DNA of 64,000 nucleotides. It comes from Litoreibacter meonggei (GTDB lineage: Bacteria; Pseudomonadota; Alphaproteobacteria; Rhodobacterales; Rhodobacteraceae). The stretch is taken from positions 1 through 64,000 of the forward strand of contig NZ_RCCE01000004.1 in the NCBI RefSeq assembly GCF_003663885.1, given 5' to 3'. Shown piece by piece: positions 1 through 64,000 of this stretch (position 1 is the stretch's first letter; each line of letters opens with the position of its first letter). The position numbers were made by a program, and so were the translations under genes. The notes beneath the pieces are model-generated. The model saw only the letters and a list, made by a program, of their open reading frames with translations. It ran no database searches and had not been told where the DNA came from.

Positions 1-82
1 CAAGTGGAATCGCTTTCGCGAGAGCCGGTGTATAGTTCGGATCGCGCAGCTGCTCTGCGGTCCCCAATGATGTATCAGCCAT
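1..82 (-). CDS. N-terminus of a probable nucleobase:cation symporter (NCS2), truncated by window edge
   Basis: Only the first 27 codons are present; the gene continues off the left end. The start codon is the ATG at 80-82 on the minus strand. The visible N-terminus (MADTSLGTAEQLRDPNYTP...) ends in AKAIPL, which resembles the cytosolic lead-in of uracil/xanthine permeases of the NCS2 family. It lies directly downstream of, and in the same direction as, genes for uric-acid and allantoin breakdown, so uptake of a purine or purine derivative is a sensible role. The family call rests on a short N-terminus plus context and is tentative. Confidence 0.5.
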   Translation of the reverse strand, partial: MADTSLGTAEQLRDPNYTPALAKAIPL

Positions 83-111
83 GACGTTTCTCCCCGTTCG
101 ACTGTTGCGAT

Positions 112-133
112 GGCCACACTGCATAGTGTGGCC
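112..133. other. Perfect intercistronic stem-loop (9-bp stem, 4-nt loop)
   Basis: GGCCACACT at 112-120 pairs perfectly with AGTGTGGCC at 125-133 around a GCAT loop. It sits between the stop of the ureidoglycine aminohydrolase gene and the start of the permease gene, both on the minus strand. No T-run follows in the direction of transcription, so it is not a standard terminator. It could be an mRNA-stabilising or processing hairpin, or an operator for a purine-responsive regulator. Confidence 0.6.
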
Positions 134-207
134 CTAGTTTGGCGCGTTACTCGCGCTCTATCATGACTGGAACGTCCAGCCTGAATTTCTCAAAAGCGGC
201 ACTTGGA

Positions 208-1023
208 TCACCATGGCAGCTTTGCGTGACGGTTCACGTCCTTATACAGCAAGTAACGGAACGGCCCGTCGCCCGTGGCGCGGCAGGCTTGCGGGCAAAA
301 GGCGCGCAGCCACATGAAGTCACCCGGGCCAACAGAGACCCAGTCACGGTTCAGCAGGTATTCTGCCGTTCCTTCAATGACATAGAGTCCGTGTTCCATC
401 ACATGCGTTTCCTCGAACGGGATCAGCCCGCCCGGTTGGAACGTGACGATGTTGAAATGCATGTCGTGGCGCAGGTCTGTTGGCTCCACAAAACGGGTGG
501 TCGCCCATGCGCCGTTGGTGTCGGGCATGGCAATCGGGGTGTTTTCGGCGTCGGAGGTCACAAAAGCCTCTGGTGCGGGGATGCCTTTCGCCGCCTCGTA
601 GCGCTTGCGCACCCAATGGAAAGTCGCCTTCTTGTCGCTGCGATTGTGGAGCGTCCAGCCTTCGCCCGCGGGAAGGTAGGCGTAGCCGCCCTCGTTCAGA
701 ACATGCGTGCCCATGCTGTTACGCAGCTCAAGCTGGCCTTCGACGACAAACAACACGGCTTCCGCGTCGGGATTGTCCTCGGGGCAGTCAGATCCACCGC
801 CCGCGCCGACTTCCATGATGTATTGCGAAAAGGTTTCGGCAAAGCCCGACAGCGGGCGGGCAATGATCCATGCCCGGCTGTTGGTCCAGTTCGGGATAAA
901 ACTCGTCACGATGTCGCGCATCACACCAGCGGGCATGAACGCATAGGATTCGGTGAAGATCGACGTGCCTGTCAGCTCGTCCGACTGCGAGGGCAGGCCC
1001 GCGGGTGGAAGGGCGTAACTCAC
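208..1023 (-). CDS. allE: (S)-ureidoglycine aminohydrolase (bicupin)
   Basis: The 271-residue product has two cupin halves, the expected size for ureidoglycine aminohydrolase. This enzyme releases ammonia from (S)-ureidoglycine to give ureidoglycolate during allantoin degradation. The first cupin includes the run AEAVLFVVEGQLEL (about residues 87-100). The second includes EETHVMEHGLYVIEGTAEYL (about 204-223), where the His and Glu residues are candidate metal ligands. It starts inside the last codons of the allantoinase-decarboxylase gene (ATGA overlap at 1020-1023), so the two are translationally coupled. Family assignment is firm; the precise substrate follows from family and neighbours. 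Confidence 0.88.
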   Translation of the reverse strand: MSYALPPAGLPSQSDELTGTSIFTESYAFMPAGVMRDIVTSFIPNWTNSRAWIIARPLSGFAETFSQYIMEVGAGGGSDCPEDNPDAEAVLFVVEGQLELRNSMGTHVLNEGGYAYLPAGEGWTLHNRSDKKATFHWVRKRYEAAKGIPAPEAFVTSDAENTPIAMPDTNGAWATTRFVEPTDLRHDMHFNIVTFQPGGLIPFEETHVMEHGLYVIEGTAEYLLNRDWVSVGPGDFMWLRAFCPQACRATGDGPFRYLLYKDVNRHAKLPW

Positions 1024-2429
1024 GGCAGTATTTCCTGTAGGCGAAGTTGCGCGATCCGTTCAACCTGTTTGCAGGCTTCGGCGAACTCGCTCTTGCTGTC
1101 ATTGCGAATGCGATGATGGAAAGCAGCAAGGATGCTTGCTTTGGTGTTGTCACGAACTGCAATAATGAAAGGAAATCCGTGCTTTGCGACGTATTCCTCA
1201 TTCAAGTCAGTGAACGCTTGGCGCTCTTCATCGGTCAACGAGTCCAAACCCGCGCTCGCCTGCTCTGTCGTGCTTTCCGCCGTTAACCGCTTCGCTGCGG
1301 CAAGCTTTCCAGCCAAGTCAGGGTGAGCATCCAGCACCTCGAGCCGTTCCGTTTCGCCCGCCGCACGGAAGACGCGGGCCATGGCGTTCCAAAGACCTTC
1401 GGCGCTGTCATGGGCGGGGCCAAGCTCCAGCCCCCACGCCCGTTCTGCCACCCAAGGAGAATGCTCGAAGATGCTGCCGTAAGTCGTTATAAACGTGTCT
1501 TTATTCATCGATGTGGGGCGTGTCATCGGGGCGACGGGGTGCTCTGCCATCCAGTGCTGTGCGATCTGCTCGCGTGTGGCAAACCAGACGTCGTCATGGC
1601 TTTTTGCATAGGCCAAAAAGCGCTTCAGCGCCTGAACTCGACCCGGGCGACCAATCAGACGGCAATGCAACCCGATCGACAGCATTTTCGGAGCGCCGTC
1701 GGCACCTTCTTCGTACAAAGCATCAAAGCTGTCACGCAGATACGCCTCGAATTGGTCGCCGGAGTTGAACCCCTGCGGCGTGGCAAAGCGCATGTCGTTA
1801 CAATCCAAAGTGTACGGAACAACAAGCTGATCGCGATCACCAAAGCGGGCGTAATAGGGAAGGTCATCCGCGTAGCTGTCGGCCACGTAGTCAAAACCGC
1901 CATGTTCTGCCACCAGGCGGACAGTGTTTTCGGAGCAGCGACCTGTGTACCAGCCGCGAGGCGCCACGCCGACGACCTCGGTGTGTAGTTTTACCGCCGC
2001 TTCCATGTCGGCGCGCTCGTCTTCCGGTGTGGCGTCTTTGTATTCAATCCATTTCAACCCGTGGGAGGCAATCTCCCAGCCCGCGTCTTTCATCGCTGCG
2101 ACCTGCTCGGGGGAGCGTGCTAGCGATGTTGCAACGCCGTAAACGGTGACGGGGATGTCTTTCAGCAGACGGTGCAACCGCCAAAATCCGGCGCGTGCAC
2201 CGTATTCATAGATTGTTTCCATGTTCCAATGGCGTTGAGCGGGCCAAGCGGAAGCACCCACGATCTCGGAAAGGAAGGCCTCGGAGGCGGCGTCGCCATG
2301 CAGCACGCAATTCTCGCCACCTTCTTCATAATTAACGACAATTTGCACAGCAATCTTTGCGCCGCCGGGCCAGTTGGCGCTTGGCGGGTTGGCTCCGTGG
2401 CCGCGCATGTCGCGTGTGTACCTGTTCAT
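1020..2429 (-). CDS. puuE: Fusion protein: PuuE-type allantoinase plus OHCU decarboxylase (UraD)
   Basis: The 469-residue protein has two parts. Residues 1 to about 300 form a polysaccharide-deacetylase-like domain of the metal-independent allantoinase PuuE type (NMETIYEYGARAGFWRLHRL, ASHGLKWIEY, SIGLHCRLIGRPGR). Residues about 310-469 form an OHCU decarboxylase domain (LDAHPDLAGKLA, LNEEYVAKHGFPFIIAVRDN). The protein would convert OHCU to S-allantoin and hydrolyse allantoin to allantoate. The order (late-step enzyme N-terminal, early-step enzyme C-terminal) is as seen in other alphaproteobacterial fusions. It is first in a minus-strand operon with allE and a probable permease. No 5-hydroxyisourate hydrolase or urate oxidase is visible; they may lie beyond the left edge. 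Confidence 0.92.
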   Translation of the reverse strand: MNRYTRDMRGHGANPPSANWPGGAKIAVQIVVNYEEGGENCVLHGDAASEAFLSEIVGASAWPAQRHWNMETIYEYGARAGFWRLHRLLKDIPVTVYGVATSLARSPEQVAAMKDAGWEIASHGLKWIEYKDATPEDERADMEAAVKLHTEVVGVAPRGWYTGRCSENTVRLVAEHGGFDYVADSYADDLPYYARFGDRDQLVVPYTLDCNDMRFATPQGFNSGDQFEAYLRDSFDALYEEGADGAPKMLSIGLHCRLIGRPGRVQALKRFLAYAKSHDDVWFATREQIAQHWMAEHPVAPMTRPTSMNKDTFITTYGSIFEHSPWVAERAWGLELGPAHDSAEGLWNAMARVFRAAGETERLEVLDAHPDLAGKLAAAKRLTAESTTEQASAGLDSLTDEERQAFTDLNEEYVAKHGFPFIIAVRDNTKASILAAFHHRIRNDSKSEFAEACKQVERIAQLRLQEILP

Positions 2430-2555
2430 CGCAACTCCCCCTTCATTCGTCGCTACATCATTTAAATCGTGATGTATTTCAAAATTTATTTGAAAGAGCT
2501 ATCCGCAAGGCAGCAAGTGCTTGCCCGAACGAGGGCTCTTGTGCTGTCATATGTC

Positions 2556-3335
2556 ATGGCTGAAACAACCACACCCGCCGCGTCACCGCGCCCTGAGATC
2601 GGGACCGTCACTTTTTGGGAGTTGATCCGCGCGTTGCGCGAAGGATGGCGCGATTTTACCCGTGCGCCAATGTACGGGCTGTTTTTCTCGGCTTTCTACG
2701 TGCTGTGTGGGGCAGGGCTCATTTTCTGGGGGGCAGGCACGTTCACGTGGACGTTGGTGCTGGCCTTAGGCTTCCCGATTTTCGCGCCCTTTGCTGCAGT
2801 GGGCCTCTATGAAGTCAGCCGCCGTATCGAGGCAGACGAACCACTGGGCTGGTCTTCTGTCCTGTCAGTGGTTTGGGCCGAACGGGGTCGCCAACTGCCA
2901 TGGATTGGCGCTCTGTTGGTTATCATCTTCCTGTTCTGGAGCTTTTTTGCCCATATGTCCTTTGCGATGTTTCTGGGCAATATGCAGCTTATCAACATCA
3001 CCACCTCGTGGAATATGTTCCTGACCCCGCACGGAATGCTTCTGATCGCGTTTCAACTGTTGGTCGGCGGTGTGGTTGCGTTGTTCACGTTTACCATCAC
3101 CGTGGTTTCCATGCCGTTATTGCTAGACCGCGAAATCGACTTCATGACCGCAATGGGCTTTTCGATCCGCGCGGTGCTGCGCAACCGGGTCGTTATGCTT
3201 CTGTGGGCCGCGATCATTGCGGTGACGCTGCTGGTCGCCATGGTCCCGATGTTCTTGGGGCTGTTTCTTGCGTTGCCGGTACTAGGGCACGCAACTTGGC
3301 ACATTTACCGGCGCGCGCTCTATACGCCGGTCTGA
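2556..3335 (+). CDS. DUF2189 integral membrane protein
   Basis: From the chosen ATG the product is 259 residues with about six hydrophobic segments, which fits the DUF2189 family. The cytosolic N-terminus ends in the typical WELIRALREGWRDFTRAPMYG segment before the first membrane span. Function is unknown. An in-frame ATG at 2469 would add 29 residues, but that stretch is AT-rich and looks like promoter sequence, so 2556 is preferred; no strong ribosome-binding site distinguishes them. Its 3' end overlaps the convergent TetR gene by 16 bp. Confidence 0.8.
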   Translation: MAETTTPAASPRPEIGTVTFWELIRALREGWRDFTRAPMYGLFFSAFYVLCGAGLIFWGAGTFTWTLVLALGFPIFAPFAAVGLYEVSRRIEADEPLGWSSVLSVVWAERGRQLPWIGALLVIIFLFWSFFAHMSFAMFLGNMQLINITTSWNMFLTPHGMLLIAFQLLVGGVVALFTFTITVVSMPLLLDREIDFMTAMGFSIRAVLRNRVVMLLWAAIIAVTLLVAMVPMFLGLFLALPVLGHATWHIYRRALYTPV

Positions 3336-3934
3336 TCGGGTCCGCACAGCCGGTAAAAGGCCGTCAGTGTGAGGTCGACATGATCAGCAATCTGGGTGCG
3401 CGTCGGTTGTGGTAGGGTGCCAATGATGCGGCGCAATTGCAGGTCGCCAATGAGCAATTGCAAAAACCACTGTGCGGCTTGTTCGTCACTGGGAGGGTTG
3501 ATCTTTCCAGCCTCGCGCAACGCCCCCATAAGCTGAACTATCTTCGGAAACACGCGATCGCGCCCGCCTTTGGCGATGGCCCCGCCAAGTTGCCCACTTG
3601 CGTCGGACGCGGCCGCGCGGTTCAGCGCGACGGCACGTTCGCCCAAAAGCAGATGCAGCATCTGTTTGCACATGTGCTCCAGAATATCCTCGGGCGGTAA
3701 CTCGGCCGCCAAAGCTTTGTCCAAGGCGGCTTCGGCCTCGGCGGCATTCGACTTCACAATCTCCAGAAAAAGCCGCTGCTTGTCACCATACCAGCGATAT
3801 AGCGTCTCGTTTGATGCCTTGGCTGCTTTGGCGATGTTGAGCATCGACGCGCCTTCGTATCCACGCTGGCGCATTACTTCGAGCGCGGCGCTCTCGATCT
3901 CGGATCGCCGCTTATCTTTCCGGTCTGTTCGCAC
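3320..3934 (-). CDS. TetR/AcrR-family transcriptional repressor
   Basis: The 204-residue protein has an N-terminal TetR helix-turn-helix (about residues 10-56: SAALEVMRQRGYEGASMLNI, then LYRWYGDKQRLF). The helical ligand-binding part resembles the AefR-type C-terminal domain. It is divergent from the DUF1772 gene at 4026. Two 16-bp imperfect palindromes lie in the 91-bp gap (3964-3979 and 3992-4007). The simplest model is autoregulation plus repression of the DUF1772 gene. The ligand is unknown. Confidence 0.9.
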   Translation of the reverse strand: MRTDRKDKRRSEIESAALEVMRQRGYEGASMLNIAKAAKASNETLYRWYGDKQRLFLEIVKSNAAEAEAALDKALAAELPPEDILEHMCKQMLHLLLGERAVALNRAAASDASGQLGGAIAKGGRDRVFPKIVQLMGALREAGKINPPSDEQAAQWFLQLLIGDLQLRRIIGTLPQPTRTQIADHVDLTLTAFYRLCGPDQTGV

Positions 3935-3963
3935 GGTAGCCTCTCAAAAGCCTTGTATATTAC

Positions 3964-4007
3964 CGAACACATGTGTACGAAAATGTAAAGGCGTATAGAT
4001 GTGTACG
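3964..4007. promoter_or_regulatory. Two operator-like palindromes between tetR and the DUF1772 gene
   Basis: CGAACACATGTGTACG (3964-3979) contains the perfect palindrome ACACATGTGT. CGTATAGATGTGTACG (3992-4007) is an imperfect inverted repeat of the same length. Both contain ATGTGTACGA as a direct repeat (3971-3980, 3999-4008) with a 28-bp phase. Position between divergent genes and symmetry fit a TetR operator; binding is inferred. Confidence 0.6.
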
Positions 4008-4025
4008 ATTTTGAAAGGATATGAA

Positions 4026-4526
4026 ATGCTCTCGCTTGCCAAGTCACTTGCCATCAGCTCCCTCGTTTTTGCGGGGGCAATATTCGGGTTTTTCTATGCA
4101 TGGGTCTGTTCGACCATGTGGGGGTTGGACACGCTAGACCCGCGCACGGCAATTGCCGCAATGAACGCTATGAATGGGTCGGTTAGAAACGCAGTCTTCG
4201 CCCCGGCCTTCTTCGGAACCCCCGTGGTGTTGGCGATAGCTGCAATTGCGCTAAAACTGGCCAATGAGCGCGGGGCGTCTATTTGGTTCGCCACCGCCGC
4301 AGCGGTGTCATTGCTTTTCGGCACGCTGCTGACCATGGCGGTCAACGTCCCGATGAACGAGGCGCTGGCCTTGGTCGACATCCCCGATGATCGCGTTGCG
4401 GCGCAGGTTATCTGGGAGGGTTATTCCCCCAAGTGGCAATTCTGGAACCAAGCCCGCACGGTCGCCAGCGGGGTTGCGTTGCTGTTGGCCTGCATTGGCC
4501 TCACCAAAATCAGCAAAACCGCCTAA
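4026..4526 (+). CDS. DUF1772 (anthrone oxygenase-like) membrane protein
   Basis: The product is 166 residues with about four transmembrane segments. The conserved pattern SLVFAGAIFGFFYAWVCSTMWG near the N-terminus and NVPMNEALA (about residues 110-118) is typical of DUF1772. The start is chosen because AAAGGA at 4014-4019 lies about six bases upstream; another in-frame ATG at 3999 overlaps the second operator palindrome. It is divergent from the TetR gene and so probably its main target. The 3' end meets the convergent ABC permease gene by 4 bp. Enzymatic function is not established for bacterial members. Confidence 0.8.
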   Translation: MLSLAKSLAISSLVFAGAIFGFFYAWVCSTMWGLDTLDPRTAIAAMNAMNGSVRNAVFAPAFFGTPVVLAIAAIALKLANERGASIWFATAAAVSLLFGTLLTMAVNVPMNEALALVDIPDDRVAAQVIWEGYSPKWQFWNQARTVASGVALLLACIGLTKISKTA

Positions 4527-5344
4527 ACCGTCGCGCGCCGCGATTGCACCGTGGCGCGGATGAAGGCGGCGATGAAGGCCGCCGTCATCAGCAACACAAT
4601 CGTCGGGGCAGGGGCGCTATCAAGAAAGAAGCTCGCATAGACCCCGAGGAACGAGCAGACCGCCGCGATCCCCATAGAAAGCCACAGCATGACGCCAAAG
4701 CGCTTGGTCAACAGGAAGGCGATGGCTCCGGGGGCCACAAGGAACGCAATCGCAAGGATGATCCCCACCGCCTGTAGGGCTGCAACAACTGTCAGCGAGA
4801 TTGCCGCGAGCATCCCGAAATGCAACGCACGGACCTGCAGCCCCTGCGCACGGGCCTGTTGTTCGTCAAATGCTTGCAGCAGCAGGTCGCGCCAGAAAAA
4901 CCCGATAAGCCCTGTGACGACCACCGCGATCACGCCCGTGGTCCACATGTCTTCCGGTCCCACACCCAGCATGTTGCCGAACAGGATGTGGTCCAGATGC
5001 ACCTCGCTCTCGATCTTGGTATACATGACGATGCCAAGCCCAAACATGCCCGAGAACACGACGCCCATCACCGTGTCGCGCTTCACGCGGGAGTTCTCGT
5101 CGATCCACCCCGTCAGCCCCGCGCAGACCATACCGGCGGTAAAGGCTCCCAAACCTAACGGCAGGCCCAAAACATAGGCCAAGACCACCCCCGGCAGAAC
5201 CGCGTGAGAAATGGCGTCGCCCATCAGCGACCAGCCCTTGAGGACCAGAAAGCACGACAACAGCCCCGCAGGGATCGCCAGCATGACCGAGATGATCAGC
5301 GCGTTCACCATGAACGGGAACTGGAAGGGAAGGGACCACTCCAT
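4523..5344 (-). CDS. sitD: Manganese/iron ABC transporter permease (second permease)
   Basis: The 273-residue membrane protein belongs to the ABC-3 family (ZnuB/MntB/SitCD) with about eight spans. Family signatures include CFLVLKGWSLMGDAISHAVLPGV (about residues 24-46) and AFDEQQARAQGLQVR. It is last in a four-gene metal-uptake operon. Its ATG overlaps the preceding stop (TGATG at 5342-5346). A longer frame to 5437 exists, but the extension is not membrane-like and overlaps the other permease. Having two different permeases, as here, is typical of SitABCD-type systems. Confidence 0.9.
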   Translation of the reverse strand: MEWSLPFQFPFMVNALIISVMLAIPAGLLSCFLVLKGWSLMGDAISHAVLPGVVLAYVLGLPLGLGAFTAGMVCAGLTGWIDENSRVKRDTVMGVVFSGMFGLGIVMYTKIESEVHLDHILFGNMLGVGPEDMWTTGVIAVVVTGLIGFFWRDLLLQAFDEQQARAQGLQVRALHFGMLAAISLTVVAALQAVGIILAIAFLVAPGAIAFLLTKRFGVMLWLSMGIAAVCSFLGVYASFFLDSAPAPTIVLLMTAAFIAAFIRATVQSRRATV

Positions 5345-6192
5345 CAAACCGCCTCCCGCGCACGGGCGCGCGCGGCCAAGATGCCGTGTTTTGGGGCAAA
5401 GACGAAGGCGGTGAGGAACAGCAAGGTTTGCAGGCAAACGATGACACCACCCGTCGCCCCGTCCAAAAAATAGCTGGCATAGGCCCCGAAAAACGAAGTC
5501 AGCGTGCCTATTGCCACGGAGATCATCAACAGGCTCGGGAAGCGGTCGGTCAGCAGATAGGCCGTCGCGCCCGGCGTCACCACCATGGCGATCACCAGAA
5601 ACGCACCCACGGTTTGCATTGCCGCCACGGTGCAGGCGGAAAGCAGTGTGAAGAACACCACCTTCAACAGCTCAGGCCGCAACCCGATGGAGCGCGCGTG
5701 GCTCTCGTCAAAGAACGTCACCATCAAGTCGCGCCATTTGGCCAGCAGCACAATCAGCGACACGCCCCCGATCAGGGCCAGTTGCAACGTATCCGCGGGG
5801 GAAATGGCCAATATATTGCCCATGATGATCGTCTGGATGTTTACCGAGGCGGGCGACAATGAGATCATGAACAACCCCAGCCCGAAGAACGATGTGAAGA
5901 TCAGCCCGATAATGGCATCTTCCTTCAATCCGGTGCGCTGGTTCAGGAACAACATCGACGCCCCCGCCAAGCCGCCCGCGAAGAACGCGCCTAGTGCAAA
6001 GGGCAGGCCCAGCATATAGGCCGCCGCCACGCCCGGCACGATAGAGTGGCTCAGCGCATCACCGATCAGCGACCAGCCTTTCAGCATCAGGTAGGCCGAC
6101 AGGAAGGCGCAGACCGCCCCCACCAAGGCCGACACCCACATGGCGTTGAGCATGTAGTTATAGGTGAACGGTTCCCACAAGGCGTCCATCAT
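5344..6192 (-). CDS. sitC: Manganese/iron ABC transporter permease (first permease)
   Basis: The 282-residue ABC-3 family permease has about eight hydrophobic segments. It shares with the downstream permease the motif [22 protein letters not shown] (about residues 35-56) and the [14 protein letters not shown] segment, which contacts the ATPase in this family. It overlaps the ATPase gene by 4 bp. Together the two permeases would form a heterodimeric channel for Mn2+ or Fe2+ in the inner membrane. Confidence 0.9.
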
Positions 6193-7076
6193 GGCGCATC
6201 CGCCTCTTCTTCTTCGTCCTCGTCATGGTGGTCGTAGATCACGAATGGGCGCTCGTCGTCCGAGATAACCGTCAGACGGCGTTTGTCTTCCTCGTCGTCA
6301 TGCAGGTCAGCGCCTTGCATCACGAAGTGACGCAGCACCCCGCCAAAGGCCAGTTCCAGATTCTGACGGGTAAAGATATCCTCGGTCGGGCCATATGCCA
6401 GCACGGTTTCCTTGATCAGGATGGTGCGGTCGCAAAACTCCGGCACGGAGCCAAGGTTATGGGTCGAGACCAGCATAACCCGCCCCTCGTCGCGCATTTC
6501 GCGCAGCAGGGCTATGATCGCGTCCTCGGTTTGCACGTCCACGCCGGTGAACGGCTCGTCCAGCAACACCACGCGGCTGTCTTGCGCCAAGGCACGCGCC
6601 AAGAACACACGCTTTTTCTGACCGCCGGACAACTCACCGATCTGGCGGTGGCGGAACTCCAGCATGTTGACCCGCTCCAACGCATTCTCGACCATCTTGT
6701 GATCCTCGGCGCGCGGGATGCGGAAGAACCCCATATGGCCGTAACGGCCCATCATCACCACATCCTCGACCAGTACGGGGAAGGTCCAGTCAACCTCCTC
6801 GGCCTGCGGGACATAGGCCACGGTATTGGCCCGCAGCGCGTCGCGCACGGTGCCGCCAAGGATGGAGATTTTGCCCGCAGACGTGGGCACGAACCCCATG
6901 ATCGCCTTGAACAGCGTGGACTTGCCGGAGCCGTTCACGCCCACCAAGGCCGCAATGGTGCCTTTGGGTAGGGAAAAGGACGCATCGCGTAAGGCTGTAT
7001 GCCCGTTTCGGTAGGTGACGGTGATCCCTTCGGCGCAGATGCCGGCGGCGTCGTCAGGCAGACTGCCAAAACTCAT
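6189..7076 (-). CDS. sitB: Manganese/iron ABC transporter ATP-binding protein
   Basis: The 295-residue ABC ATPase has Walker [10 protein letters not shown] (about residues 46-54), the Q-loop region [15 protein letters not shown], the signature LSGGQKKR and Walker B RVVLLDEP. It powers metal import through the two downstream permeases. The C-terminus carries an unusual highly acidic, His-containing tail (DDEEDKRRL, then [14 protein letters not shown]) beyond the normal ATPase fold. This tail could bind metal or regulate the transporter. The gene overlaps the binding-protein gene by 4 bp. Confidence 0.92.
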
Positions 7077-7954
7077 TGCTCCAGACCTTCCACGATGGTT
7101 TCAACAGTAACTCTGAGCAGGTCCAGATAGGTCGGCACGGGGCCGTCCTCGGTGCTCAGGCTGTCCACATAGAGCACCCCGCCGTAGGCCGCACCGGTTT
7201 CGCGTGAAATCTGCTCGGCGGGCGCGGCGGAGACGGTGCTTTCCGAGAACACCACGCCGATATTGTTGTCGCGCACGGCATCAATCAACTGACGCACCTG
7301 CTTTGGTGTGCCTTGGGCGTCGGCGTTGATCGGCCACAAATACAACTCTTTGAGCCCCAGATCGCGGGCAAGGTAGGAGAACGCCCCCTCCGACGTCACC
7401 AACCAGCGCTTGTTTTTCGGCAAAGCGGCAATGCGGTCTTTCAAGGGCCCAAGGGCGGCGACAATCTCGGCTTTGTAAGCGTCAGCGTTGGTGCGGTAGA
7501 TGTCAGCGTTTTCCGCGTCATACTCCGCGAAAGCGTCCGCGATGTTGTCGACATAGATCAGTGCCGCATCAACCGACATCCACGCATGGGGGTTGGGTTT
7601 GCCGGAATAGGGGCCTTTGGAGATCCCCATAGGCTCCACCCCGTCCGAAACTACCGCAGACGGCACGTCGCGCAGGTTGCGGAAGAACTGCTCGAACCAC
7701 AGTTCCAGATTCAACCCGTTCCACAACACCAGATCGGCGTTTTGGGCGCGCACGATATCGCGCGGTGTCGGCTCGTAATTGTGAATTTCAGCTCCCGGCT
7801 TGGTAATGCTTTCCACAACAGCGGCATCCCCTGCCACACGGGACGCCATATCGGCGATCACAGTGAAGGTGGTGACGGCCTTGAACTTGTCGGCGGCAGC
7901 AACAGGCAGGGCGCTGAGACAAATCGCAAGTAGGGCGGGCAGGGCAATACGCAT
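7073..7954 (-). CDS. sitA: Manganese/iron ABC transporter substrate-binding protein
   Basis: The 293-residue periplasmic protein has a signal peptide ([20 protein letters not shown]). It belongs to the cluster A-I metal-binding family (ZnuA/MntC/SitA). Candidate ligands are the His in EIHNYEPTP, the His in NPHAWMSV, the Glu in [10 protein letters not shown] and the Asp in LYVDSLS. Glu rather than His at the third position, and the absence of a His-rich loop, point to Mn2+ (or Fe2+) rather than Zn2+. It is first in the operon, behind two Fur/Mur-like palindromes. Confidence 0.9.
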
Positions 7955-8000
7955 AGGTGGGGAACCACTCTGAATAGGGGGATGGTGTTCCCTTCCTATA

Positions 8001-8046
8001 TGCGAGTCGTTTGCAATAAGTCAAGCCAGTTGCGAATTAATCGCAA
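8001..8046. promoter_or_regulatory. Two Fur/Mur-like boxes upstream of sitABCD
   Basis: TTGCGAATTAATCGCAA at 8030-8046 has perfect 6-bp arms. TGCGAGTCGTTTGCA at 8001-8015 is a weaker copy. Both resemble the TGCAAAT-type inverted repeats recognised by alphaproteobacterial Fur-family proteins (Fur/Mur). They lie 47-92 bp ahead of the sitA start, in the gap that follows the DUF4329 gene. Metal-dependent repression of the importer is the expected role. Confidence 0.6.
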
Positions 8047-8052
8047 GATTGA

Positions 8053-8601
8053 TCAGTAGAGTTGTTGGCGCTGCTTGAGCTGGCGCAAGGTGTATTTGTC
8101 GCGGATCAATCCCCAGTCACCTGCATGGAAATGGCGGTCTTGAGGAAGACAACGCAAACCGCACAGCTGGAAGCTCATGCTCCGGTCGGGCAGGTTGACC
8201 CAGAACCTGCCACCGGGGGTCGCAATGAACCCGATAAGCCCTTCGCCAATATCAGCCGACAAATCCTCGAACGACGGCACTTCGCTATCGGCCTCGTGAT
8301 CATAGGCCCCATGCGTGTGGTAGGAGGCGAGGGCGGTTATCCCGCGCGCCCGAAACTCGTTTGGCAGGCAATCGTCGGCATTCCCCTTGCGCGGGCGCGT
8401 AGAGACGATGGCACCATCCTCGTTGCGCCCCAGCAATCCGCAAAACTCGCGCCCCGTCTTGAAACTGCGGCTTTGGAGACCTGTCAAAATTTGACGCGCT
8501 GCGGCGCGAAGCTGTTCGCCCTCCGCGGAGCGACGCGTGTCTGCACCAGTAAGATTGGTGAAAAACAGCAGCGCGGACAGGCTCATGACTATATATTTCA
8601 T
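8053..8601 (-). CDS. Secreted DUF4329 protein
   Basis: The 182-residue protein has an N-terminal signal peptide (MKYIVMSLSALLFFTNLTGA). Its central region (REFCGLLGRNEDGAIVSTRPRKG, then ALASYHTHGAYDHEADSEVPSFEDLSAD) fits the DUF4329 family. That family is often a C-terminal domain in toxins or secreted repeat proteins and is reminiscent of JAB/deaminase-type folds because of the HTHG element. Here it stands alone behind a signal peptide. Catalysis has not been shown; the His residues in SYHTHG and nearby acidic residues are candidates. Confidence 0.75.
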   Translation of the reverse strand: MKYIVMSLSALLFFTNLTGADTRRSAEGEQLRAAARQILTGLQSRSFKTGREFCGLLGRNEDGAIVSTRPRKGNADDCLPNEFRARGITALASYHTHGAYDHEADSEVPSFEDLSADIGEGLIGFIATPGGRFWVNLPDRSMSFQLCGLRCLPQDRHFHAGDWGLIRDKYTLRQLKQRQQLY

Positions 8602-8691
8602 GCCCGAAAGCTAACCTGACGCATCGGGCGCTGTCCAACTAATCCGCGTGAAGCTAGGTTGCGTCCAAAGATTCTCACTGGAAGGTCCATC

Positions 8692-9381
8692 ATGAGCTAC
8701 GTCATCCCGCCCGCACGTCAGGCCTCCGTCGCCGTCAAAGGCTCCTCTGACCGGTTTCCCGTACGCCGCATATTCTGTGTTGGCCGGAACTATGCGGAAC
8801 ATATCCGCGAGATGGGCAATGACGAGCGTGACCCGCCGTTCTACTTCACCAAACCCGCCGATGCGGTGGTCGAAAGCGGGGCCGAGATCGCCTATCCCCG
8901 CGCCACCGCCGACCTGCATCACGAGGTGGAGCTGGTTCTGGCCATTGGCACGGGTGGCTCCGATATCGCGCTCGCGGATGCGATGGATCACGTATGGGGC
9001 GCAGGGGTCGGTATCGACCTGACCCGCCGCGACTTGCAGGCCGTCGCCAAGAAGGCGGGCCGCCCGTGGGATATGGCCAAAGGCTTCGACCGCTCCGCTC
9101 CGATGGGCGCGCTGGTGCCTGTGGCGCAGGCAGGGGGGCTGACCTCTGGCCAAATCTGGCTGACCGTTAATGGAGAGACCCGTCAAACCGGCGATCTGGC
9201 CGAGATGATCTGGTCCGCCGCAGATTGCGTGGCGCATCTGTCGACACTGGTCGAGCTCGCACCGGGTGACCTGATCATGACCGGCACTCCCGCAGGGGTG
9301 TCCGCAGTGGAGCGCGGTGATGTGATGGAGGCCGGTATCGACGGGCTACCAAATGTCAGCGTGAAACTCGCGGCGTCATAG
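8692..9381 (+). CDS. Fumarylacetoacetate hydrolase (FAH) family protein
   Basis: The 229-residue product is the size of single-domain FAH enzymes such as fumarylpyruvate hydrolase or acylpyruvase. Motifs include FCVGRNYAEHIREMG (residues 28-42), the metal-binding segments LHHEVELVLAI and AKGFDRSAPMG, and the C-terminal DLIMTGTPAGVS. The start has GGAAGG at 8680-8685. It is divergent from the DUF4329 gene and convergent with a sulfatase gene only 5 bp away. The substrate cannot be told from sequence; cleavage of a 2,4-diketo acid is the family reaction. Confidence 0.88.
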   Translation: MSYVIPPARQASVAVKGSSDRFPVRRIFCVGRNYAEHIREMGNDERDPPFYFTKPADAVVESGAEIAYPRATADLHHEVELVLAIGTGGSDIALADAMDHVWGAGVGIDLTRRDLQAVAKKAGRPWDMAKGFDRSAPMGALVPVAQAGGLTSGQIWLTVNGETRQTGDLAEMIWSAADCVAHLSTLVELAPGDLIMTGTPAGVSAVERGDVMEAGIDGLPNVSVKLAAS

Positions 9382-9386
9382 GCACG

Positions 9387-11027
9387 TCACTCGTCCAGAT
9401 AGGATCTCGGCGCGGGTCCGGTATATTTTGACGTCAGCTCGTCCGGCACTTCCGAGCCGTCGACCAAGAACGGCAATATCCCCCGCCGCATAGACTTGCC
9501 GCGCGACGCTTTGATGTCGTCCTCCGACCGCGTCACGCGCTGGGCAAGGCGGCGGCCCCATTGTGCAAGGTAGTCGTAGAGCCTGTCGATCTCGCCTTGA
9601 TGCGCGTCGCGCTTGGCCAAGTCGTGGAACTCCTCTGGGTCGGTGTCCAGATCGAACAGCATCGGGCGAAAGCCGCCCTCCGCATGGATCAGCTTGAACC
9701 GCCCGTCAAAGACCATGAACAGGCGGGCATCGCGCGGCTCCAGCCCCAGTTTCTCGCAATGGGCTGTGGCGGAGTAGTCGTATTCGCTGATCGCAAACTC
9801 CCGCCACTCCGGCTGCTCGCCGTTGAGCCACGGAACAAGCGAGCGCCCTTCGATGATGTGGTCCGGAACGTTGCCACCAGCGGCCTCCACAAAGGTCGCG
9901 GCCAGATCAATGCTTTCCACCAACGCGTCACAGGTCGTGCCACGCGTCGCATCCGCCGTTGAGCGCGGGTCGTAGATAATCATCGGCACCTTGACCGATG
10001 GCTCGTGAAACAAATCCTTCTCACCCAGCCAGTGGTCACCCAGATAGTCGCCATGGTCCGAGGTCAGAACGATCATCGTGTCCTCCATCGCGCCGCTCTC
10101 GTCCAGATAGTCCAGCAACACGCCCAACTGGTCGTCGCATTGCTTGATCAGCCCCATATAGGCGGGGATCACCTTCTGGCGGACCTCGTCCTGTTGGAAT
10201 GCCTGCGCGATCTTGTTGCCCATATAAGCCCCGAACACGGGGTGCGGGTCCTCACGCTCGACGTCATCGCGCACGGGGGCGGGAACGTGCGCGCTGCCAT
10301 ACATGTCATGGTAGGGCACAGGCACGATATAGGGCCAGTGCGGCTTGATATAGCTGACATGGGCGCACCATGGTGCTCTGGCCTGCTTGATGAACGCAAT
10401 CGCCTCGCGGGTCAGCCACGGGGTCTCGCTGTCCGTCTCGCGGATGTTGGCGGGCTTGTCGGCGTTGCGGAACATCCAGCCGCTGGCGATGTTGCCATCC
10501 TCGACACCCGCATTGGCGAAGTCTGCCCACGGGTTCTGGGACGGGTAGCCTTTGGACTTGAGGTATTCGTTATAGGGGGAGCGGCGCTCGTCATAGAACC
10601 CGTCCGGCCCTTCGCCCCACAGCCCGTCATCGCGGACCCAGGCGTCAAAGCCACATTCCGCCTGACGCGCGCCGATGGTGGTGTCAGGGCTTAACCCCAG
10701 TCGCGCCATGCCTTCGGCGTCGGCGCGCATATGGGTCTTGCCGATCAGCCAGCAGTCCATGCCTTCGCGGCGTAAATGGTCGCCCAGTGTCTGCTCGCCC
10801 ACGCGCAACGGAAACCCGTTCCACTGCGCCCCATGCGACGAGGCATAGCGCCCCGTGTAATAGCACATGCGCGACGCCCCACAGATTGGCGACTGGACAT
10901 AGGCGTTGGTGAACCGCACGCCCATCGCCGCCACGCGGTCAAAGTTCGGGGTATGCAGATGCGGGTGGCCCGCACAGCTGAGGTAGTCGAACCGCAACTG
11001 GTCATACATGATGAACAGGATATTCAT
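9387..11027 (-). CDS. Sulfatase-superfamily hydrolase with formylglycine-type cysteine
   Basis: The 546-residue protein of the alkaline phosphatase/sulfatase superfamily is probably cytoplasmic, as no signal peptide is visible. The N-terminal DQLRFDY supplies metal ligands. The nucleophile motif is CGASRMCYYTGR (Cys49 to Arg60), a Cys-type site that must be converted to formylglycine. TSDHGDYLGDHWLGEK (about residues 325-340) carries further metal ligands. Lack of a signal peptide and overall layout resemble phosphonate or phosphodiester monoester hydrolases as much as choline sulfatase, so the substrate is left open. No maturase is visible nearby. Confidence 0.85.
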   Translation of the reverse strand: MNILFIMYDQLRFDYLSCAGHPHLHTPNFDRVAAMGVRFTNAYVQSPICGASRMCYYTGRYASSHGAQWNGFPLRVGEQTLGDHLRREGMDCWLIGKTHMRADAEGMARLGLSPDTTIGARQAECGFDAWVRDDGLWGEGPDGFYDERRSPYNEYLKSKGYPSQNPWADFANAGVEDGNIASGWMFRNADKPANIRETDSETPWLTREAIAFIKQARAPWCAHVSYIKPHWPYIVPVPYHDMYGSAHVPAPVRDDVEREDPHPVFGAYMGNKIAQAFQQDEVRQKVIPAYMGLIKQCDDQLGVLLDYLDESGAMEDTMIVLTSDHGDYLGDHWLGEKDLFHEPSVKVPMIIYDPRSTADATRGTTCDALVESIDLAATFVEAAGGNVPDHIIEGRSLVPWLNGEQPEWREFAISEYDYSATAHCEKLGLEPRDARLFMVFDGRFKLIHAEGGFRPMLFDLDTDPEEFHDLAKRDAHQGEIDRLYDYLAQWGRRLAQRVTRSEDDIKASRGKSMRRGILPFLVDGSEVPDELTSKYTGPAPRSYLDE

Positions 11028-11108
11028 GGGCAGCTGCGCTGGGATGGGTTGGACACGCGAAATCTCCTTGGTGTTGTGCAGGAGTATTAGGCAGTTACGC
11101 CCGAAATC

Positions 11109-11813
11109 CTAGAGCGTTGTCTTAGGCACCCTGTCCGATACGACCCGCCCGTCCTCCAAGGTGATGATCCTGTCGGCCATCTCCAGAATGCGGTTGTCAT
11201 GGGTGACCATCACCGTCGTGGTTTGTCGCGTTTGCCCAAGCGTTTTCAGCATTTGCACCACCGTATGCCCCGACTCCTTGTCCAGCGCGGCGGTGGGTTC
11301 ATCCGCGAACACGATGTCAGGGTTCGACACCAGCGCCCGCGCTACCGCGACCCGTTGTTTCTGTCCGCCCGACAGGTTGCCGGGCAGATAGGTTCGGCGA
11401 TCTGCCAAACCCACGAGGTCAAGAACATGGTCGGCAGCGGCGCGTTGCTTGGCGGGATTGGCGTTGCCGTGGACCTGTAATCCCATCAGCACATTCTGCG
11501 CCGCGGTCAGGCTTTCATGCAGGTTATGCGCCTGAAAAATGAACCCCAGCCTGCGGCGCAAGCTGACAAGTTGCGCCTCGCTGGCACCGTTCAACTCTTG
11601 GCCAAGTAGCTTGACGCTGCCGTCTTGGACTTCGCGCAGGCATCCCATCAACGTAAGGACGGTGGTTTTACCAGAGCCGGACGGCCCCATCAGAATGGTC
11701 AGACTGCCGCGCTCGATGTTCAGGTTCAGGTCGAAAATGGCCTGCTTGCGCGCTTCGCCTTCGCCAAAGAAGTGGTTCAAACCGCTGGCTTCTATAGGGA
11801 AACTCTCAGCCAT
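11109..11813 (-). CDS. devA: DevA-family ABC exporter ATPase
   Basis: The 234-residue ABC ATPase of the LolD/MacB/DevA group has Walker A GPSGSGKTT, signature LSGGQKQRVAVARAL and Walker B DIVFADEPTAALD. The ILMGPSGSGKTTVLTLMGCLREVQ and FIFQAHNLHESLTAAQNV segments match DevA rather than LolD. It shares a 1-bp junction with the permease gene. It drives the exporter encoded by the three-gene operon; the exported substrate here is unknown. Confidence 0.88.
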   Translation of the reverse strand: MAESFPIEASGLNHFFGEGEARKQAIFDLNLNIERGSLTILMGPSGSGKTTVLTLMGCLREVQDGSVKLLGQELNGASEAQLVSLRRRLGFIFQAHNLHESLTAAQNVLMGLQVHGNANPAKQRAAADHVLDLVGLADRRTYLPGNLSGGQKQRVAVARALVSNPDIVFADEPTAALDKESGHTVVQMLKTLGQTRQTTTVMVTHDNRILEMADRIITLEDGRVVSDRVPKTTL

Positions 11814-12988
11814 CAGAACAAATCCGCAGGGTCAGCCGCCGCCAGACGGCGGGTGGCGATGGCGCCCGATATGGTGCAGGCCGTCAATGTCCCCAAAAAC
11901 ACAAGGATCGCACGGCTCGCGTCCATCTCGACCGGCAATCCGGTCACGGCCCTCAGCCCCGCATATAGCCCGATCGACACGATCAGCCCCGGAATGAAGC
12001 CGAAGACCGCCAGCACGATAGCCTCCTCGAACACGATGCCCAGAAAGAACGGCTGCCCGTAGCCCATGGCCTTAAAGGTGGCATATTCGCCTAAGTGGTC
12101 GGCCACGTCGGTGGATAGCACCTGATAGACGATCACCAAGCCCACAAGGATGCCCATGAACACGCCAAAGCCGAAGATGATGCCCGTGGGCCGCTCCGAA
12201 GACATGAAGTCCAGATCGGCCTGCGCCGAGGCGTCCGCCGCCAGAACTTTGACATTGGCGCTGGGCAGGGCGCCGCGCAAGCGCTCGACCACGGTATCCA
12301 CCGACACGCCGTCATCGACATTCAGCAGGATATGGTTGGGTGCACTGCTGGTGCGGGCAGGGAAAGACCGCAGAAACGTCTGGTCCGACATCGCCAGCAT
12401 CCCGTCCGCCAGAAAGCCGCCGCCAATATTCATGGTACCAACGGCGACCAGCGTGTTGCCATTTGCCTCGAACTCATAGCGGCCACCGGCGGTCAGCGCG
12501 TCAATGACAGAGGCTGGCATTCCACGGGTGTCACGGTCCAAAATTACGGTGTTCTCAATCGTCAGACTGCCAAAACTGGCCGCAATGCTCGGGGACACAA
12601 ACTCAGGCTGCGAGACGTCAAACCCGAAACTCAACAACGACACAGTGCTGCCATCGTCCAGCGTGAAGGGCAGGTTGCCGATATATAGCGGCGTGGCGTC
12701 GGCAACGCCTGGAACCCCAAGCGCCTGAAACATCCGCGCCCGCGCAATCTCGCCCGCGTCGGTCAGCGTGTTGCCTTCCTCCGACGAGATCACAATATCG
12801 GCGCTTAGCAACCCATAGGGGGCAACGGTCGACGAGTTCAACGCGCCCATGATGCCCAACTGCATGAACACCAGCAACGTGGCGAAGGACACACCGGACA
12901 CAGCAGCCACCAGCCGCGCCTTGTTATGCGACAGCTGAAGCCAGCCAATCGGCAAACGCCCGAACAGGTTGGTCAGAAGGCGGCTCAT
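11813..12988 (-). CDS. devC: DevC-family ABC exporter permease (FtsX-like)
   Basis: The 391-residue MacB/FtsX-type permease has one N-terminal transmembrane segment (about residues 20-45), a large periplasmic domain and three C-terminal spans (from about residue 270 to 385). LPIGWLQLSHNKARLVAAVSG at the N-terminus and TFKAMGYGQPFFLGIVFEEA near the third span are characteristic of DevC. It overlaps the adaptor gene by 4 bp. It would work with DevB, DevA and a TolC-type outer membrane channel not encoded here. Confidence 0.87.
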   Translation of the reverse strand: MSRLLTNLFGRLPIGWLQLSHNKARLVAAVSGVSFATLLVFMQLGIMGALNSSTVAPYGLLSADIVISSEEGNTLTDAGEIARARMFQALGVPGVADATPLYIGNLPFTLDDGSTVSLLSFGFDVSQPEFVSPSIAASFGSLTIENTVILDRDTRGMPASVIDALTAGGRYEFEANGNTLVAVGTMNIGGGFLADGMLAMSDQTFLRSFPARTSSAPNHILLNVDDGVSVDTVVERLRGALPSANVKVLAADASAQADLDFMSSERPTGIIFGFGVFMGILVGLVIVYQVLSTDVADHLGEYATFKAMGYGQPFFLGIVFEEAIVLAVFGFIPGLIVSIGLYAGLRAVTGLPVEMDASRAILVFLGTLTACTISGAIATRRLAAADPADLF

Positions 12989-14193
12989 TCAGGGCGACCT
13001 GCGTCGATCCGAACCAAGGCTTCCAGATTGGTGAAGTTGCGCGCCAATTCGGAAGAGGGCGCATCAAGTGTCACGATCACGTCCACAACCCGCGCATCGG
13101 TATTGGCCGCAGGATTGTCCGAGGTGATGGATTGCCGCCCGATTTCCAGCCCGATGGCCGTCACGGTCCCGCTAAGCTCTTGTGACAAGGCGCGGGCAGA
13201 AACCGTGACCGGATCACCAATGGTCACACGCCCGATCAGCGTTTGGTAAACCTCCACCTCCACCGTCATCTGCGAGGTGTCGCCCAGATCAACAACACCG
13301 CTCGATGGCGGACGCTCACCCGCGCGCGCATTGATGTCCAACACGGTGCCTTGCACCGGTGCCCGCACATAGGCGCGCTCCAGATCTTGCGTGGCGCGGG
13401 CAAGGTCGGCACGGGCGGCTTCCAGATTGGCCTCCGCCACGGCAATGTCGGCCTGCACGGTGTCGGAGTTGGTGGCATAGCGCGACAAGGTCGCGATGGC
13501 GCGCTCCACGTCGCGGCCAGCCTCGTTGGCACGGGCAACGGTTTCGTCGAACTCGGCCCGTGTGGTCACGCCCCGCTCCAGCAGAGAGGTCATCCGCGTC
13601 AGATCGGCACTGGCGGCGTTCGCAGTGGTCTCGGCCCGCTCAAGCGTCGCTTTGGCTTCGGCTTGGCTGGCAAGGATTGAGGTGCGGGTTTGTGCCAGAT
13701 TGGCCTCGCGCACACCCAGATTTGCCTTCGCCGACGTGGCGATGCTTTGCAATTGCGGCAGGTTGTCCAGCACTGCCAGAACATCGCCTGCTGCGACCAC
13801 GTCACCACGGCTCACACGAATTTCGGCAATGCGGGCATCGCCCGCACCGGACGGGGTTGCCACGCTGATCACATCGCCCAAGGGAATGATCCGGCCCAAG
13901 GCCACCACGTCACCTTCACTGACGACCGCCACCTGTTCTTGCTTTTCGACCTGTTGGATGGCCACCGCAATCGGCGTCTCGGTGCCGGCACCTGGCTGCA
14001 AACCTGTGGCGTTGAAAAACACACGCAAGCCCGGCGGTTGGAAATACATGCCGATCACAGCACCCGTGAACAGTGTCAGCATGAACAGCGGAACCAGAAA
14101 CAGCCGTGACCGTCCGGCGGATTTTGGGGCTGGTGTGTCGATCGCTTTGGAAATTCCACTGTCTTCCAAAGGCAGGTTCGGGTCGGTCGTCAT
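12985..14193 (-). CDS. devB: DevB/HlyD-type periplasmic adaptor of the exporter
   Basis: From the preferred ATG the product is 402 residues: one transmembrane anchor (RLFLVPLFMLTLFTGAVIGMYF), then lipoyl/barrel-sandwich halves flanking an Ala- and Glu-rich coiled-coil hairpin, then a beta-barrel domain (VRAPVQGTVLDINARAGERP, QMTVEVEVYQTLIGRVTIGDPV). The start at 14193 is chosen because an AGAGGA element lies about ten bases upstream; longer in-frame starts at 14220 and 14241 are less supported. In cyanobacteria DevBCA exports heterocyst glycolipids, but alphaproteobacterial homologues have no assigned cargo. Confidence 0.86.
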   Translation of the reverse strand: MTTDPNLPLEDSGISKAIDTPAPKSAGRSRLFLVPLFMLTLFTGAVIGMYFQPPGLRVFFNATGLQPGAGTETPIAVAIQQVEKQEQVAVVSEGDVVALGRIIPLGDVISVATPSGAGDARIAEIRVSRGDVVAAGDVLAVLDNLPQLQSIATSAKANLGVREANLAQTRTSILASQAEAKATLERAETTANAASADLTRMTSLLERGVTTRAEFDETVARANEAGRDVERAIATLSRYATNSDTVQADIAVAEANLEAARADLARATQDLERAYVRAPVQGTVLDINARAGERPPSSGVVDLGDTSQMTVEVEVYQTLIGRVTIGDPVTVSARALSQELSGTVTAIGLEIGRQSITSDNPAANTDARVVDVIVTLDAPSSELARNFTNLEALVRIDAGRPE

Positions 14194-14439
14194 TGTCAGG
14201 CAGTCCTCTGTTCTCAACATCGTGCTGCCCGTCGTCGTCAAGCGCAGAAGGCATGTCTAGGGAGGTGGTATCAGCCGAGTTGGACGCAGGAGTTGCGATA
14301 GGTCAAGTCGGACCCGAAAAACGGGGCCGCGATACGGTCTGTAGCCCCGCGATTTGGGCAATGGAAATCGGTGTGGAAAAAGTGCTAGACCGAAGTCCTG
14401 CCGACGCAATCCTGACGCGAAACGAGAAGTACACGCCCG

Positions 14440-15453
14440 ATGCCTGAGAAAAACAGCCCTGACGCTGACGTGACAGCCGCCGCCCGCCTGTCCGTAGCCC
14501 CGATGATGGATTGGACCGACCGACACTGCCGGTATTTCCATCGGCTGATCTCGGGCCGTGCCTTGCTCTACACGGAAATGGTGACAGCACCCGCGCTGGT
14601 GCGCGGTGGGGCCGTGCATTTGTTGGAATTCTCGCAGCCCGAGCATCCGGTCGCGGTTCAACTTGGCGGCTCCGACCCGGCCGAGCTGGCAGAGGCCGCA
14701 CGTCTTTGCGCCGACCGCGGGTATGATGAAATCAATCTTAACGTCGGCTGCCCCTCCGACCGCGTGCAATCGGGCTGCTTCGGGGCCGTTCTGATGGAAC
14801 GCCCTGCGCTGGTGGCCGACTGCGTCGCCGAGATGATCAAGGCGCAACCGGTTGAAGTCACAGTGAAATGCCGGATTGGCGTGGATGATCAGGACCCGGA
14901 GACCGTCTTGCCGGATTTCCTGAGCCGTATTCGGGATGCAGGCGTCACTCGCGTTGCGGTGCACGCGCGTAAAGCGTGGTTGCAGGGCCTTAGCCCCAAA
15001 GAAAACCGCGACGTGCCGCCGCTGGATTATGACTTGGTGCACCGGATGAAAGCCGCATTTCCCGATCTTCATATCTCGCTCAACGGCGGATTGGAGACGT
15101 TGGAGGCAGGGCTGCCGCATCTGCAAACGCTCGACGGGCTGATGTATGGCCGCGCGGCCTACCACCAGCCTTGGGACGTGCTTTCGGATGCCGACGAGAA
15201 GGTGTTCGGCGAGGTTCCGCAAACAAAGACCCGCGCCGATGTGGTTCACGCCATGCTGCCCTATATCGAGGCGCATGTGGACGCAGGCGGCAAGCTGGCC
15301 CAAGTCACCCGCCATATGCTCGGCCTGTTTGCAGGCCAGCCCGGCGCACGCGGTTGGCGGCGCACCCTGTCGGAAGGGGCGCATAAACCCGAGGCAGGGA
15401 CAGCGCTGGTGCTGCAAGCGCTTGATGCGGTCCACATCGCCCAGGCCGCATGA
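14440..15453 (+). CDS. dusA: tRNA-dihydrouridine(20/20a) synthase DusA
   Basis: The 337-residue flavoenzyme reduces uridine to dihydrouridine in the tRNA D-loop. Family motifs are APMMDWTDRHCRYFHRLIS (residues 20-38), TEMVTAPAL, NLNVGCPSDRVQSGCFGA (the Cys in SGCFGA is the catalytic acid), VKCRIGVDD and VHARKAWLQGLSPKENR; the last is typical of DusA over DusB/C. Length is normal. Its stop overlaps the start of the downstream oxygenase-like gene by 4 bp. Confidence 0.95.
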   Translation: MPEKNSPDADVTAAARLSVAPMMDWTDRHCRYFHRLISGRALLYTEMVTAPALVRGGAVHLLEFSQPEHPVAVQLGGSDPAELAEAARLCADRGYDEINLNVGCPSDRVQSGCFGAVLMERPALVADCVAEMIKAQPVEVTVKCRIGVDDQDPETVLPDFLSRIRDAGVTRVAVHARKAWLQGLSPKENRDVPPLDYDLVHRMKAAFPDLHISLNGGLETLEAGLPHLQTLDGLMYGRAAYHQPWDVLSDADEKVFGEVPQTKTRADVVHAMLPYIEAHVDAGGKLAQVTRHMLGLFAGQPGARGWRRTLSEGAHKPEAGTALVLQALDAVHIAQAA

Positions 15454-16217
15454 GCTTCGCGGCCAAAGGTTGGGTGAAATTTGCCCATGACGCGGCCACT
15501 GCCAAATGGGCGGACCATGCGCGCCAGCGGGCCATACCTCTCGCTCAAGACCCGCAATACACCAAGGAGTGGCTGCGCTGTGGCGGGACGTGGTTCGTCG
15601 GGGTAAACCTGTTGCCCAATGACGGGCAGGGGCGTTTGCCGGATGGCCCTGCGTTGGCGGGACCAGCAATCGCGTTCTTGCAGCGCGAGGGGCTGTGGGC
15701 CCCCCTCGACCGTGCGCAGGTTTCGGTGATCTATGAAGGCTATCCAAAACCCTCGGACGCGGAAAGCCCTGCCGCGTTCCGCTTTCGCCGCGACCGCGAC
15801 GCGGCGCATGTGGACGGGTTGAAGCTGGCGCTTCCCGACAAGCGACGCCATGTCGACGAGCCGCACGGCTTCGTGCTGGGCCTGCCACTGAACGAGGCCA
15901 GCGTCAGCCCGATGGTGGTTTGGGAAGGCAGTCACCACATCATGCGAGACGCCTTCGCAAAACGTCTGGAGGCGGTGTCGCCGGAACGATGGGCAACCGA
16001 GGATATCACCGACACTTACCAAGTCGCGCGAAAGAAGTGCTTCGAAACATGTAAGAGAATAGAAATCAACGCACTACCTGGCGAAGCTTACGTGATGAAT
16101 CGCCTTGCCTTGCACGGGGTCGCCCCGTGGAAAGACGGTGTCGTTGCGCCGCCCGAAGGCCGGATGATCGCCTATTTCCGCCCCGAACTTGAGGACATCG
16201 CCACGTGGTTGGCCTGA
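15450..16217 (+). CDS. Predicted Fe(II)/2-oxoglutarate-type oxygenase-like protein
   Basis: The 255-residue protein has no signal peptide. A facial-triad-like set is visible: His120-x-Asp122 in AAHVDGLKL, His222 in NRLALHGVAPW, with Arg238/Arg244 in GRMIAYFRPE as candidate 2-oxoglutarate anchors. Between them, VVWEGSHHIMRDAF resembles the phytanoyl-CoA dioxygenase core. The start codon overlaps the dusA stop (ATGA), so the two are translationally coupled, which hints at a role linked to tRNA modification, though this is only contextual. Assignment to the dioxygenase superfamily is by motif pattern. Confidence 0.65.
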   Translation: MSFAAKGWVKFAHDAATAKWADHARQRAIPLAQDPQYTKEWLRCGGTWFVGVNLLPNDGQGRLPDGPALAGPAIAFLQREGLWAPLDRAQVSVIYEGYPKPSDAESPAAFRFRRDRDAAHVDGLKLALPDKRRHVDEPHGFVLGLPLNEASVSPMVVWEGSHHIMRDAFAKRLEAVSPERWATEDITDTYQVARKKCFETCKRIEINALPGEAYVMNRLALHGVAPWKDGVVAPPEGRMIAYFRPELEDIATWLA

Positions 16218-16262
16218 CCTAAAGGAGCGCCTAGCGGCGCACGCGATATTTTATTTGGCGCG

Positions 16263-17366
16263 CTATTTCAACGGCGGGGTCTGGAACAGCCAGACCTTCA
16301 AGCCGCCATGGGGCACGGCTGGCCCTTGCGTCAGCGGCAATCCGGTGGCCTTGGCCAATCCCGGCTCGGACGTGACCAACGCCACGCGCCAGCCGGAGAA
16401 GCGATCTTTGAGGGTTGTCCCCAAACTCGCATAAAGCGCGAAGAGCTGTTTTTTATCCCCGATACGCCCACCATAGGGCGGGTTCACGATCACCAGACCA
16501 GCAGGGCCGTCAGGCCGTTCCACGTCGGAGACGGGTTTGCACTGAAAGTCGCACAGCGCCGAAATCCCCGCACGGTCCGCATTGGCAATCGCGCCCTTGA
16601 TGGCGCCCGCATCACGGTCGGAGCCAAAGCAGCGCGCAGGCCCGTTGATCACACTGACCGAGCGCCGCAGCGCCTTGAACGCGGCCTCGTCGAAACTCGC
16701 CAAAGCCTCAAACGCAAAGCTGCGGGAGCGACCGGCTTGCAGCCCTTCGGCAATCTCCGCGGCCTCGATGAGAAACGTGCCAGAGCCGCACATCGGGTCA
16801 AGAACCGGCTCGGTCCCGTCATAGCCCGCCTGGCGCAAGAACAGCGCTGCCATGTTTTCGCGCATGGGGGCCTTGCCGATGGCTTCCTTATGGCCGCGCT
16901 TGTGCAGGCTCTCGCCCGACGTATCGACGCTGAGGGTCACGATGTTCTGCTCGATGCGGATTTTCAACGTCACCTCGCCATCGGCGGAAGGTTTCATGCC
17001 AGCTTTGAGCAACGCACGCTCCACCCGCTCGATCGCCGCCCCCGCGTGGTAGATTTTGGAGCGCTTGCAGGTCGCCTCCACCCGCACGGCGGTGCCGGAA
17101 TAGAACGTCTCGTCCCATGGAAACTCGTCGGCGCGATGGTCCAGCCCCGCAAGGCTCATGGCACGGAACGTCCCGATCCGCGCTAACACCTTGGTGGCCC
17201 CGCGTAGCTCCAGATTGAGCCGCCAGACGTCCGGCCAGCTGCCCATCATGGTCACGCCACCTGCGCCATAGCGCGCGTCTTTATAGCCCAAAGCGCGAAA
17301 TTCCGGCAGCAAAGCGGCTTCCAGCCCGGGCGGGGTGACGGCAAAAATCTCAAGTGTATCAGTCAT
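16263..17366 (-). CDS. THUMP-domain class I RNA methyltransferase (RlmL N-terminal/YpsC type)
   Basis: The 367-residue product has an N-terminal ferredoxin-like/THUMP region (about 1-150) and a C-terminal Rossmann methyltransferase. Key elements are LDPMCGSGTFLIEAAEIA (SAM loop) and VIVNPPYGGRIGD, the NPPY motif of N6-adenine and N2-guanine methylases. It lacks the second methyltransferase domain of RlmL/RlmK fusions. The rRNA target is probably a 23S guanine (m2G) by family. The start at 17366 has GGA about ten bases upstream; an ATG 12 nt earlier is less likely. Confidence 0.88.
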   Translation of the reverse strand: MTDTLEIFAVTPPGLEAALLPEFRALGYKDARYGAGGVTMMGSWPDVWRLNLELRGATKVLARIGTFRAMSLAGLDHRADEFPWDETFYSGTAVRVEATCKRSKIYHAGAAIERVERALLKAGMKPSADGEVTLKIRIEQNIVTLSVDTSGESLHKRGHKEAIGKAPMRENMAALFLRQAGYDGTEPVLDPMCGSGTFLIEAAEIAEGLQAGRSRSFAFEALASFDEAAFKALRRSVSVINGPARCFGSDRDAGAIKGAIANADRAGISALCDFQCKPVSDVERPDGPAGLVIVNPPYGGRIGDKKQLFALYASLGTTLKDRFSGWRVALVTSEPGLAKATGLPLTQGPAVPHGGLKVWLFQTPPLK

Positions 17367-17399
17367 GGCACTGTCCATAGGGCCACATGGCCCCAGACG

Positions 17400-17627
17400 C
17401 TACCCCACGCGGGCCTTGCGTCCACCACGACGCACCTTCAGGCGCGCCGCGCGGGACGGCAGTTCCTCCAACAGCGCCGTGCGGGCCTCGTTGGACATAC
17501 GCGACCACGCGCCAATTTCGTCTATGGTGCGCAAGCAGCCGGTGCAAATACGCTCTGCGGGATGCACGATGCACACCTTGATGCAGGGGCTCTCTACCTC
17601 GTCGCGTTGCCAAATGTCGTCGCTCAT
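17400..17627 (-). CDS. DUF1289 small Cys-rich protein
   Basis: This 75-residue protein has the DUF1289 pattern SPCIKVCIVHPAERICTGC, which provides four cysteines in a C-x3-C...C-x2-C layout that may bind iron or zinc, followed by a WSRMSNEAR segment and a basic tail. Function is unknown. It overlaps ruvX by 4 bp on the same strand. Length is normal for the family. Confidence 0.85.
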   Translation of the reverse strand: MSDDIWQRDEVESPCIKVCIVHPAERICTGCLRTIDEIGAWSRMSNEARTALLEELPSRAARLKVRRGGRKARVG

Positions 17628-18106
17628 GTGTTCGCCTTAATATGCCGGATGCGGTCCAGCGCTCCTTGCAGGATAAACCCGGCGGCGACATGATCTATGA
17701 CCTCCGCGCGACGTTTTCGCGACGTATCCGCCTCTAAAAGCGCACGTTCGGCGGCGACGGTGGACAGGCGCTCGTCCCAAAAGGTGATCGGCACATCCGT
17801 CAGGCGCGACAGGTTGCGGGCAAAGGCGCGGGTCGATTGCACCCTTGGCCCCTCACTGCCGTCCATGTTCAAAGGCAGCCCCAGCACGATCCCCGCGACC
17901 GAGCGCTTCTCCATGATCGCCATCAAGGCGGCGGCATCCAGTCCGAATTTCTTGCGTTTGATTGTCTCCAGCGGGGTGGCGACCGACAGGAAGCTGTCGG
18001 ACACCGCTACACCCAAGGTCACCGTCCCCAAATCAAGCCCGACGACAGGCCGCATCGGGGGCAGGGCGGCGGCAAACGCCGTCATCTCGTCAAATATCTC
18101 GCCCAT
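17624..18106 (-). CDS. ruvX: Putative pre-16S rRNA nuclease / Holliday-junction resolvase homologue YqgF (RuvX)
   Basis: The 160-residue RNase H-fold protein shows GLDLGTVTLGVAVSD (first Asp), VLGLPLNMDGSEGPR and TFWDERLSTVAAERAL (second acidic site), with a C-terminal DHVAAGFILQGALD (third Asp). Family members are implicated in 16S rRNA 5' processing. The start at 18106 gives the usual family length; an open frame upstream to 18385 is not family-like and overlaps the soxB promoter region. The gap to soxB is a divergent promoter region of about 190 bp. Confidence 0.9.
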   Translation of the reverse strand: MGEIFDEMTAFAAALPPMRPVVGLDLGTVTLGVAVSDSFLSVATPLETIKRKKFGLDAAALMAIMEKRSVAGIVLGLPLNMDGSEGPRVQSTRAFARNLSRLTDVPITFWDERLSTVAAERALLEADTSRKRRAEVIDHVAAGFILQGALDRIRHIKANT

Positions 18107-18297
18107 ATGGTCTGCGCCTTTTTGCTCCGTTCCAGATAGGGGGAGCACCGCCCGAAAGTCCACACCTGCGTCACTTTTTGCCGCGCTTGGTGCTGGCGTG
18201 TCGCAAGCGGCGCGTGATATGCCGAAACCGATGGGACGCGCCCGCCTGTCCTGTCGCAAAACGGGCGCGACGCTGCCTCCCGAAGGGACCATTCGCA

Positions 18298-19542
18298 ATG
18301 AAACGCTATTCAGCTTTTGCCATCGCCCGCGAGGCGGCCCGCTTCCACTCCGGTTGGGAGCGCGCATGGCGCTCGCCCACGCCAAAGAAGAAATACAAGG
18401 TCATCATCATCGGTGCAGGCGGCCACGGCCTTGCCACGGCTTACTACCTTGGCAAAAACCACGGCATCACAGATGTCGCCGTGATCGAAAAGGGCTGGCT
18501 TGGCGGCGGCAACACCGGGCGCAACACCACGATTATCCGGTCGAACTACCTGCAAGACCCGTCGGCCGCGATCTATGAGAAGGCGCGGTCCCTCTACGAG
18601 ACCATGTCCCAGGATTTGAACTACAACGTCATGTTCTCGCCGCGCGGCGTGCTGATGCTGGCGCAAACCCACCACGAGGTGCGCGGCTACCAGCGCACGG
18701 CCTACGCCAACGCGCTTCAAGGCGTGAAAACCGAATTCATCGGCCCGCAAAAGGTCAAGGAAATCTGCCCGATCATGAATATCGACGGCCCGCGCTATCC
18801 GGTGCTGGGTGGTCTGTTTCAGGCCCGCGGCGGCACCGCACGTCACGACGCGGTGGCGTGGGGCTATGCACGCGCCTGCTCCGACATGGGCATGGACATC
18901 ATCCAGCAATGCGAAGTCACCGACGTGCGGCGCGAGGGCGGCGAAGTCAAAGGCGTCTCCACAACCAAGGGCGAGATTGACTGCGACAAGCTGTGCATCG
19001 TCGTCGCGGGCAATTCCGGCCATGTGGCGGAGCTTGCAGGCTTCCGGCTGCCAATCGAATCCGTCGCCCTGCAAGCGCTGGTCTCCGAGCCGATAAAACC
19101 CTGCATGGATATCGTCGTCATGGCCAACACGGTGCACGGCTACATGTCGCAAAGCGACAAGGGCGAGATGGTCATCGGCGGCGGCACGGACGGCTACAAC
19201 AACTACACCCAACGCGGCAGCTTCCAGCATATCGAGGAAACCGTGCGCGCGCTGATCGAGACCTTCCCGATGCTGTCGCGCCTGAAGATGCTGCGCCAGT
19301 GGGGCGGCATCGTGGACGTCACCGGCGACCGCTCCCCGATCCTGTCGAAAACCCCGCTGGGCAATTGTTTCATCAATTGCGGCTGGGGCACGGGCGGCTT
19401 CAAGGCTATTCCGGGGTCGGGCTGGGCGATGGCAGAGCTGGTGGCCAAAGGCCACTCGCCACTCACCGCCGAGTTCGGACTGGACCGCTTCAAAGAGGGC
19501 CGGTTCATTGACGAGTCCGTGGCGGCTGGGGTGGCACACTAA
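18298..19542 (+). CDS. soxB: Sarcosine oxidase beta subunit
   Basis: The 414-residue flavoprotein is the catalytic subunit of heterotetrameric sarcosine oxidase, which oxidises sarcosine to glycine with transfer of the methyl carbon to tetrahydrofolate. It has an FAD dinucleotide site VIIIGAGGHGLATAYYLG (about residues 35-52). The RGGTARHDAVAWGY segment (His183) corresponds to the region that carries covalent FMN in characterised enzymes, by family knowledge. GGAVDVTGDRSP-like sequence and CGWGTGGFKAIPGSGWAMAEL close the fold. The ATG at 18298 has GAAGGGA at 18282-18288. Unlike textbook soxBDAG operons, two tiny genes and a terminator separate it from soxD. Confidence 0.95.
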   Translation: MKRYSAFAIAREAARFHSGWERAWRSPTPKKKYKVIIIGAGGHGLATAYYLGKNHGITDVAVIEKGWLGGGNTGRNTTIIRSNYLQDPSAAIYEKARSLYETMSQDLNYNVMFSPRGVLMLAQTHHEVRGYQRTAYANALQGVKTEFIGPQKVKEICPIMNIDGPRYPVLGGLFQARGGTARHDAVAWGYARACSDMGMDIIQQCEVTDVRREGGEVKGVSTTKGEIDCDKLCIVVAGNSGHVAELAGFRLPIESVALQALVSEPIKPCMDIVVMANTVHGYMSQSDKGEMVIGGGTDGYNNYTQRGSFQHIEETVRALIETFPMLSRLKMLRQWGGIVDVTGDRSPILSKTPLGNCFINCGWGTGGFKAIPGSGWAMAELVAKGHSPLTAEFGLDRFKEGRFIDESVAAGVAH

Positions 19543-19635
19543 GATGTGTTGCGATCTTGGTCATAAGTTTAACGGGAACCAATTCTGGTTCCGACGGGTT
19601 GTGGTGGCGAAAGCAAACACCACAGGAGACCCGAG

Positions 19636-19884
19636 ATGTCACACTCTGACAACACAGAGCGCACGCACACCACCACCACAACAACGACTGGCGGCGGGGC
19701 CGGCATGGGCATTGTCGTCGGCGCGCTGGTCGTGGTTGTGGCGTTCCTCGCCTATGTTATTTTCTCCGGATCAGCTCCGTCTGGCCAGGATGACGTCAAC
19801 ATTACCATCGAAGGCGCAGGATCTGCCGTTGAAGGCGCTGCCGAGGCCGTCGAGGGGGCAGTCTCTGGCGACGCCAGTAACTGA
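19636..19884 (+). CDS. Small single-pass membrane protein 1 within the sarcosine oxidase locus
   Basis: The 82-residue product has a Thr-rich polar N-terminus (a run of seven Thr followed by GGG), one transmembrane segment (about residues 24-45, GIVVGALVVVVAFLAYVIFSG), then an acidic Ala/Gly/Glu-rich tail with repeated AVEGA units (SAVEGAAEAVEGAVSGD). ACAGGAG lies about eight bases upstream of the ATG. A hairpin (GTGGTG 19601-19606 / CACCAC 19618-19623) precedes the ribosome-binding site. I do not recognise a family. The layout matches the next small gene, suggesting related roles. Confidence 0.75.
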   Translation: MSHSDNTERTHTTTTTTTGGGAGMGIVVGALVVVVAFLAYVIFSGSAPSGQDDVNITIEGAGSAVEGAAEAVEGAVSGDASN

Positions 19885-20097
19885 TCCCCAACCAAGATCA
19901 ACTCTCTTTGACGGGCCGGTCGCGCAGACGCGCGGACGGTCCCAAATCGCCCTGAGCCGTGCGCAACCGGCAAAGCCCTGCGCATGTGTAGCACCCATTC
20001 CGGCTGCCCCCCGCCGAAACCGGCACCAAACCCCACACACCGTTGAGCCATGCGCCCAACCCGCCATGATGGACACCTCACCACAGGAGGTATTTCC

Positions 20098-20301
20098 ATG
20101 TCTGACTACACCACCCACAACGAAGGCGTCGGCACGACCGGCCTCGTCGTTGCCGCCGTTCTTATCGGCCTCTTCATCATCGTGCTCGCCATGCTGGGTT
20201 CCGGCTCGGTCACCGAAGGTGAAACCATGGTCGCGCCAGAATCGCTCGATGCTCCCGCTGTCACAGCGCCTGCAACTACGGTCCCTGCCGACGGCGGCTG
20301 A
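20098..20301 (+). CDS. Small single-pass membrane protein 2 within the sarcosine oxidase locus
   Basis: The 67-residue product has a short polar N-terminus, one transmembrane segment (about residues 12-33, TGLVVAAVLIGLFIIVLAMLG) and a Pro/Ala/Thr-rich acidic tail. The start is fixed by a strong ribosome-binding site (ACAGGAGG at 20082-20089). It shares the N-polar, single-span, low-complexity-tail layout with the gene at 19636. A strong terminator follows 31 bp after its stop and precedes soxD. No known family recognised. Confidence 0.75.
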   Translation: MSDYTTHNEGVGTTGLVVAAVLIGLFIIVLAMLGSGSVTEGETMVAPESLDAPAVTAPATTVPADGG

Positions 20302-20332
20302 TACTCAACACACTGTTTTCCTCCCCCATAAG

Positions 20333-20361
20333 GGCGGGTGCCACGCGGCACCCGCCTTTTT
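20333..20361 (+). terminator. Rho-independent terminator between the small membrane genes and soxD
   Basis: GGCGGGTGCC (20333-20342) pairs perfectly with GGCACCCGCC (20347-20356) around an ACGC loop, followed by TTTTT. It ends 24 bp before the soxD start, inside the presumed soxB-soxDAG transcription unit. It should separate or attenuate transcription into soxD. Confidence 0.9.
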
Positions 20362-20385
20362 CGCGTTTGTCCAAAGGAGCGCCCC

Positions 20386-20724
20386 ATGCTGATCCTTGAA
20401 TGCCCCTATTGCGGTGTCAAAGCCGAGGAAACCGAGCTGCATGGCGGTGGTCAGGCCCATATCAAACGCGAAACCGTCGGCTCCGATGATGACGCGTTCG
20501 AGCACTACCTGTTCACCCGCGCCAACCCGCGCGGCGTGCATCTGGAGCGCTGGCGTCACGCCAATGGCTGCGGCAAGTGGTTCCACGCCGCCCGCGACAC
20601 CACCACGCTGGAGGTCTTCGGCACATATCCCGCCCAAACCTTTGAGCCGCCCAAAGACATCATCGACGCCATTACCGCCAAACGCCCCGACTGGAGCTTC
20701 AAAAACTGGCAGGGCGCGACATGA
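20386..20724 (+). CDS. soxD: Sarcosine oxidase delta subunit
   Basis: The 112-residue zinc subunit of heterotetrameric sarcosine oxidase shows all four expected zinc ligands: Cys6 and Cys9 in CPYCG, His58 in RWRHANG and Cys62 in GCGKWFH. These agree with the Cys/Cys/His/Cys set of characterised delta subunits. The ATG at 20386 has AAAGGAG eight bases upstream. It is followed by soxA 70 bp later. The position directly after a strong terminator suggests either read-through control or its own promoter. Confidence 0.94.
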   Translation: MLILECPYCGVKAEETELHGGGQAHIKRETVGSDDDAFEHYLFTRANPRGVHLERWRHANGCGKWFHAARDTTTLEVFGTYPAQTFEPPKDIIDAITAKRPDWSFKNWQGAT

Positions 20725-20794
20725 CCCCATCATTGCTTCACAAATACCTCCCCCGGAGGGTCCGACCCTTCCACACAGACGAAGGCCCGAACTC

Positions 20795-23700
20795 ATGAGC
20801 ACCAGACTGTCCACCGGCGGCCGACTGCTGAACAAAGCCAAGCAGGTTAGCTTCCAGTTCAACGGCAAAACCATGCGCGGTTTCGAAGGCGATACCCTCG
20901 CCTCGGCGCTGCTGGCCAATGACCAGATGCTCATGGGCCGCTCGTTCAAATACCACCGCCCGCGCGGCGTGGTGGCGTCCGGCGCGGAAGAACCCAACGG
21001 CCTCGTCAATCTCGGCAAAGGCGGGGAGTTCGAACCCAACGCCCGCGTCACCACGACGGAGCTGTTCGACGGGCTGACGGCGGAAAGCCAGAACCACTGG
21101 CCCTCGCTTGAATTCGACGTGGGTGTGGTCAACAACTACGCCTCGCGCTTCATGCCTGCGGGCTTCTACTACAAGACCTTCATGGCTCCGGCGCCCGCGT
21201 GGAAACACGTGTTCGAGCCGTTCATCCGCCGCGCGGCGGGTCTCGGCAAAGCCCCCAAAGACCGCGACGCGGACCGCTACGAACATTTCTACGCCTTCGT
21301 CGATGTCCTCATCGTCGGCGGCGGTATCGCGGGACTGCAAGCGGCCAAGGCTGCAGGTGAGGCAGGTGCCAAGGTGCTTCTTATCGAGCAGACCGCCCAT
21401 TGGGGAGGCCGCGCGCCTGTCGATGGCGTTGAAATCGACGGTCAACCTGCTGACGCATGGATCAACGACGCCATCCAAACCCTTGAAAAGATGGACAACG
21501 TCTCCCTACGCATCCGCACCATGGGGGCGGGTGTCTATGACCACGGCTACGCGCTGGCCTATGAACGCCTGACCGACCACGCCCCTGCGCAAGATGCTCC
21601 GCGTCATCGTTTGTGGCGCATTCGTGCGGGCCAGATCATCACCGCGACAGGCGCGATCGAGCGCCCGCTGGCCTTCGCAGGAAACGATATCCCCGGCGTC
21701 ATGCTGGCGTCTGCCGTGCGCGACTACGCGACAAACTGGGCCGTCAGCCCTGGCGACCGCACGGTGGTCGTGACCAACAATGACGACGCCTACCGCACGG
21801 CGATCAACCTGAAACAGGCAGGACTTGAAATCCCCGCGATCATCGACGCCCGCCCGCAGGGTGGCGGCGCGCTGGCGGACGAGGCCCGTGCCTTGGGCAT
21901 CCGCGTCGAAAACGGGAAGGCCATTGCCAAGGTCAAAGGCTCCAAGCGGGTCACCGGCGTCGAGATTTGCGCCCATGCAGGGGAAGGCAACGCGCTGGAG
22001 CCGATTGACTGCGAAGCGGTCGCCATGTCCGGCGGCTGGTCTCCGGTGGTGCATCTGTGGTCCCATTGCGGTGGCAAGTTGGTCTGGGACGACGCGCAAG
22101 CCCATTTCCGCCCCAACCCCAACGCCGCCCCAAAAGACGCGCAGGGCGAGCCGTTCGTGATCACCGCCGGCATCGCCAATGGCGCGATGGACAGCACGTC
22201 CGCGCTGGCCGACGCCGATCAGGCGGGCAAAACCGCCGCCAAACGCACTGGTCACAAGCCCGCCAAGGCAGCGGCCCCGAAAGCCAACGCCCAAGACGAG
22301 GCTCCGATGCTGCCCGTCTGGAAAATGCCGCAAGGTGCTGGCTACAAACTGCGCTCCAAAATGTGGCTGGACTACCAGAACGACGTGAAGGTGTCCGATG
22401 TCCAGCTTGCCGCGCAAGAGGGCTACGAGAGCGTCGAGCACACCAAGCGTTATACCACCATCGGCATGGCAACCGATCAAGGCAAGCTCAGCAACATCAA
22501 CGGCTTGGCGATCCTTGCGGACAGCCTGAACGCGCCAATCCCGTCCGTTGGCACCACGACCTTCCGCCCGCCTTATACCCCTATCTCCATGGGCTCTATC
22601 GGCGGCGAGGCGCGCGGTGACATCTTCCAGCCGCTCAACCGCACGCCGCTCCACGCTTGGGGCGAAGAGAACGGGGCGTACTGGGAACCGGTCGGCCACT
22701 GGCGTCGCGCCTATTGCTACCAACGCAGCGGCGAGACGGTAAAACAAGCGGTGCATCGCGAGGTCAAGGCCACCCGTGAAAGCCTTGGCCTGCTGGACGC
22801 CTCCACCCTTGGCAAGATCATCGTCAAAGGACCGGACGCGGGCAAATTCCTCGACATGATGTATACCAACATGATGTCCAACCTGAAGCCGGGCAAATGC
22901 CGCTACGGCCTCATGTGCACCGAAAACGGCTTCCTCACCGATGACGGCGTGGTCGCGCGGATCGACGACGATACATGGCTCTGCCACACCACCACCGGCG
23001 GGGCCTCGCGTATCCACGGGCACATGGAGGAATGGCTGCAAACCGAATGGTGGGACTGGAAGGTCTACACCGTCAACGCGACCGAGCAATACGGCCAGAT
23101 CGCCGTTGTGGGCCCGAACGCGCGCAAGGTGCTGGAGAAGCTGGGCGGCATGGATCTGTCCAAAGAGGCATTGGGCTTCATGGAGTGGAAAGAGGGAAAA
23201 ATCGGCGATTTCGACGCCCGCGTCTTCCGTATCTCCTTCTCCGGCGAACTGAGCTACGAGATTGCCGTCCCCGCCAGCCAGACACGCGCGTTCTGGGACG
23301 CGCTGCACGAGGCGGGCGCAGAGTTTAACGCCACTGCATACGGCACCGAAGCGTTGCACATCCTGCGCGCTGAGAAAGGCTTCATCATGATCGGGGACGA
23401 GACGGATGGCACCATCATCCCGCAAGACCTTGGCCTGAACTGGGCGCTGTCCAAAAAGAAGGAAGACTACCTCGGCAAGCGTGCGCAGGAGCGGGTGCAC
23501 ATGACCGATCCCGACCGCTGGCAGTTGGTCGGCTTGGAAACCGTCGATGGCTCGACCCTTCCCGACGGCGCTTATGCGGTTGCGGACGGCACCAATGCTA
23601 ACGGTCAGCGCAACACTGAAGGTCGCGTGACCTCGACCTACCACTCGCCGACCTTGGGCAAAGGGATCGCCATGGGGTTGATCCATAACGGGCCGGACCG

Positions 23701-23806
23701 GATGGGAGAGGTGGTTGATTTCCCCAATCTCGACGGCTCTATCGTGCAGGCGAAAATCGTCAGTGCCGTGTTCTATGACCCCGAAGGGGAGAAGCAAAAT
23801 GTCTAA
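20795..23806 (+). CDS. soxA: Sarcosine oxidase alpha subunit
   Basis: The 1003-residue protein is the normal length for this subunit. The N-terminal domain resembles a ferredoxin-like Fer2_4 fold (about residues 20-100, SFQFNGKTMRGFEGDTLASA). An NAD+-binding Rossmann domain follows (DVLIVGGGIAGLQAAKAAGE, about 170-190). The C-terminal half is a glycine-cleavage T-protein-like folate domain (from about residue 600, with LGLLDASTLGKIIVKGPDAG and FSGELSYEIAVP). It accepts the methylene group on tetrahydrofolate. The frame stays open upstream to 20396 but that part overlaps soxD in another frame and is not coding. It overlaps soxG by 8 bp. Confidence 0.95.
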   Translation: MSTRLSTGGRLLNKAKQVSFQFNGKTMRGFEGDTLASALLANDQMLMGRSFKYHRPRGVVASGAEEPNGLVNLGKGGEFEPNARVTTTELFDGLTAESQNHWPSLEFDVGVVNNYASRFMPAGFYYKTFMAPAPAWKHVFEPFIRRAAGLGKAPKDRDADRYEHFYAFVDVLIVGGGIAGLQAAKAAGEAGAKVLLIEQTAHWGGRAPVDGVEIDGQPADAWINDAIQTLEKMDNVSLRIRTMGAGVYDHGYALAYERLTDHAPAQDAPRHRLWRIRAGQIITATGAIERPLAFAGNDIPGVMLASAVRDYATNWAVSPGDRTVVVTNNDDAYRTAINLKQAGLEIPAIIDARPQGGGALADEARALGIRVENGKAIAKVKGSKRVTGVEICAHAGEGNALEPIDCEAVAMSGGWSPVVHLWSHCGGKLVWDDAQAHFRPNPNAAPKDAQGEPFVITAGIANGAMDSTSALADADQAGKTAAKRTGHKPAKAAAPKANAQDEAPMLPVWKMPQGAGYKLRSKMWLDYQNDVKVSDVQLAAQEGYESVEHTKRYTTIGMATDQGKLSNINGLAILADSLNAPIPSVGTTTFRPPYTPISMGSIGGEARGDIFQPLNRTPLHAWGEENGAYWEPVGHWRRAYCYQRSGETVKQAVHREVKATRESLGLLDASTLGKIIVKGPDAGKFLDMMYTNMMSNLKPGKCRYGLMCTENGFLTDDGVVARIDDDTWLCHTTTGGASRIHGHMEEWLQTEWWDWKVYTVNATEQYGQIAVVGPNARKVLEKLGGMDLSKEALGFMEWKEGKIGDFDARVFRISFSGELSYEIAVPASQTRAFWDALHEAGAEFNATAYGTEALHILRAEKGFIMIGDETDGTIIPQDLGLNWALSKKKEDYLGKRAQERVHMTDPDRWQLVGLETVDGSTLPDGAYAVADGTNANGQRNTEGRVTSTYHSPTLGKGIAMGLIHNGPDRMGEVVDFPNLDGSIVQAKIVSAVFYDPEGEKQNV

Positions 23807-24365
23807 TGCTGTCAGCGCCTTGCAAGGCGCGACTTCCGAAGGCTTCGCGACCATCACCGAAGCCGGATTGCGCGGAATGATCACCCTGCGCGGCGATCTG
23901 TCGTCGGCGAAACTGAAAAAGGCGGTCAAATCCACCGCTGGCGTCGACGTCCCTGCGCAACGCGCATGCAACAGCGCGGGCGACAAGGCCGTCGCGTGGA
24001 TGTCTCCCGACGAGTTACTGGTGATGGTGCCCTATGCGGACGTGGTCGATGCCACCACGCGGATCGCCAAGGCGCTGGAAGGCGAGCATGCACTGGCCGT
24101 CAACGTCTCCGACGCGCGCGCCGTGTTCACCATCGAGGGCGCGGGCGCGCGCGAGGTGCTGGCCAAGCTGTCGCCGGTCGATTTGTCCCGCGAGGCCTTC
24201 ACCACAGGCATGTTCCGCCGCACAAGACTTGCGCAAGCTGCGGTGGCCTTCTGGATGCGCGACGAGACCACGTTCGAGCTGGTCTGCTTCCGCTCCGAGG
24301 CACAATATGTGTTCGACGTGCTGAGCATGTCGGCGAGGACGGGTTCTGAGGTTGGTTTTTTGTAA
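23799..24365 (+). CDS. soxG: Sarcosine oxidase gamma subunit
   Basis: The 188-residue protein matches the gamma subunit in length and position, last after soxA. The GCV_T-like fold is suggested by GLRGMITLRGDL, AWMSPDELLVMVPY, VSDARAVFTIEGAGAREVLAKL and DLSREAFTTGMFRRTRLAQ. It starts inside the soxA 3' end (GAAGGGGAG just upstream). The locus ends here without the glyA, purU or folD genes often found next to sox operons. Confidence 0.92.
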   Translation: MSNAVSALQGATSEGFATITEAGLRGMITLRGDLSSAKLKKAVKSTAGVDVPAQRACNSAGDKAVAWMSPDELLVMVPYADVVDATTRIAKALEGEHALAVNVSDARAVFTIEGAGAREVLAKLSPVDLSREAFTTGMFRRTRLAQAAVAFWMRDETTFELVCFRSEAQYVFDVLSMSARTGSEVGFL

Positions 24366-24404
24366 ACAGTCGTTACAAGTTTCAAATTATGTTGAAGGCG
24401 CCCA

Positions 24405-24962
24405 ATGAATTCGCAAGACTACACGAGGCACTGGTTCGCAGTCCGCGGGATATTGTCCTTTTGTAGTCCACACCTGCTGCGCCAAGTCGCTTACAGCTAT
24501 GAAACTGGAGGGCAGGAACCAGACGCCATTGCTCAAGCAATCTCTTGCAATGAGAACGGCCAGCGCAACGGCATGAAGAAAGCTGATAGATTTAGAAGAC
24601 CTCCGCTCAAGGGTTTGTTTAAGCTTCATTTTCAACCGACGGGTGGCAGATCGATTGGAGCGTTGGTAACCAACGTTTTGAACGAAACAGGACATCCCAT
24701 GCGAGAGAAAAGGATGGCTGCGTTGCTAGAGAAATACGAAGAGCAAGTTGTTGATCATCGGATACTTCACGAGGTGATTTCTGAGATGCTGGACGGAGGG
24801 TTAGATGATCGGTCAAAGCGAGGTCGGCTGACCGGTGATTGGGTAATTTTTGAAAAGGCGGGGAAAACGCGCAGATACTTGACCATTGCCACTCATGAGG
24901 AGCGGAATGACGATCAGGTTTACCATAGGGTAATTGCTGCACGTCAAGAAATGGATGCTTAG
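24405..24962 (+). CDS. Hypothetical protein, unrecognised
   Basis: A 185-residue frame with GAAGGCG about seven bases before the ATG. The first 56 residues look poorly organised, and an in-frame ATG at 24573 would give a 129-residue protein beginning MKKADRFRRPPLKGLFKLHF, which may be the true gene. The C-terminal part (LTGDWVIFEKAGKTRRYLTIA) looks like a small beta-rich domain. Base composition is visibly richer in A and T than the flanking sox and sodB genes, and there is no operon partner, which suggests lateral acquisition. No family assigned. Confidence 0.55.
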   Translation: MNSQDYTRHWFAVRGILSFCSPHLLRQVAYSYETGGQEPDAIAQAISCNENGQRNGMKKADRFRRPPLKGLFKLHFQPTGGRSIGALVTNVLNETGHPMREKRMAALLEKYEEQVVDHRILHEVISEMLDGGLDDRSKRGRLTGDWVIFEKAGKTRRYLTIATHEERNDDQVYHRVIAARQEMDA

Positions 24963-25108
24963 TATTATCCTCGTTTGGCCACGCCGCTGATATCTCATGG
25001 AACTACTTTGATTATTCGCGTGTTATCCAAACGAGCCTTGACCGCGCGGCCTTGGGCGCTCAGTTATAGCTCGTAGAATTTCTCACGTCCAAAAAGGGGG
25101 CCCAGATA

Positions 25109-25708
25109 ATGGCTTTTACACTTCCTGACCTTCCATACGCCCATGATGCGCTGGCGGATGCCGGCATGTCCAAGGAGACGCTGGAATATCACCACGACAA
25201 GCACCACAACGCTTACGTGGAGAACGGCAACAAGGCGATCAAGGGCACTGAATGGGAAGGCAAATCCCTCGAAGAGATCATCAAGGGCACCTATGATAAG
25301 GGCGCCGTTGCGCAAAGCGGGATTTTCAACAACATCTCGCAGCTGTGGAACCACAACCAGTTCTGGGAAATGATGAGCCCGGGAAAATCTGCAATGCCAT
25401 CCGAGCTGGAAACGGCGTTGAAAGACAGCTTCGGCTCTGTCGACAAGTTCAAAGAAGAATTCTCAGCTGCGGGCGCGGGCCAGTTCGGCTCCGGCTGGTG
25501 CTGGCTGGTGAAAGACACCGATGGCGGGCTGAAAGTTACCAAGACCGAGAACGGCGTGAACCCGCTGTGTTTCGGGCAAACCGCGCTTTTGGGCTGTGAC
25601 GTGTGGGAACATTCCTACTACATTGACTTCCGCAACGCGCGTCCGAAATACCTGTCCAACTTCATGGACAATCTGGTGAACTGGGAAAACGTCGCGTCCC
25701 GCATGTAA
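25109..25708 (+). CDS. sodB: Iron (or cambialistic Fe/Mn) superoxide dismutase
   Basis: The 199-residue cytosolic enzyme shows the Fe/Mn SOD fold and metal ligands: His in EYHHDKHHNAYV (about residues 25-36), His in LWNHNQFWEMM, and Asp and His in CDVWEHSYYIDFRN (about 159-172). Length and AGAGQFGSGWCWLV fit SodB. AAAGGGGG lies upstream of the ATG. A single-gene unit: a strong terminator follows at 25751. It detoxifies superoxide; it lies downstream of H2O2-producing sarcosine oxidase, but with the orphan gene between them. Confidence 0.95.
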   Translation: MAFTLPDLPYAHDALADAGMSKETLEYHHDKHHNAYVENGNKAIKGTEWEGKSLEEIIKGTYDKGAVAQSGIFNNISQLWNHNQFWEMMSPGKSAMPSELETALKDSFGSVDKFKEEFSAAGAGQFGSGWCWLVKDTDGGLKVTKTENGVNPLCFGQTALLGCDVWEHSYYIDFRNARPKYLSNFMDNLVNWENVASRM

Positions 25709-25750
25709 TTTGATTGGGCGCAGGCGCTGCCTGCGCACGACTTTGTTTGA

Positions 25751-25786
25751 AAAGGCCCCCAAGCGGATGCTTGGGGGCCTTTTGCG
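25751..25786 (+). terminator. Rho-independent terminator after sodB
   Basis: AAAGGCCCCCAAGC (25751-25764) and GCTTGGGGGCCTTT (25769-25782) form a perfect 14-bp stem around GGAT, ending in a short T-run. The A-tract on the left makes it potentially bidirectional, but no minus-strand gene ends here. Confidence 0.92.
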
Positions 25787-25878
25787 TGTGAGGTGAGCGT
25801 TAGCGAAGATGTGATTGGCGATGTGCGCAGGTCTCGGGCATGAATTTCTGAGTATTTATGACCAGCTGGAGATCAAGC

Positions 25879-26340
25879 ATGCGCATCTTGTTGAGTGTAG
25901 TTTTTTGTTTTTGGGGCAGCATTGGATTTGCCGATATGACGCCCCGTGACGGTTGGGTGGTTATCGAGACCACCAAACCCTACGGCCAGCTTGTGGATGA
26001 CGTGAAAGTGGCGGTGAAGGCCAACAAGATGGGGGTTGTGACCCAAGCGGGGCCAACGGCGGCGGCAAAGGCGCGTGGCATTTCCATTCCGGGTAACCGT
26101 GTGATCGGCGTGTTCAACAACAAGTTTGCTGTGCGTATTCTGGCCTTGTCCACGGCTGCAATGATCGAAGCTCCTATCCGCATGTATGTAACTGAAACTG
26201 ACGCTGGGGCGACGCTCAGCTACAAAACGCCGTCCTTGGTGTTTGCGCCTTATTTGGAGGAAGCGGGTCCCGATCTCGGGGCTGCGGCGTCAGAACTGGA
26301 CGTGCTGTTCAAAGCCATTGCCGAAGCCGCTGCCAGTTGA
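25879..26340 (+). CDS. Exported DUF302-family protein
   Basis: The 153-residue product has a signal peptide (MRILLSVVFCFWGSIGFA) and a DUF302-like domain (YGQLVDDVKVAVKANKMGVV, VIGVFNNKFAVRILALSTAA, ETDAGATLSYKTPSLVFAPY). The ATG at 25879 with TGGAG upstream is preferred over one at 25858, because it starts the signal peptide cleanly. Role unknown. The ThDP enzyme gene begins 32 bp after its stop, so the two may be co-transcribed. Confidence 0.82.
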   Translation: MRILLSVVFCFWGSIGFADMTPRDGWVVIETTKPYGQLVDDVKVAVKANKMGVVTQAGPTAAAKARGISIPGNRVIGVFNNKFAVRILALSTAAMIEAPIRMYVTETDAGATLSYKTPSLVFAPYLEEAGPDLGAAASELDVLFKAIAEAAAS

Positions 26341-26372
26341 TACCAGCGAATAGGCCTTTGAAGGAGACGGAC

Positions 26373-27986
26373 ATGACTAGCCCCAAGCGCGCCGCTGACC
26401 TGCTTGCGGAGCGGCTTTTCGAGGCAGGCTGTCGCTACGCGTTCGGCATGCCCGGAGGCGAAGTTCTGACGCTGATCGACGCGTTGAAAAAGGCGGGGAT
26501 CGAGTTTGTCTTGTGCAAGCATGAGAATGCCGCAGGGTTCATGGCCGAAGGGGTGCATCATGTGAACGGCGCTCCTGCGATTTTGGTGGCGACCGTCGGG
26601 CCGGGGGCAATGAATGGCGTAAATGCGGTGGCCAACGCGCATCAAGAGCGGGTCCCGATGATCGTTTTAACCGGCTGCGTTGATCCGGACGAGGCATTGA
26701 CCTACACGCACCAAGTGCTTGATCACACGCGTGTGTTTGAGGAAATCACCAAGGCGACCTTTACCCTGACGGCCGACGGCGCAGATATCGTGGCAGACAA
26801 AGCTGTGAGCATCGCCACCGAGGGGCGCAACGGCCCCGTTCACATTGACGTCCCGATTTCCGTCGCCGATGCCCGCGCCGCGCCGAAGTTGCGCCGCCGT
26901 GCACCTGCCGGTCAAACCGCGCCTTCAGGTGGAGATCTGGCATTGGCGCAAACATGGCTCGATGCGGCAGAGCGTCCGGTGATAATTGCCGGCTTGGACG
27001 TTTTGTATGATGGTAGTCACGCGGAGCTGTTGCACTTTGCCGAGACCTACGGAGCGCCGGTTGTTACGACCTACAAAGCCAAGGGCGTGATACCGGAAAC
27101 CCACGCTTTGGCACTGGGCGGAGCCGGGCTGTCGCCGTTGGCCGACACGCATCTGTTGCCGCTTGTCCGTGCGGCTGATCTGGTGCTTTGCGTGGGCTAT
27201 GACCCGATAGAGATGCGCCCGGGATGGCGGGACGTCTGGAACCCCGACCAAGTGCGGGTGATCGACATCACATCCGAGCCAAACCACCATTACATGCATC
27301 AGGCGGGCCTTAGTTTTGTTTGTGACACAACTGCAGCTTTGCGGGCGTTGTCGGGCCAGGGGGGCGACCACGACACATGGCCTGATGGTGAAGTGGCGGC
27401 CACCAAGGCGGCGTTGGCCAACGCGTTTCCGGCGACCGACGCGTGGGGGCCAAGTGCCGTGATTGCGGAATGCCGCGACATGCTACCGGACGACACCATC
27501 GCCACGGTGGATAGCGGCGCGCACCGGATTTTGCTGTCACAGATGTGGACATGCCACACGCCGCGAACGCTGCTGCAATCATCCGCGCTGTGCACGATGG
27601 GCTGTGCTGTGCCGTTGGCCATGGGGGCCAAATACGCGGCTCCGGACCGCACTGTCGTTAGCTTTTCAGGTGATGCGGGGGCGCTGATGGTCGCGGGTGA
27701 ATGGTCTACTGCAAAAGAGCATGGGCTGAACACTATCTTCGTTGTGTTTGTCGACCGTTCGCTGGCCTTGATCGAGTTGAAGCAACGCCAGCGGCAGATG
27801 ACCAATGCGGGCGTGGATTTTGCCGATCACGACTTCGCCGCTATCGGGCAGGCGTTTGGCGGGCAGGGGCATACGGTTACCTCCCGTGCCGAGTTGCGAG
27901 ACGCCTTGACGGCAGCGATGCAGGCTGAGACGTTCAGCGTTATCGCCGCCGTGATCGACCGTAAGGCGTATGACGGGCGTATCTAG
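26373..27986 (+). CDS. Thiamine-diphosphate-dependent enzyme (acetolactate synthase/2-hydroxyacyl-CoA lyase superfamily)
   Basis: The 537-residue product has the three-domain architecture of the superfamily: an N-terminal pyrimidine domain with catalytic Glu51 in CKHENAAGFMAEG, a middle domain, and a C-terminal pyrophosphate domain with SFSGDAGALMVAGEW. The usual NN that ends the GDG motif is replaced by VDRS. AAGGAG lies upstream of the ATG. It is followed 80 bp later by a class III CoA-transferase gene. Acetolactate synthase is unlikely, since no ilvN is adjacent. A lyase or decarboxylase of a 2-keto or 2-hydroxyacyl substrate is possible. Confidence 0.85.
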   Translation: MTSPKRAADLLAERLFEAGCRYAFGMPGGEVLTLIDALKKAGIEFVLCKHENAAGFMAEGVHHVNGAPAILVATVGPGAMNGVNAVANAHQERVPMIVLTGCVDPDEALTYTHQVLDHTRVFEEITKATFTLTADGADIVADKAVSIATEGRNGPVHIDVPISVADARAAPKLRRRAPAGQTAPSGGDLALAQTWLDAAERPVIIAGLDVLYDGSHAELLHFAETYGAPVVTTYKAKGVIPETHALALGGAGLSPLADTHLLPLVRAADLVLCVGYDPIEMRPGWRDVWNPDQVRVIDITSEPNHHYMHQAGLSFVCDTTAALRALSGQGGDHDTWPDGEVAATKAALANAFPATDAWGPSAVIAECRDMLPDDTIATVDSGAHRILLSQMWTCHTPRTLLQSSALCTMGCAVPLAMGAKYAAPDRTVVSFSGDAGALMVAGEWSTAKEHGLNTIFVVFVDRSLALIELKQRQRQMTNAGVDFADHDFAAIGQAFGGQGHTVTSRAELRDALTAAMQAETFSVIAAVIDRKAYDGRI

Positions 27987-28066
27987 ATTTTGATGCCACG
28001 CCCCTCGGTCCCCAAGGGCAACTGACGGGCACCTGATGGACAACGGGCAGAGGTATTTGTGAAGCA

Positions 28067-29281
28067 ATGATGGACGGGCAAATGGTAAGCACTTTGGACG
28101 GACTTAAAGTGCTGGATCTCAGCCGCATTCTGGCAGGCCCGACTTGCACGCAGCTCTTGGGTGATCTTGGGGCGGAGGTCTGGAAGATCGAAAACCCCGG
28201 ATCGGACGGTGATGATACTCGCAAATGGGGCCCTCCATTCGTCGACGGCGCGGACGGAGCACGCACCGACCTTTCGGCTTACTTTATGTGTGCCAATCGC
28301 AACAAGCTGTCGGTTGGCGTCGACATCGCCACGCCGGAGGGCCAAGCGATTATTCACGAGCTGGCCGCACAGGCAGATGTGGTGATCGAAAACTTCAAAC
28401 CAGATGGTCTGAAAAAATACGGGCTGGATCACGAGAGCCTTTTGAAGGCCCATCCGAAGCTCGTCTACTGCTCGATTTCCGGCTACGGACAAACGGGGCC
28501 GAACCGCGACAAACCGGGGTATGATCTGATGGCGCAAGGCTTCGGAGGCATCATGTCCCTGACGGGTGAACCCGAGGGACGCCCGATGAAGGTGGGCGTC
28601 GGCATAGCGGACGTGGTCTGCGGTCTGTACGCCACCATCGGTATTCTGGCGGCGTTGCGCCACCGGGATGCGACGGGTGAAGGCCAGCATATCGACTTGG
28701 CCCTTGTCGACAGCCAGATCGCGTGGTTGATCAACGAAGGCGTGGCGCATCTTACCACCGGCAAGGAGCGCAAACGCCAAGGTAACGAGCACGCAACGAT
28801 CGTGCCGTACCAAACGTTTGAGGCCTCTGACGGGCATGTGCTGGTGGCCGTAGGAAATGACAGCCAATACGCGCGGTTCTGCGACTATCTTGGCCGCCCC
28901 GATCTGGCAGAAGATCCCGCCTTCGCGACCAATCCGGCGCGGATCGAGAATCGCACCAAGTTGTTGAAAATCATAGAAGGTCTGCTGGTCGAGCGGACCA
29001 TGCAGAACATCATCGACGGGCTGGAGATGCGCAAGGTTCCGGTCGGGCCGGTGAATACGCTGGGGCAAGTGTTTGCGTCTGATCAGGTCGCCGCGCGCGG
29101 GATGAAAATCGAGATGGAACGGCCCGATGTCAAAGACGGGGCGGTGTCCTTGATCGGCAACCCGTTGAAGTTCTCCAAAACGCCCGTCACCTACCAGCGT
29201 CCGCCGCCGCATTTTGGGGAGGACACCGACGCGGTGCTGGATTGGCTGCGGCAAAGTGCAGGGATGACAGCTAAGGACTAG
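28067..29281 (+). CDS. CaiB/BaiF class III CoA-transferase
   Basis: The 404-residue protein shows the family pattern GLKVLDLSRILAGPTCTQLLGDLGAEVWKIENPGSDGDDTRKWGPPF, with the Asp nucleophile expected in the YDLMAQGFGGIMSLTGEPEG to ADVVCG region, and C-terminal GPVNTLGQVFASDQVAARGM. It transfers CoA between carboxylic acids. The acid is unknown. An in-frame ATG at 28082 (MVSTLDGLKVL) may be the true start. Its position after a ThDP enzyme recalls oxalate or 2-hydroxyacid CoA pathways, but this is inference. Confidence 0.88.
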   Translation: MMDGQMVSTLDGLKVLDLSRILAGPTCTQLLGDLGAEVWKIENPGSDGDDTRKWGPPFVDGADGARTDLSAYFMCANRNKLSVGVDIATPEGQAIIHELAAQADVVIENFKPDGLKKYGLDHESLLKAHPKLVYCSISGYGQTGPNRDKPGYDLMAQGFGGIMSLTGEPEGRPMKVGVGIADVVCGLYATIGILAALRHRDATGEGQHIDLALVDSQIAWLINEGVAHLTTGKERKRQGNEHATIVPYQTFEASDGHVLVAVGNDSQYARFCDYLGRPDLAEDPAFATNPARIENRTKLLKIIEGLLVERTMQNIIDGLEMRKVPVGPVNTLGQVFASDQVAARGMKIEMERPDVKDGAVSLIGNPLKFSKTPVTYQRPPPHFGEDTDAVLDWLRQSAGMTAKD

Positions 29282-29361
29282 GGCTTGGCTAGGAAGACCT
29301 GAGAGGGGCAGCCATTCCTGCGAGGAGTTTTGTCAAAGATCATGCGAAGCCGGAAACTCAC

Positions 29362-30645
29362 CTAAGATTGAAATGCCGCTATGGGTGGAGAGGCGGAAAG
29401 TACGGGCCTGCGCGTCGATAGACATCGGTGTGCTTCTGCCGTCTTTCCCAGCTTGAGAAGGACGTTAGCATAGGTCAGTTCCAAAAGGTCGCGCTGCGCG
29501 CGGCTGCCGCCTAAGCGCTCGGTGGTCCCCATGACCTGCACAAGCTCCACAAGGGCATCGCTCCAGTTTTCACGCGCAATCGCGCCCCATGCACGGGCCA
29601 GAGGTTGAACTAGGTCACCTGCTAACCCCTTGGCCGTATCCGCAATATGGGCCAGACGCTCGCCTTTTCCTGCCATTGCATGGCTCAACGCGGCATGCAT
29701 GTCCGCGAAACTCTGGCCTGTTTCCGGGAAGAACCGCAGCGCGTAATCACTCAGCTCAGTCCAGCGATCCGGGTTTACCGACAGACCTGCAAGATCAGCG
29801 CGATACAAGATCGCGGCGGTGTCGGTTAGAATGTTGATCGGCAAGCCTTTCGCTGATCCGGGCCCGACGCCTGCATCGACCGCACCCCACATTGCGGCTT
29901 CATCGCCATCGTGCAACGCCCAAAGGGCAGAGTGCCAACTTAGATGCCCGTGCAGGACAGCGCGATCATCATAGTCCGACAACCACTTAGCCAGATACTT
30001 GCGGCCCGCCACCGTTTCACCGTTTTCATATTGGGCATGTGACTTGAAATGTGCGGCATTTGCGTTGCGGGGATTCAAAGCAAGGCTTCTGTCCATCAGC
30101 TTCGTCGACGCCTCGATCTGCCCTGTTTCACATAGTGACAAGGCATGCATCGACATCATCCACCAGTCGTCCCCATAATGTGGCAGCAGCGCAGAGGTGT
30201 AGGCCAGAAGCTCCGCCTCACGCCCGACCTCACCGGAAAATCCGATCAGCCCGAAGACATTTGAACACAGTTGTGCAACAAGCGCATCGCGGGGGTAGTC
30301 ACGGACGTGGCTCCGGACCAATTCCCGCGCCTTTTGTGGCTGTCCTGAAAGCAAAGCCGCCACACATTCAATATGCTGACGCTGGCGCATGTCGAGTTTA
30401 GCTCCAAGTTCTTGTGCGCGGCTGATTGCGGACTTTGCTTGCAGCATTTGCCCCGACATCATCAAGGACCGAGCCAGACCCACGTGACCGAGCGCAAAGT
30501 TGTCATCAATATCAACAGCCGATTGAAATGCTTCGGTTGCGCCAAAGTTTGCACCCAGAAACAATCGGATACCACGATCATAGTGATCCAGAGCAGCTTG
30601 TGACGTTGCTGAAGCCTCATTTCCGTAGCTGTCTCGAAGCGCCAT
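29362..30645 (-). CDS. TPR protein, TTC38-like (paralogue A)
   Basis: The 427-residue helical protein is built of TPR-like repeats (FALGHVGLARSLMMSGQMLQA; WWMMSMHALSLCETGQIEAS; NANAAHFKSHAQYENGETVA; HLSWHSALWALHDGDEAA). The last resembles the HL-W-H-AL signature of the tetratricopeptide repeat protein 38 family. The C-terminal GGSRAQRDLLELTYANVLLKLG parallels GGSHAQRDVFERLTIDAGIRAG in the divergent gene at 30951, so the two are distant paralogues. The start at 30645 has AAGGGCAG upstream; 21 extra residues are possible. Function unknown; no signal peptide. Confidence 0.78.
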   Translation of the reverse strand: MALRDSYGNEASATSQAALDHYDRGIRLFLGANFGATEAFQSAVDIDDNFALGHVGLARSLMMSGQMLQAKSAISRAQELGAKLDMRQRQHIECVAALLSGQPQKARELVRSHVRDYPRDALVAQLCSNVFGLIGFSGEVGREAELLAYTSALLPHYGDDWWMMSMHALSLCETGQIEASTKLMDRSLALNPRNANAAHFKSHAQYENGETVAGRKYLAKWLSDYDDRAVLHGHLSWHSALWALHDGDEAAMWGAVDAGVGPGSAKGLPINILTDTAAILYRADLAGLSVNPDRWTELSDYALRFFPETGQSFADMHAALSHAMAGKGERLAHIADTAKGLAGDLVQPLARAWGAIARENWSDALVELVQVMGTTERLGGSRAQRDLLELTYANVLLKLGKTAEAHRCLSTRRPVLSASPPIAAFQS

Positions 30646-30950
30646 GATCTGCCCTTGTTCTGGTGGCCGTATTGCAACCTTACGCAAAGAAGCAAGAAAT
30701 GTCTCCAATGCATGGTTTTGCGCACATGCACGCGATTTTGGTTTTCAACCTTCCCGTCGCTCAACCTCCCGCAAAATAGCGAAAAATTGCACGTTTTCCC
30801 CTTGAACGGCGGAATATTGATCACCGATCCCCCACGCGGCCTCACGTATGCGTTATACCAGCGCCGGAACCGTTTACCGATGACGACTAATCGCTATCAC
30901 AGAAGATGCGGGCAAGTTCCCCGCGTCAGAATCGAAAGTGAGACCTCGGC
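30646..30950. other. Divergent promoter region of the TTC38-like gene pair
   Basis: These 305 bp separate the start codons of two divergent TPR-protein genes. The sequence is richer in A and T than its surroundings and must hold promoters for both. I see no convincing palindrome, RNA gene or coding frame in it. Confidence 0.5.
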
Positions 30951-32324
30951 ATGTATCAAGACGTATTCGGGCAAGAAACCACCATCAATTCCCGCAACGC
31001 GCTTGAAGCGTGGAACAAGACCTTGTTGGCGTTTATGGCACATGGGGCGACCACGCCGACCCATCTGGGCGAAACCCTGACGCTCGATCCGAACTTTGCT
31101 CTGGGCCATGCGGTCAAGGGGATGTTCTACCTGCTGTTGGGGCGCCGCGAGTTGGGCGAGACCGCCCGCGAGGCCCTCGGGTTGGCGGAAGCCGCAGTGA
31201 TGACCTCTCCGATCACCGCCCGTGAGCAGTCCTTTGTGAAGGCGCTGAAGGCGTTTTATGAAGGCGGACTGACATCCGCGATCCAACACCTTGAAGATGT
31301 GTTGGCCGTTCATCCTGCTGACACATTGGCAATGAAGCTAAGCCACGCGATCCGTTTTGTTCTGGGCGACGGCGTTGGCATGCGTAAGTCGGTCGAGGCC
31401 GTGATGGGTGCCTATGGGCCGGACCATGCTGGACGTGGCTACCTGATGGGCTGCCACGCCTTTACCTTGGAGGAGACCGGCGAATATGCGCGGGCGGCGA
31501 CCGTGGGGCGTATGGGGCTGACGGTTAGTCCCGATGACGCATGGGGCCTTCACGCTATAGCGCACGTGTTCGATATGACCTGCGACGCGGAAGGCGGGCT
31601 GAAATGGCTTGAAGGGCGCGAAGCCGCTTGGTCCCATTGCAACAATTTCCGCTACCATGTGTGGTGGCACAAGGCGTTGATGCATCTCGACCTTGGACAG
31701 AATGACGTCGTGCTGGCGCTCTATGATGCGGAAATCCGCGCCGATAAGACCGATGATTACCGAGACATCTCCAACGCCACGTCACTGTTGTCGCGATTGG
31801 AACAGAACAGTGTTGATGTCGGCGACCGCTGGGAAGAGTTGGCTGATCTGTCGGCCAACCGTACCGAAGATGGCTGCTTGATCTTCGCGGACCTGCACTA
31901 CCTGCTGGCTCTGATCGGCGGATCACGCAAACAGGCGATCACCAAGCTGATGGGCCGCATGCATCGCGACGCCAGATCGAACCGTTTGGAAATGGACCGC
32001 CTTATGGCACGTCCCGGCCTGAGTGCCGCTGCCGGTCTCGAGGCATTTGGCGAAGCTGATTTCAAAACTGCGTTCCTAAACCTGTCGCGCGCGCGCCAGA
32101 CTATGCAAAACATCGGAGGATCCCACGCGCAGCGCGATGTGTTCGAGCGCTTGACCATCGACGCAGGCATCCGCGCAGGATTTCTGGACGAAGCTGAGAC
32201 AATTCTGAAGGACCGGATGCGCAAACGGGCAGGGTCGGAGGATGGCTACGCCGCTGCGCGGTTTTCGCTCATTTCGCAGGGTCGCGACGCAAGCACTTGC
32301 ACGGCCAGTGTCCCTGCTGAATAA
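30951..32324 (+). CDS. TPR protein, TTC38 family (paralogue B)
   Basis: The 457-residue helical repeat protein carries typical TTC38 features: GLHAIAHVFDMTCDAEGGLKWL (about residues 199-220), NNFRYHVWWHKALMHLDLGQ (about 227-246) and GGSHAQRDVFERL near the C-terminus. No signal peptide or membrane segment. TTC38-family proteins have no settled biochemical role. Sequence divergence from paralogue A is high, so this is an old pair rather than a recent duplication. The gene ends 27 bp before opgC on the same strand. Confidence 0.82.
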   Translation: MYQDVFGQETTINSRNALEAWNKTLLAFMAHGATTPTHLGETLTLDPNFALGHAVKGMFYLLLGRRELGETAREALGLAEAAVMTSPITAREQSFVKALKAFYEGGLTSAIQHLEDVLAVHPADTLAMKLSHAIRFVLGDGVGMRKSVEAVMGAYGPDHAGRGYLMGCHAFTLEETGEYARAATVGRMGLTVSPDDAWGLHAIAHVFDMTCDAEGGLKWLEGREAAWSHCNNFRYHVWWHKALMHLDLGQNDVVLALYDAEIRADKTDDYRDISNATSLLSRLEQNSVDVGDRWEELADLSANRTEDGCLIFADLHYLLALIGGSRKQAITKLMGRMHRDARSNRLEMDRLMARPGLSAAAGLEAFGEADFKTAFLNLSRARQTMQNIGGSHAQRDVFERLTIDAGIRAGFLDEAETILKDRMRKRAGSEDGYAAARFSLISQGRDASTCTASVPAE

Positions 32325-32351
32325 GCGCGAAAAAGAACTGGCTCGAAGAAA

Positions 32352-33668
32352 ATGACCATGGCGTCCACATCCCCTTTGTCGCAAGCCGCTGAAAGCTTTG
32401 CCGCAAGCCCTGCTGCCTCTGGCACGTCGGGCGTCACCACCCGTGACCCGCGCCTTGATTTCTATCGTGGCATTGCGATGTTCATCATCCTGTTTGCTCA
32501 CACACCCGGGAACTTCTTCACCAGCTGGATTCCCGCGCGGTGGGGCTTTTCGGACGCGACCGAGATCTTCGTGTTCTGCTCCGGCATGGCATCCGCCATT
32601 GCCTTTGGCCGAACCTTTGATCGCGCAGGGTGGCTGCTTGGCACCGCCCGCGTAGCTTACCGCGTTTGGCAGGTCTACTGGGCGCATATCTGCATGTTTT
32701 TCACCATCGCCATGATGGTCGCTTGGTGGGACAGCTTCGGCATTTTCGAGAAAAACTATATTAACTCGCTGAACCTCGTGCCGATCTTTGAAGGCCGCAC
32801 GGGCAGCACCACCGGGATCGTCACCACCACCGCCGACAATCTGATTGGCATATTCTCTTTGACCTATGTGCCGAACTATTTCGACATCCTGCCGATGTAT
32901 ATGGCGATCCTTGTTATGATGCCGGTCGTCATGGCGCTGTCCCGCGTGAATCTGTGGCTCACCGCTGCCGTCATCGCCACCGTTTGGCTGTTCGCGCAGC
33001 GAGGCTTGCTGTCTTGGCTTGGGGCCGAGCATTTGTGGTTGAGCCTGCCTGCGGAACCGTGGTCTGAACGCCACTGGTTTTTCAACCCGTTCGGCTGGCA
33101 ACTGATCTTCTTCACCGGCTTCGCCTTCATGCGTGGCTGGATTCCGGCCCCGCCGGTCAAGACATGGCTGATCGCAGTCGCGGCAGTGATTGTCGTGGCA
33201 AACATCCCCCTGTCCAATATCGGCGTGCGCGCGGTCAACCAGGAATGGTTCGGCGCGTTCGACGGCAATCCCGTGATCGAATGGCGGGTCGCCAACAAGC
33301 CGTTCATCGACAAGTCCGGCTTTGGCCTGCTGCGCTATGTGCATTTTCTGGCATTGGCCTATCTGGCATGGGTCGCGGCTGGCGTGGGCGGGCATCGCCT
33401 GATGTCTTCCGGCGGCTCGGCGCTGTCGGACGCGTGGGGCAAACTGGTCAAGATCGTCATGAAAGTCGGCCAGCAAAGTCTTGCCGTGTTTGTTTTTTCC
33501 ATGGTCTTCGCCCGTATCGCGGGTTTCACCATGGACCAGATTGGACGTGAAACCGGCACCGTGGTCATGGTTAACTTTGTAGGCGTGGCAGCGCTGGTTG
33601 CCGTGGCGTATTTCGTGGGTTGGATCAAAGGCACCCCATGGAAGCCCGCGAAAGGGGCCGCCGCATGA
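32352..33668 (+). CDS. opgC: OpgC: glucan succinyl/acyltransferase membrane protein
   Basis: The 438-residue protein has about ten transmembrane segments and belongs to the OpgC group of acyltransferase-3-like proteins. Signature segments are RDPRLDFYRGIAMFIILFAHTPG (residues 31-53), FSDATEIFVFCSGMASAIAFG and WAHICMFF. It adds succinyl or other acyl groups to osmoregulated periplasmic glucans. It is first in an opgC-opgG-opgH operon, with an ATGA overlap to opgG. Two closely spaced starts (32352, 32358) are possible. Confidence 0.92.
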   Translation: MTMASTSPLSQAAESFAASPAASGTSGVTTRDPRLDFYRGIAMFIILFAHTPGNFFTSWIPARWGFSDATEIFVFCSGMASAIAFGRTFDRAGWLLGTARVAYRVWQVYWAHICMFFTIAMMVAWWDSFGIFEKNYINSLNLVPIFEGRTGSTTGIVTTTADNLIGIFSLTYVPNYFDILPMYMAILVMMPVVMALSRVNLWLTAAVIATVWLFAQRGLLSWLGAEHLWLSLPAEPWSERHWFFNPFGWQLIFFTGFAFMRGWIPAPPVKTWLIAVAAVIVVANIPLSNIGVRAVNQEWFGAFDGNPVIEWRVANKPFIDKSGFGLLRYVHFLALAYLAWVAAGVGGHRLMSSGGSALSDAWGKLVKIVMKVGQQSLAVFVFSMVFARIAGFTMDQIGRETGTVVMVNFVGVAALVAVAYFVGWIKGTPWKPAKGAAA

Positions 33669-35224
33669 GCCTGTCTCGTCGCTCTTTCCTGACCATGTTG
33701 GGGGCCGCCGCGTTGGCGTCGCCATCCACGGCTTTGCCGATGTTCAAAGGCGAGGCGGTGCCGTTCTCGCCCGACTGGCTGAAGGCCGAAGCGCAGCGCC
33801 TTGCGGGCGAAGACTACGCCCCTATGCCAGAGGTGCCGGAGACGTGGAAAAACCTGACCTATGATCAATACAAGGCGTTGGTCTTCAACACCAAGAAGGC
33901 GCTTTGGTCCGACACCGACCGCGCCTTCCAGATGGATTTCTTCCATCCCGGCCTTTACTTTCCGCGCCCGATCGAAATCAACATCGTCGAGGGTGCCACC
34001 GCCCGTAAACTGGGCTTCGATCTGTCGCTGTTCAAACGCTACGACCCATTTCCGCAAGAGTTGGTGGATGCGGCGAAAGCCGAAGACCCGATGGACAGCA
34101 CGCTGGGCTATTCCGGCCTGCGCCTGCGCCACGAGTTAACCAAACCGGGCCGCTTCGAAGAATTCATGGTGTTCCAAGGTGCCAGCTACTTCCGCGCCAT
34201 CGGCACTGGCCAGACTTATGGCCTGTCCGCACGCGGTCTGGCGCTGAACACCGGCGAGGCGGAGGGCGAGGAGTTCCCTGAATTCACCCGTTTCTGGGTC
34301 GAGGCCCCGTCAAATGACGCCACCACAATCACCGTCCACGCCTTGCTCGACGGCCCGTCCACGACAGGCGCCTACAGCTTCCGTATCACCCCCGGCCACC
34401 CCGCGCATGTGACGGTGGAAGCCACGCTCTACCCGCGCACGGAACTGACCCATGTGGGGCTTGCCCCGCTTACTTCGATGTTCCTGTTCGACCAGACCAA
34501 CCGCGCCCGCTTCGACGACTTCCGCGAGGCGGTCCATGACAGCGAGGGCCTGCTGGTCTGGAACGGCGCGGGCGAGATGTTGTGGCGGCCCTTGGCCAAC
34601 CCGTCCAGCTTGCAGGTCTCCAGTTTCGTGGATACCAAACCGCGCGGCTTCGGGCTGATGCAACGCGCCCGCCACTCCGAGGACTACGCCGATCTGGAGG
34701 CGCTTTACCACAACCGACCCTCGCTCTGGATCACGCCGCGCGGCGATTGGGGGCAGGGGGCCGTGACCTTGGTAGAGATCCCGTCCGACAAGGAAATCTA
34801 CGATAACATCGTCGCCTATTGGCGGCCCCGTGACCCGATGGCCGCAGGGCAAGGCTACAGCTTCGCCTACGACATGGCATGGGGCGGCGAGCCGACCGAC
34901 ACGCGGCCAGTGTCGCGCGTTTTGAACAGCCGTATCGGCAAGGGTTATGACAAGGAAAAGCCCTATATCATCATGGCCGTCGACTTCGCGGATCACGAGG
35001 CATTCGGCACCAAAGAGGCGGATCTTGAAGACATAACGCGGTTCATCAGCGCCAATCGCGGCACCGTCAGCGACGGCATTTTGCAGCGTAACGATGGAAC
35101 CGGAGGCGTGCGTCTCGCGTTCAAGTTTGAGCCGGGCGACGTGGCGTCGGCGGAACTCAGGGTGCAGCTGGTGAAAGACGGAAAATCATTGACCGAAGTG
35201 TGGCTCTACAGGTGGACGGCATGA
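33665..35224 (+). CDS. opgG: Periplasmic glucan biosynthesis protein OpgG/MdoG
   Basis: The 519-residue protein has a twin-arginine signal (SRRSFLTMLGAAALA), as in OpgD-type paralogues, rather than a plain Sec signal. The mature part shows MdoG motifs LTYDQYKALVFNTKKALW, MDFFHPGLYFPRPIEINIVEG, FRAIGTGQTYGLSARGLALNTG and DFADHEAFGTKEADLEDITR. Members of this family trim or branch the linear beta-glucan backbone in the periplasm. Translationally coupled to opgC and opgH. Confidence 0.93.
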   Translation: MSLSRRSFLTMLGAAALASPSTALPMFKGEAVPFSPDWLKAEAQRLAGEDYAPMPEVPETWKNLTYDQYKALVFNTKKALWSDTDRAFQMDFFHPGLYFPRPIEINIVEGATARKLGFDLSLFKRYDPFPQELVDAAKAEDPMDSTLGYSGLRLRHELTKPGRFEEFMVFQGASYFRAIGTGQTYGLSARGLALNTGEAEGEEFPEFTRFWVEAPSNDATTITVHALLDGPSTTGAYSFRITPGHPAHVTVEATLYPRTELTHVGLAPLTSMFLFDQTNRARFDDFREAVHDSEGLLVWNGAGEMLWRPLANPSSLQVSSFVDTKPRGFGLMQRARHSEDYADLEALYHNRPSLWITPRGDWGQGAVTLVEIPSDKEIYDNIVAYWRPRDPMAAGQGYSFAYDMAWGGEPTDTRPVSRVLNSRIGKGYDKEKPYIIMAVDFADHEAFGTKEADLEDITRFISANRGTVSDGILQRNDGTGGVRLAFKFEPGDVASAELRVQLVKDGKSLTEVWLYRWTA

Positions 35225-37110
35225 CTGCGCACGGCCCGATAGCACGCGCGCCGATGATGCCGCCGGAACAGCCTTTGGCGTTTCCGGTGCAAGACCTGTC
35301 CTCGGATTATCGCGACGGGGCGGCACCCGACTTGCCCAACGATCCGTCCACGCGGCTCTGGCGGCTGGCGACGTTTCTGCCCGCGATCATCACCACAGGC
35401 GGGTTGATCGCCGCCTTCACCGACTGGTTCGCCATGGGCGGGTTGTCGGTGTTCGAAGGTCTGCTGATCGCCTTGATTGCATGCACGTTTTTCTGGATTT
35501 CCCTGTCGGTTTCGACGGTCACTGTCGGGCTGGTCAACATGATGCGCCCCCGTCGCGCGGCGCAGGACAAGCCCGCGCCCGCGCAGAATGTGGCGCTGTT
35601 GGTGCCGGTCTATAACGAGGTCCCGTGGGATGTGTTCGGCAACGCCTGCGCGATGCTTGAAGAACTGGACCGCACGCAGCATCCGCACAGCTACACGCTA
35701 TTCATCCTGTCTGACACCCGCGACGAGGTCATTGCCGAGCAGGAGCTGCGCGCCTTCGCCATGTTGCGCGCCAACCTGCCGGACCACATCGCGCTGCACT
35801 ACCGCCGCCGCGTCGACAATATCGACCGTAAGGTCGGCAATCTGGCCGATTGGGTGCAGCGGTGGGGCGGTGGCTATGACGCCATGCTGGTGCTGGACGC
35901 CGACAGTCTGATGTCCGGTCAGGCGATCATCACCCTGACCGACGAAATGGCCCACGACCCCTCCGCCGGCCTAATCCAGAGCTTCCCGCAGCTGTTCGGC
36001 GCGGAAACCCTGTTCGGGCGGGTTCAGCAGTTCTCCAGCACCATTTATGGTGCCGCTTTGGCCGAAGGTCTCGCCCGCTGGGCGGATCACGAGGGCAATT
36101 ACTGGGGCCACAACGCTATCATCCGCACCGCCGCCTTTGCCTCCTGTGCGGGTCTGCCACGGCTGGACACGTTCCGCTCCAAGGGCGCGTTGATCCTCAG
36201 CCACGACTTTGTCGAGGCGGGGTTGCTCCGCCGTGCAGGCTGGGGCGTCCGCTTCATGCCGCAGGTCAAAGGCAGCTATGAAGAAGTGCCCGCGACGCTC
36301 ATCGACTACGTGCTGCGCGACCGCCGCTGGTGTCAGGGCAACCTACAACACCTCAACATCCTCGGCTCCAAAGGTTTCCACCCCGTCACCCGCTTCCACC
36401 TGTTCCACGGCGCGATGGGCTATCTGCTATCCCCCGCATGGTTCGCGCTGCTGACCGTCTGGGCGCTGATCGGCAAGGGCGAGGAGGCGAATGTCATCCG
36501 CTACTTCACCGGCGAGAACCCGCAGGTGGCATGGCCCGAAATGAGCCATGTCAGCAACCTTGCCATTCTGGTGTTCATGTATGGCATGCTGCTTGCGCCG
36601 AAGTTCCTTGGGGCTGCCGCGCTGCTGCGCTCCGGCCCGTCGCTGCGCGATCTGGGTGGGGCAGGGCAGTTCGTGCTGTCCTTCGTGACCGAGATCATCG
36701 TCTCGGTGCTCTACGCGCCCATATTGATGGTGCAACAAACCATTGCCGTCGCCCGCACATGGATCGGTTACCGTGAAACATGGACCCCGCAAACCCGCCA
36801 AGGCGGGCGCTACGGCTTTACTACCGTCCTGAAATTCCACGCGCTGGAAATGATTGCGGGGGTTTTGCTGGTGGCAGGGATGGCCGAGGGGATCATCACG
36901 CTGTGGCTGCTGCCCATCGCGGTGTCTCTGGCCCTTGCGGTGCCCTTGTCGATGCTGAGCGGTGCGAAGCTGACGCGCTTCAAATGGACCTCCCGCCAGC
37001 TTGGCACCGCGGAGGTGTTCAACGCCCCTGCGATCATCCAAAGCGCCAAGCGGGAACGTTCCCGCATTCGGGTGGTTTTGGAGAATGCTGACCAGGTCGC
37101 AGCCGAATAG
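35221..37110 (+). CDS. opgH: Glucan glucosyltransferase OpgH/MdoH
   Basis: The 629-residue inner-membrane GT2 glycosyltransferase polymerises the glucan backbone from UDP-glucose. It has two N-terminal spans, a cytosolic GT2 domain with LVPVYNE (about 126-132), LDADSLMSG (DxD) and a QxxRW-like DRRWCQGNLQH, then several C-terminal spans. It is much shorter than the roughly 850-residue enterobacterial OpgH, as in Rhodobacter relatives. The start at 35221 overlaps the opgG stop (ATGA); a start at 35200 is possible but lies inside opgG. It ends directly against a convergent esterase gene. Confidence 0.94.
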   Translation: MTAHGPIARAPMMPPEQPLAFPVQDLSSDYRDGAAPDLPNDPSTRLWRLATFLPAIITTGGLIAAFTDWFAMGGLSVFEGLLIALIACTFFWISLSVSTVTVGLVNMMRPRRAAQDKPAPAQNVALLVPVYNEVPWDVFGNACAMLEELDRTQHPHSYTLFILSDTRDEVIAEQELRAFAMLRANLPDHIALHYRRRVDNIDRKVGNLADWVQRWGGGYDAMLVLDADSLMSGQAIITLTDEMAHDPSAGLIQSFPQLFGAETLFGRVQQFSSTIYGAALAEGLARWADHEGNYWGHNAIIRTAAFASCAGLPRLDTFRSKGALILSHDFVEAGLLRRAGWGVRFMPQVKGSYEEVPATLIDYVLRDRRWCQGNLQHLNILGSKGFHPVTRFHLFHGAMGYLLSPAWFALLTVWALIGKGEEANVIRYFTGENPQVAWPEMSHVSNLAILVFMYGMLLAPKFLGAAALLRSGPSLRDLGGAGQFVLSFVTEIIVSVLYAPILMVQQTIAVARTWIGYRETWTPQTRQGGRYGFTTVLKFHALEMIAGVLLVAGMAEGIITLWLLPIAVSLALAVPLSMLSGAKLTRFKWTSRQLGTAEVFNAPAIIQSAKRERSRIRVVLENADQVAAE

Positions 37111-37917
37111 CTACTCCAGCGCCTCGAACCAGTCCAACGCCATGACGGCCCAGCCCTTGGGGATGCCATGCGCGCCTTGGTGCAACGCAAAGTCCAGCGC
37201 GCCTGCGTCGCAAGTATCCCAACTGCGCCGCCAGAAATCGCCCGAGGTGTCGAACGTATCGGCGCGCATGTTTTTGCAGCCGTTGGTTTCGCGCCAGATT
37301 TGCATCGCTTGGAACACATCGCCTTGATAGATGCGCCCGCCGCCCAAAGGACGGCCTTCCAGCGGCACGGTGGTGTCGCGCCAGCCATGGGTGTGGAGCA
37401 GCTTCACGGGCCCCTTGCACGCATCCATCGCCGGATGGGGCCGCCAGAAACTGCCCGCCACAGGGGCGTAGGCGCGGGCCAGATCAGGCGCGTCGCAGGC
37501 CAGATAGGAGGTCATGGACCCGCCAATGGAAAACCCCGCCAGCAAGATACGGTCTCGATCCACCCCATGATTGGCGACGGCGTCGTCAATGACGGCACGG
37601 ATAAAAGCCAGCTCGTTGCGTTGTTGCACCCGGTCGGGATGAAAGGACCAGCCGGAGCCGAAACGCGAGTTCGGGCGTTTCAACCCGTTCGGGCCGATCA
37701 CCGCATAACCACGCTTCAGGATCGGGCCACCCATGCGCAGGATGCCGGTGCCTTTGCCACCTGCGCCGTGCAGGAACACTACGGCAGGGACCGAACCATC
37801 CGCAGCATCAGGTGCCTCGATATGATAACTGCCAAGCGGCAGCTCGCAGGGCTGTTCCGCGTCGCCACAGGCAAGGGCGGGGGTGGCCAGAAGGGCCAAT
37901 GCAGCGAGCCATTTCAT
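37111..37917 (-). CDS. Secreted alpha/beta-hydrolase esterase (PHB depolymerase/LpqC-like)
   Basis: The 268-residue product has a signal peptide (MKWLAALALLATPALACG) and the polyhydroxybutyrate depolymerase/feruloyl-esterase-like fold: VVFLHGAGGKGTG (oxyanion region), LAGFSIGGSMTSYLAC (Ser nucleophile in GFSIGG), LHTHGWRDTTVP (Asp) and FALHQGAHGIP (His). Several paired cysteines fit an exported, disulfide-bonded protein. The start at 37917 overlaps the upstream rhodanese gene (ATGA). It is last in the operon of five exported proteins from 39974 to 37111. Substrate unknown. Confidence 0.85.
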   Translation of the reverse strand: MKWLAALALLATPALACGDAEQPCELPLGSYHIEAPDAADGSVPAVVFLHGAGGKGTGILRMGGPILKRGYAVIGPNGLKRPNSRFGSGWSFHPDRVQQRNELAFIRAVIDDAVANHGVDRDRILLAGFSIGGSMTSYLACDAPDLARAYAPVAGSFWRPHPAMDACKGPVKLLHTHGWRDTTVPLEGRPLGGGRIYQGDVFQAMQIWRETNGCKNMRADTFDTSGDFWRRSWDTCDAGALDFALHQGAHGIPKGWAVMALDWFEALE

Positions 37918-38378
37918 CGGATCACCGGAAGCCCGCGCTTCAGCCAACCTGGACCGGCCCGCGATCCTTGCATGCCTTCCGGCACGTCGATGATGTTGCT
38001 GAACCCTGCCGCCGCCAACCGGTTGCTGAGACGCGCCGAGCGCACCCCGCGCGCGCAGATCAGGGCGACGGGCAGGGCAGTCTCTCCGCCCGTCAATGTT
38101 AACAATGCGTCCACGAAATCCTCACGCCGCATGTCGAGCCGGTTGGCACCTTCGCCGGAGCCAGTGCGCGCCCATTCATCGGGGCGGCGAATGTCGACCA
38201 ACAGGATGTCGCCCGCCACGGCTTGCGCATGTGCGGTGGGCGGGTCGATATGCGCGGCCTCCGACGCCTCGGTGATTGCGGAATAAAACAGGTTGCGCCC
38301 GCCAGCGGCGTAAATAGCACCACCCGCCAGAACGATTGCTCCGCCGGTCAGCAGCGCACGCCTCGACAGATCGGCCAT
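37914..38378 (-). CDS. Exported or membrane-anchored single-domain rhodanese
   Basis: The 154-residue product has an N-terminal hydrophobic segment after SRRALLTGGAIVLAGGAIYAAG, which resembles a twin-arginine or membrane-anchor signal. The rhodanese domain follows, with LLVDIRRPDEWARTG and the active-site loop CARGVRSA (Cys108), the usual loop length for sulfurtransferases. It lies between an SCO-like gene (TGATG junction) and an esterase gene (ATGA). A role in moving sulfane sulfur or resolving persulfides in the periplasm is plausible. Confidence 0.88.
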   Translation of the reverse strand: MADLSRRALLTGGAIVLAGGAIYAAGGRNLFYSAITEASEAAHIDPPTAHAQAVAGDILLVDIRRPDEWARTGSGEGANRLDMRREDFVDALLTLTGGETALPVALICARGVRSARLSNRLAAAGFSNIIDVPEGMQGSRAGPGWLKRGLPVIR

Positions 38379-38938
38379 CAGCTTTGGCCTTGGGTGTATT
38401 TCGCAACGATCCCTGCCGCCGCCTCCGGTGTGATGACAGGGGGGACGAGGGTCAGTAACTTGCCCTGCGCGTCGAGCAGATAGAGGAAGCTGCCATGGGC
38501 ATAGACGGGGCCATATTCGGGGTCGGTGAAGACCTCCTCGGTCTCGATCTGGTAGGCGTCATAGGCAACTTGCAATTGTGCCGCCGTGCCGGTCAGGCCG
38601 ATGAAGTCTTCATGGTGCTGCGCCAGCGCGGGGCCGAGATTATCGACCGTGTCACGCGCCGGATCGACGGTGATCATGACAGGCGTCACCGTGATCCCCT
38701 GTTCGGCCACCGCATCCGCCACCTGCGCCATCATTGGCAGCGCGGCAGAGCAGATTTCGCGGCAATTGGCATAGCCGAAGAATAGCAATTGCGGATGTCC
38801 CTGCGGGTCAGCCTGCGTGCGTGCGGTCCCTGTCTGGTCAACCAGCTCGAACGCCCCGCCCAGATCGAAGGGCAGAGGGGATTGGTCCGCCAGCGCCGGA
38901 GAACACAGCGCCAGCAGGGCAAGGACAGGCTTGATCAC
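38378..38938 (-). CDS. SCO1/SenC-like copper/thiol protein, GTG start
   Basis: The 186-residue thioredoxin-fold protein has a signal peptide (IKPVLALLALCSPALA). The SCO copper motif is present: C59-x3-C63 in GYANCREICSAALPMM, and His149 in VYAHGSFLYLLD. TPVMITVDPARDTVDNL is also typical. The best start is GTG at 38938, with GGAG upstream and a GTGA overlap with the preceding gene. SCO proteins insert copper into cytochrome oxidase or act as thiol reductants. No oxidase genes are nearby, so its client may be one of the two Cys-rich neighbours. Confidence 0.9.
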   Translation of the reverse strand: MIKPVLALLALCSPALADQSPLPFDLGGAFELVDQTGTARTQADPQGHPQLLFFGYANCREICSAALPMMAQVADAVAEQGITVTPVMITVDPARDTVDNLGPALAQHHEDFIGLTGTAAQLQVAYDAYQIETEEVFTDPEYGPVYAHGSFLYLLDAQGKLLTLVPPVITPEAAAGIVAKYTQGQS

Positions 38939-39504
38939 TCGAAAAGCTCCTTGATCAATTCCGCGTCTTTCTCGAGGCCCAGCCCGAAATGTCCGGTCTC
39001 GGCCAGATGCGCATTGACGCGCGGGTCGCGGCGGAACCACGGGCCTTTGCCTTTGGCCTCGGGGTATTTGGCGGCCCAGGCCTTGCTCCAGGTGTTGGCC
39101 TTGACCCAGTCTTCCGAGCCGACCTCGCGGACTTTTTGCACGAGATAGATATTCGTGGCTCCTTGGATGTCTTCGTCTTCGATCAGCAACCCGTCAACGT
39201 CGACCTGCTTGCCGCAAAACGGCAGAAGATCGACGGTGGCCCCCTGAAAGCCGCTTTGCGCGTTCTTGTTGGGGAAAACCAGCACATCATCCGCGGCGCG
39301 CAGAAGACCCAGCTGGCGGTCGCCGTCGCCGCAATTGTCGGGGCAATCTCCGGTGACCTCACAGGTGATGTCGACGACCTTGGCCTCGAAGAGCGCAGGG
39401 GCTTCTGCATAGAGGTTCCAGCTTTTCGCGCTGGACCCTTCAGAGAAGTCGGCGGCATAGACGGGGCTGGCGGCGATCAGGGCCAAGGCGATGATACGTG
39501 TCAT
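38935..39504 (-). CDS. Exported Cys-rich protein with C-x3-C, related to the gene at 39516
   Basis: The 189-residue product has a signal peptide (MTRIIALALIAASPVYA). Cys48, Cys54-x3-Cys58 (CPDNC) and Cys97 are visible. The core EAKVVDITCEVTGD...RQLGLLRAADDVLVFPNK, then VDVDGLLIED and NIYLVQKV, follows the same pattern as the next gene upstream (EIIDTWCYFSG...IPVGLLGEDGEVYMVLK), so I infer a shared small beta-barrel-like domain. A C-terminal extension (about 135-189) is specific to this protein. The start at 39504 has GAGGG; a start at 39519 would overlap the upstream stop. No known family recognised. Confidence 0.75.
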   Translation of the reverse strand: MTRIIALALIAASPVYAADFSEGSSAKSWNLYAEAPALFEAKVVDITCEVTGDCPDNCGDGDRQLGLLRAADDVLVFPNKNAQSGFQGATVDLLPFCGKQVDVDGLLIEDEDIQGATNIYLVQKVREVGSEDWVKANTWSKAWAAKYPEAKGKGPWFRRDPRVNAHLAETGHFGLGLEKDAELIKELFE

Positions 39505-39515
39505 GGATGCGGCCC

Positions 39516-39974
39516 TCATTTCTTTGGCTCCGGAATGGCGAAGCCCGGCACGACGCCGTAATCCTCGTGGTTCAGGTTGGTGATGCCGTGATCGGTCACG
39601 ACTTTTTCGACCACCAGATAATTCAGCCCGTCGCGCTTGTAGAGCATGCCGTCAGCGGTGATTTCGTGGCTGGCGAGGTTCAGGTTGGTGTCACCTGAGG
39701 CGTTCTGGTCGTCGCCCTCGATTTTCAGAACCATATAGACCTCGCCGTCTTCGCCCAACAGGCCAACGGGGATGCCCCCTGCGGAGCACCACAGCGCGCA
39801 GGTATGATGGGCCGAGCCGACAACCGCATCAGGCCCGCCCATGACACCGGAGAAATAGCACCATGTGTCGATGATCTCGCCGGTGATCTGGATGCGTTCG
39901 CCCTCGGACGCGCTGGCGGGCGCGGCAAGGCCCAAGGCGAGCATGGATGCCGCAAAGATGGGGGTGAGTTTCAT
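39516..39974 (-). CDS. Exported Cys/His-rich protein with C-x3-C
   Basis: The 152-residue product has a signal peptide (MKLTPIFAASMLALGLAAPASA) and a compact beta-rich domain. Candidate metal or thiol residues are Cys39 in IIDTWCYFSG and His56, His57, Cys59 and Cys63 in SAHHTCALWCSAGGIPVGLL. GGAGGAC upstream of the ATG gives a clear start. First gene of the operon. The HxxC-x3-C arrangement just before a Gly-x-P-V-G-L-L strand resembles metal or heme-associated small periplasmic proteins, but I cannot name a family. Confidence 0.75.
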   Translation of the reverse strand: MKLTPIFAASMLALGLAAPASASEGERIQITGEIIDTWCYFSGVMGGPDAVVGSAHHTCALWCSAGGIPVGLLGEDGEVYMVLKIEGDDQNASGDTNLNLASHEITADGMLYKRDGLNYLVVEKVVTDHGITNLNHEDYGVVPGFAIPEPKK

Positions 39975-40105
39975 TCGTGTCGTCCTCCGCTGATTCTTGG
40001 CATTAACGTAGCAAGAATGAGCGGTGATAGGGGATCACGTCTTGGTTAGGCCTCACGCGCGAAGCGGTGTCGGGTTATTTAGGTATTTTTGAAGCAGTGA
40101 TGAGG

Positions 40106-40660
40106 TCAGCGTAGCGCGTCGCCGAGATGGCGTGTCAACTCGTTCACGGTTTTGGTCACGGTGACAAAATCCAGCAGCGATTGGTCGGCAAACCCCTGCG
40201 CCACCACATGAGTGTTCATGGCAAGCAGCGGGTTCCAATAGCCATTGGTGTTGAGCAGGTAGATCGGTTTGCTATGCAGGCCAAGCTGCCGCCATGTCAG
40301 AACCTCGAAAAACTCGTCGAGCGAGCCTGCGCCGCCAGGCAAGACCACAATTGCGTCGGAGTTCATATACATGACCTTTTTGCGCTCATGCATTGTTTCC
40401 GTGACGATGAATGTGTTGAGGTCGCGCTTGCCGACTTCACGGTCAAAAAGGTGGGTCGGGATGACACCGAAGGTCTCGCCGCCAGCGGCTTGACTGGCCT
40501 GAGCAACAGCGCCCATCAAGCCGACATCACCCGCGCCGTAGACCAGCCGCCACGCGTTGTCTGCCAAGGCTCGCCCCAAATCCTCTGCAGCTTGGCGATA
40601 GGCTGGATCGGTGCCGAAACGGGATCCGCAGTAGACGCAGACAGATTTGGGCTGTGACAT
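40106..40660 (-). CDS. LOG-family cytokinin riboside 5'-monophosphate phosphoribohydrolase
   Basis: The 184-residue Rossmann-like protein has the LOG signature PGGAGSLDEFFEVLTWRQLG (about residues 107-126) and the N-terminal VCVYCGSRFGTDP and GAGDVGLMGAVAQAS segments. LOG enzymes cleave nucleoside 5'-monophosphates, classically cytokinin precursors, to base and ribose 5-phosphate; in bacteria the real substrate is often unclear. The start at 40660 is supported by AGGA nine bases upstream. It is divergent from the LysM gene. Confidence 0.9.
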   Translation of the reverse strand: MSQPKSVCVYCGSRFGTDPAYRQAAEDLGRALADNAWRLVYGAGDVGLMGAVAQASQAAGGETFGVIPTHLFDREVGKRDLNTFIVTETMHERKKVMYMNSDAIVVLPGGAGSLDEFFEVLTWRQLGLHSKPIYLLNTNGYWNPLLAMNTHVVAQGFADQSLLDFVTVTKTVNELTRHLGDALR

Positions 40661-40763
40661 GAGGAACATTCCTGACGGATAAGTGGCTTTGCCTTGTTCT
40701 ATGGGGGCTGCTACGTTGCCACAACGCCTTTCTCGGAGGGGCTGGGGGAGAAGGAAGACACGC

Positions 40764-42122
40764 ATGGCCATCTGGTCGAGAATGGGGCTAAGCGGCCCCG
40801 CTGCCGCTGGGGGCATCGCCGTTGTGATTGTCGTCGTTGGCGGGATTTATCTGGTGACCCAGAACCGGGGCGAAGTACTGCCCGAGGTTGAGCCGCAAGC
40901 CGAGCAAAAAGCGGTTGTCGATGCCCCTCCAACCCCTGTCGCGGTGGGGTCCGCACAACCGAAGGCTGAGACAACGGCTGAGCCTCGGGAAGATGCGGCG
41001 AAACCGGTTGAGGAGAGCGCGAAGACTGCAGTGGCAGAGCCTGAGCAGCCGGAACCCGAAAGCGTTGCTGAAGCAACCGAAGAGGGTGTTGTAGAACCTG
41101 ACCCTGAGTCGGAACCGACCCCAACGCCCGTACCCGTTACACCAGCCTTTGATGTTGTACAGGTCGCCCCCGATGGCGGCGGTGTTATTGCGGGGACGGC
41201 GGCACCAGGTAGTGGCGTCGTGTTCCTGCTCGACGGCGTAGAAATTGCGCGCGGCAAGGCGAATGCGTCCGGCAAGTTCGGCGTGTTGCTGGATTTCCCA
41301 GCCTCAGACGCCCCTCGGGCCTTGTCCATCGTCACGGAACTTGCGGATGGCACTAAAGCGACCTCGGAGGGAACCGTACTGATCTCTCCTGTGCGCATCG
41401 CCAGTGCGGAGCCGAAGGAGGAGCCGATCGCGCAAGCAGAAGCTAAGGCTGAGGCGTCGACCACTCCAGAACCCGATGCCGTGTCGGAGCCAGAGCCGGA
41501 GCAAACTGCCGCGACGCAATCTGTGTTTGCCGAGGATAGCCCCGCCAAGCCGGAACAACCCACGGCGCCAGACGCGCCCGCCGTGGTTTTGGCAGACAAC
41601 ACCGGAGTGACGTTGTTGCAACCGGCCCCGCAGCCCGCGGCCCCCAATACCCAACCCGATGCGCCCGTGACGGCAAATGTGGTCATCGACACCATCACCT
41701 ATGACGCAGAGGGCGAGGTGGCCTTGGCAGGGCGCGGTGTGTCGCAAGGGTTCGTACGGGTCTACCTGAATGACCAACCGGTCAAGACCACCCGCATTGC
41801 CGAGAACGGCCTGTGGGAGGCCCCATTGCCGGATGTGGATGCTGGTGTGTACCGGTTGCGGGTGGATGAGGTGGACGAAGACGGCACTGTTACCAGCCGT
41901 GTGGAAACTCCATTCCAGCGCGAGGCACCGGAAATTGCGATAGCCAATCCACAAACAGCGACCGCGGTGACGGTACAACCCGGCTTCACCCTGTGGGCCA
42001 TCGCCCGGGACCGCTTCGGATCAGGTGAACAATATGTCCGCGTCTACGAGGCAAACCGCGACCTGATCCGCGACCCTGACCTGATTTACCCCGGTCAGGT
42101 ATTCGCATTGCCGGAGGGTTGA
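40764..42122 (+). CDS. LysM domain protein with Ig-like repeats and a Pro/Glu/Ala-rich linker
   Basis: The 452-residue product has an N-terminal membrane anchor (about residues 10-32, GPAAAGGIAVVIVVVGGIYLV). A long low-complexity Glu/Pro/Ala/Thr linker follows, then a beta-sandwich repeat (VVQVAPDGGGVIAGTAAPGSG), more low-complexity sequence, a second such repeat (VALAGRGVSQGFVRVYLND) and a C-terminal LysM domain (FTLWAIARDRFGSGEQYVRVYEANRD...LIYPGQVFALP). It probably bridges inner membrane and peptidoglycan. The ATG has AAGGAAG upstream. The protein family is widespread in Rhodobacterales with no proven role. Confidence 0.85.
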   Translation: MAIWSRMGLSGPAAAGGIAVVIVVVGGIYLVTQNRGEVLPEVEPQAEQKAVVDAPPTPVAVGSAQPKAETTAEPREDAAKPVEESAKTAVAEPEQPEPESVAEATEEGVVEPDPESEPTPTPVPVTPAFDVVQVAPDGGGVIAGTAAPGSGVVFLLDGVEIARGKANASGKFGVLLDFPASDAPRALSIVTELADGTKATSEGTVLISPVRIASAEPKEEPIAQAEAKAEASTTPEPDAVSEPEPEQTAATQSVFAEDSPAKPEQPTAPDAPAVVLADNTGVTLLQPAPQPAAPNTQPDAPVTANVVIDTITYDAEGEVALAGRGVSQGFVRVYLNDQPVKTTRIAENGLWEAPLPDVDAGVYRLRVDEVDEDGTVTSRVETPFQREAPEIAIANPQTATAVTVQPGFTLWAIARDRFGSGEQYVRVYEANRDLIRDPDLIYPGQVFALPEG

Positions 42123-42211
42123 AGACATCGCCAACAGGGGTCTCTTGGAGCCGTGAATTCTGTGTCTAGCTCGTGTTGCCTTGGACTGGCGTAGCGGTTA
42201 GACTTAACCTC

Positions 42212-42388
42212 ATGAAACATGTTCCAAAAGAAACGACCGATGAAGCCTTGATTCAGGAATTTCTGAACAAGGGTGGGAAAGTCAGCGTTGGCAAAACCAA
42301 ACCTCTGGCCGCTGAATTGGGCCTGAGCAATAATGTTTGGAACAACAAGCTGACCAAAGAAGAAAAGACCGCACGCGACAAGAAGTGA
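42212..42388 (+). CDS. Small basic conserved protein (58 residues)
   Basis: The product starts MKHVPKETTDEALIQEFLNKGG, continues with KVSVGKTKPLAAELGLSNNVW and ends in a Lys-rich NNKLTKEEKTARDKK. Lys and Glu are abundant and there is no signal or membrane segment. The central part could form a helix-turn-helix-like unit (PLAAELGLSNNVWNNKL) but is too short to be sure. It looks like a genuine gene because the reading frame is well structured and short relatives occur in roseobacters, by recollection. No operon partner. Function unknown. Confidence 0.6.
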   Translation: MKHVPKETTDEALIQEFLNKGGKVSVGKTKPLAAELGLSNNVWNNKLTKEEKTARDKK

Positions 42389-42617
42389 ACTTGCGGGCGG
42401 TCGTCCTGTTTGCCGTTGGCGACGCGGTCATAAACGCATCGGCGTGACTGCGCAGGAACGCGGTTGTTCTGACATCTGGCCCCTTTGGCTCTGTCTTAGA
42501 GCCAGCGGCCGACCACATCCCAAGCTGTCAATCTACTTTTCTCGACCCTTGCCTATGGCTCTTCGGGCAGGCGAGCCCTAAGTTGAGCGATCTATAGTCA
42601 AGAAAGCCCAAGCGAAC

Positions 42618-44444
42618 ATGGTCACTGAAGTTTCCGAAGCCCGCATGCAGCAGGACTTGCGCAAAGACGGCTTCAATGTCGTGCGCAAAGTCGTCCCTTA
42701 CCTGTGGCCCGATGATCAACCCTGGGTGAAGCGGCGGGTCGTGTTCGCGCTGACGTTCCTGATTATTTCCAAACTTGTCGCCGTGGGTACGCCGGTACTT
42801 TATAAAGGTGCCGTCGACGCGCTATCGGGTGACGCCAGTGACGCGGCGTGGATGCTGACTTTGGGCGCGGTCGGGCTGACCGTGGCATACGGCATGGCGC
42901 GGGTGATGAATATCGGCTTCCAGCAACTGCGCGACGTGGTATTTGCGCTGGTGGGTCAACGCGCATTGCGCATGCTGGCGCTGGAGACGTTTACCCATAT
43001 TCACCGCCTGTCCATGCGCTACCACATCACCCGCAAGACCGGTGGCCTGAGCCGCATCGTGGAGCGCGGCGTGAAGGGGGTAGAGTTCCTGCTGCGCTTT
43101 TTGCTGTTCTCCATCGGGCCGCTGATTCTCGAACTGCTGATGATCGCGGTGATTTTGGCATTTGTGTTTAATATCTGGTACTTGGTAGTCGTTGTTGGCA
43201 CGATCGCGCTCTACACATGGTTCACCTTTGCGGTCACCGAGTGGCGGGTGAAAATCCGCAAGGAGATGAACGATCAGGACACCGACGCCAACCAGAAGGC
43301 CATCGACAGCCTGCTAAATTTCGAGACGGTGAAGTATTTCGGCGCGGAGAAACGCGAAGCCGCGCGTTACGACGGGGCGATGGAAGGCTATGTGGCCGCC
43401 GCACTGAAAACATCCTACTCGCTCGCTTTTTTGAACTTCGGCCAAGCGATGCTGATCACCGCAGGCTTGGTCATCGTGATGGTACTGGCGGCGATGGGCG
43501 TGCAGGACGGGACGCTGACCGTCGGCGATTTCGTCATGGTCAACGCCTACATGATCCAGATCACCATGCCGCTGAACTTCCTTGGCACGGTTTACCGCGA
43601 AATCCGGCAGGCACTGGTCGACATGGCCGAGATGTTCAACCTGCTTGAGCAACCCGCCGAGGTGAATGACAAGCCGGACGCCAAGCCACTGAAAGTCACC
43701 GACGGGGCTGTTCGGCTGGATGACGTGCATTTCGGCTACGACGCAGCGCGACCGATCCTCAAAGGCGTATCGCTGGAGGTGCAGGCAGGACAGACGGTGG
43801 CCATCGTTGGCCCGTCAGGGTCGGGTAAATCCACCATCGGGCGGTTGTTGTTCCGGTTCTATGACGTGAACGGCGGCAGCCTGTCGATTGACGGGCAGGA
43901 CGTGCGCGACATCACCCAGGAGAGCCTGCATGACGCCATCGGCGTGGTGCCGCAGGACACGGTGCTGTTCAACGATACGATCCTTTACAACATCGCTTAT
44001 GGCAAGGCTGGGGCCACGCGGTCCGAGATCGAGGATGCGGCGAAAGCAGCAAAAATCCACGACTTCATCATGGAGTTGCCAGACGGCTACGAGACAACCG
44101 TGGGCGAGCGGGGTCTCAAGTTGTCGGGTGGCGAAAAGCAGCGCGTGGGCATCGCGCGTACCTTGCTGAAAAACCCGCCGATCCTGCTGCTGGACGAGGC
44201 GACCTCGGCACTGGATACCGAGACCGAGGCCGATATCCAGCACTCGTTGCAAGAGATGGCGCAAGGCCGCACCACGCTGACCATCGCGCACCGTCTGTCG
44301 ACGATTGCGGATGCGGATATGATCGTGGTGCTGGAGAACGGCGTGGTGGTGGAGCAGGGCGCCCATGACGACCTGCTGTCACGCGATGGGCGCTATGCGT
44401 CTCTCTGGCATCGCCAGCAGGCGGAGGACGCGGAAGCCGCGTAA
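42618..44444 (+). CDS. Atm1/HMT1-type ABC half-transporter (ABCB-BAC family)
   Basis: The 608-residue protein fuses a six-span membrane domain (about residues 35-340) with an ATPase: Walker A GPSGSGKST, Q-loop GVVPQDTVLFNDTILYNI, signature LSGGEKQRVGIARTL, Walker B ILLLDEATSALD and switch IAHRLSTIADAD. The membrane part has typical Atm1 sequences (RGVKGVEFLLRFLLF, QKAIDSLLNFETVKYFGAEKREAARYD). Such proteins export glutathione conjugates, persulfides or metal-thiol complexes. Single-gene unit. Confidence 0.92.
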   Translation: MVTEVSEARMQQDLRKDGFNVVRKVVPYLWPDDQPWVKRRVVFALTFLIISKLVAVGTPVLYKGAVDALSGDASDAAWMLTLGAVGLTVAYGMARVMNIGFQQLRDVVFALVGQRALRMLALETFTHIHRLSMRYHITRKTGGLSRIVERGVKGVEFLLRFLLFSIGPLILELLMIAVILAFVFNIWYLVVVVGTIALYTWFTFAVTEWRVKIRKEMNDQDTDANQKAIDSLLNFETVKYFGAEKREAARYDGAMEGYVAAALKTSYSLAFLNFGQAMLITAGLVIVMVLAAMGVQDGTLTVGDFVMVNAYMIQITMPLNFLGTVYREIRQALVDMAEMFNLLEQPAEVNDKPDAKPLKVTDGAVRLDDVHFGYDAARPILKGVSLEVQAGQTVAIVGPSGSGKSTIGRLLFRFYDVNGGSLSIDGQDVRDITQESLHDAIGVVPQDTVLFNDTILYNIAYGKAGATRSEIEDAAKAAKIHDFIMELPDGYETTVGERGLKLSGGEKQRVGIARTLLKNPPILLLDEATSALDTETEADIQHSLQEMAQGRTTLTIAHRLSTIADADMIVVLENGVVVEQGAHDDLLSRDGRYASLWHRQQAEDAEAA

Positions 44445-44786
44445 CCGGGTTTCGCGAAAACGCGTATCAGGCGTTGGTGAATGCACGTGTTCGGGTCGGC
44501 TGCCACCCGATGTCTGCTTGGAGCCCAACTGTTCTGATTTTCCGCAACGCGGCGAATGTTCGCGAACCCAATTTGGGGCATGCGTTGTTGTCGATTAGCA
44601 TCTGAAACGACCTGACGAATTTGAACACACACGCTCAGCTGAGGCAGTAGGATAGTTCCGATGACAAGCCCGATAAGGTGACGCAATCGAGAACAAGCGG
44701 TATTGTGAAGAGGATCGTTTAATGCGCCGTTTCCAACCTTGCACACGATAGGAAGAGACCAAGCTCAAATACCTATCTCGCGGCGG
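44445..44786. other. Gene-free interval between atm1-like and GNAT genes
   Basis: These 342 bp lie between convergent genes. Reading frames present in either strand have no coding character. I see no tRNA or strong terminator. It may contain decayed sequence. Confidence 0.5.
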
Positions 44787-45215
44787 CTAAGATTTCGGCA
44801 TCGCCATCTTGAAAGTTTCATCTCCACTAGCTTCGAACAAGCCTTCTCCGGTTACTACAAAGCCATATCGCTCATAGAAGGGCAGACCAACTTTATTGTC
44901 TTTGAAGACCTCAACGGTCAATGGGCCTTTGATGGCAGCAACATGATCGACCATCTGCCGCCCCATGCCTTTGCCTTGCTTAGAAGGATCAAGAAACAGG
45001 CCACCGATTTCTGTGCCGATCATGGCGATGAAGCCAACTGGAACCCCTCGCTCTTCAAGCACCCATGTTTCGGCATTCGGCAGATAGATTTTGCGCATGT
45101 CTTTGCGCACCTGATTTCTGACTTCTGTCGACAAAAAAGGATGCGCCAGTCTTTCTGCCGTGTCCCAGATAGAGATCAACGCGTCGGTGTCTTCGGTTTT
45201 GTATTTACGGATCAT
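44787..45215 (-). CDS. GNAT-family N-acetyltransferase
   Basis: The 142-residue GNAT protein contains the acetyl-CoA loop LDPSKQGKGMGRQMVDHV (about residues 76-93) and the C-terminal LPFYERYGFVVTGEGLFEASG. The length is normal. The acceptor is unknown. Its start overlaps the stop of the frameshifted small ORF at 45212 (ATGA), so it belongs to the end of the MarR-controlled operon by spacing. Confidence 0.88.
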   Translation of the reverse strand: MIRKYKTEDTDALISIWDTAERLAHPFLSTEVRNQVRKDMRKIYLPNAETWVLEERGVPVGFIAMIGTEIGGLFLDPSKQGKGMGRQMVDHVAAIKGPLTVEVFKDNKVGLPFYERYGFVVTGEGLFEASGDETFKMAMPKS

Positions 45216-45528
45216 TGACTAGCTTTCTGTTTCAGAAGGTTATCTTGCTTGTCATGGGGGTCGGGCAGTTGAACAAAGTGCGGAGATTGCGCTTGATTAT
45301 GAACACTGTGTTTGGCCTGCCGCCTTACGCGCCGTGTCCGGAACAACGGATAAGGCAGGCTTCCTATTTCGAGCACAAGGAACTCATCTTCGACGTCGAG
45401 TAGACGCCGGAGATTGCCATCAAGGTCGTACATTTCACAGTTTGACGCCTTCTCACCACTCTGCGGACCGTTCGCGTTGTCGAAGTCATAGTTCTCGCTG
45501 AAGAGCCGCTGTAGCTATATGTATTCAT
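45212..45528 (-). pseudogene. Small frameshifted ORF between the NDH-2-like gene and the GNAT gene
   Basis: An ATG at 45528 overlaps the NDH-2-like stop (ATGA) and begins MNTYSYSGSS, but that frame then becomes Arg/Thr-rich nonsense. In the neighbouring frame the text continues sensibly: SENYDFDNANGPQSGEKA, then SNCEMYDLDGNLRRLLDV and onward to a stop that overlaps the GNAT start. The joined reading would be about 105 residues; the interval is 317 nt, two over a multiple of three. A one-base deletion near 45495 would explain it. A shorter intact version starting at the ATG at 45433 (73 residues) is the alternative. Confidence 0.5.
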
Positions 45529-46847
45529 TGACCCTTCTTTTCGTTGCCATCTTCCCAAGTCTTGGCGGGTTTATCTGTCTGGCGGGTGATAATCCGTGCT
45601 GCATTTTGACCTGTGAGAAATGACCAAAGCCAACTCCAAGCCACAGCGACCCGGCTTCTGGTCCCGATCAAAAAGAAAATATGCGCAATGCCCCACGTCC
45701 ACCAAGCGACCGCACCCGTAAGCTGAATACGATCAAAGTCGGCGATGGCCGCCCGTCGTCCCAGTGTCGCGAGGCTTCCGGCATGGCGGTAGACAAATGG
45801 CCGGGACGTGGGTGCATTGCGCAATCTTTTTCGAACAACCGTCCCCACATATGCCCCCATTTGCTTGGCCGCCGGTGCAATTCCCGGAACCGGGTTGTTC
45901 TTGCTGTCCGTGACAGAGGCGGTGTCACCGATCACGAAAATATCGTCATGCTGCGGCACCGTCAGGTGGGGGCCAACGATTACGCGACCGGCGCGATCGT
46001 GGTCAGCATCAAGCCATGTCGCCACGGGGGAGGCCTGCACCCCTGCCGCCCAAACAATCGTCCCGCAGGGGATATCCGTGTCACCAACCACGACGGAATT
46101 GGCATTGCATGCCGTGACAGGGCTGCCCAACAAAACCTCTACACCAAGCTGAGACAGCGCGCTTGCCGCGTAGTCAGAGAGTTTTTGAGGGAAAGATGGA
46201 AGAACCTTGGACCCCGCCTCAATCAAAAGGATGCGGGCTGTGTTGGTGTCGATCCGCCGGAATTCACGTGGCAAAATGCGATGCGAAAGTTCCGCAATGA
46301 TCCCCGCCAACTCAACCCCGGTGGGTCCTGCACCAATAACCGCAAATGTGAGATAGGCACGCTGTAGTTCAGGATCATCCGACTTCTCTGCGATCTCAAA
46401 TGCCGACAGGATTTGACGCCGGATTGTTGTGGCATCTTCCAGCGTCTTTAGGCCGGGCGCATTTTTCTCCCAGTCCGAGTGACCGAAATATGAGTGCCGC
46501 GCTCCAGTCGCCAAAACGAGGGTGTCGTAGTGAATACTAGTGTCGTGGCTCAGAAGGACGCATTTGGCCTGCTGATCGACCCCCACCACTGTCGCCAGGA
46601 GAGTCGTTACGTCTTTTCGGTCGCGAAAGACCTGCCGCAAGGGCCATGCAATTTCGGATGGCGCAAGAATTGTCGTGGCGACCTGATATAGCAGGGGCTG
46701 AAACAGGTGATGATTTTGCTGGTCGATCAGGGTGATCCGCACATTGGCACGCTTGAGGGATTTAATGCACTGAATGCCACCAAACCCACCGCCAACCACG
46801 ACAACATGATGGCGCTCATCGGTCTTGTCGAGTTCTGCTTGGGTCAT
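45525..46847 (-). CDS. NDH-2-like NAD(P)H dehydrogenase (FAD flavoprotein)
   Basis: The 440-residue pyridine nucleotide-disulfide oxidoreductase is of the type II NADH dehydrogenase group. FAD site HVVVVGGGFGGIQCIKSL; HHLFQPLLYQVATTILAPSEIAWPLR matches the quinone/FAD region of NDH-2. NAD site FAVIGAGPTGVELAGIIAEL, and DDIFVIGDTASVTD for the FAD end. A C-terminal hydrophobic part (VAWWTWGIAHIFFLIGTRSRVAVAWSWLWSFLTG) would tether it to the membrane. It could reduce quinone without proton pumping. The ATG at 46847 overlaps the DUF6653 stop. Confidence 0.92.
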   Translation of the reverse strand: MTQAELDKTDERHHVVVVGGGFGGIQCIKSLKRANVRITLIDQQNHHLFQPLLYQVATTILAPSEIAWPLRQVFRDRKDVTTLLATVVGVDQQAKCVLLSHDTSIHYDTLVLATGARHSYFGHSDWEKNAPGLKTLEDATTIRRQILSAFEIAEKSDDPELQRAYLTFAVIGAGPTGVELAGIIAELSHRILPREFRRIDTNTARILLIEAGSKVLPSFPQKLSDYAASALSQLGVEVLLGSPVTACNANSVVVGDTDIPCGTIVWAAGVQASPVATWLDADHDRAGRVIVGPHLTVPQHDDIFVIGDTASVTDSKNNPVPGIAPAAKQMGAYVGTVVRKRLRNAPTSRPFVYRHAGSLATLGRRAAIADFDRIQLTGAVAWWTWGIAHIFFLIGTRSRVAVAWSWLWSFLTGQNAARIITRQTDKPAKTWEDGNEKKGQ

Positions 46848-47350
46848 GACGCAATTCTTCCGATATTGTTCGAGCCATCGGTCATGTCCGCCAACAGCCA
46901 AACCATGCGATCCAGAAACCAAAGTTTAGCACCCATTGTAGTGACAAGCCCGGCGATTGCCCATGTTAGGTCAAGGTGCCAAAGGCCATACGCAAGGATG
47001 ATGACCCCGGTCACCGCGGCGATATTGAGGATGCGAGCGACCGTTATGTGATGATGCGGGATTGGCTTTGATCCGCTGGCTAGCCAAACGCGTTCGCCCA
47101 AGACCGCTTTGGTCATCCAGGCATGATGATTTGACGGCGCACCAAACAGGCGCGGGTTGAGCCATGTCCAGATAAGCACGGGCAATACAAGCCAAAGCGC
47201 GCCCCATCCCAGCCAAACGCGACTCCAGACTGCGAGGCTGAGTAACGGCAGGATTGGCATACGTGTCCATCCACTCCATGGATTTGCATGTTTGGCCCAT
47301 GTGGCATCATCCATGCCCATGAACCGCTCGGTTAGCTTTGCAAGGTCCAT
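46844..47350 (-). CDS. DUF6653 membrane protein
   Basis: The 168-residue protein opens with the family signature FMGMDDATWAKHANPWSGWTRM (about residues 10-31) and has about three to four hydrophobic segments; FGAPSNHHAWMTKAVLGERVWL is a conserved loop. Function unknown. The gene overlaps the HXXEE gene by 19 bp and the NDH-2-like gene by 4 bp, so expression is tightly coupled with the flavoprotein. Confidence 0.82.
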   Translation of the reverse strand: MDLAKLTERFMGMDDATWAKHANPWSGWTRMPILPLLSLAVWSRVWLGWGALWLVLPVLIWTWLNPRLFGAPSNHHAWMTKAVLGERVWLASGSKPIPHHHITVARILNIAAVTGVIILAYGLWHLDLTWAIAGLVTTMGAKLWFLDRMVWLLADMTDGSNNIGRIAS

Positions 47351-47955
47351 ACCTGTTCACCTTTCATGGATGCCGCACGCTTGTCTTTGCGGGCTTCGGT
47401 GACAACAATCGCAATACCCCATAGCCCGGTGATCAAAGGTGCCAGTGCCGTCCACATTCCTGGAAAGTAGTCATATCCTCCACCGTGCAAAAGGGCCTCG
47501 CGCACCGGAAAGATCAGCAGATGTGTAGGTTCTCCGAGCAGCATGCCCGTAAAAATGAAACAGGACACGAAACCACCTAGCGGATTTCGTCGGGCGATCG
47601 CGTAAGCACCAAAAATCCAGACGACAGGGAACAGAAAGCCGATGGTCCACAGGAAATGTTCAGCCGTCCAGATACCCGTCGTAATACCGGCGATCATAGG
47701 CCCGAATTCAAACACTTGCTCCTCCACAATGTGCAGCATCAACAGTGCTGCGGTCACGAGATATGGCGGGAGGAGCAACGCGGGATCGGTCGGATGGTTA
47801 AAGCTGGTGAACAGCCAGAATATAATCCCACAGCCCAAGGCGCAAAAGCCAATGATCAATGTAGGGAGCAAATCAGCGGTGTGAAAAAGATGCGTTGTGA
47901 AACCAACTGAAATTGTCGCGGCGATGACGAAGTAGATGATGTTTTTTGAGGTCAT
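47332..47955 (-). CDS. HXXEE-type integral membrane protein
   Basis: The 207-residue membrane protein has about six spans. LMLHIVEEQVFEFGP (about residues 73-87) contains the H-x-x-E-E element of the HXXEE family. TAEHFLWTIGFLF and EPTHLLIFPVREALLHGGGYDYFPGMWTA are further conserved-looking polar/aromatic patches within membrane spans. His and Glu residues buried in the membrane could bind a metal or move protons. Function unknown. Linked by ATGA to the upstream gene. Confidence 0.78.
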   Translation of the reverse strand: MTSKNIIYFVIAATISVGFTTHLFHTADLLPTLIIGFCALGCGIIFWLFTSFNHPTDPALLLPPYLVTAALLMLHIVEEQVFEFGPMIAGITTGIWTAEHFLWTIGFLFPVVWIFGAYAIARRNPLGGFVSCFIFTGMLLGEPTHLLIFPVREALLHGGGYDYFPGMWTALAPLITGLWGIAIVVTEARKDKRAASMKGEQVWTLQS

Positions 47956-48581
47956 GACAAGGGACTCCGACGTGTCTTATTAAGCGTGAATCGCAAAAAT
48001 GAAAAAGCGAGGGCGATGACGACGATCCCGCTGGCCATACCGGGCACCCAAAAAGGTGCAGTCTCGGAAAGTAGCGGTATCGCCAGATGGCTGATCGGGA
48101 ACATCAAGCTCCACACGGCCAGCAATAGAATGACGAAGCCACCTACACGGGCGTGGTAAAATGCCATGGCACCTCCAAGCAACCAAATCACGGTAGCACT
48201 TAGCGACAAGGACAGTGCGAGGCTTGCATCTGTGATGATGTTTGGTGGTTGTAGGAGATTGGGAAAAGACGTGACCACGACATCGGCATAGCCGCCTCGA
48301 AACAACTCTGCGCCATGAACAAGCAGCGCTATGATCAGAAGAATATGGCCGGGTAAGGCGCTGCGACTAATTGGGGTGGTGTAGCCAACCCTTAGCCACA
48401 AAACAAAAGCGATCGAGGCCGAGAGCGTTGCGATGACGGCCAGCCAGATGCCAAGATAGATGAAGACCGCCAGCAAAAGCGTGAGTGTCAAGGCTACAAC
48501 CGCGACCATCGAGATCCATGGCGGTGGTTGAAATGCGATGGGCTCATCGTCAAGACAGGAGTCAAAAATGGATATAAACAT
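47952..48581 (-). CDS. Integral membrane protein of unknown family, first gene of the MarR-controlled operon
   Basis: The 209-residue product has about six hydrophobic segments (starting near residues 25-45 and 50-66). The ATG at 48581 is chosen because AGGA lies nine bases upstream; the earlier ATG at 48590 sits directly against it. A -35-like TTGACA (48634-48639, minus strand) lies upstream, and the first palindrome (48596-48618) covers the -10/start area. I do not recognise the family; ALLVHGAELFRGGYADVVV is a distinct polar stretch. Confidence 0.7.
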   Translation of the reverse strand: MFISIFDSCLDDEPIAFQPPPWISMVAVVALTLTLLLAVFIYLGIWLAVIATLSASIAFVLWLRVGYTTPISRSALPGHILLIIALLVHGAELFRGGYADVVVTSFPNLLQPPNIITDASLALSLSLSATVIWLLGGAMAFYHARVGGFVILLLAVWSLMFPISHLAIPLLSETAPFWVPGMASGIVVIALAFSFLRFTLNKTRRSPLS

Positions 48582-48595
48582 GCCAAGCATTCCTA

Positions 48596-48660
48596 TGTAA
48601 TTGCATGATGCAACTACATTTCAGCCGGTATCTTGTCAAGCTAATTGCATAATGCAATTA
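48596..48660. promoter_or_regulatory. Two MarR-type operator palindromes in the divergent promoter region
   Basis: Site 1 (48596-48618) reads TGTAATTGCATGATGCAACTACA, an inverted repeat with a single mismatched pair around a central G. Site 2 (48642-48660) is TAATTGCATAATGCAATTA, a perfect inverted repeat around a central A. Both share TTGCAT-n-ATGCAA. Centres are 44 bp apart. They sit between the membrane-protein operon and the marR gene and overlap likely promoter elements of both. Confidence 0.82.
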
Positions 48661-48685
48661 TATGCTGTCGAAAGAGGATCTTGCC

Positions 48686-49123
48686 ATGAACTATGACGAA
48701 ATATTGCTATTCTGGGTGAATCGACTGAGTTTCCTGTCCCGTAGAGAGCTGCAATCACGCTTTGCGGCTGCGGGAGAGGTTATCGCTGCTGAAGAATGGG
48801 CGGCATTACTCATGCTATGGCAGAAGGACGGTCTCGCACCAAGTGAGATCGCAGATGCAACGACCCGCGACAGGGCAACCACGACGAGGCTGCTCGAACG
48901 GATGGAAAAGAAGGGCCTCATAACGCGCAACGCGGGCAAGGTCGACGGCAGACGAGTTGTTGTATCGCTCACCGATCGTGGTCACGCGATCAAAAAGGTA
49001 TTGGTTCCAATTGCGATGACTTTTGTCTCTGAGGTCACCGATTCAGTCAGTCAAGAGGAACTCGCTGTGACGATGAAGACGCTCCGCGCGATGTCTGCCC
49101 GAATTACGATGATTGACGGCTGA
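48686..49123 (+). CDS. MarR-family transcriptional regulator
   Basis: The 145-residue protein has the winged-helix core LAPSEIADATTRDRATTTRLLERMEKKGLITR followed by the wing KVDGRRVVVSLTDRG, and N- and C-terminal dimerisation helices. AGAGGA upstream supports the ATG at 48686. It is divergent from a six-gene-long minus-strand operon and is very likely its repressor, acting at the two palindromes. The inducer is unknown; MarR proteins often sense phenolics or oxidants. Confidence 0.92.
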   Translation: MNYDEILLFWVNRLSFLSRRELQSRFAAAGEVIAAEEWAALLMLWQKDGLAPSEIADATTRDRATTTRLLERMEKKGLITRNAGKVDGRRVVVSLTDRGHAIKKVLVPIAMTFVSEVTDSVSQEELAVTMKTLRAMSARITMIDG

Positions 49124-49182
49124 GAACTTCATCAAAATGGTTCAGCAAAACACATTCGACTATTTTCTGACTTTGCATGAGA

Positions 49183-49473
49183 TCAGTCGAAAATAACCGT
49201 CGGAAATCCCATGACGATCTTGCCACCATGGGCCGTGGCATCGCCCAAACGCGCGGCTGGCTTGTTGTTGATCATCACCTTGCTGGAGCCTGCTGAAATC
49301 GTGTCGGGCGGGCCGACGCAAACGCACATGTCGCCGACCACGGCGGCAGGTGATCCGCCGATCAGGACGTTGGGCGCGCAGGGGCCAGAAATGGGGCCGC
49401 CCACATGGGGCTTAGGGCCGGGATCGACCATGGGGCAGACGTGGTTGTCGCCAAGGCGGGCTGCGGGGGGCAT
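49183..49473 (-). CDS. PAAR-domain protein
   Basis: The 96-residue PAAR protein has the characteristic ARLGDNHVCPM, PNVLIGGSPAAVVGDMCVC and KPAARLGDATAHGGKIVMG repeats with His/Cys zinc ligands. PAAR proteins cap the VgrG spike of type VI secretion or related contractile machines. It lacks any fused toxin. No tss structural genes are in the window; only a beta-helix protein lies next to it, so it may be an orphan spike tip or belong to a distant system. Confidence 0.92.
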   Translation of the reverse strand: MPPAARLGDNHVCPMVDPGPKPHVGGPISGPCAPNVLIGGSPAAVVGDMCVCVGPPDTISAGSSKVMINNKPAARLGDATAHGGKIVMGFPTVIFD

Positions 49474-49485
49474 ATCGACGCCTCC

Positions 49486-49926
49486 CTAGTTGATGCGGAT
49501 CATCGCGCCACGCACGATGGTCTCGCCGTCAGAGATCAGGGTCGATTCCTCGCCGCTGGCTCCGGTAAAGGTCTTGGTGGCGTCCGCCTTGATGTCGGTC
49601 GCGTTCAGCGTCAGGGTCTCGCCCGCCGCCGTGGTCACGTTCTTGTCGGCCACCACAGTCACGTCGCCGCCGCTGTTGATGGTCACGCCGTCCTGGCCGG
49701 ACAGGTTCAGGTGGCCCATCGAGTTCACCGACAAGGACTGGCGGGCGTTAATGCGCAGGCTGTCCTCGTCCGCGGTGATCACCAGATCGGGAGTTTTAGA
49801 GGGTGCTTTGGCCTCCCTCGGGTCCTCGATATGCACGACCAACCCGCCGGGTGTCGTAATGACAAGGCGTCCTTCGGTTTGGTCATAGCTGATGTCGAGC
49901 GGGGTTTTGGTACTCAAATCGGTCAT
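49486..49926 (-). CDS. Beta-helix (VgrG C-terminal/gp5-like) protein
   Basis: The 146-residue product has a short strand-rich start (DISYDQTEGRLVITTPGGLVVHIED) followed by repeats with an alternating hydrophobic-polar pattern (INARQSLSVNSMGHLNLSGQDGVTINSGGDVTVVADKN) like the triple-stranded beta-helix of VgrG/gp5. No N-terminal gp27 or OB regions of a full VgrG are present. It ends 12 bp ahead of the PAAR gene, suggesting one transcription unit producing a spike shaft and tip. Confidence 0.72.
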   Translation of the reverse strand: MTDLSTKTPLDISYDQTEGRLVITTPGGLVVHIEDPREAKAPSKTPDLVITADEDSLRINARQSLSVNSMGHLNLSGQDGVTINSGGDVTVVADKNVTTAAGETLTLNATDIKADATKTFTGASGEESTLISDGETIVRGAMIRIN

Positions 49927-50039
49927 AATGCGTCTCCTACAATGGAACCATCAGAGCAGAAAACAGGCGGAGTATAAAGAGAAATGGTAATGCGGCTATA
50001 TATATAACCCTGAGGAAGTTTGGTTCGGTTGCTGTTGAA

Positions 50040-51074
50040 CTAGCTCCCGTGCGCAGGCCAAGTATCCGTCAGCCTGTAGCCTTCCGGCCAAGGATCATCA
50101 GGATCAAGCATGTGCTGGTGGGTGCCGGTAATCCAAGCGCGCCCCGTGATCTCGGGGATGATTGCAGGCTTATCGCCCACAGTTGCGACGCCCGCGATCC
50201 TGCCATGAAACTCTGAATCGATAATCGAGCGCGCGGTAAAGGTCTCACCAACCTGCATTTGACCGGTCGCGTGCAACAGAGCCATTCGCGCAGAAGCCGC
50301 CGTTCCCGTGGGGGAGCGGTCGATTTTGCCGGGTTGGATAGACACCGCGGCCTTTGCAGACAGGTGGCTACCTTCACGTGATAATGGTCCCGCAAACAGG
50401 CAGAAGGAAAAATGCGCCCATTCAGGGTTTTCGGGATGGTGAAACGACAATTGTGCATTCGCCGCGTTGGTGATCCGCACGCCAAGCTCGGCAAGTATTC
50501 CTGCCTCATGCGCCTCCAGCGAGAAGCCAAGCGCCGCCGCGTCGACCACGACGAAACTGTCTCCGCCATATGCGGTGTCCACTGTCAGCGTTCCAAGATC
50601 GGGCACATCAAGCGCCACACCGATTTCTCCGACGAAAGAGGGCAGGTTTTGCACGGTGATCCGTTGCGCCTTGCCATCCGAGCATTCAGCCCGCACGCGG
50701 ACCAAACCACCGGGGGCCTCCAGCACCATCTCTGTCACGGGTTCTTTCATCTCGATGATACCGCTGTCGAGCAACACCGTAGAGACGCAAATGGAGTTCG
50801 ACCCAGACATTGGGGGGGTGTCCTCGGGTTCCATGATGATCCACCCCATCTGCGCGTCGGGGTGTTTTGGTGGGACCAACAGGTTTACGTGGCGAAACAC
50901 ACCGCCGCGCGGCTCGTTTAGCACAAAGTTGCGCAGGGTTTGGTCTTTGGCGATCCAGTTGCGCTGCTCCCACAGCGTATCACCGGGCGGTGGGGCGACG
51001 CCGCCGACGATCACATCGCCGACTTCGCCTTCTGCGTGGCATGAAACCACGTGGATTGTCTTGGTGCTGCGCAT
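50040..51074 (-). CDS. Proline racemase family enzyme with Ser/Thr active-site pair (probable trans-3-hydroxy-L-proline dehydratase-like)
   Basis: The 344-residue protein has the diaminopimelate-epimerase-like two-domain fold of the family ([41 protein letters not shown]). The first catalytic position is Ser90 (PPMSGSNSI) and the second is Thr256 (RSPTGTAAS), where proline racemase and hydroxyproline epimerase use Cys/Cys (or Ser/Cys). A non-Cys second residue is the hallmark of trans-3-hydroxyproline dehydratases, but those usually keep Cys at the first site. The start at 51074 has GGAA upstream. Exact reaction uncertain. Confidence 0.8.
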
Positions 51075-51171
51075 GGTTGTTCCGATGATTTGTATCGCCG
51101 CCAAGCATGATCAAGCTGCAATGTGATGGCAATACAGATCATGCGCGCTTGTGTGCAATTCAGCGAAAGAT

Positions 51172-51990
51172 CTAGTTGGTGATTTGCGGCAACCGTGACG
51201 TTACCACCCCCGTGCGGCGTGTCGCGCCGCCTACCTTCACGAATTTCGACGTCGCGTTCGACGTTTGGAGCTGACGCACCATTTTGTCCACCGATGGTCC
51301 CATCGCAACGCCAAGTGCGACATCACGACTGCCACGCCTGCCAGTAGAGGACATGACGGATGCGATTTGCGGGCCCTGGTCGGTCATCACGAACACCGGC
51401 GCGCCCGACGATCCGAAGTCGATATCGCAGGTGTAGTGCAGCACATCTGCTGCGGCATGGGTCATTTTGCAGCCATCCTCCAAGGACGGGGCCTCGGACC
51501 GGCCGCGGGCGTAGGACACCACCATCACACGGTCGTTTGCCGACGGCTTCCGGTGCGTGCGGAAGGGCCGGATAGCGGCGTTGTTGATCGGGTGCTCCAA
51601 CTCGATCACCGCTACATCAGTGGCAATCTCGGAATAGCTGTTGGTGCCGCCGCCATAGTCATACTCGGGGTGGACAACGAATCGCTTGCCTGCGCGATTG
51701 GCGGCAGCGCGGCCCTGACGATAGCCCGCGCGAAAGGTGATGTTTTTTGCATCGCGCGGCTTTCCGGTTTGTTTGTCATAGACGCAGTGCGCTGCTGTCA
51801 GCACCAGTTTCTGAGAGATCAACGTGCCCGTGCAATAGCCGGACCGGCCCATATCAAGACGCCCTACGGCTTGCCATGGCAGCACTTCGGACGGCGTGTC
51901 CAGTGTCTGATGCGGAGAGGCGTCTTTGGCCTGCAGGGGCGTTTGCGCCGATGCGCAGACCATCAATAGGGACAATAATACTCGTTTCAT
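51172..51990 (-). CDS. Secreted trypsin-like serine protease (S1/V8-like)
   Basis: The 272-residue product has a signal peptide (MKRVLLSLLMVCASAQTPLQA) and a chymotrypsin-fold catalytic triad: His in LVLTAAHCVYD (about residue 67), Asp in IATDVAVIELEHP and Ser in FGSSGAPVFV (GSSG replaces the common GDSG). Paired cysteines at the His loop and in CDIDFGSSG fit an exported protein. It is a stand-alone gene; target proteins unknown. Confidence 0.88.
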   Translation of the reverse strand: MKRVLLSLLMVCASAQTPLQAKDASPHQTLDTPSEVLPWQAVGRLDMGRSGYCTGTLISQKLVLTAAHCVYDKQTGKPRDAKNITFRAGYRQGRAAANRAGKRFVVHPEYDYGGGTNSYSEIATDVAVIELEHPINNAAIRPFRTHRKPSANDRVMVVSYARGRSEAPSLEDGCKMTHAAADVLHYTCDIDFGSSGAPVFVMTDQGPQIASVMSSTGRRGSRDVALGVAMGPSVDKMVRQLQTSNATSKFVKVGGATRRTGVVTSRLPQITN

Positions 51991-52031
51991 GGGCGCGAGA
52001 TTTATGCGCTCAATCTGGCAGGATTAGGGCC

Positions 52032-52694
52032 TCAGAGCGGCAATTGATCAAGCAGACGCGCGGCCTCGGCATGGCAATCGGCCAGCTTTGCGCGATCCTC
52101 GCCCGGATAGAACCGCCCGCGTGTGGCAGTGGGCATCGGGGCAGGGGTCAGCATGTGGACGGTAATGCCAGTGTTGGCGGTCTCGTCGCGCCAGCTGGTG
52201 GCCATGCGCATCTGTGCGGCCTTGGTCAGACCATATGCGCCGTGAAACTTGTCGCCTTGCTCGGGGTCATCAAACAGCATCGCGTGGCCGGCCTTGGAGG
52301 CTTTCAGCAGCGGTGTGGTGTTCAGGATCAGCCGGGCGGTGGCACGGATGTTTGTGGCCATCGTTTTGTCGAGGTCTTTGGCGTCCACATGCTCCATGGG
52401 CGAAAGAGGCGGCGCGTGGATCGCGGCGTGAACCAACAGGTTCACATGGCCCCACCGCTGGTGAATGGAATGGCAAATCTGCGCCATTGCGACGTCATCG
52501 TTGATGTCGACGGGGACCAGCGTGGCGCTGCCGCCCTTGGCGGTGATGCGGTCGTCCAGCTCTTCCAGCCCACCGACGGTGCGGGCCAATGCGATCACGT
52601 GATAGCCTCGGTCGGCCAAGCTTTCGGCCATTGCGGCCCCAAGGCCGCGCGACGCGCCTGTCACGAGGGCGATTTTCTGAGATTGATCTGTCAT
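52032..52694 (-). CDS. Short-chain dehydrogenase/reductase
   Basis: The 220-residue SDR has the N-terminal cofactor motif LVTGASRGLGAAMAESLA and LVPVDINDD. The usual YxxxK active site appears as FHGAYGLTKAAQMRMA (Tyr, then Lys four residues on). Near-normal length. Substrate unknown. It is divergent from bioY. Confidence 0.88.
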   Translation of the reverse strand: MTDQSQKIALVTGASRGLGAAMAESLADRGYHVIALARTVGGLEELDDRITAKGGSATLVPVDINDDVAMAQICHSIHQRWGHVNLLVHAAIHAPPLSPMEHVDAKDLDKTMATNIRATARLILNTTPLLKASKAGHAMLFDDPEQGDKFHGAYGLTKAAQMRMATSWRDETANTGITVHMLTPAPMPTATRGRFYPGEDRAKLADCHAEAARLLDQLPL

Positions 52695-52800
52695 AGCGGC
52701 GTCTTTCTCACTGGAGGGGGCCTAGATCAAGCCCATTTGCTTGACTTTCCATGCTGCACTGCCGAAAAAGCTACTAACGTATATAGCAAGAGGAACAGCC

Positions 52801-53373
52801 ATGACTTTGACCCAAGCCGCTTTCGGGGCAGACACATTCACCAAGAAATCCTTGCTGGTGCTGGGTGGATCGCTTTTCATCGCGCTTGCCGCGCAAGTGA
52901 GCATTCCCTTCTTCCCTGTGCCGATGACCTTGCAGACGCTGGCGATCCTGATCGTTGGTCTGTCCTTTGGTGCGCGCCTTGGCGCTGTGACCGTGCTGGC
53001 TTATCTGGCCGAAGGGGCCGCTGGCCTGCCGGTCTTCGCCAATATGGGCGCAGGTCTGCCTTACATGATGGGCCCGACCGCAGGCTTCCTGCTGGGCTTT
53101 GTTGCCATGGCTTATGTGGCCGGTCTGGCTGCGGGCCGCGGTATGGTGGCGATGCTAGTGGCCTCGCTGGTCGCTGCCGCGCTGATCTACCTGCCGGGCC
53201 TCGCATGGCCGCTGGGCGTGGCACAAGCCACAGGTGTTGAGGCTGGCTGGGCTGGCTTGAGCTTCGACAAGGTTCTAGGCGCGTTCGCGACACCGTTCCT
53301 GCTGGGCGATGCGGTGAAAGCCGTGCTGGCCGCATTGGCTGTTGCGGGTGGGATGAAATTCTTCGCCAAGTAA
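52801..53373 (+). CDS. bioY: Biotin transporter BioY (ECF S component)
   Basis: The 190-residue membrane protein has about six spans with the BioY signatures VSIPFFPVPMTLQTLAILIVGLSFGARLG, YLAEGAAGLPVFA and GPTAGFLLGFVAMAYVAGL. AGAGGAA upstream of the ATG at 52801 supports this start; a longer frame from 52741 is unlikely. bioM and bioN are not adjacent, so it may function alone or use an ECF module elsewhere. A strong terminator follows. Confidence 0.94.
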   Translation: MTLTQAAFGADTFTKKSLLVLGGSLFIALAAQVSIPFFPVPMTLQTLAILIVGLSFGARLGAVTVLAYLAEGAAGLPVFANMGAGLPYMMGPTAGFLLGFVAMAYVAGLAAGRGMVAMLVASLVAAALIYLPGLAWPLGVAQATGVEAGWAGLSFDKVLGAFATPFLLGDAVKAVLAALAVAGGMKFFAK

Positions 53374-53404
53374 ATGGCGGGGTGAACCCACCCTAATATT
53401 TTGG

Positions 53405-53438
53405 CGCCGCTCCCGTGACATCGGGGGCGGCGTTTTTT
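53405..53438 (+). terminator. Rho-independent terminator after bioY
   Basis: CGCCGCTCCCG (53405-53415) pairs with CGGGGGCGGCG (53422-53432), including one T-G wobble, around TGACAT, followed by six Ts. Confidence 0.9.
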
Positions 53439-53709
53439 GTTGTCTCGCAGGTGGTAAAAGAGGCGGCCGCCTTGAAACAAGGTTTGTGGCTGCGCGACGC
53501 CCCATGACAGAGACGCATCTTCACGGGGATGTAAGCCCGCTATAGTTCACCGGTGAGGCGCGATGGTATCGGTTGGAATGCCGATACCGCGGTCACGAAT
53601 GTTTCAGGTGCGACGCGGGTTTTTAAGACCACGCGACGTATTGGATCCGAGGTGGGGTTTAAGCTGGGGGCGTTAAGGTGGCGTTAGACCTGCGTGCGCA
53701 GGGCACAAC
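53439..53709. other. Gene-free stretch between the bioY terminator and the GspC-like gene
   Basis: No coding frame with a reasonable product is visible. It contains a 10-bp palindrome TCACCGGTGA (53547-53556) and a hairpin GGTATCGG (53565-53572) / CCGATACC (53581-53588). They could be operator or RNA structures, but nothing else supports a function. It is G-rich and has no tRNA-like cloverleaf that I can find. Confidence 0.45.
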
Positions 53710-54003
53710 TTAAGCCGCGTCAGGCCGCTGGTCTTGCGCGTCGCGTTCGGGGATTTCGAGCCTTTCGGCAACCCCTTTGCGCGCGAAGATCACTGCACTT
53801 GTTTCAATAGCTACGATTTTACGCCCGCCGATCACATCGCCGATGCGCACGATTTCGACCCGATTATTCCCGTGCCGGAGTAGCGCGCGGGTTTCGCCGG
53901 GGGTCTCGACAGTCCCGAGAAGAGCCAGCTGTGCCATCGGCAGTGTGTTTTCTTCCGTCGCGGCTTTCAGGGCCTCGATGGGGGTTTCGGTCGTTTCGGT
54001 CAC
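53710..54003 (-). CDS. Short GspC/PilP-like domain protein without membrane anchor
   Basis: The 97-residue protein has the homology-region pattern seen in GspC/PilP pilus and secretion proteins: AQLALLGTVETPGETRALLRHG, then VEIVRIGDVIGGRKIVAIETSAVIF. It lacks the cytosolic tail and transmembrane helix normally preceding this domain and has no signal peptide. No type II secretion or pilus genes are near. It lies in the same direction as purF with a gap of about 120 bp downstream. It could be a repurposed or truncated gene. Confidence 0.6.
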   Translation of the reverse strand: MTETTETPIEALKAATEENTLPMAQLALLGTVETPGETRALLRHGNNRVEIVRIGDVIGGRKIVAIETSAVIFARKGVAERLEIPERDAQDQRPDAA

Positions 54004-54125
54004 GGTTTTGGTCCTTGTCGCTGATCGCGTCTAGCGATCGGCAGATAAGGGGCGTGGCGTCTAATGGAAAGCGGACTGTGCCCGCGTCGGCGGGATTTCG
54101 CCGCAGCGCAGCATTTTACCGAACC

Positions 54126-55616
54126 TTACTCCGCCGCTGTCTTCAACTCGAAACCATTGGTGATCTGGTCGGATGGCGCAATCGGGTACTCGCCCGAGAA
54201 GCACGCATCGCAATATTGCGGTGCTTTCGGATCGCGCCCCTGAGCTTCACCCACGGCACGGTAGAGACCGTCCAGCGAGATGAACTTGAGACTGTCGACG
54301 CCCAGATGCTCGCACATTTCATCCTCTGACATGGTCGCCGCCAGCAGCTTTTCGCGCTGCGGGGTGTCCACGCCGTAGAAACAAGGCCACGCGGTCGGGG
54401 GCGAGGCAATGCGGAAATGGACCTCGGCGGCACCGGCATCGAGGATCATTTCCTTGATCTTGCGCGACGTCGTTCCGCGCACCACGGAATCGTCCACCAA
54501 AATCACCCGCTTGCCCTTGATCAGCGCGCGGTTGACGTTGAGCTTCAGGCGCACACCCATGTTGCGGATCTGCTCGGTCGGCTCGATAAACGTGCGGCCC
54601 ATATACTGGTTGCGGATAATGCCCATGGCGTAGGGGATGCCGCTTTGGATGCTGTAACCGATGGCCGCTGGCGTGCCGGAATCGGGCACGGGGCAAACCA
54701 TGTCGGCCTCGACCGGGCTTTCCTTGGCCAGCTCGCGCCCGATGTTTTCGCGGGTCTCGTAGACCGACCGCCCGCCAAGGATCGAATCCGGACGGGAGAA
54801 ATAGACATGCTCGAAGATGCAAAAACGCGACTTGGCAGGGCGGAACGGGCGGTGGCTTTCGATGCCCTTGTTGGTGATGACCACCATTTCACCCGGTTCG
54901 ATTTCGCGCACGAACTCCGCGCCGATAATGTCTAGCGCGCAGGTCTCGGAGGACAGCGCGTAACCGTCGCCGATTTTGCCCAAGACCAGCGGGCGAACGC
55001 CCAGCGGGTCGCGCACGCCGATCAGCTTGGTGCGGGTCATGGCCACCACGGAGAACGCGCCTTCGACCTTGCGCAATGCTTCTTCCATGCGGTCAGGGAT
55101 GGTGCGGCCCATGGAGCGGGCCATGAGGTGGATGATGCATTCGGAATCTGACGAGCTTTGGAAGATAGAGCCGCGCTCAACCAACTCGCGGCGCAAGGCT
55201 TCGGCGTTGGTGATGTTACCGTTATGCGCAATTGCGGCACCGCCCAGCGAGAAATCCCCGAAGAAAGGCTGCACGTCGCGAATGGCGGTCTGGCCTTTGT
55301 TGCCAGCGGTGGAGTAGCGCACATGGCCGATGGCCAGCTCGCCCGGCAAGGTTTCCATCACCTTGTGGGATGTGAAGTTGTCGCGGACATAGCCGAAGCG
55401 GCGGGCCTGCTGGAAACCGGCGTCGGCGTCGTAGGAGACGATGCCGCCGGCCTCTTGGCCGCGATGTTGCAAGGCGTGTAGGCCGAGGGCGACGAAGTTG
55501 GCGGCTTCGGCTGTGCCGATGACACCAAACACGCCGCATTCTTCTTTGAGTTTGTCGTCGTCAAACGGGTTTTCGAGCCAAGGCTCGGGACTTTGGTCAA
55601 GGTCCGCATGCGTCAT
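54126..55616 (-). CDS. purF: Amidophosphoribosyltransferase
   Basis: The 496-residue class II glutamine amidotransferase catalyses the first committed step of purine synthesis from PRPP and glutamine. The glutaminase domain starts at KEECGVFGVIGTAE (Cys27 exposed after propeptide removal). The phosphoribosyl-binding loop is KRVILVDDSVVRGTTSRKI. The ATG at 55616 gives normal length; a longer frame to 55787 overlaps the rluE region. cvpA, its common neighbour, is 2.5 kb upstream with several genes in between. Confidence 0.96.
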   Translation of the reverse strand: MTHADLDQSPEPWLENPFDDDKLKEECGVFGVIGTAEAANFVALGLHALQHRGQEAGGIVSYDADAGFQQARRFGYVRDNFTSHKVMETLPGELAIGHVRYSTAGNKGQTAIRDVQPFFGDFSLGGAAIAHNGNITNAEALRRELVERGSIFQSSSDSECIIHLMARSMGRTIPDRMEEALRKVEGAFSVVAMTRTKLIGVRDPLGVRPLVLGKIGDGYALSSETCALDIIGAEFVREIEPGEMVVITNKGIESHRPFRPAKSRFCIFEHVYFSRPDSILGGRSVYETRENIGRELAKESPVEADMVCPVPDSGTPAAIGYSIQSGIPYAMGIIRNQYMGRTFIEPTEQIRNMGVRLKLNVNRALIKGKRVILVDDSVVRGTTSRKIKEMILDAGAAEVHFRIASPPTAWPCFYGVDTPQREKLLAATMSEDEMCEHLGVDSLKFISLDGLYRAVGEAQGRDPKAPQYCDACFSGEYPIAPSDQITNGFELKTAAE

Positions 55617-55734
55617 TAGGGGCAGCTCCGAATCCGCGTGACAAGAGTATGACACTGGATACGGGGTTTGCGTTGGGAAGTCACGGGCGCTTTGCCCTGT
55701 TGTGAGCAGAAGTCGCGCATGGCATGAAAAGGTT

Positions 55735-56271
55735 ATGTCACGCACCATTTTGTTCAATAAACCACACGGGGTGTTGTCCCAGTTCACCGACGGTCAGGCC
55801 CGCGCCACGCTGTCGGATTACATCGACGTGCCAAAGGTTTACGCCGCCGGACGTCTGGACCGTGACAGCGAGGGCTTGTTGATCCTGACCGATGACGGGC
55901 AGCTGCAGGCGCGTATCGCGCATCCGAAATACAAGGCGGCCAAGACCTATCTGGTGCAGGTCGAGGGGAAGCCTGACGCTGCGGCATTTGCGCAATTGCG
56001 CGGCGGAGTTGATCTGAAAGACGGGCGCACGCGACCCGCGAAGGTTGCAGCGGTGGCAGAGCCGAACTGGCTGTGGCCGCGCGATCCTCCGGTGCGGGTG
56101 CGCAAGACGGTGCCGGACAGCTGGCTTGAGCTGTCCATCACTGAAGGCCGCAACCGTCAGGTGCGCCGGATGTGTGCCGCTGTGGGGCATCCCTGCCTGC
56201 GCCTGATCCGTGTCGCGGTGGGCGACTGGTCGCTGGACGGACTTGCGCCGGGGACTTGGCGCGATGCGTGA
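55735..56271 (+). CDS. rluE: 23S rRNA pseudouridine synthase, RluE family
   Basis: The 178-residue RsuA-type pseudouridine synthase lacks the S4 domain, as expected for RluE. The active site [20 protein letters not shown] contains the catalytic Asp (GRLDRDSEG), and [25 protein letters not shown] ends the fold. RluE modifies U2457 in E. coli 23S rRNA. AAAAGG precedes the ATG at 55735. It overlaps the SGNH hydrolase gene by 8 bp. Confidence 0.93.
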
Positions 56272-56965
56272 CGCCGCCGTAAAGCTGGCGTTATTGCCGC
56301 TTTTGGCCGCGCAAGGCTGGCGCGCGCGAAAGACCGCCCGTCAATTGCCGGAGCCTGACGGCCCAAGAGAAGGTGTCGACGGGGAGGGGCCACCGTTGCG
56401 GCTGCTCGTCGTTGGGGACAGTTCCGCTGCGGGGGTCGGGGTCGCGCATCAGCGCGAGGCCATTACCGGGCGGTTGGTGCAGGCGCTATCGCAGACGCAC
56501 CGAGTCGCGTGGCGGCTCAACGCGGTAAGCGGTGCGACCACGGCGGCGACGCTGGCGCGCCTGACCGCCGAGGAAACGGGGCCGTTCGACGTCGCGGTCG
56601 TGGCGCTTGGTGTGAACGACATCACTAAAGGCGCGACGCTGAGGCGCTGGTTGGGTCTGCAACGAGAGCTTTGCGAGCGCTTGCGTGACGATTTCGGGTG
56701 CGCACATGTGCTTGTTTCCGGTGTGCCGCCAATCGGGTCGTTTCCATTGTTGCCGGATCCGCTCAGATGGGTGTTGGCAGAGCAGGGGCGTCGTTGGGAC
56801 CGCGCACTGATCTCGATGCTGGACGAGATGGAGGGCTGTCACCATGTGAAGGCCGCTGAAAGTTTGGACCCGCATCAGATGGCCGATGACGGGTTTCATC
56901 CCGGCGCTGAAGTCTACGAAATGTGGGTGGATGCTATTCTAGAGCAGATGCGCCCGCTGCTATAG
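56264..56965 (+). CDS. SGNH/GDSL-family hydrolase
   Basis: The 233-residue protein shows [13 protein letters not shown] (Ser nucleophile in GDS), [12 protein letters not shown] (Asn block III) and [20 protein letters not shown] (Asp/His pair in block V). The N-terminal segment (residues 1-20) is weakly hydrophobic and may be a signal or anchor. It is co-transcribed with rluE by overlap. Ester substrate unknown. Confidence 0.87.
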
Positions 56966-56966
56966 C

Positions 56967-58019
56967 TTACTTCGCGGACATGAACATCTTGTGGACGTCA
57001 CGGAATGACATAAGACGGCGGCTTTGCTCGTCCCACAGTTGCAGGCCCACAGTTTTGATACTTTCGCGGATCGAGAGGCGGTTGGCTTCGGCCAGCTGCT
57101 GGTGATCCCTGAGAACTTCCGGCAAGCGGTAGAACGGGATGCGCGAATACAGGTGGTGCACGTGATGGATGCCGATATTGGCGGAGAACCAGGCCAGAAC
57201 GGGCGGCAAAACATAGTGCGAGGAGCCGTGAAGCGCAGCCTCGTGAACTTGCCAGTCGTCTTTATGATCCCAATGCGTTTCTTCAAACTGGTGTTGGACG
57301 TAGAACAGCCAGACACCCAGAACCGCAGCCATCATGGTGGATGGAATGAAGACCAGCAGCAGCGGCATGATGCCGCCAAACCAGACGATCAGGCCCAGGG
57401 CCACTGCGATGCCGACATTGGTGCCCATGGCGGACAACCAGTATTTCGCACCGGCCTTCATATAGCCGATAGGCAGGCGCTGCTCGAGGAAGAACACATA
57501 AGCGGGGCCCACCAAGAACAGGGTGATCGGGTTGCGATAGAGGCGGTATTTGAAACGGCCAAACGCCGAGCGGGCCTTATATTCCTCAACCGTCAACGTG
57601 TCGATATCGCCAAAGCCGCGCGCGTCAAGATTGCCGGCAGCCCCGTGGTGGATCGCATGGCTGCGACGCCAGACGTCGTAGGGCGTAATGGTCAGAACGC
57701 CCAAGGCGCGACCAACCCAATCGCCGACGGTGGAATTCGAGAAGAACGAGCCATGCCCGCAATCATGCTGGATGCAGAAGATGCGCACCAGAAATAGGCC
57801 GTTGACCAATGCAAGGGCGACGGCGAGCCAATAACTGACCGACAACATGGCCCAAGCAGCGGCCCAAATCCCGATAAACGGCAGCAACGTCACAGCCAAC
57901 TCGAACCCAGAGCGTGCCGGATTAGGGTCACGATACTTCGCCAGATGGCGAATCCAAATCTTGGCAGGGGCGCCCGCGGGCAAGGTGAGCGCTTCTGGCG
58001 CGACTGGGTCTTGGAACAT
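56967..58019 (-). CDS. Membrane fatty acid desaturase
   Basis: The 350-residue protein has the three His clusters of di-iron acyl desaturases: HDCGHGS (about 89-95), HAIHH (about 126-130) and HHVHH (about 285-289), arranged between pairs of hydrophobic spans. Such enzymes introduce a double bond in membrane lipid acyl chains (omega-3/omega-6 or linoleoyl type by organisation). It is convergent with the SGNH hydrolase gene and separated from cvpA by 87 bp. Confidence 0.92.
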   Translation of the reverse strand: MFQDPVAPEALTLPAGAPAKIWIRHLAKYRDPNPARSGFELAVTLLPFIGIWAAAWAMLSVSYWLAVALALVNGLFLVRIFCIQHDCGHGSFFSNSTVGDWVGRALGVLTITPYDVWRRSHAIHHGAAGNLDARGFGDIDTLTVEEYKARSAFGRFKYRLYRNPITLFLVGPAYVFFLEQRLPIGYMKAGAKYWLSAMGTNVGIAVALGLIVWFGGIMPLLLVFIPSTMMAAVLGVWLFYVQHQFEETHWDHKDDWQVHEAALHGSSHYVLPPVLAWFSANIGIHHVHHLYSRIPFYRLPEVLRDHQQLAEANRLSIRESIKTVGLQLWDEQSRRLMSFRDVHKMFMSAK

Positions 58020-58106
58020 ACTGCTACGTCCGTCTCTCTGTGGGCGGTTCCGAATAGCGATATAGCAATGGGGGGTTAACGCAAGTTTATTAAGCCAAAA
58101 TGCGGT

Positions 58107-58679
58107 TTATGCGTCAGATTGACCAGTCGCTTCGGTGCAATGGCTGATCAGGTCTTCGTAGGTTCCGACAATCCAGCCCGGTGCATCGGTGGGGATCACC
58201 TCGTCCACAGAGCCTGACATTTGCGCCACGACTTTAGCTGTGCGCGAATCGTCGACCATGGGAATGGCTTGGTCGGCCACCACGCGGTCATAGATCACGA
58301 AGGCCACCACGATTAGCAATGCGCCACGCGCGACGCCGAACAGGAAGCCCAGCCCTTGGTCCAGACCACCCAGAACGGAGCGTTGAACCGCGCCCGACAG
58401 GATCGGGGTGAAGATCGACACCACCACCAGCGCCACGGCGAAGACCAGCGCGAAGGCGGTGATCGTGGCAGGCTCACAGCCCTCGATCAGGGTGTTGAGA
58501 TATGGAATTTCTTTAGCAAGTGGAACGGCTTGCGGGGCGAAGATGTAGGCGACCACCGCAGCGGCAACCCAGCCGACAATAGACAGCGCCTCACGGACCA
58601 ACCCGCGCGAATAGGCGAGGATTGCCGAGATAACGATGACCCCAGCGGCGACGCCGTCAATAATCGTGAAACCTTCCAT
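58107..58679 (-). CDS. cvpA: CvpA-family membrane protein
   Basis: The 190-residue product has four hydrophobic segments (DGVAAGVIVISAILAYSRGLVREALSIVGWVAAAVVAYIF, then about 65-90 and 105-130). YSRGLVREA and GLDQGLGFLFGVARGAL match CvpA. Start at 58679 gives the family length and lies 13 bp downstream of radA stop. In E. coli cvpA is linked to purF and colicin V secretion; here a desaturase gene and two plus-strand genes sit between cvpA and purF. Confidence 0.9.
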   Translation of the reverse strand: MEGFTIIDGVAAGVIVISAILAYSRGLVREALSIVGWVAAAVVAYIFAPQAVPLAKEIPYLNTLIEGCEPATITAFALVFAVALVVVSIFTPILSGAVQRSVLGGLDQGLGFLFGVARGALLIVVAFVIYDRVVADQAIPMVDDSRTAKVVAQMSGSVDEVIPTDAPGWIVGTYEDLISHCTEATGQSDA

Positions 58680-58692
58680 CTCGTCTCTTCTC

Positions 58693-60066
58693 CTAGGGCG
58701 CCGGATCGGTGCCAAACAGTTCCTGCACGAATGTTGCCAAGTCCGGCATCGTGCGCAGTGTCATGCCGTCTACCCGAGGCAGCTTTTTCTGCTTGGGGCC
58801 AATGGCGGAGGTAAAGCCCAGTTTGGACGCCTCTTTCAACCGGTTTTCGGCTTGTGTGACCTGCCTTAGCGCACCTGAGAGACTTATTTCACCAAAAACC
58901 ACTGATTCAGGGGGCAAAGAGATGTCCTCGCGGGCGGACAGTAGCGCGGCGGCAACAGCCAGATCGGCAGCGGGCTCGTTCACGCGCATGCCGCCCGCGA
59001 CGTTCAGATAGACATCCAACCCGGCAAACGGCACGCCGCAGCGCGATTCCAACACCGCCAGAATGGTCGCCAGACGTTGGCTGTCGAGGCCCACAACCGT
59101 GCGGCGGGCCTGCGGGTTGGGTGAGGGCGACACCAGCGCTTGGATCTCGGTCAGCACGGGGCGCGAGCCTTCGATGCCGGAAAACACTACCGAGCCGGGG
59201 GCGGGCTTGTCGCGGTCGGACAGGAACAGGGCGGAGGGGTTGGTGACCTCGGCCAAGCCGCGGCCTGTCATTTCGAACACGCCGATCTCGTCGGCGGGGC
59301 CAAAGCGGTTCTTCACGGCGCGCAGCACGCGGAACTGGTGGCCGCGCTCGCCTTCGAAATAAAGCACGGTGTCGACCATGTGCTCGACCACGCGGGGGCC
59401 CGCGAGCGCCCCTTCCTTGGTGACGTGGCCCACAAGGATAATCGCGGTGCCGGTGCGTTTGGCGAAGGTCACCAGTTCATGGCAGGCCGCGCGGACTTGG
59501 GACACGGAGCCGGGGGCGCTGTCGACCTGATCAGACCACATGGTCTGGATGGAATCGATAATCACCAGCTTCGGGCGTTCCTTGTCCAAGGTGGTGAGGA
59601 TGTCGCGCAGGTTGGTCTCAGCCGCCAAGCGCACGGGCGACTCTGACAATTTTAGGCGCGCGGCGCGCATGCGGATTTGCTCGGCGGATTCTTCGCCCGA
59701 AACATAGATGACATGCATCCCGTTGCGCGCGAAGCGTGCGGCGACTTGTAGTAATAGCGTGGATTTACCGATACCCGGATCGCCGCCCACCAGAATGGCG
59801 GAGGCTTCGACCAGCCCGCCGCCCAACACGCGGTCCATTTCGGCGACGCCGGAGGCGGTGCGCGAGGGCGGGTCGTCTTTGGCGTTCAGGTCGGACAGCG
59901 CCAAGGCCTTGCCACGCATCGCGCCTAAGGATTTCTTGCCGGGGCCGGTCGACAGCGGGGCTTCCTCCACGATGGAGTTCCAGGCGTTGCAAGCGTCACA
60001 TTGGCCCGCCCATTTAAAAGAGGTCGCGCCGCATTCGGTGCATTTATGGGTCGGTTGCTTTGCCAT
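58693..60066 (-). CDS. radA: DNA repair protein RadA (Sms)
   Basis: The 457-residue protein has an N-terminal C4 zinc finger (CTECGATSFKWAGQCDACNAW), a RecA-like ATPase with Walker A GGDPGIGKSTLLLQ, the RadA-specific KNRFGPADEIGVFEM, and a C-terminal Lon-protease-like domain (GGMRVNEPAADLAVAAALLS). It acts in recombinational branch migration. Normal length. It is downstream of the PqiA-like gene and upstream of cvpA on the same strand. Confidence 0.96.
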   Translation of the reverse strand: MAKQPTHKCTECGATSFKWAGQCDACNAWNSIVEEAPLSTGPGKKSLGAMRGKALALSDLNAKDDPPSRTASGVAEMDRVLGGGLVEASAILVGGDPGIGKSTLLLQVAARFARNGMHVIYVSGEESAEQIRMRAARLKLSESPVRLAAETNLRDILTTLDKERPKLVIIDSIQTMWSDQVDSAPGSVSQVRAACHELVTFAKRTGTAIILVGHVTKEGALAGPRVVEHMVDTVLYFEGERGHQFRVLRAVKNRFGPADEIGVFEMTGRGLAEVTNPSALFLSDRDKPAPGSVVFSGIEGSRPVLTEIQALVSPSPNPQARRTVVGLDSQRLATILAVLESRCGVPFAGLDVYLNVAGGMRVNEPAADLAVAAALLSAREDISLPPESVVFGEISLSGALRQVTQAENRLKEASKLGFTSAIGPKQKKLPRVDGMTLRTMPDLATFVQELFGTDPAP

Positions 60067-60114
60067 AGCGGGTGTTGTGGCTCAGGCGCTAGGTGCAGGC
60101 AAGACGATAATACG

Positions 60115-60543
60115 TCACTTACGTGCGCTGGCGAAAGATATGGCGAGCGAGGCGATGACGCAGGCGGTGAACAGATACAGTCCCCAGCCGGTTTCCACCC
60201 GTCCGACGCCCACACCCTTGGCCAGCACGATATAAAGCGCGATGAGGAAGATGTCGGCCATCGCCAGTTTGCCCAACACCGTGATCGCTGGCAGCAGGCG
60301 CGGGGAGGCGAGGCGAAATTGGATCAGCGCCAACCCGACGGTTTTCAGGAAGGGTGCTACGAGCGCGAAGAACGTGACCACCAGCGCCAGAAACACGTCC
60401 TTGCCCCAGAGCGTCTGGATACCCGTCAGCACGGAGATTTCCGACAAGGAGAAGAAGGGCAGCAGCCCCGCTTTCAACAAGGGGGCTGCCCACGCGATGG
60501 GAAACAGCACCAGAAGCGACAGGTTTGCGATCTTCAAAAACAT
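60115..60543 (-). CDS. PqiA-like (paraquat-inducible protein A) membrane protein
   Basis: The 142-residue product covers one PqiA membrane module: four spans with FLKIANLSLLVLFPIAWAAP, LWGKDVFLALVVTFFALVAPFLK and LGKLAMADIFLIALYIVLAKG (the last is the MxDxF hallmark). It lacks the rubredoxin-like zinc fingers and second module of E. coli PqiA. No PqiB MCE protein gene is adjacent, but mlaF and mlaE are within 1 kb, hinting at lipid transport. Confidence 0.88.
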   Translation of the reverse strand: MFLKIANLSLLVLFPIAWAAPLLKAGLLPFFSLSEISVLTGIQTLWGKDVFLALVVTFFALVAPFLKTVGLALIQFRLASPRLLPAITVLGKLAMADIFLIALYIVLAKGVGVGRVETGWGLYLFTACVIASLAISFASARK

Positions 60544-60591
60544 GGGCGCACTGAACCCCGCTTTGCCGGAAAGCTCAAGCGGTCAAATGGG

Positions 60592-61371
60592 TTAGCCAGC
60601 GCTCTTGTCCGAGGTTTTCGGCTTCGGCAAAGGCACGACGTTTTCCGGCTCCGGCGCGTCGGCCATCTCGTAACCGATGAGCGGCAGGATTTCGGCCAAA
60701 TCGGCCTCCAGACGCTGCATTTGTGCGGTCACGACGCTGTCTTCGACATTAACCTGCTGGGACCAGCGCTTCAGATCGGCGCAGGTTTGCTGGGCCAGTG
60801 CGATCTGTTCGCGGTAATCTTCGATTTCGCGTTGGCGCTGGCGCAGGAAGGTGCGGGCGCGCTCGACCTTTTCTTCGGAATAGACGGATGCCAAATCGCG
60901 GGATTCGTGGCTCATCTGGGCTGCAACTTCCAGAACAGTAGGCTCCAGCGTGTGCAGGTCAGGGTGGTCGCGCAAGTGCATGATCCGTTCGCGAACCGAG
61001 TCAAACTCGGACGACAAAGAGAACAAATCGTTTTTGTCCGCGTTATGTGCTGTCAGATAGGCGCGGGTGACGTCTTCCATCGACAGGTGGAAGTTGCGGT
61101 GCGATTTTTCCAGCTCGAGGATACGGCGGTTGGAGGGCAGGTAGAAGCACAGCGACACGGCAAGGGCTGCAAGGAACAGCTGGGCGATCATGCCCGCGTA
61201 AGGCACGACGGTATCGCCATAACTGGCCGAAAATCTAAGCCAAGGTGCCAGACCAACAGCGGCGGCCAGCGTTGCGCCGACAACGACGCAGGAAAACAAA
61301 ACAACGGCCACCAAGGCCACTCGTTGGAGAAACTGCTGGAGCTGCAGCCAGGTCTGGTTTGCACCAGTCAT
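60592..61371 (-). CDS. Membrane-anchored coiled-coil protein, unknown
   Basis: The 259-residue product begins with two transmembrane segments (about 15-43 and 60-84) followed by a long charged helical region with heptad-like runs (RILELEKSHRNFHLSMEDV, EEKVERARTFLRQRQREIEDYREQIALAQQ) and a Pro-rich tail. No catalytic motif. The start at 61371 gives the short cytosolic lead; a start at 61386 is possible. It lies between the PqiA-like and mlaF genes in the same direction. Function unknown. Confidence 0.78.
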   Translation of the reverse strand: MTGANQTWLQLQQFLQRVALVAVVLFSCVVVGATLAAAVGLAPWLRFSASYGDTVVPYAGMIAQLFLAALAVSLCFYLPSNRRILELEKSHRNFHLSMEDVTRAYLTAHNADKNDLFSLSSEFDSVRERIMHLRDHPDLHTLEPTVLEVAAQMSHESRDLASVYSEEKVERARTFLRQRQREIEDYREQIALAQQTCADLKRWSQQVNVEDSVVTAQMQRLEADLAEILPLIGYEMADAPEPENVVPLPKPKTSDKSAG

Positions 61372-61536
61372 CTCAAACACTCCCAAAAAAGCACCGTTAA
61401 CAAACTCTTAAGCCATTTTAGCGGAGATCCGCCGATTGGCCACGGGGAATTTTGTCGGAAATGTGGCGTAGTTTCAGGACGCTACCGTTAAATCGTGAGG
61501 GATCGGGGGAATTGTTTCTTGATTGGAAACAGCTCG

Positions 61537-62283
61537 CTACCGCACAGCTTCGATCGGCCCCTCGGCGCTGCCGGAGATGAACTGAGTCACATAGGGATCG
61601 CCGGAGTTGTCAAGATCGGCCACGGGGCCAGTCCATTGGATCACCCCGTCATGCAGCATCGCCACCTTGTCGGCGATGGCGCGGACGCTCGACATATCGT
61701 GAGTGATGGTCATGGCGGTCGCGCCCATTTCCACCACGATCTCGCGGATCAGGTCGTTGATGACGCCGGACATGATCGGGTCGAGGCCGGTCGTCGGTTC
61801 GTCGAAGAAGATGATCTCTGGCTCGGCCGCGATGGCCCGGGCAAGGCCCACACGTTTTTGCATGCCGCCGGAGAGCTCTGCCGGATAGCGGTCGGCGACC
61901 TCTTCTTTCAGACCCACGCGGCGCAACTTCTCGACGGCGATGGCGCGGGCTTCCTCGGCGGGCCGCTTGAGCGAACCGCGCATCAGGCGGAAGGCCACGT
62001 TTTGCCACACGGGCAGGCTGTCGAACAACGCACCACCTTGGAACAGCATCCCGAAGCGGGCGAGGAAGGCGTCGTGGTCGCCTTTGGTCGAATCTTTACC
62101 GTCCACCAGAATGGTGCCGCTATCGGGCTTCACTAGCCCCAGCACCGACTTCAGCGCCACGGATTTGCCGGTGCCGGAGCCGCCGATGATCACCATGCTC
62201 TCGCCCTTGGGGATATGCAGATTCACGCCGCGTAGGACGTGGTTGGAGCCGAAGGCTTTATGGACGTCTTCAAAACGGATCAT
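61537..62283 (-). CDS. mlaF: MlaF-type phospholipid transport ATPase
   Basis: The 248-residue ABC ATPase has Walker A GGSGTGKSV (Thr/Val variant of the usual GPSGSGKST), Q-loop ARFGMLFQGGALFDSLPV, signature LSGGMQKRVGLARAI and Walker B IIFFDEPTTGLDP. The GGSGTGKSV and FQGGALFDSL elements are typical of MlaF in Mla intermembrane phospholipid transport. The 3' end is followed by 165 bp before the coiled-coil gene. Overlaps mlaE by 4 bp. No mlaD/C/B genes adjacent in the window. Confidence 0.92.
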   Translation of the reverse strand: MIRFEDVHKAFGSNHVLRGVNLHIPKGESMVIIGGSGTGKSVALKSVLGLVKPDSGTILVDGKDSTKGDHDAFLARFGMLFQGGALFDSLPVWQNVAFRLMRGSLKRPAEEARAIAVEKLRRVGLKEEVADRYPAELSGGMQKRVGLARAIAAEPEIIFFDEPTTGLDPIMSGVINDLIREIVVEMGATAMTITHDMSSVRAIADKVAMLHDGVIQWTGPVADLDNSGDPYVTQFISGSAEGPIEAVR

Positions 62284-63065
62284 GACGAGAAGAATATCCC
62301 CGTTAGGATGAAGTTGGCGGCAAGGATCAGCACGGCAGCCGCCTCGACCGAGCCTTTGGTGGCCTTGCCCACGCCCATCGCCCCACGACCGGAGTTCATG
62401 CCGTAGTAGCAGCCCATCAAGGTGGCGATGCCACCGTTCACCGCACCTTTGGCCAGCGATGTCACGATGTCGGAGGTTTCTAGAAAGTCCGAGGTGTTTT
62501 GCAGGTAGGTCGCCGAATTGAAGTCCAGAGTACCCACGGCCACGGCCCAGCCCCCCATGATGCCGATGATATTGCCCACGGCGACCAGTGCTGGCACGAC
62601 GATGATGCCCGCCAGCACGCGCGGCACGGTGAGGTATTTCATCGGATGGGTGGAGAGGGTCACCAGCGCGTCCAGCTGCTCGGTCACCTTCATGGTGGCA
62701 ATCTCGGCGGCGATGGAGGAGGTCACGCGGGCGGCTATCATCAGGCCGACCATCACGGGGCCAAGCTCGCGCACGATGCCGATGGCGACGATTTGCGGCA
62801 CCACGGCCTCGGCGCTGAAGCGCGCGCCGCCTGCGTAGATTTGCAAGGCCAGTGCGCCGCCGGTGAACAGGGTGGTCAGGCCGATGACGGGCAGGGAGAA
62901 GTAGCCGACATTCATCAACGCCGCGCCGAATTCCTTGAGATAGAACGGCGGACGGATCATATGGGCGAAGGTCTGGCCGGTGAAGATTGCCAAGCGGCCT
63001 AAGGCGGCCAGCGCCGACAGGGTCAGTGCGCCAAGAATGGCCAAGGGCGAAAAGACATGGCTCAT
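62280..63065 (-). CDS. mlaE: MlaE-type permease
   Basis: The 261-residue permease has about five hydrophobic spans and the MlaE signatures [26 protein letters not shown]-like segment, [44 protein letters not shown] and [17 protein letters not shown]. It works with MlaF in phospholipid movement between membranes. Linked to mlaF and alr by ATGA overlaps, so the three form one transcription unit. Confidence 0.93.
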
Positions 63066-64000
63066 GAATAGGACCGCTTGTAGCGATGGCCGAGCGAGGT
63101 CAGAACTTCATACCCGATGGTGCCAGCGGCGTCGGCCAGCGTGTCCACGCTTTGCTGCGGGCCGAGGATGGTCAGGTGGTCCGGCACCGCGTCCAGATGG
63201 GTCACGTCCACAGTTATCAAGTCCATCGACACACGACCAACCAATGGGCAAGGCGTGTCGCCCGCATAAAGCGTGGCGTTGCCGGACAGCGCGCGGATCA
63301 ATCCGTCAGCATAGCCACCCGCAACGGTGGCAATCGTGCGTGGCTTATCGGCGATGAAGGAGTGTGCGTAGCCCACGGCCTCGCCCGCTTTAATGGTGCG
63401 GGTCTGGATCACCGGCAGGTCCAGCCGCGCCACGGTTTTGGCCCCCTCGAAGGGCAGCCCGCCATAAAGGCCGATGCCGGGGCGGGTCATGTCGAAATGG
63501 TATTCGGGGCCAAGCAGGATGCCACCCGTCGCTGCCAGCGAGCGGGGGGCGAGCAGGCCCGCGGTCATTTCCAGAAAGGCCTTGAGTTGGTCCGTATTGC
63601 CCTGATGATCCGGTTCGTCGGCACAAGCCAGATGGGACATCACCAGCGAGGCGTCCTGGCTCATCTCGGGCGACCAGTCATAAGCCTCGATCCCGAGGCG
63701 GTTCATGCCGGTGTCAATTTGCAGCCCGAACGGATGGTCCGGCAGACGAGCTTGGTGGCGGGAAACCTGTTCAGGGGAATTCAGCAAGGGAACAGCGCCA
63801 AGGTCGGACAGCGTTTGTGTGTCACCGTCCATATGGCCGGAAAAGACATAGATCACAGGGTCTTGGCCCAGCGTCGCGCGCAAGGCGGTCGCTTCTTCGA
63901 CGGCGGCCACAAAGAAAGTGCGCACACCGGCACCGGCCAGTGCCTTCGCCACGCGGCCTGCGCCCAGACCGTAGCCGTCGGCTTTGACCACAGCGCCCGT
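63062..64000 (-). CDS. alr: Alanine racemase, N-terminus beyond window
   Basis: The 313 visible residues run from just before the PLP-lysine motif ([10 protein letters not shown] at about 63962-63991) to the C-terminus, so only the extreme N-terminus lies beyond the right edge. [24 protein letters not shown] and [12 protein letters not shown], followed by [13 protein letters not shown] (catalytic Tyr region nearby) match Alr. It supplies D-alanine for peptidoglycan. Coupled to mlaE by an ATGA overlap. Confidence 0.94.

Follow-up and report, generated by a model that had tools for sequence, protein, structure and literature searches.

A conserved three-gene module of two exported cysteine-rich proteins and an SCO1/SenC-family protein in Alphaproteobacteria

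The best-known role of SCO proteins is to assist cytochrome oxidase (PMC9145763). In roseobacters an SCO outside the oxidase clusters has been described in the mtoX-SCO1/senC-mauG cluster of methanethiol oxidase, where it accompanies a copper enzyme (PMC5739008). Among small periplasmic proteins, CusF and SilF are OB-fold Cu(I) chaperones (PMC10656224), and CutF is a small exported CXXXC protein that is needed for a cuproenzyme and has been proposed as a Cu(I) donor (PMC8456105). Ferric reductase domain proteins with a Rieske domain have been classified as module M4 (PMC3591440). Here we describe a locus in which an SCO1/SenC-family gene stands with two other genes for small exported cysteine-rich proteins.

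The operon and its conserved core

The window, by which we mean the whole stretch of 64,000 nucleotides of Litoreibacter meonggei DNA that was analyzed, holds five minus-strand genes with overlapping ends at 37111-39974, as a first-pass annotation had described. The features are as follows:

39516..39974, minus strand: P1, 152-aa exported protein, predicted OB-like barrel
38935..39519, minus strand: P2, 194-aa exported protein, predicted OB-like barrel with a helical C-terminal tail; overlaps P1 by 4 nt
38378..38938, minus strand: SCO, 186-aa SCO1/SenC-family protein; overlaps P2 by 4 nt
37914..38378, minus strand: RHO, 154-aa rhodanese with a twin-arginine-type N-terminus; overlaps SCO by 1 nt
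37111..37917, minus strand: EST, 268-aa alpha/beta hydrolase, PHB-depolymerase/esterase-like; overlaps RHO by 4 nt
40031..40050, minus strand: upstream box CCTAACCAAGACGTGATCCC; a similar box lies 5' of P1 in many genomes

The C-x3-C motif noticed in three consecutive products is present in P1, P2 and SCO, and the residue numbers first given for P1 (C39, C59 and C63) and for the rhodanese (C108) are correct. The three P2 cysteines listed as Cys48, Cys54 and Cys58 are real but had been counted from an inner Met6; the ATG at 39519 makes them C53, C59 and C63, and a fourth cysteine, C102, was absent from the list. Likewise, C59 and C63 of SCO stand, while its His149 becomes H148 with the GTG start at 38938 (186 aa), which is most likely the start, rather than the ORF-table start at 39040. 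No cytochrome oxidase genes lie nearby, as had been stated. The genome has three COX1-family matches, which lie on contigs C1, C2 and C6; the window's contig, C4, has none, so the linked oxidase of a cytochrome-oxidase assembly cluster is missing.

P2 was found beside P1 in all 80 loci and SCO downstream of the pair in 77; of the other three loci, L078 and L094 stop at a contig end, and only L109 truly lacks the gene. The SCO start lies at most 125 nt from P2 in 76 of these 77 loci, the remaining one being 587 nt away under the start chosen. P1 and P2 occur in the same 23 of 198 genomes of the window's family and in the same 10 of 289 genomes of the class. Thirteen further loci from Alphaproteobacteria, two of them in the window's own family, have SCO after P1-P2 in 10 cases. 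Because P1-P2 is without an adjacent SCO in the other three of these outer loci and in L109, SCO is not indispensable. P1-P2-SCO is a conserved unit, a self-contained three-gene module of Alphaproteobacteria. It had no match in a plasmid collection, and a literature search, confined to papers outside subscription, found no title on the unit. The module is present in strain SZCCDBG043 (L112) of Ruegeria pomeroyi, an established laboratory species, which makes its role directly testable.

RHO and EST are an Opg-linked pair outside the P1-P2-SCO system, being present in 27 and 26 of the 80 P1 loci, respectively. RHO matches PF00581 at 27.5 bits (cut-off 22.2) and has a C-x2-G-x-R loop (CARGVR) of which C108, G111 and R113 are invariant in 13 rows, as is the twin-arginine pair R6 and R7. 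Of the 49 family genomes among 198 that carry RHO (E <= 2e-20), 36 are without P1, and the best 30 RHO loci (about 3.4 kb each) contain EST in 25 cases, OpgH or OpgC in 23 and P1-P2-SCO in 5. In the 13 P1-positive genomes with RHO, the gene is adjacent in 5 and elsewhere in up to 8, counting G166, where the contig ends. The first-pass annotation had proposed a five-gene copper, thiol and sulfur system that includes the rhodanese. All five genes do overlap end to end in the window, and Litoreibacter-type loci carry P1, P2, SCO, RHO and EST with few exceptions (L057 has no EST). However, the linkage of RHO to EST and Opg genes rather than to P1-P2-SCO contradicts a part for the rhodanese and esterase, and we reject the five-gene system as very improbable. 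Co-location across genomes thus fails for RHO and EST but holds for P1, P2 and SCO.

Upstream of P1, an RpoE-type promoter was considered and rejected. One R. sphaeroides RpoE site reads TGATCC(N15)GCGTA (PMC5036791), and in the window the GCGTA part is absent at that spacing. Crude regulator patterns were counted in 80 upstream regions and in shuffled sequences. FNR, CopR-, Irr- and RegA-like patterns gave no hits in either set, a CueR-like pattern gave 5 upstream versus 17 in shuffles and a RirA-like pattern gave 7 versus 2; no copper-regulator-like box was found upstream with these patterns.

Conserved residues, predicted folds and the SCO lineage

The P1 residues C39, H56, H57, C59 and C63 are the same in all 81 aligned rows, D36 is invariant too, and the motif reads GE-x2-D-x2-C ... 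G-x-A-H-x2-C-A-x2-C. P2 keeps C53, C59, C63 and C102 in 80 of 81 rows, the exception (L088) being a wrong frame picked, and its C-terminal tail carries WF-[RE]-x-D. The P1 and P2 cysteines are therefore conserved and not variable, and those of P1, P2 and SCO are not a matter of chance. Since P1 is a secreted protein with three invariant cysteines and an invariant histidine, these residues would be expected to serve a function beyond that of plain disulfides, as parts of an active or binding site. One P1 copy, L141, has an in-frame TGA and was considered as a selenoprotein; the codon sits at the position of Trp38 and not at a cysteine and is attributed to a mutation or an error of assembly, and the copy was excluded from alignments A1 and A3.

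On sequence searches, no known family appears to fit either protein. P1 had no convincing Pfam, NCBIfam or PDB match; up to E = 1 its sole Pfam match was DUF2574 (E 0.073), and the NCBIfam model TsoY_fam (E 0.0018, 17.2 bits against a cut-off of 150) was set aside. Also set aside for the P1 family were DUF4431, matched by one of the 16 members of A3 (E 0.0057), and fimbrial models, matched by three of the 16 (best E 0.014). P2 had no Pfam or NCBIfam match up to E = 1. Its ubiquitin hits in the PDB (best whole-sequence E 7.2e-06) consist of repeats of one weak stretch, none of which passes singly among the top rows, and were rejected.

Profiles and models make it probable that P1 and P2 are paralogues, though distant ones. 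Profile comparison by hhalign gave 86.8% and, in a second comparison, 90.9% with the cysteines in register, above the SCO controls of 0.6% and 9.9%, the latter spanning 17 signal-peptide columns. The models have an identical OB-like order of predicted elements, with moderate confidence for P1 (pLDDT 73), and the pattern first noticed as shared by both proteins does look like that of one family. Foldseek searches with the two models gave no match at E <= 0.001; many of the matches listed are OB proteins, and CusF is not named among those listed in either fold search. The models give good support to a placement of three cysteines on or next to short helices after strand 1 of the predicted OB-like barrel; His56 of P1 and Cys102 of P2 may each add a fourth soft ligand.

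A membrane protein encoded next to a ferric-reductase-like/Rieske fusion has the P1 domain at its C-terminus, and both forms of the domain keep GE-x2-D-x2-C ... G-x-A-H-x2-C-A-x2-C. The gene order, small membrane protein, fusion and C-terminal P1-domain protein, was the same in 8 of 8 loci examined. Membrane P1 domains were found in 12 of 23 P1-positive and 8 of 175 P1-negative genomes, an odds ratio of 22.8 that ignores genome kinship and for which 15 of the 20 matches were assigned by score alone; the same measure is 5.0 for P1-RHO and 0.9 for P1-NosZ. The membrane form had no match in 11 of the 23 P1-positive genomes, the window's own included.

SCO matches PF02630 at 138.3 bits (cut-off 22.8; scanned from the longer start) and has the CXXXCXnH residues, with C59 and C63 present in 78 of 78 rows and H148 in 77 of 78, L115 having a gap there. 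In the window the motif is C59-REI-C63-S (CREICS) and not of the CPDxCP form. Of the 33 operon rows, 5 retain CP[DE]xCP, against 22 of 22 other SCOs, and operon SCOs from beyond the window's family have CPDICP in five cases. Loss of CPDxCP in most operon SCOs could mean loss of copper binding. As a separate observation, CPDxCP is usual among the SCOs sampled here and is not obligatory for SCO1/SenC.

The SCO of the operon forms a lineage distinct from the 22 other SCOs sampled. In a tree of 55 rows, after removal of six identical rows, one branch with support 98/91 splits the 33 operon rows, which count two genes twice (L080/L246 and L087/L258), from the 22 others. A hand-picked 18 of the 77 SCOs of the 80 loci went into this tree, and the 22 others were drawn from the window's genome, ten P1-positive genomes and two P1-negative genomes. 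In an earlier 36-row tree, built from plus-strand extractions only, the operon SCO of L243 grouped with the others (support 92-93). Gene linkage and this separate lineage together tie P1 and P2 to SCO, as the first-pass annotation had supposed. By our reading of their neighbors, the genome's three other SCOs are placed differently: two have PCuAC- and DsbB-like genes close by, and one is flanked by RegA- and RegB-like genes. The fourth, in the operon, therefore probably has another job.

Possible functions and comparison with described systems

We favor, with somewhat less than even confidence, a periplasmic copper(I)/thiol relay formed by P1, P2 and SCO, with soft-metal sites in P1 and P2 and with RHO and EST excluded. 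The Cys/His sets would be soft-metal sites, most likely for copper(I); the dedicated SCO would keep their thiols reduced, exchange copper with P1/P2, or do both; and the P1-P2 pair, which may be a heterodimer, would hand copper to a periplasmic or membrane client. NosZ was rejected as that client, being present in 6 of 23 P1-positive and 49 of 175 P1-negative genomes with no association; with COX1 not near either, neither of these cuproenzymes is linked to the module.

A rather unlikely alternative is a metal-free thiol-redox module in which a divergent, thioredoxin-like SCO reduces or oxidizes the C-x3-C pairs of P1 and P2, which would be redox carriers or sensors. C-x3-C is common to all three products, CP[DE]xCP is missing in 28 of 33 operon rows, and thiol-disulphide activity is cited for two SCO homologues, PrrC and B. 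subtilis Sco; the same source reports no such activity for S. lividans Sco and human Sco1 (PMC3603459). However, the distal histidine of SCO is retained in all rows but one, P1 keeps its invariant histidine beside three cysteines, and CPDICP is retained by the SCO of the five outer operons. The recurrence of one C-H-C-C motif in soluble and membrane settings, the constant membrane gene order and the co-occurrence speak instead for electron-transfer sites; P1-P2-SCO would be the soluble arm of a pathway in which the ferric-reductase-like/Rieske membrane complex also takes part, with C-H-C-C carrying copper or another cofactor. We hold this to be unlikely, as nearly half of the P1-positive genomes, including the window's, give no membrane match and the co-occurrence counts disregard common descent and depend largely on sorting by score. 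A set of four soft ligands in so small a protein also resembles a zinc site, and the number of cysteines in P2 is even, so that the C-H-C-C and C-C-C-C sets might be structural zinc sites or disulfides in binding or scaffold proteins; a tight tie to one SCO lineage would not be expected of plain zinc sites, and this reading seems decidedly improbable.

The copper(I)/thiol relay could be extended to a broader scheme, which we regard as doubtful. P1 and P2 would then found a new class of metalloproteins, periplasmic and of OB fold, whose Cys3His and Cys4 sites are loaded by an SCO evolved for them. The same domain would also end the chain of a membrane reductase not described before, after a ferric-reductase-like domain and a Rieske domain, as its OB/C-H-C-C site, joining copper delivery and electron transfer in one pathway.

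Compared with CusF and SilF, P1 and P2 are also small and exported, with a predicted OB-like barrel and proposed soft-metal ligands, a likeness of fold class only. They have no CusF family match (Pfam up to E = 1), and the CusF ligands are given as His36, Met47 and Met49 (PMC9436033), in contrast to the Cys/His sets proposed here. Like CutF of the Rhodobacter capsulatus cutFOG operon, P1 and P2 are small, exported and carry CXXXC. However, the CutF-like combination of fewer than 170 aa, signal peptide, CXXXC, PP motif and oxidase neighbor is not found: P1 (152 aa) lacks the C-terminal PP, P2 has 194 aa, no multicopper oxidase is among the three neighbors scanned, and both proteins carry further invariant Cys/His residues. 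The fusion adjoining the membrane P1-domain protein is similar to those of M4, for which the available part of the description (PMC3591440) mentions no OB/C-H-C-C partner. The operon SCO shares with SCO1/SenC proteins the domain above cut-off, C-x3-C and the distal histidine, and differs in having CREICS in place of CPDxCP, a lineage of its own and P1/P2 as partners instead of oxidase or PCuAC genes. As in mtoX-SCO1/senC-mauG, the SCO lies outside oxidase clusters, yet here it adjoins P1-P2. An SCO lineage with two unnamed invariant-cysteine partners and no oxidase points to another periplasmic copper/thiol client in marine bacteria.

The P1-P2-SCO module

Five genes with overlapping ends lie on the minus strand from P1 to EST (37111-39974), as the first-pass annotation had read them, with a short sequence box upstream of P1:

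40031-40050, minus strand: box upstream of P1
39516-39974, minus strand: P1, open reading frame for a small exported Cys-rich protein
38935-39519, minus strand: P2, open reading frame for a second such protein
38378-38938, minus strand: SCO, SCO1/SenC family, GTG start, matching PF02630
37914-38378, minus strand: RHO, rhodanese, matching PF00581
37111-37917, minus strand: EST, matching several alpha/beta-hydrolase families

Scanning GTDB contigs turned up 203 relatives of P1; the locus counts use only the best 80, so that the locus set leans to close relatives. The annotation's five-gene system holds for P1-P2-SCO, with P2 in 80/80 and SCO in 77/80 of these loci, but not for RHO and EST, which occur in 27/80 and 26/80; OpgH is found in 24/80. 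By our own gene picking, each neighbour cluster beyond P1, P2 and SCO occurs in at most 26/80. SCO is missing from three loci, two of which (L078 and L094) break off at a contig end. In the third, Palleronia rufa (L109), P1-P2 is kept and another stretch, then EST, stands in place of SCO, which was not found in the 16-kb locus. P1 and P2 are side by side in all of a further 13 loci, with SCO next in 10 and absent there from L159, L163 and L165. Within an even sample of 198 genomes of the window's family, P1 (strong matches) and P2 occur in the same 23, and among 289 class genomes in the same 10. A wide P1 profile matched 9 of 299 phylum genomes (class make-up not given), all from the window's class. 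P1-P2-SCO is a conserved module.

The box, cAAnnnGTGAT[CT], recurs upstream of P1 across loci (75 upstreams kept, each less than 60% alike), with an EM score of 184 at width 12 versus 39 in shuffles. In the unthinned set, 58 of 81 upstreams have GTGA[TCA] at 26-104 nt ahead of the P1 start, against about 17 expected by our own arithmetic with equal base use.

The RHO-EST block

At E <= 2e-20, RHO matches occur in 49 of the 198 family genomes, and 36 of these 49 lack P1. The best 30 RHO loci were taken at only about 3.4 kb each, and neighbours further off are therefore missed; EST was found in 25 (in L188 on the other strand), OpgH or OpgC in 23, and P1-P2-SCO in 5 (in L193 on the opposite strand). 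From the RHO matches without P1 and the neighbours at RHO loci, P1-P2-SCO and RHO-EST are independent blocks, brought head to tail in the window. The genes adjoining RHO-EST, at 32352-37110, we take from reading of the sequence to be OpgC-, OpgG- and OpgH-like; the last, the only one of the three scanned against families, matched a glycosyl transferase. Across 32352-37917 the Opg-like genes face the RHO-EST pair, and a Tat-type rhodanese adjoins glucan genes.

P1, P2 and a membrane form of the P1 domain

Neither P1 nor P2 had a Pfam or NCBIfam hit approaching a cut-off, nor was a convincing match obtained with PDB sequences; in the libraries covered, both families are unnamed. Alignments of 48 rows contain 43 invariant columns for P1 and 38 for P2. 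Wider alignments add other alphaproteobacterial families. Over 16 rows, P1 and its membrane form (a membrane protein with a C-terminal P1 domain) keep R27, G32, E33, D36, C39, G53, A55, H56, C59, A60, C63, P69 and G109, while at His57 L161 has Phe and the membrane form Lys. Over 12 rows P2 retains 29 invariant columns, C53, C59, C63 and C102 among them. Judged by sequence, the invariant residues of both proteins are ligand-like. In one alphaproteobacterial assembly (L141, near 1588) the reading frame of P1 contains a TGA in place of Trp38, which looks like an assembly error or a mutation.

AlphaFold2 models (mean pLDDT 73.0 for P1, 87.1 for P2) start with a long strand, a helix with the first Cys and a helix with or next to C-x3-C, followed by two short and two long strands, a predicted order that fits an OB barrel. 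The P2 model adds a helix ahead of C102, as well as a helical tail. Foldseek searches of both models against the PDB gave no match at E <= 0.001. Weak matches, among those listed, were to single-stranded-DNA-binding proteins, RPA, tRNA synthetases, YgiW and, for the P2 model only, NlpE. With hhalign the wide P1 and P2 profiles scored 90.9%, D-x2-C and C-x3-C being aligned, versus 0.6% (P1) and 9.9% (P2) in controls against SCO. Because of this difference and the same element order in the models, P1 and P2 are probably paralogues, which bears out the likeness seen at first reading.

Weak P1 matches fell in the C-terminal region of a protein that is membrane-anchored and belongs to a three-gene unit:

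L166-L173, for example L167:6572-8774: small membrane protein, ferric-reductase-like/Rieske fusion (two fusions family-scanned), OB protein with C-H-C-C domain

Gene order was the same in all 8 loci inspected. By the wide profile, the membrane form, told from P1 by score and in 5 of 20 cases also by neighbours, is carried by 20 of the 198 family genomes: 12 of 23 with P1 versus 8 of 175 without (odds ratio 22.8, Fisher p 2e-8, common descent of the genomes uncorrected). Comparable odds ratios were 5.0 for P1-RHO and 0.9 for P1-NosZ. The window's own genome gave no membrane-form match with this profile.

SCO lineage and possible function

In a tree of 55 SCO rows, a single branch (98/91) separates the 33 operon rows, encoded with P1-P2, from the 22 others; in a first, smaller tree one operon row fell differently. 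CP[DE]xCP is found in 22/22 of the others versus 5/33 operon rows, all five from outside the window's family, and the window SCO reads CREICS. By these sequence criteria the operon SCO forms a lineage of its own. The window's genome has three more SCO genes (L208, G000:C7; L209, G000:C5), two close together in a stretch with genes we read as DsbB-, PCuAC- and MerR-like, and one between genes read in this way as RegA- and RegB-like.

A putative C3H site in P1 and a putative C4 site in P2 may bind copper(I) or function as thiols, and both would be served by SCO. We tentatively favour a copper relay, at somewhat under an even chance; no client of P1-P2-SCO was found in the analysis. Thiol redox at the same cysteines is rather unlikely. 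An electron-transfer site common to P1 and the membrane complex, where the P1 domain is encoded beside the Rieske fusion, seems improbable, and a purely structural site more doubtful still. Among the titles listed by literature searches, none was on the P1-P2-SCO pairing. Both the SCO family and systems for copper delivery linked to SCO are already known; the OB-type C-H-C-C site may be novel.
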